DNA of 6,163 nt. It comes from Spirochaetales bacterium (lineage in GTDB: Bacteria; Spirochaetota; Spirochaetia; Sphaerochaetales; Sphaerochaetaceae). Both the position numbers and the translations under genes were made by a program. Shown here one piece after another: positions 1-6,163 of this stretch. The stretch covers positions 1-6,163 of the forward strand of contig JAGCUM010000234.1 in assembly GCA_017962865.1 (NCBI GenBank). The letters run 5' to 3'. The notes beneath the pieces were generated by a model. That model searched no databases. It saw only the letters and a list, made by a program, of their open reading frames with translations, and had not been told where the DNA came from. Every line of letters begins with the position of its first letter. Positions within the stretch are counted from its first letter, which is position 1.

Positions 1-259
1 CACGGGGAAGCTTTCCGGCCTTGCGCACGGGGATGAACGGCTTGTGAAGCAGATAGGAAAGCGGCATGCCGAGGATGAAGCCTCTGGACTCCGCACCTGC
101 TATGGCATCGAACTCGAGACCGTCGAGAAGCTTTACAAGCTCGTCTACTGCAAGCTTGAGTCCGTCTGCATCCTCCAGAACTCCGGTGATGTCGCGGAAC
201 ATGATTCCGGGCTGTGGGAAATCGGGGATTGTAATGATATAGTCTTCAACTTTCTTCAT
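1..259 (-). CDS. apt: Adenine phosphoribosyltransferase, N-terminal half (3' end outside window)
   Basis: Cytoplasmic purine-salvage enzyme that joins adenine to PRPP, giving AMP and pyrophosphate. Eighty-six codons are visible, roughly half of the usual 170-180. The protein opens MKKVEDYIITIPDFPQPGI. The family's N-terminal PDFPxPGIxFRDIT block is at residues 12-25, the AGAESRGF adenine/ribose-binding segment at about 54-61, and the PVRKxGKLPR loop at about 76-86. The PRPP-binding VVDDLLATGGT motif would fall beyond the left edge. I chose the ATG at 259 because AGGAG (270-266) stands 6 bases upstream. An in-frame ATG at 274 would precede that SD and is less likely. A promoter candidate lies at 299-328, so apt need not depend on the his operon, whose last gene ends 364 bases upstream. 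Identification is firm from motif order. Proximity to hisI probably reflects neighbourhood, since both pathways only share PRPP. Confidence 0.95.
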   Translation of the reverse strand, partial: MKKVEDYIITIPDFPQPGIMFRDITGVLEDADGLKLAVDELVKLLDGLEFDAIAGAESRGFILGMPLSYLLHKPFIPVRKAGKLPR

Positions 260-260
260 G

Positions 261-274
261 GCAGGCTCCTGCAT
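261..274 (-). promoter_or_regulatory. apt ribosome binding site embedded in a small palindrome
   Basis: On the minus strand the SD AGGAG (270-266) sits inside GCAGGAGCCTGC (272-261), an inverted repeat. As RNA it could form only a 4-bp stem with a GAGC tetraloop that would partly hide the SD. The SD fixes the apt start at 259. The palindrome is seen directly; any effect on translation is inference, and the stem is weak. Confidence 0.55.
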
Positions 275-280
275 TTTGTT

Positions 281-293
281 TTGCCTTAGGCAA
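281..293. repeat. Perfect 13-bp palindrome TTGCCTTAGGCAA near the apt transcription start
   Basis: Two 6-bp arms (TTGCCT and AGGCAA) flank a single central base. The site overlaps the predicted apt start point (about 292) and lies upstream of the apt SD, a usual place for a repressor operator. It could also form a short hairpin in the apt leader, but a one-base loop forces the innermost pairs open. No regulator family is recognised. Confidence 0.4.
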
Positions 294-298
294 TGAGA

Positions 299-328
299 AT
301 GTTACCACAAGAGAAGCTTTGCAGTAAA
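299..328 (-). promoter_or_regulatory. Candidate housekeeping promoter for apt
   Basis: Reading the minus strand, TTTACT (328-323) is followed after 18 bases by TAACAT (304-299). A TG dinucleotide one base upstream of the latter gives an extended -10 element. Transcription would start near 292 and give a leader of about 33 bases. The -35 match is only partial, so the call rests on the extended -10 and the position in front of apt. Confidence 0.45.
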
Positions 329-370
329 CCGAAATCCCCTGAGACCCGGCCCGAATAAACTGATACATTA

Positions 371-389
371 GTGTGCAATTTTTTCACAC
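371..389. promoter_or_regulatory. Inverted repeat GTGTG-N9-CACAC, possible activator site
   Basis: GTGTG (371-375) and CACAC (385-389) are inverted around a T-rich centre. The right half, TTTTCACAC (381-389), recurs exactly at 431-439, 50 bases downstream. The site lies about 155-170 bases upstream of the predicted sigma-54 transcription start, within the usual range for enhancer-binding activators. The repeat is visible; the role is inferred and the activator unknown. Confidence 0.35.
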
Positions 390-398
390 CGCATACAA

Positions 399-412
399 AA
401 ACTGCACAGTTT
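399..412. promoter_or_regulatory. Palindrome AAACTG-CA-CAGTTT, possible activator site
   Basis: A perfect pair of 6-bp arms around CA, centred about 136 bases upstream of the predicted sigma-54 start. It sits between the GTGTG/CACAC inverted repeat and the T-tract region. Size and position suit a dimeric DNA-binding protein, such as a bacterial enhancer-binding protein. It matches no operator that I recognise. Confidence 0.35.
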
Positions 413-419
413 AGCAATC

Positions 420-507
420 TTTTTACATTATTTTCACACTACATTTAGGCGGTTTTTACCCTGTATTGCTGCTTTTTACACAATTTTCGGCCTTTTTTGC
501 CTGTTTT
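420..507. other. Helically phased T-tracts, predicted curved DNA upstream of the sigma-54 promoter
   Basis: T-runs of 3 to 6 bases are centred near 422, 432.5, 445, 455, 475, 485.5, 495.5 and 505.5. The steps are close to 10-10.5 bases, apart from one of 12.5 and one skipped position near 465. Such phasing on one strand gives intrinsic curvature. It lies between the putative activator sites and the promoter, where sigma-54 systems need the DNA to loop. The tract positions are read directly; curvature and function are inferred. Confidence 0.5.
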
Positions 508-514
508 CGGGCAC

Positions 515-531
515 TTGGCACGGTACTTGCT
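515..531 (+). promoter_or_regulatory. Sigma-54 (RpoN) promoter
   Basis: The bases TTGGCACGGTACTTGCT match the sigma-54 core consensus YTGGCACGrNNNTTGCW at every specified position. The invariant GG (517-518) and GC (529-530) are separated by exactly 10 bases, as the -24/-12 elements require. The predicted start is near 542. No protein gene follows on the plus strand; an intrinsic terminator follows instead, so the promoter appears to serve a small RNA. Sigma-54 promoters need an ATP-driven enhancer-binding activator. Candidate upstream sites and curved DNA lie at 371-507. The less conserved bases just upstream of the core (511-514) fit poorly. Confidence 0.87.
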
Positions 532-565
532 AATAAAAAGGCAGAGCAACAGTTTTTTTCAATAT

Positions 566-574
566 ACCTCCTTT
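566..574 (+). promoter_or_regulatory. Anti-Shine-Dalgarno-like seed in the small RNA
   Basis: The nine bases ACCTCCTTT equal the 16S rRNA 3' tail (…CACCUCCUUU). They lie between the U-run and the terminator stem with no obvious pairing partner in the RNA. They are the exact complement of a strong SD, AAAGGAGGT, such as the one before hisB (3652-3644). Read on the minus strand the site is itself an SD, but no credible gene follows it. Confidence 0.55.
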
Positions 575-584
575 TAGTGTGAAG

Positions 585-618
585 CTCCCGGATCCAGTAC
601 ATCCGGGAGTTTTCTTTT
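585..618 (+). terminator. Intrinsic terminator of the small RNA
   Basis: CTCCCGGAT (585-593) pairs perfectly with ATCCGGGAG (601-609) across a 7-base loop. TTTTCTTTT (610-618) follows at once. GAAG (581-584) can extend the stem against the first four T by A-U and G-U pairs. The U-tract is on the plus strand only. On the minus strand the same hairpin is followed by CTTCACAC, so it is not a canonical terminator for the his operon. Confidence 0.87.
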
Positions 619-623
619 ACCTG

Positions 624-944
624 TCAGAGTACTTCGTGGGTAAAACAGCTGAAAGTTCCGGTGTGGCACGCAGGTCCGTCCGGATTGACCTCGACAAGAA
701 GGGCATCGTCATCGCAGTCACTGGTAATCGAGACTATGTGCTGGAAGTTGCCGCTGGTTTCCCCCTTGAGCCAGAGCTTCTGCCTGGATCTGGAGAAGAA
801 GCAGGTTAGTTTTCTCTCTATCGAGATTTCAAGAGACTCCCTGTTCATGTAGGCAAGAGTCAGCACCTGCTTGGTTTTGTGATCGATTATGATGGCCGGA
901 ATCAGGCCGTTGGCGTCGAATTTCAAAGCATTGATATCGGTCAT
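624..944 (-). CDS. hisI: Phosphoribosyl-AMP cyclohydrolase (monofunctional HisI)
   Basis: Third step of histidine synthesis: opens the adenine ring of phosphoribosyl-AMP to give ProFAR. The 106-residue protein has the whole cyclohydrolase core: AYMN (31-34), [18 protein letters not shown] (49-66), then DCDDD (76-80) with the metal-binding aspartates and Cys77, and [11 protein letters not shown] (91-101) with zinc ligands Cys93 and Cys100. It stops there, so the phosphoribosyl-ATP pyrophosphatase (HisE) domain fused to HisI in many bacteria is absent and must be encoded elsewhere. The start at 944 has AGGAGA (959-954) 9 bases upstream, and this SD overlaps the hisF stop codon TAG (960-958). 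The gap to hisF is 13 bases, the widest in the operon. This appears to be the last his gene. The stop codon faces the end of the convergent small RNA. Confidence 0.97.
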
Positions 945-957
945 AAGCTATTGTCTC

Positions 958-1719
958 CTAAATCAGCCTCATCGGAATCCCCTGGCGTGATAGCTCCTCT
1001 TTCAGGGTCCTTATGCTCACCTCACCGAAGTGGAAAATGGAGGCGGCAAGACCCGCATCCACCCTGGGAAGGGTTTTGAACAGTGCCACGAAGTCTTCGA
1101 TGCACCCCGCTCCTCCGCTGGCAATCACGGGGACGCTGACTGCATCGGACACCGCCCTGAGCATCTCCAGATCGAAGCCCTTCTTCACTCCGTCGGTATC
1201 GATGCTGTTGAGCACGACCTCCCCTGCACCGTTGTTCACGCAGTCGGAAATCCATTTCACCGCCTCCAGGCCAGTGTTCTCCCTTCCGCCCTTGGCAAAG
1301 ACCCTGAAGACCCCGTCTACCCGTTTCACATCGGCGGAAATCACCACGCACTGGCTGCCGTACCTGAGGGCGGCTTCCTTCACGAGGGAGTGGTTTCTGA
1401 TGGCGCCTGAGTTCACGCTGACCTTGTCGGCCCCGCACTTAAGGACGCGATCGAAATCTTCTATTGAGTTTATTCCTCCTCCTACTGTCAGGGGGATGAA
1501 GACCTTCTCTGCTGCCTGCCTCAGAATATCGGTAAAAATAGCCCTTCCCTCAGCGGAAGCGGTTATATCGTAGAAAACAAGTTCATCGGCACCGCAGCGG
1601 CTGTAGTAATCGGCAAGGTCCACCGGTGACGAAACATCACGGATTCCTTCGAAATTGACACCCTTGACGACCCTGCCGTCACGCACGTCCAGACAAGGGA
1701 TGATTCTCTTGGTTATCAT
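958..1719 (-). CDS. hisF: Imidazole glycerol phosphate synthase, cyclase subunit
   Basis: With HisH it converts PRFAR and ammonia from glutamine into imidazoleglycerol phosphate and AICAR. The protein has 253 residues, the normal length, and a half-barrel-duplicated (beta/alpha)8 fold. The catalytic aspartates are Asp11 (PCLDVRDGR) and Asp130 (ISADVKR). The four residues of the ammonia gate described for the Thermotoga enzyme, Arg5, Glu46, Lys99 and Glu167, are all at the same numbers here. Phosphate-binding segments are VGGGIN (79-84) and ASGGAG (200-205), and LNSIDTDG is at 170-177. The start overlaps the hisA stop as ATGA (1719-1716), with GGAGG (1731-1727) 7 bases upstream, so the two are probably translationally coupled. 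Nothing suggests loss of activity. Confidence 0.98.
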   Translation of the reverse strand: MITKRIIPCLDVRDGRVVKGVNFEGIRDVSSPVDLADYYSRCGADELVFYDITASAEGRAIFTDILRQAAEKVFIPLTVGGGINSIEDFDRVLKCGADKVSVNSGAIRNHSLVKEAALRYGSQCVVISADVKRVDGVFRVFAKGGRENTGLEAVKWISDCVNNGAGEVVLNSIDTDGVKKGFDLEMLRAVSDAVSVPVIASGGAGCIEDFVALFKTLPRVDAGLAASIFHFGEVSIRTLKEELSRQGIPMRLI

Positions 1720-2438
1720 GACTTTTCCTCCGCAACTGCAATTGCATCCTCAAGCCTTATGGCCCCGGTATAGTAGGCCTTGCCGATGATGGCACCGTAG
1801 ACACCGATTTCCATCAGGGAACGAACATCGTCCAGGTCCGATACCCCGCCGGATGCGGTTATATCCATGGAGACCTGCGAGACAATCTTCCTGTAGAGAT
1901 CGAGGTTGGTTCCCTTCATGGCTCCGTCCTTGGAGATGTCGGTGACTATGGCGGTCCTTACGCCTTCGTCTTCAAGTTCCTTCAGAAAGTCCAGCCCGTC
2001 CTTGTCCGACTTCTCCAGCCATCCCTTGACCGCGACTTTACCGTCCTTCAGGTCCACTCCGACTGCAATCCTCGGGCCGTATTTTTGCAGCGCCTCCTTT
2101 CTGAAAGCGGGGTCTTCCAAGGCAGCGGTTCCCAGTATCACACGGGATATTCCGGCATCAAGATAGCGCTCAACGGTAGCCAGATTTCTGATACCACCTC
2201 CGATTTCAGTGAGTATATTCGGATACTGAGCTATCTTTTTCACGACATCAATATTAATTGCAGAGCCTTCCCTTGCCCCGTCCAGATCTACGATATGGAT
2301 TGCCTTGCAGCCCTTGGAGATGAAGTCTTCGGCAACTTCCCACGGTCTTTCGCTATAGACCGTCACCTGATTGTAATCGCCCTTGTAGAGGCGCACGGCC
2401 TTGCCGCCCAGGATATCGATTGCAGGAAATATCAGCAT
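1716..2438 (-). CDS. hisA: ProFAR isomerase, 1-(5-phosphoribosyl)-5-[(5-phosphoribosylamino)methylideneamino]imidazole-4-carboxamide isomerase
   Basis: Catalyses the Amadori rearrangement of ProFAR to PRFAR, the substrate of HisHF. The 240-residue (beta/alpha)8 barrel is of usual length. Acid/base catalysts are Asp8 (FPAIDI) and Asp129 (VGVDLKDG). Phosphate-binding glycines are in EIGGGIR (78-84) and ASGGVSD (195-201). VTDISKDG (165-172) carries the second-half phosphate loop and IIGKA (217-221) is near the C-terminus. Trp140 in VKGWLEKS is the residue associated with ProFAR binding in this family. The bifunctional PriA form of actinobacteria also acts on PRA, but nothing here requires that reading. 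The start at 2438 follows the hisH stop after one base, with GGAGGT (2452-2447) 8 bases upstream inside hisH. Confidence 0.98.
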   Translation of the reverse strand: MLIFPAIDILGGKAVRLYKGDYNQVTVYSERPWEVAEDFISKGCKAIHIVDLDGAREGSAINIDVVKKIAQYPNILTEIGGGIRNLATVERYLDAGISRVILGTAALEDPAFRKEALQKYGPRIAVGVDLKDGKVAVKGWLEKSDKDGLDFLKELEDEGVRTAIVTDISKDGAMKGTNLDLYRKIVSQVSMDITASGGVSDLDDVRSLMEIGVYGAIIGKAYYTGAIRLEDAIAVAEEKS

Positions 2439-2439
2439 A

Positions 2440-3051
2440 TCAGCTTACCTCCACGAAGGCTCTGAGGATATTCAGACCTACATCTCCGCTCTTCTCCGGA
2501 TGGAACTGACATCCGAAGACATTGTCCTTCTCCACGCTTGCAGTCAGAAGCCCGCCGTATTCGGTTACCGCAGTAGTACTGCTTTCGCATCCGGTTGCGT
2601 GGTAGGAATGGACGAAGTATACGTAGTCCCCTTCCTTTATGTATCGGAACAACCTGCTCCTGTTTCTGAAAATCAGGGCATTCCACCCTATCTGCGGAAT
2701 CTTCAGACCTTTCTCTATTGTCTCCGCTATCGGTCTGACTTCCCCGGGTATGAGGCCCAGCCCCTCGTGGATGCCGTCCTCATAGTCCCTGTCGAAGAGC
2801 ATCTGCATTCCCAGACAGATTCCGAGCAGAGGTTTGCCGTTTCGGACAAGCTGAAGCACCGTTTCCTCAAGGCCGCTCTCCTTCAGGGCCTGCCGGGCAT
2901 CCTTGAATGCACCTACCCCGGGAAGAACCAGCCTGTCGGCTCTTGTGAGAACATCGGGATCCCTCGTGACACAGGCATGCTCTCCAATGGCAGCAAAGGA
3001 ACTCTGCAGCGAGAACAGGTTTCCGACGCCGTAATCAATGATGGCAGTCAT
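2440..3051 (-). CDS. hisH: Imidazole glycerol phosphate synthase, glutamine amidotransferase subunit
   Basis: Class I glutaminase that feeds ammonia through the HisF barrel. The 203 residues are of normal length. The catalytic triad is visible as Cys79 in GICLGMQ (77-83), with His184 and Glu186 in CQFHPEKSG (181-189). The oxyanion strand PGVGAF is at 44-49 and the N-terminal [12 protein letters not shown] is typical. The start shares one base with the hisB stop (TGATG, 3053-3049), with AGGAG (3063-3059) 7 bases upstream inside the hisB tail. Gene order hisH-hisA-hisF splits the two synthase subunits by hisA, as is common. It is complete and looks functional. Confidence 0.98.
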   Translation of the reverse strand: MTAIIDYGVGNLFSLQSSFAAIGEHACVTRDPDVLTRADRLVLPGVGAFKDARQALKESGLEETVLQLVRNGKPLLGICLGMQMLFDRDYEDGIHEGLGLIPGEVRPIAETIEKGLKIPQIGWNALIFRNRSRLFRYIKEGDYVYFVHSYHATGCESSTTAVTEYGGLLTASVEKDNVFGCQFHPEKSGDVGLNILRAFVEVS

Positions 3052-3638
3052 CAGAGCACTCCTTTCGTAGAGGGAATCTCATCCTTGGCTCTGGGATCCG
3101 AAGCCACGGCCTTGGCCAGAGCGCGTGCAACCGCCTTGAACATGCCCTCGGCGATGTGGTGGGAGTTGCGCCCGTCAAGCTGCCTGATGTGTAGGGTTAT
3201 GCCCGAATTGGATGCAAAGGCAATGAAGAACTCCTCAACCAGCTGGGTATCAAAGGTTCCGATCTTCTCGGTCCTGAAGGAGGCGTTGAAACAGAGCATC
3301 CCGCGACCCGAGATATCGACCGACACAAGGATCAGGGCCTCGTCCATCGGAAGGATGATATCGCCGTAACGGCAGATTCCCCTCTTGTCCCCCAAGGCGG
3401 CCTTGAATGCCTGTCCCAGGGCTATGCCGATATCCTCCACGCTGTGGTGGTCATCGACATAGGTGTCGCCCTTGCAGGTAAGATCCAGGTCGAATCTTCC
3501 GTGACGTGAGAACAGTGTCAGCATGTGGTCAAGAAAACCCACGCCGCTGGTGATGTTTCCCTGTCCGTTTCCGTCGATGTCCAGTCTGAGGCATATATCT
3601 GTCTCAGCAGTCTTTCTCTTTATCTCAGAGCTTCTCAT
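3051..3638 (-). CDS. hisB: Imidazoleglycerol-phosphate dehydratase (monofunctional HisB)
   Basis: Dehydrates imidazoleglycerol phosphate to imidazole acetol phosphate; manganese-dependent and oligomeric. The 195 residues match the stand-alone dehydratase. Metal-ligand motifs are DDHHSVED (62-69) and SHHIAEG (159-165), with GFLDHML at 34-40 and the C-terminal PSTKGVL typical of the family. The N-terminal histidinol-phosphate phosphatase domain found in enterobacterial HisB is absent, so a separate phosphatase must exist elsewhere. The start at 3638 lies 14 bases inside hisC, the largest overlap in the operon. AAAGGAGGT (3652-3644), within hisC, provides a very strong SD with AGGAGG 6 bases from the start. 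That nonamer is the exact complement of the seed in the small RNA at 542-618. Confidence 0.98.
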
Positions 3639-4692
3639 CCAGAACCTCCTTTGCAGCCTTCAGAAATGCTTCCATACTTTGGCGCGATCCGATCGTGACC
3701 CTGCACCAGTTCGATATCCTCTCCTTGGTGAAATGTCTTACAAGAATGCCTTTCTCCTTGAGAATACTGTAGAATTCTCCACCTTCCACCTTGTCAGAGG
3801 ACACGAAAATGAAATTCGCACAGGACGGAAGAACCTTGAATCCGAGCTTCTGCAGACCCTCGACCGTGAAGGCCCTGTTCTCCATTATGGTCCTGCAGTT
3901 GGCCTTCGTGTATTCCTCATCCGAAAGGATTCCTATGCCCATGGCGCTGGTCACGGAATTGATGTTGTAGGGATTGGTCGAGTATTTGATTGTATTCAGA
4001 TCGGCTATGATTTCCCTCGATCCTATTCCGTATCCGAGTCTTCCGCCTGCAAAGCTCCTGGACTTGGAGAAGGTCTGGCACACGAGGACGTTCGGATACT
4101 TCTTAGTCAGCGGAATGCAGCTCTCTGCCCCGAAATCCACATAGGCCTCGTCCACGACTACAATCCTCGAAAGATCGGAGGCGACGAGACGCTCGATTTC
4201 GGACACGGGAAGGGCCACGCCCGTAGGAGCGTTGGGATTGGCGATGAAAACGGTCCCCTTTTTGCCGATATAGTCATCGACACACAGTGAAAAGTCCTCG
4301 CGAAGGGCAATCGTCTCATAGGCAGAACCGTTGAGCTCTGCGAAAACCGGATAGAAGCCGTATGTTACATCCGCAAACAGCGCCGGGTTTTTCTTGTCCG
4401 TATAGGCCATGAAGGCGAAGTTCAGAATCTCATCCGAGCCGTTGGTCGCAAGGACCATGTCATAGTCCACTCCATAGGTCCTCGCAATTGCCTTTGTAAG
4501 CTCTGCGGAGTTCGGGTCGCTGTAGAGATTAAGGCTTCTTGTATTCTGCGCAGCATAGGCGAGGGCCTTGGCCGATGGCGGGAAAGGACTCTCGTTCGTG
4601 TTCAGCTTGATGTAGCGCTGCATGTCCTGGGGCTGCTCGCCGGGGACATAGGGCTCGAGGTTCTTGTATTTATAAGAGAGAAATCCGCTCAT
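3625..4692 (-). CDS. hisC: Histidinol-phosphate aminotransferase
   Basis: PLP enzyme of fold type I that converts imidazole acetol phosphate and glutamate to histidinol phosphate and 2-oxoglutarate. The 355 residues are of normal length. It has LNTNESPF (30-37), the NPNAPTG loop (152-158), DEAYVDFG (181-188) with the PLP-ring aspartate, and the Schiff-base lysine Lys210 in [11 protein letters not shown]. Arg218 in GRLGYG and Arg331 in CRVTIG are candidates for phosphate and carboxylate contacts. Aminotransferases of this type can also act on aromatic amino acids, but the operon position makes HisC the best call. The start at 4692 overlaps the hisD stop as ATGA, with AAGGAG (4706-4701) 8 bases upstream. 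Confidence 0.97.
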
Positions 4693-5969
4693 TTCGAAAT
4701 CTCCTTCCTGACGATGGCGCTTCTGGCGTGTGCCTCAAGGCCCTCGCGACGTGCAAAGAATGCAATGTCGTCTGCTATCTTTGAAAGCGCCTTATCCGTA
4801 TAGTAAGTGTACTGGTACTTCTTCACGAAATCGTCGACCGAAAGCGGAGAAGAGAACCTTGCGGTTCCGCTTGTGGGCAGGGTGTGGTTGGGTCCTGCCA
4901 TGTAGTCACCCAGAGCCTCGGGGCAGTTGCGGCCGAGGAACACGGAACCGGCGTTGTGAATCCGATCCAGATAATCGAACGGATTGTCCACACACAGTTC
5001 CAGGTGCTCGGGTGCGATCCTGTCGCTTATCTCTATAGCCTGCTCGATTGAGGAGGCTATGATTATCTTTCCGTTGGTCTCGATCGAGTCTCGGGCAATG
5101 TCTTCCCTTGGCAGGACTGCAAGCTGCTTCTCGAGCTCAGATGCAACTTTCTCTGCCAGCTGTCTGTCGGTCACGATCAGCACGGCAGAGGCATTACGGT
5201 CATGTTCTGCCTGACTGAGCATGTCTGCAGCAATGACCTGAGGGTCAGATAATCCATCGGAAATGATGAGTATCTCACTCGGTCCGGCTATCATATCGAT
5301 TCCGACCTCGCTTGAGACCTGCTTCTTTGCCTCAGCCACGAATATGTTTCCGGGACCTACGATCTTATCTGCCTTAGGTATGGTCTGCGTCCCGTATGCC
5401 AGGGCTGCGATGGCCTGCGCACCGCCTACGTTGAACACACTGTCCACGCCTGCGACGTATGCTGCTGCAAGGACATCGTTTCCGATTCTGCCGTCCTTTC
5501 CCGGAGGGCTTACCATAACGACCTCGGGCACACCCGCAAGCTTAGCGGGAATGGTATCCATCAGAACCGTTGAAGGATAGGCTGCAGTCCCGCCGGGAAC
5601 GTAGATACCGGCCACCGAAACCGGGATTATCTTCTGGCCCAACACGACACCGTCGGCCTCTTTGATCTCGAAACCCTTTCTGACCTGTCTGCTGTGGTAG
5701 GACCGGATGTTTTCAGCAGCTTTCTCAAGTACTTTCAGAAAGCTCTTGTCCACGGCCTTTGCCGCAGCCTCGATTTCCGAACGGGGAACCTCGATGGAGC
5801 GGATCTCGACCCCGTCGAATCTGAGCGTGAACTGCTTCAGTGCCTCGTCTCCTCTGCTGCGGACCTCGGCTATGATTGCCGCTACAGGAGCCGAAACATC
5901 CTTGGAAGAAGATGAACGGGCGAATATCTCGCTTTCGGGTACCGTACTGTAATCCATTATCTTGATCAT
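4689..5969 (-). CDS. hisD: Histidinol dehydrogenase
   Basis: Catalyses the last two steps, NAD-dependent four-electron oxidation of L-histidinol to L-histidine; zinc-dependent homodimer. It has 426 residues, the usual length. Zinc ligands line up with the E. coli enzyme as Gln253 and His256 (LSQAEHD), Asp355 (LGDYMAG) and His414 (EAHARS). The catalytic Glu321-His322 pair is in APEHLEL. Other signatures are GPGNIFVAEAKKQV (205-218), MIAGPSEIL (226-234) and GPNHTLPTSGTARFSS (359-374). The start at 5969 lies one base after the hisG stop, with GGAGG (5980-5976) 6 bases upstream. A second in-frame ATG four codons later lacks such an SD. It is complete, with no unusual substitutions seen. Confidence 0.98.
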   Translation of the reverse strand: MIKIMDYSTVPESEIFARSSSSKDVSAPVAAIIAEVRSRGDEALKQFTLRFDGVEIRSIEVPRSEIEAAAKAVDKSFLKVLEKAAENIRSYHSRQVRKGFEIKEADGVVLGQKIIPVSVAGIYVPGGTAAYPSTVLMDTIPAKLAGVPEVVMVSPPGKDGRIGNDVLAAAYVAGVDSVFNVGGAQAIAALAYGTQTIPKADKIVGPGNIFVAEAKKQVSSEVGIDMIAGPSEILIISDGLSDPQVIAADMLSQAEHDRNASAVLIVTDRQLAEKVASELEKQLAVLPREDIARDSIETNGKIIIASSIEQAIEISDRIAPEHLELCVDNPFDYLDRIHNAGSVFLGRNCPEALGDYMAGPNHTLPTSGTARFSSPLSVDDFVKKYQYTYYTDKALSKIADDIAFFARREGLEAHARSAIVRKEISK

Positions 5970-5970
5970 C

Positions 5971-6163
5971 TTAAGCCTCCACCATCGACGACAGTCTGTT
6001 CTGTATCTTCAGAATCTCATCCTTCTTGAACTCAAAGGCCGATTTGTTGGAAACCAGCCTTGCCGAAATGGGCATTATGGTCTGAAACACCTCCAGCCCG
6101 TTCTCCCTGAGCGTTGTCCCGGTCTCGACGATGTCCACTATGACATCCGACATTCCCAGAACC
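5971..6163 (-). CDS. hisG: ATP phosphoribosyltransferase, C-terminal end (5' part outside window)
   Basis: First and committed enzyme of histidine synthesis, joining ATP and PRPP to phosphoribosyl-ATP. Sixty-three codons remain, frame open to the right edge. The tail has the PRPP-loop region VDIVETGTTLRENGL, followed by PISARLVSNKSAF and a short helix ending in MVEA. The protein stops about where short-form HisG does; the long form would carry roughly 80 more residues forming the histidine-binding domain. Short HisG is active only with the HisZ regulatory subunit, so hisZ is expected in the genome, perhaps just upstream. Histidine feedback would act through HisZ. The tail encodes the hisD SD, and one base separates its TAA from the hisD start. 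Confidence 0.95.
   Translation of the reverse strand, partial: VLGMSDVIVDIVETGTTLRENGLEVFQTIMPISARLVSNKSAFEFKKDEILKIQNRLSSMVEA

Follow-up and report, generated by a model that had tools for sequence, protein, structure and literature searches.

A candidate sigma-54-controlled small RNA of a multi-copy spirochete family, with a proposed antisense role at the translation starts of exported-protein mRNAs

The window, a stretch of 6,163 nucleotides from a Spirochaetales bacterium (contig JAGCUM010000234.1), holds a compact unit between two minus-strand genes that we named by reading their translations: an apt-like gene, the start of whose coding sequence lies at 2..274, and a hisI-like gene at 624..944, which is the convergent neighbour and lies outside the unit. 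The unit opens on the plus strand with a putative sigma-54 -24/-12 promoter, TTGGCACGGTACTTGC (positions 515-530, with GG at 517-518 and GC at 529-530). The small RNA (sRNA) that it would produce, also on the plus strand, is predicted to start at about 542, 12 nt past the -12 GC, and to run for about 77 nt (542..618); both ends are predictions, the start taken from the spacing to the -12 GC and the end placed in a T-rich tail. On the same strand the RNA carries a U7-CA anti-start segment complementary to (A/U)UG-AAA-AAA (553..561), an anti-Shine-Dalgarno (anti-SD) segment, ACCUCCUUUU (566..575, with CCUCC at 567-571), and an intrinsic terminator (581..618) in which positions 583-591 pair with 603-611 ahead of the T-rich tail. 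Further upstream, at 371..389, lies an enhancer-like palindrome, GTGTG-N9-CACAC, a putative sigma-54 activator binding site.

A search of the whole window for the motif TTGGCAC-N5-TTGC returned one zero-mismatch match, that at 515-530. Twelve further matches fell within three mismatches, every one of them at exactly three, and the total of 13 compares with a shuffle mean of 14.0. With 13 pairs, six of them G-C, the hairpin at 581-613 is the most paired among seven terminator-like sites in the window; shuffles average 5.6 sites, close to this number. For the predicted 77-nt RNA the folding z-score is -4.08, and none of 200 shuffles, which like those of the upstream DNA described below preserve base composition only, folded equally well. 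Direct reading of the plus strand found no ATG, GTG or TTG in 542-576; a stop codon comes directly after the GTG at 577, and from the GTG at 579 a 76-codon ORF extends into hisI in antisense orientation. Judged by its sequence, the locus appears to place a -24/-12 promoter directly 5' of a non-coding unit with its own terminator.

The unit lies between the same two genes, apt and hisI, in three relatives (L001, L002 and L003), and the promoter TTGGCACGGTACTTGC is identical in all three. When these were aligned with the window, 20 consecutive promoter columns were invariant across the four sequences and so were the 39 alignment columns GAGCAACAGTTTTTTTCAATATACCTCCTTTTAGTGTGA, whereas the terminator differs. 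The terminator stem was compared across 12 sequences, namely the window and 11 homologous units whose neighbours were checked for part of the set only, four of these units differing between the U-run and the terminator. All nine pairs of the stem are kept throughout (108 of 108 cells paired), eight of the nine have been altered on both sides, and slid controls pair at 32-52%. An invariant promoter/RNA block together with a covarying terminator is the pattern expected from selection on the transcript. By HisH (88% identity), the nearest named relative is Spirochaetales bacterium RGIG4911, a rumen metagenome assembly (L001); L002, L003 and a further locus, L043, are likewise labelled Spirochaetales. 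Among 80 HisH-related loci the promoter motif was found in L001-L003 only and was absent from L043 within its 12.6 kb, and the promoter string had no match in viral contigs.

The original prediction had read this locus as a sigma-54-dependent sRNA gene in which a promoter and a strong terminator enclose no ORF. The sole zero-mismatch promoter match in the window, the most-paired of the seven candidate hairpins with its stem covarying in 12 sequences, and the absence of start codons from 542-576 with an immediate stop after GTG 577 all agree with it, and its coordinates and size were correct. The retention of the promoter GG/GC and of the hairpin in close relatives, which it had named as a check, likewise supports a sigma-54 sRNA as far as sequence can. 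The extent given for the unit, 515..618, was borne out, but the palindrome at 371-389, which belongs to the unit, had been missed.

A covariance-model search of related genomes had been suggested alongside that prediction, and a model of the unit found homologs in 90 of the 159 nearest genomes (E <= 1e-4). What had been described as a single sRNA gene holds as a gene but turns out to be one copy of a multi-copy family: two matches per genome are common, a few genomes have three or four, and the matches are often close together or in tandem. In a phylum-wide sample of 392 genomes, 82 matched the unit model at E <= 0.01 and 32 at E < 1e-8; the next-best match after these 32 strong ones has E = 1.5e-4, and given this gap the weak matches are probably mostly chance. 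A second, wider model (R2) failed to enlarge the family; it matched 49 of the 392 genomes at E <= 0.002 and 31 at E <= 2e-6, and all 31 fall within the 32 strong ones of the first model, R1. Judging by the enrichment among the nearest relatives, the sRNA genomes presumably form one branch; we take three of them (G033, G034 and G058) to be Sphaerochaeta. Several genomes of the survey are nearly single contigs, and G033 comes to 2,227,296 bp. A match to rpoN was found in all four relatives first tested, in all 32 strong sRNA genomes and in 377 of the 392 genomes of the phylum sample, which does not include the window genome; rpoN is needed for the sigma-54 idea, yet at 377 of 392 its presence is not telling. 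We regard the gene and the family as very probably real.

We collected 104 distinct copies from 76 loci with a regular expression that required the sigma-54 motif, GAG[CT]A, a T-run and [CT]TCC, so that feature counts among them are partly by construction, and copies with other promoter variants (e.g., L091 and L269) stand outside the set. A terminator-like hairpin is present in 102 of the 104 copies, compared with 24 after one shuffle of that part, and the predicted RNA length over 102 copies is 66-112 nt (median 92), against about 77 nt in the window. A C-rich terminator loop occurs in 58 of the 104 by a loose pattern applied without a control. Twelve more divergent units, listed on condition of a T-run and CTCC, have TTTTCA in 11 cases, CCTCC in 11 and a C-rich stretch further on in 10, and GAGCAA is retained in two of the 12 only. 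In G058 the sRNA array is flanked by a rhomboid gene and an ftsJ/rlmE-type gene, and the same neighbours were seen by eye at the arrays of G034 and G014. Copies of another type, which we call B-type (L097, L103, L104 and L107), have UUUUUCAUGC/GUAUGAAAAA flanking CUCCUUU and a terminator loop that is rich in C and some 25 nt long. Among the copies folded, a convincing anti-SD hairpin formed in L097 and L103 alone, the two of B-type.

The palindrome of the window, GTGTGCAATTTTTTCACAC at 371-389, lies about 160 nt 5' of the predicted RNA start, and its TGTG-N9-CACA core is the sole match in the window (0.04 expected). In the 200 nt upstream of 65 copies, GTG-N11-CAC occurs 63 times and GTG-N9-CAC 55 times, the expected numbers being 1.6 and 1.8, although these upstream counts, like those of the strict form, are not independent because tandem copies share upstream DNA. 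An even-spaced palindrome had been considered as the upstream element and was rejected, being present in six of 65 upstream regions; the odd spacing was found afterwards. A putative upstream activator site is seen at 371-389 in the window and, in the strict form TGTG-N9-CACA, within 250 nt upstream of 57 of the 104 copies, compared with 0.25 in mononucleotide shuffles. The remaining 47 copies lack the strict element; the G058 array (L210) and G033's only copy are among them. Of 61 strict sites, 51 begin 55-150 nt before the -24 element, in the zone that sigma-54 activators commonly occupy. Judged from sequence, it is highly probable that the sRNA is under sigma-54 control, its transcription presumably depending on RpoN.

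Genome-wide, the strict site was found 23 times in G034 (20 for the reversed control), 9 times in G033 (6), 18 times in G001 (6) and 21 times in G008 (11), little above the control in the first two genomes and more clearly so in the last two. In four genomes inspected by eye, strict sites less than 300 nt from a sigma-54 motif lie at the sRNA copies and at one other gene, whose site (G001 C32:4186 and G008 C24:22019) differs in its inner bases; there, at G001 C32:4070-4202 and G008 C24:21903-22035, a sigma-54 motif has the palindrome TGTGTCA-N3-TGACACA about 100 nt upstream. A sigma-54 activator domain was found in all 15 sRNA genomes tested (in G006 weakly, 4e-6) and also in all 14 controls. 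As the best candidate for the activator we considered a receiver-AAA-Fis protein of about 455 aa, which is present in 14 of the 15 sRNA genomes and has, at several loci, a flanking histidine kinase and DinG-like helicase (named by reading). This candidate was rejected. It is matched at E <= 1e-90 in 156 of 159 genomes, many of them without the sRNA; some of these matches are probably just a paralog of about 40% identity, which also occurs in the sRNA genomes G009, G017 and G041; and G006 has neither the candidate nor the paralog. Given this spread, the paralogs and the absence from G006, a link to the sRNA is unsupported, with some evidence against it.

Other sigma-54-related loci were observed in the same material. 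An NtrC-type sigma-54 activator is encoded at L143-L154 and L161, several times together with a histidine kinase and a DinG-like helicase (by reading). At L204, L205, L207, L209 and L170, sigma-54 motifs lie 5' of PspA-type genes with a PspF-like activator adjoining (Pfam identified PspA in L205 and L207 and the activator domain in L205; the remaining loci were judged by eye), apparently a phage-shock-type system under sigma-54. At L208:1466-4443 (by eye also in L203 and L206) a sigma-54 motif comes after the gene of a PrpR-type sigma-54 activator, the next gene in L208 encoding a tripartite tricarboxylate receptor, and at L167:765, on the minus strand, a sigma-54 motif lies directly 5' of a 152-codon ORF whose product we take to resemble a Dps/ferritin-type protein. 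No strict TGTG-N9-CACA was found in the fetched psp and PrpR-type regions, which says little because the G058 sRNA array (L210) lacks the site too.

In reverse complement, the core of the RNA, U-run-CA-n-CCUCC, reads as a translation start: a Shine-Dalgarno sequence (SD), a start codon and AAA AAA. The U-run, the CA and the C-rich anti-SD come in this fixed order in 104 of 104 copies, where the selection had demanded a T-run and TCC, and CCTCCT is likewise found in every copy, where it had demanded [CT]TCC. The block CAGAGCAACAG-U7-CAUACCUCCUU of several copies gives, as its reverse complement, AAGGAGGT-ATG-AAA-AAA-ACT-GTT-GCT-CTG, in which a Shine-Dalgarno sequence precedes codons for Met-Lys-Lys-Thr-Val-Ala-Leu, resembling the start of a signal peptide; in the window copy the spacer is 3 nt longer and UUG replaces AUG. 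In the fold predicted for the window copy, the CCUCC stays unpaired. The anti-SD and the 16S 3' tail have ACCUCCUU in common, and the 16S end GGCTGGATCACCTCCTT was found in seven of seven genomes tested. These complementarities suggest a target logic, absent from the original prediction, in which the RNA would be antisense to translation starts.

Duplex energies between this block of the RNA and translation starts were computed with duplexfold, accessibility being ignored, and self-called ORFs were sorted by a heuristic into exported-like and other. The test covered 1.2 Mb and 1053 ORFs in G033 (160 exported-like, 893 other) and 723,548 bases and 673 ORFs in G001 (118 exported-like, 555 other). 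In G033 an MKK start is found in 23% of the exported-like ORFs and in 1.8% of the rest. The mean duplex energy was -17.46 kcal/mol for exported-like against -15.36 kcal/mol for other ORFs in G033 (difference -2.10), and -17.52 against -14.98 kcal/mol in G001 (difference -2.54). None of the RNAs shuffled in full, with base composition alone preserved, attained the real difference (0/40 in G033, 0/30 in G001), nor did any RNA shuffled only 5' of CCUCC (again 0/40 and 0/30). Shuffling only from CCUCC on attained it once in 40 and once in 30, and retained much of the difference, on average -1.37 in G033 and -1.39 in G001. When the U-run was replaced, the difference went down to -0.24 and -0.17 in the two genomes, and when the two parts were placed in reversed order it went down to -0.39 and -0.33. 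Shuffling CAGAGCAACAG alone did not remove the preference (6/30 at least as good), and GAGCAACAG, tried as a contributor to the exported-gene preference, was dropped as unsupported by shuffling.

Exported-like genes account for 13 of the top 20 predicted partners in both genomes (3.0 expected in G033, 3.5 in G001), and for 33 of the top 100 in G033 (15.2 expected) and 40 in G001 (17.5 expected). Target specificity is moderate, since in G033 a score below -12 is reached by 82% of the non-exported starts and by 85% of the exported ones. Ten proteins picked from the 19 exported-like ones in the top 40 of G033 were assigned by Pfam to solute- or periplasmic-binding proteins in six cases, to an outer-membrane barrel and an RCC1-repeat protein in one case each, and to no family in two. 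Of the ten picked from 14 exported-like proteins in the top 25 of G001, Pfam assigned one to the solute-binding proteins and five to diverse families, one of the five below the cut-off, and placed four in no family. The solute-binding-protein gene at L305:14685-15491 is an example of a high-ranking predicted partner. From the computed pairings, antisense action at translation starts appears likely, and we lean slightly towards exported proteins as the preferred target class.

An sRNA under sigma-54 could instead act through its anti-SD alone on any accessible SD, with other features choosing the targets; the U-run would then serve stability or an RNA-binding protein, and the exported preference would be a by-product of A-rich starts. 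Such sRNAs have been described; one, in the part of the article cited here (PMC10746234), is NfeR1, whose CCUCCUCCC motif occurs in three redundant copies. It fits this account that many non-exported starts score well too and that the U-run part by itself retains much of the preference. However, moving the anti-SD across the U-run, with the same composition, lost most of the preference in both genomes, and the order U-run, CA, CCUCC is retained in most of the divergent units, which makes this explanation rather unlikely. It is quite improbable that the RNA is a decoy that resembles the 16S 3' tail and sequesters a factor binding ribosomes or mRNAs, instead of pairing with particular mRNAs: ACCUCCUU is indeed common to the RNA and the 16S end, but such a decoy would leave unexplained both the fixed-order U-run-CA and the C-rich terminator loop (58 of 104 copies, loose pattern). 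Scarcely credible is a minus-strand product, a short ORF preceded by a strong SD (10 codons in the window, TTG AAA AAA ACT GTT GCT CTG ...) beside a coincidental plus-strand promoter and terminator, because, although the reverse complement resembles a translation start in 104 of 104 copies, the SD-to-start spacing is 0-1 nt in 71 of them, which is too short for initiation, the ORF lengths range from 5 to 67 codons within the approximately 260 nt examined, the 35 rows listed have no common peptide past the first codons, and the promoter, the upstream palindrome and the covarying terminator are all placed for the plus strand.

The reading that we prefer, and hold to be reasonably probable, is that of a sigma-54-dependent, trans-acting sRNA of a multi-copy family that blocks the starts of exported-protein mRNAs, probably without Hfq. 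A sigma-54 activator would bind the upstream GTGTG-N9-CACAC and open the -24/-12 promoter, and the resulting RNA would carry, from 5' to 3', the U-run plus CA and then CCUCC. This block would complement starts composed of SD, (A/U)UG, AAA and AAA, which are common among signal-peptide genes, so that the RNA would pair with the ribosome-binding site and the start codon together. Such pairing would block translation of exported-protein mRNAs, including those for ABC-transporter solute-binding proteins, and the RNA would probably act without Hfq. More tentative, and in our view somewhat doubtful, is the general form of the idea, with sigma-54-controlled RNAs serving as generic antisense of signal-peptide gene starts. 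If it is true, the joint match to SD, start codon and Lys-Lys codons would let one RNA repress exported proteins as a class, and in physiological terms a single signal could lower envelope protein synthesis in one step. Should the target model hold, the sRNA would recognise a functional class of mRNAs via common start features and not via gene-specific seeds, and a sigma-54 signal would be tied to the protein make-up of the cell envelope.

Searches of Rfam 15, permissive E-values included, gave no match overlapping the unit, either in the window or at 20 related loci that carry copies. An Hfq gene was found in none of the 15 sRNA genomes, some of which are incomplete assemblies and in which a divergent Hfq-like protein would escape the search; the same search gave matches in 5 of 14 control genomes. 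No description of the sRNA family was found among the literature matches listed (titles and abstract beginnings), and none was found joining Sphaerochaeta and sRNA. The apparently undescribed family occurs in many genomes of one part of the spirochetes.

The original prediction held that few bacterial sRNAs are known to rely directly on sigma-54; such dependence is less rare than this implies, several cases being known, among them GlmY/GlmZ, CrcZ and the Qrr sRNAs, the last of which are Hfq-dependent. The Qrr sRNAs of vibrios are present in one to several copies, their transcription relying on sigma-54 together with NtrC-type enhancer-binding proteins at sites further upstream, according to the part of the source cited (PMC10162802). 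The spirochete sRNA genes resemble them in being multi-copy and in having a putative sigma-54 type promoter and upstream sites, whereas Qrr, as described there, has quorum-sensing and symbiosis inputs and is a different RNA. CJnc230 of Campylobacter jejuni is an RpoN-dependent sRNA with a putative anti-SD stretch (CCUU); in the passages cited (PMC11187230) it is processed from the flgE mRNA, whereas the spirochete sRNA appears to be a free-standing sigma-54 unit of its own.

In their mode of action the closest parallels come from alphaproteobacteria. NfeR1 (alpha-r14) is a short, Hfq-independent sRNA with three hairpins bearing redundant CCUCCUCCC anti-SD motifs, and two of the targets tested for it are periplasmic transporter components (PMC10746234, in the part cited, whose reference list also holds the title 'cuckoo RNA'). 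The spirochete sRNA is likewise short, has a CCUCC-type anti-SD and is probably Hfq-independent; it differs from NfeR1, which on the same portion of that article belongs to alphaproteobacteria and has three hairpins and a promoter without a sigma-54 signature. In rhizobia, the sibling sRNAs AbcR1 and AbcR2 (alpha-r15) occur in tandem and bear two C-rich anti-SD motifs, CUCCUCCC and UUCCCCUC; they silence transport-protein mRNAs, including those of ABC periplasmic components, at the translation start; AbcR1 is associated with LsrB and a sigma-70 type promoter and AbcR2 with RpoH1, and both bind Hfq (PMC8844928, in the sections cited). The unit and its copies gave no Rfam 15 match to alpha-r15 or alpha-r14, families that Rfam may not both model; a conserved CCUCC anti-SD, predicted to be unpaired in the window copy, is a feature that the spirochete sRNA shares with them. 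Like AbcR1/AbcR2 as portrayed in those sections, the spirochete sRNAs come in tandem copies with a C-rich anti-SD; unlike them, they have a sigma-54 type promoter, an anti-start U-run 5' of the anti-SD and, against the Hfq binding of the AbcR pair, genomes in which an Hfq gene was found in 0 of 15. By analogy, the spirochete sRNA is best read as probably AbcR-like in action and Qrr-like in control.
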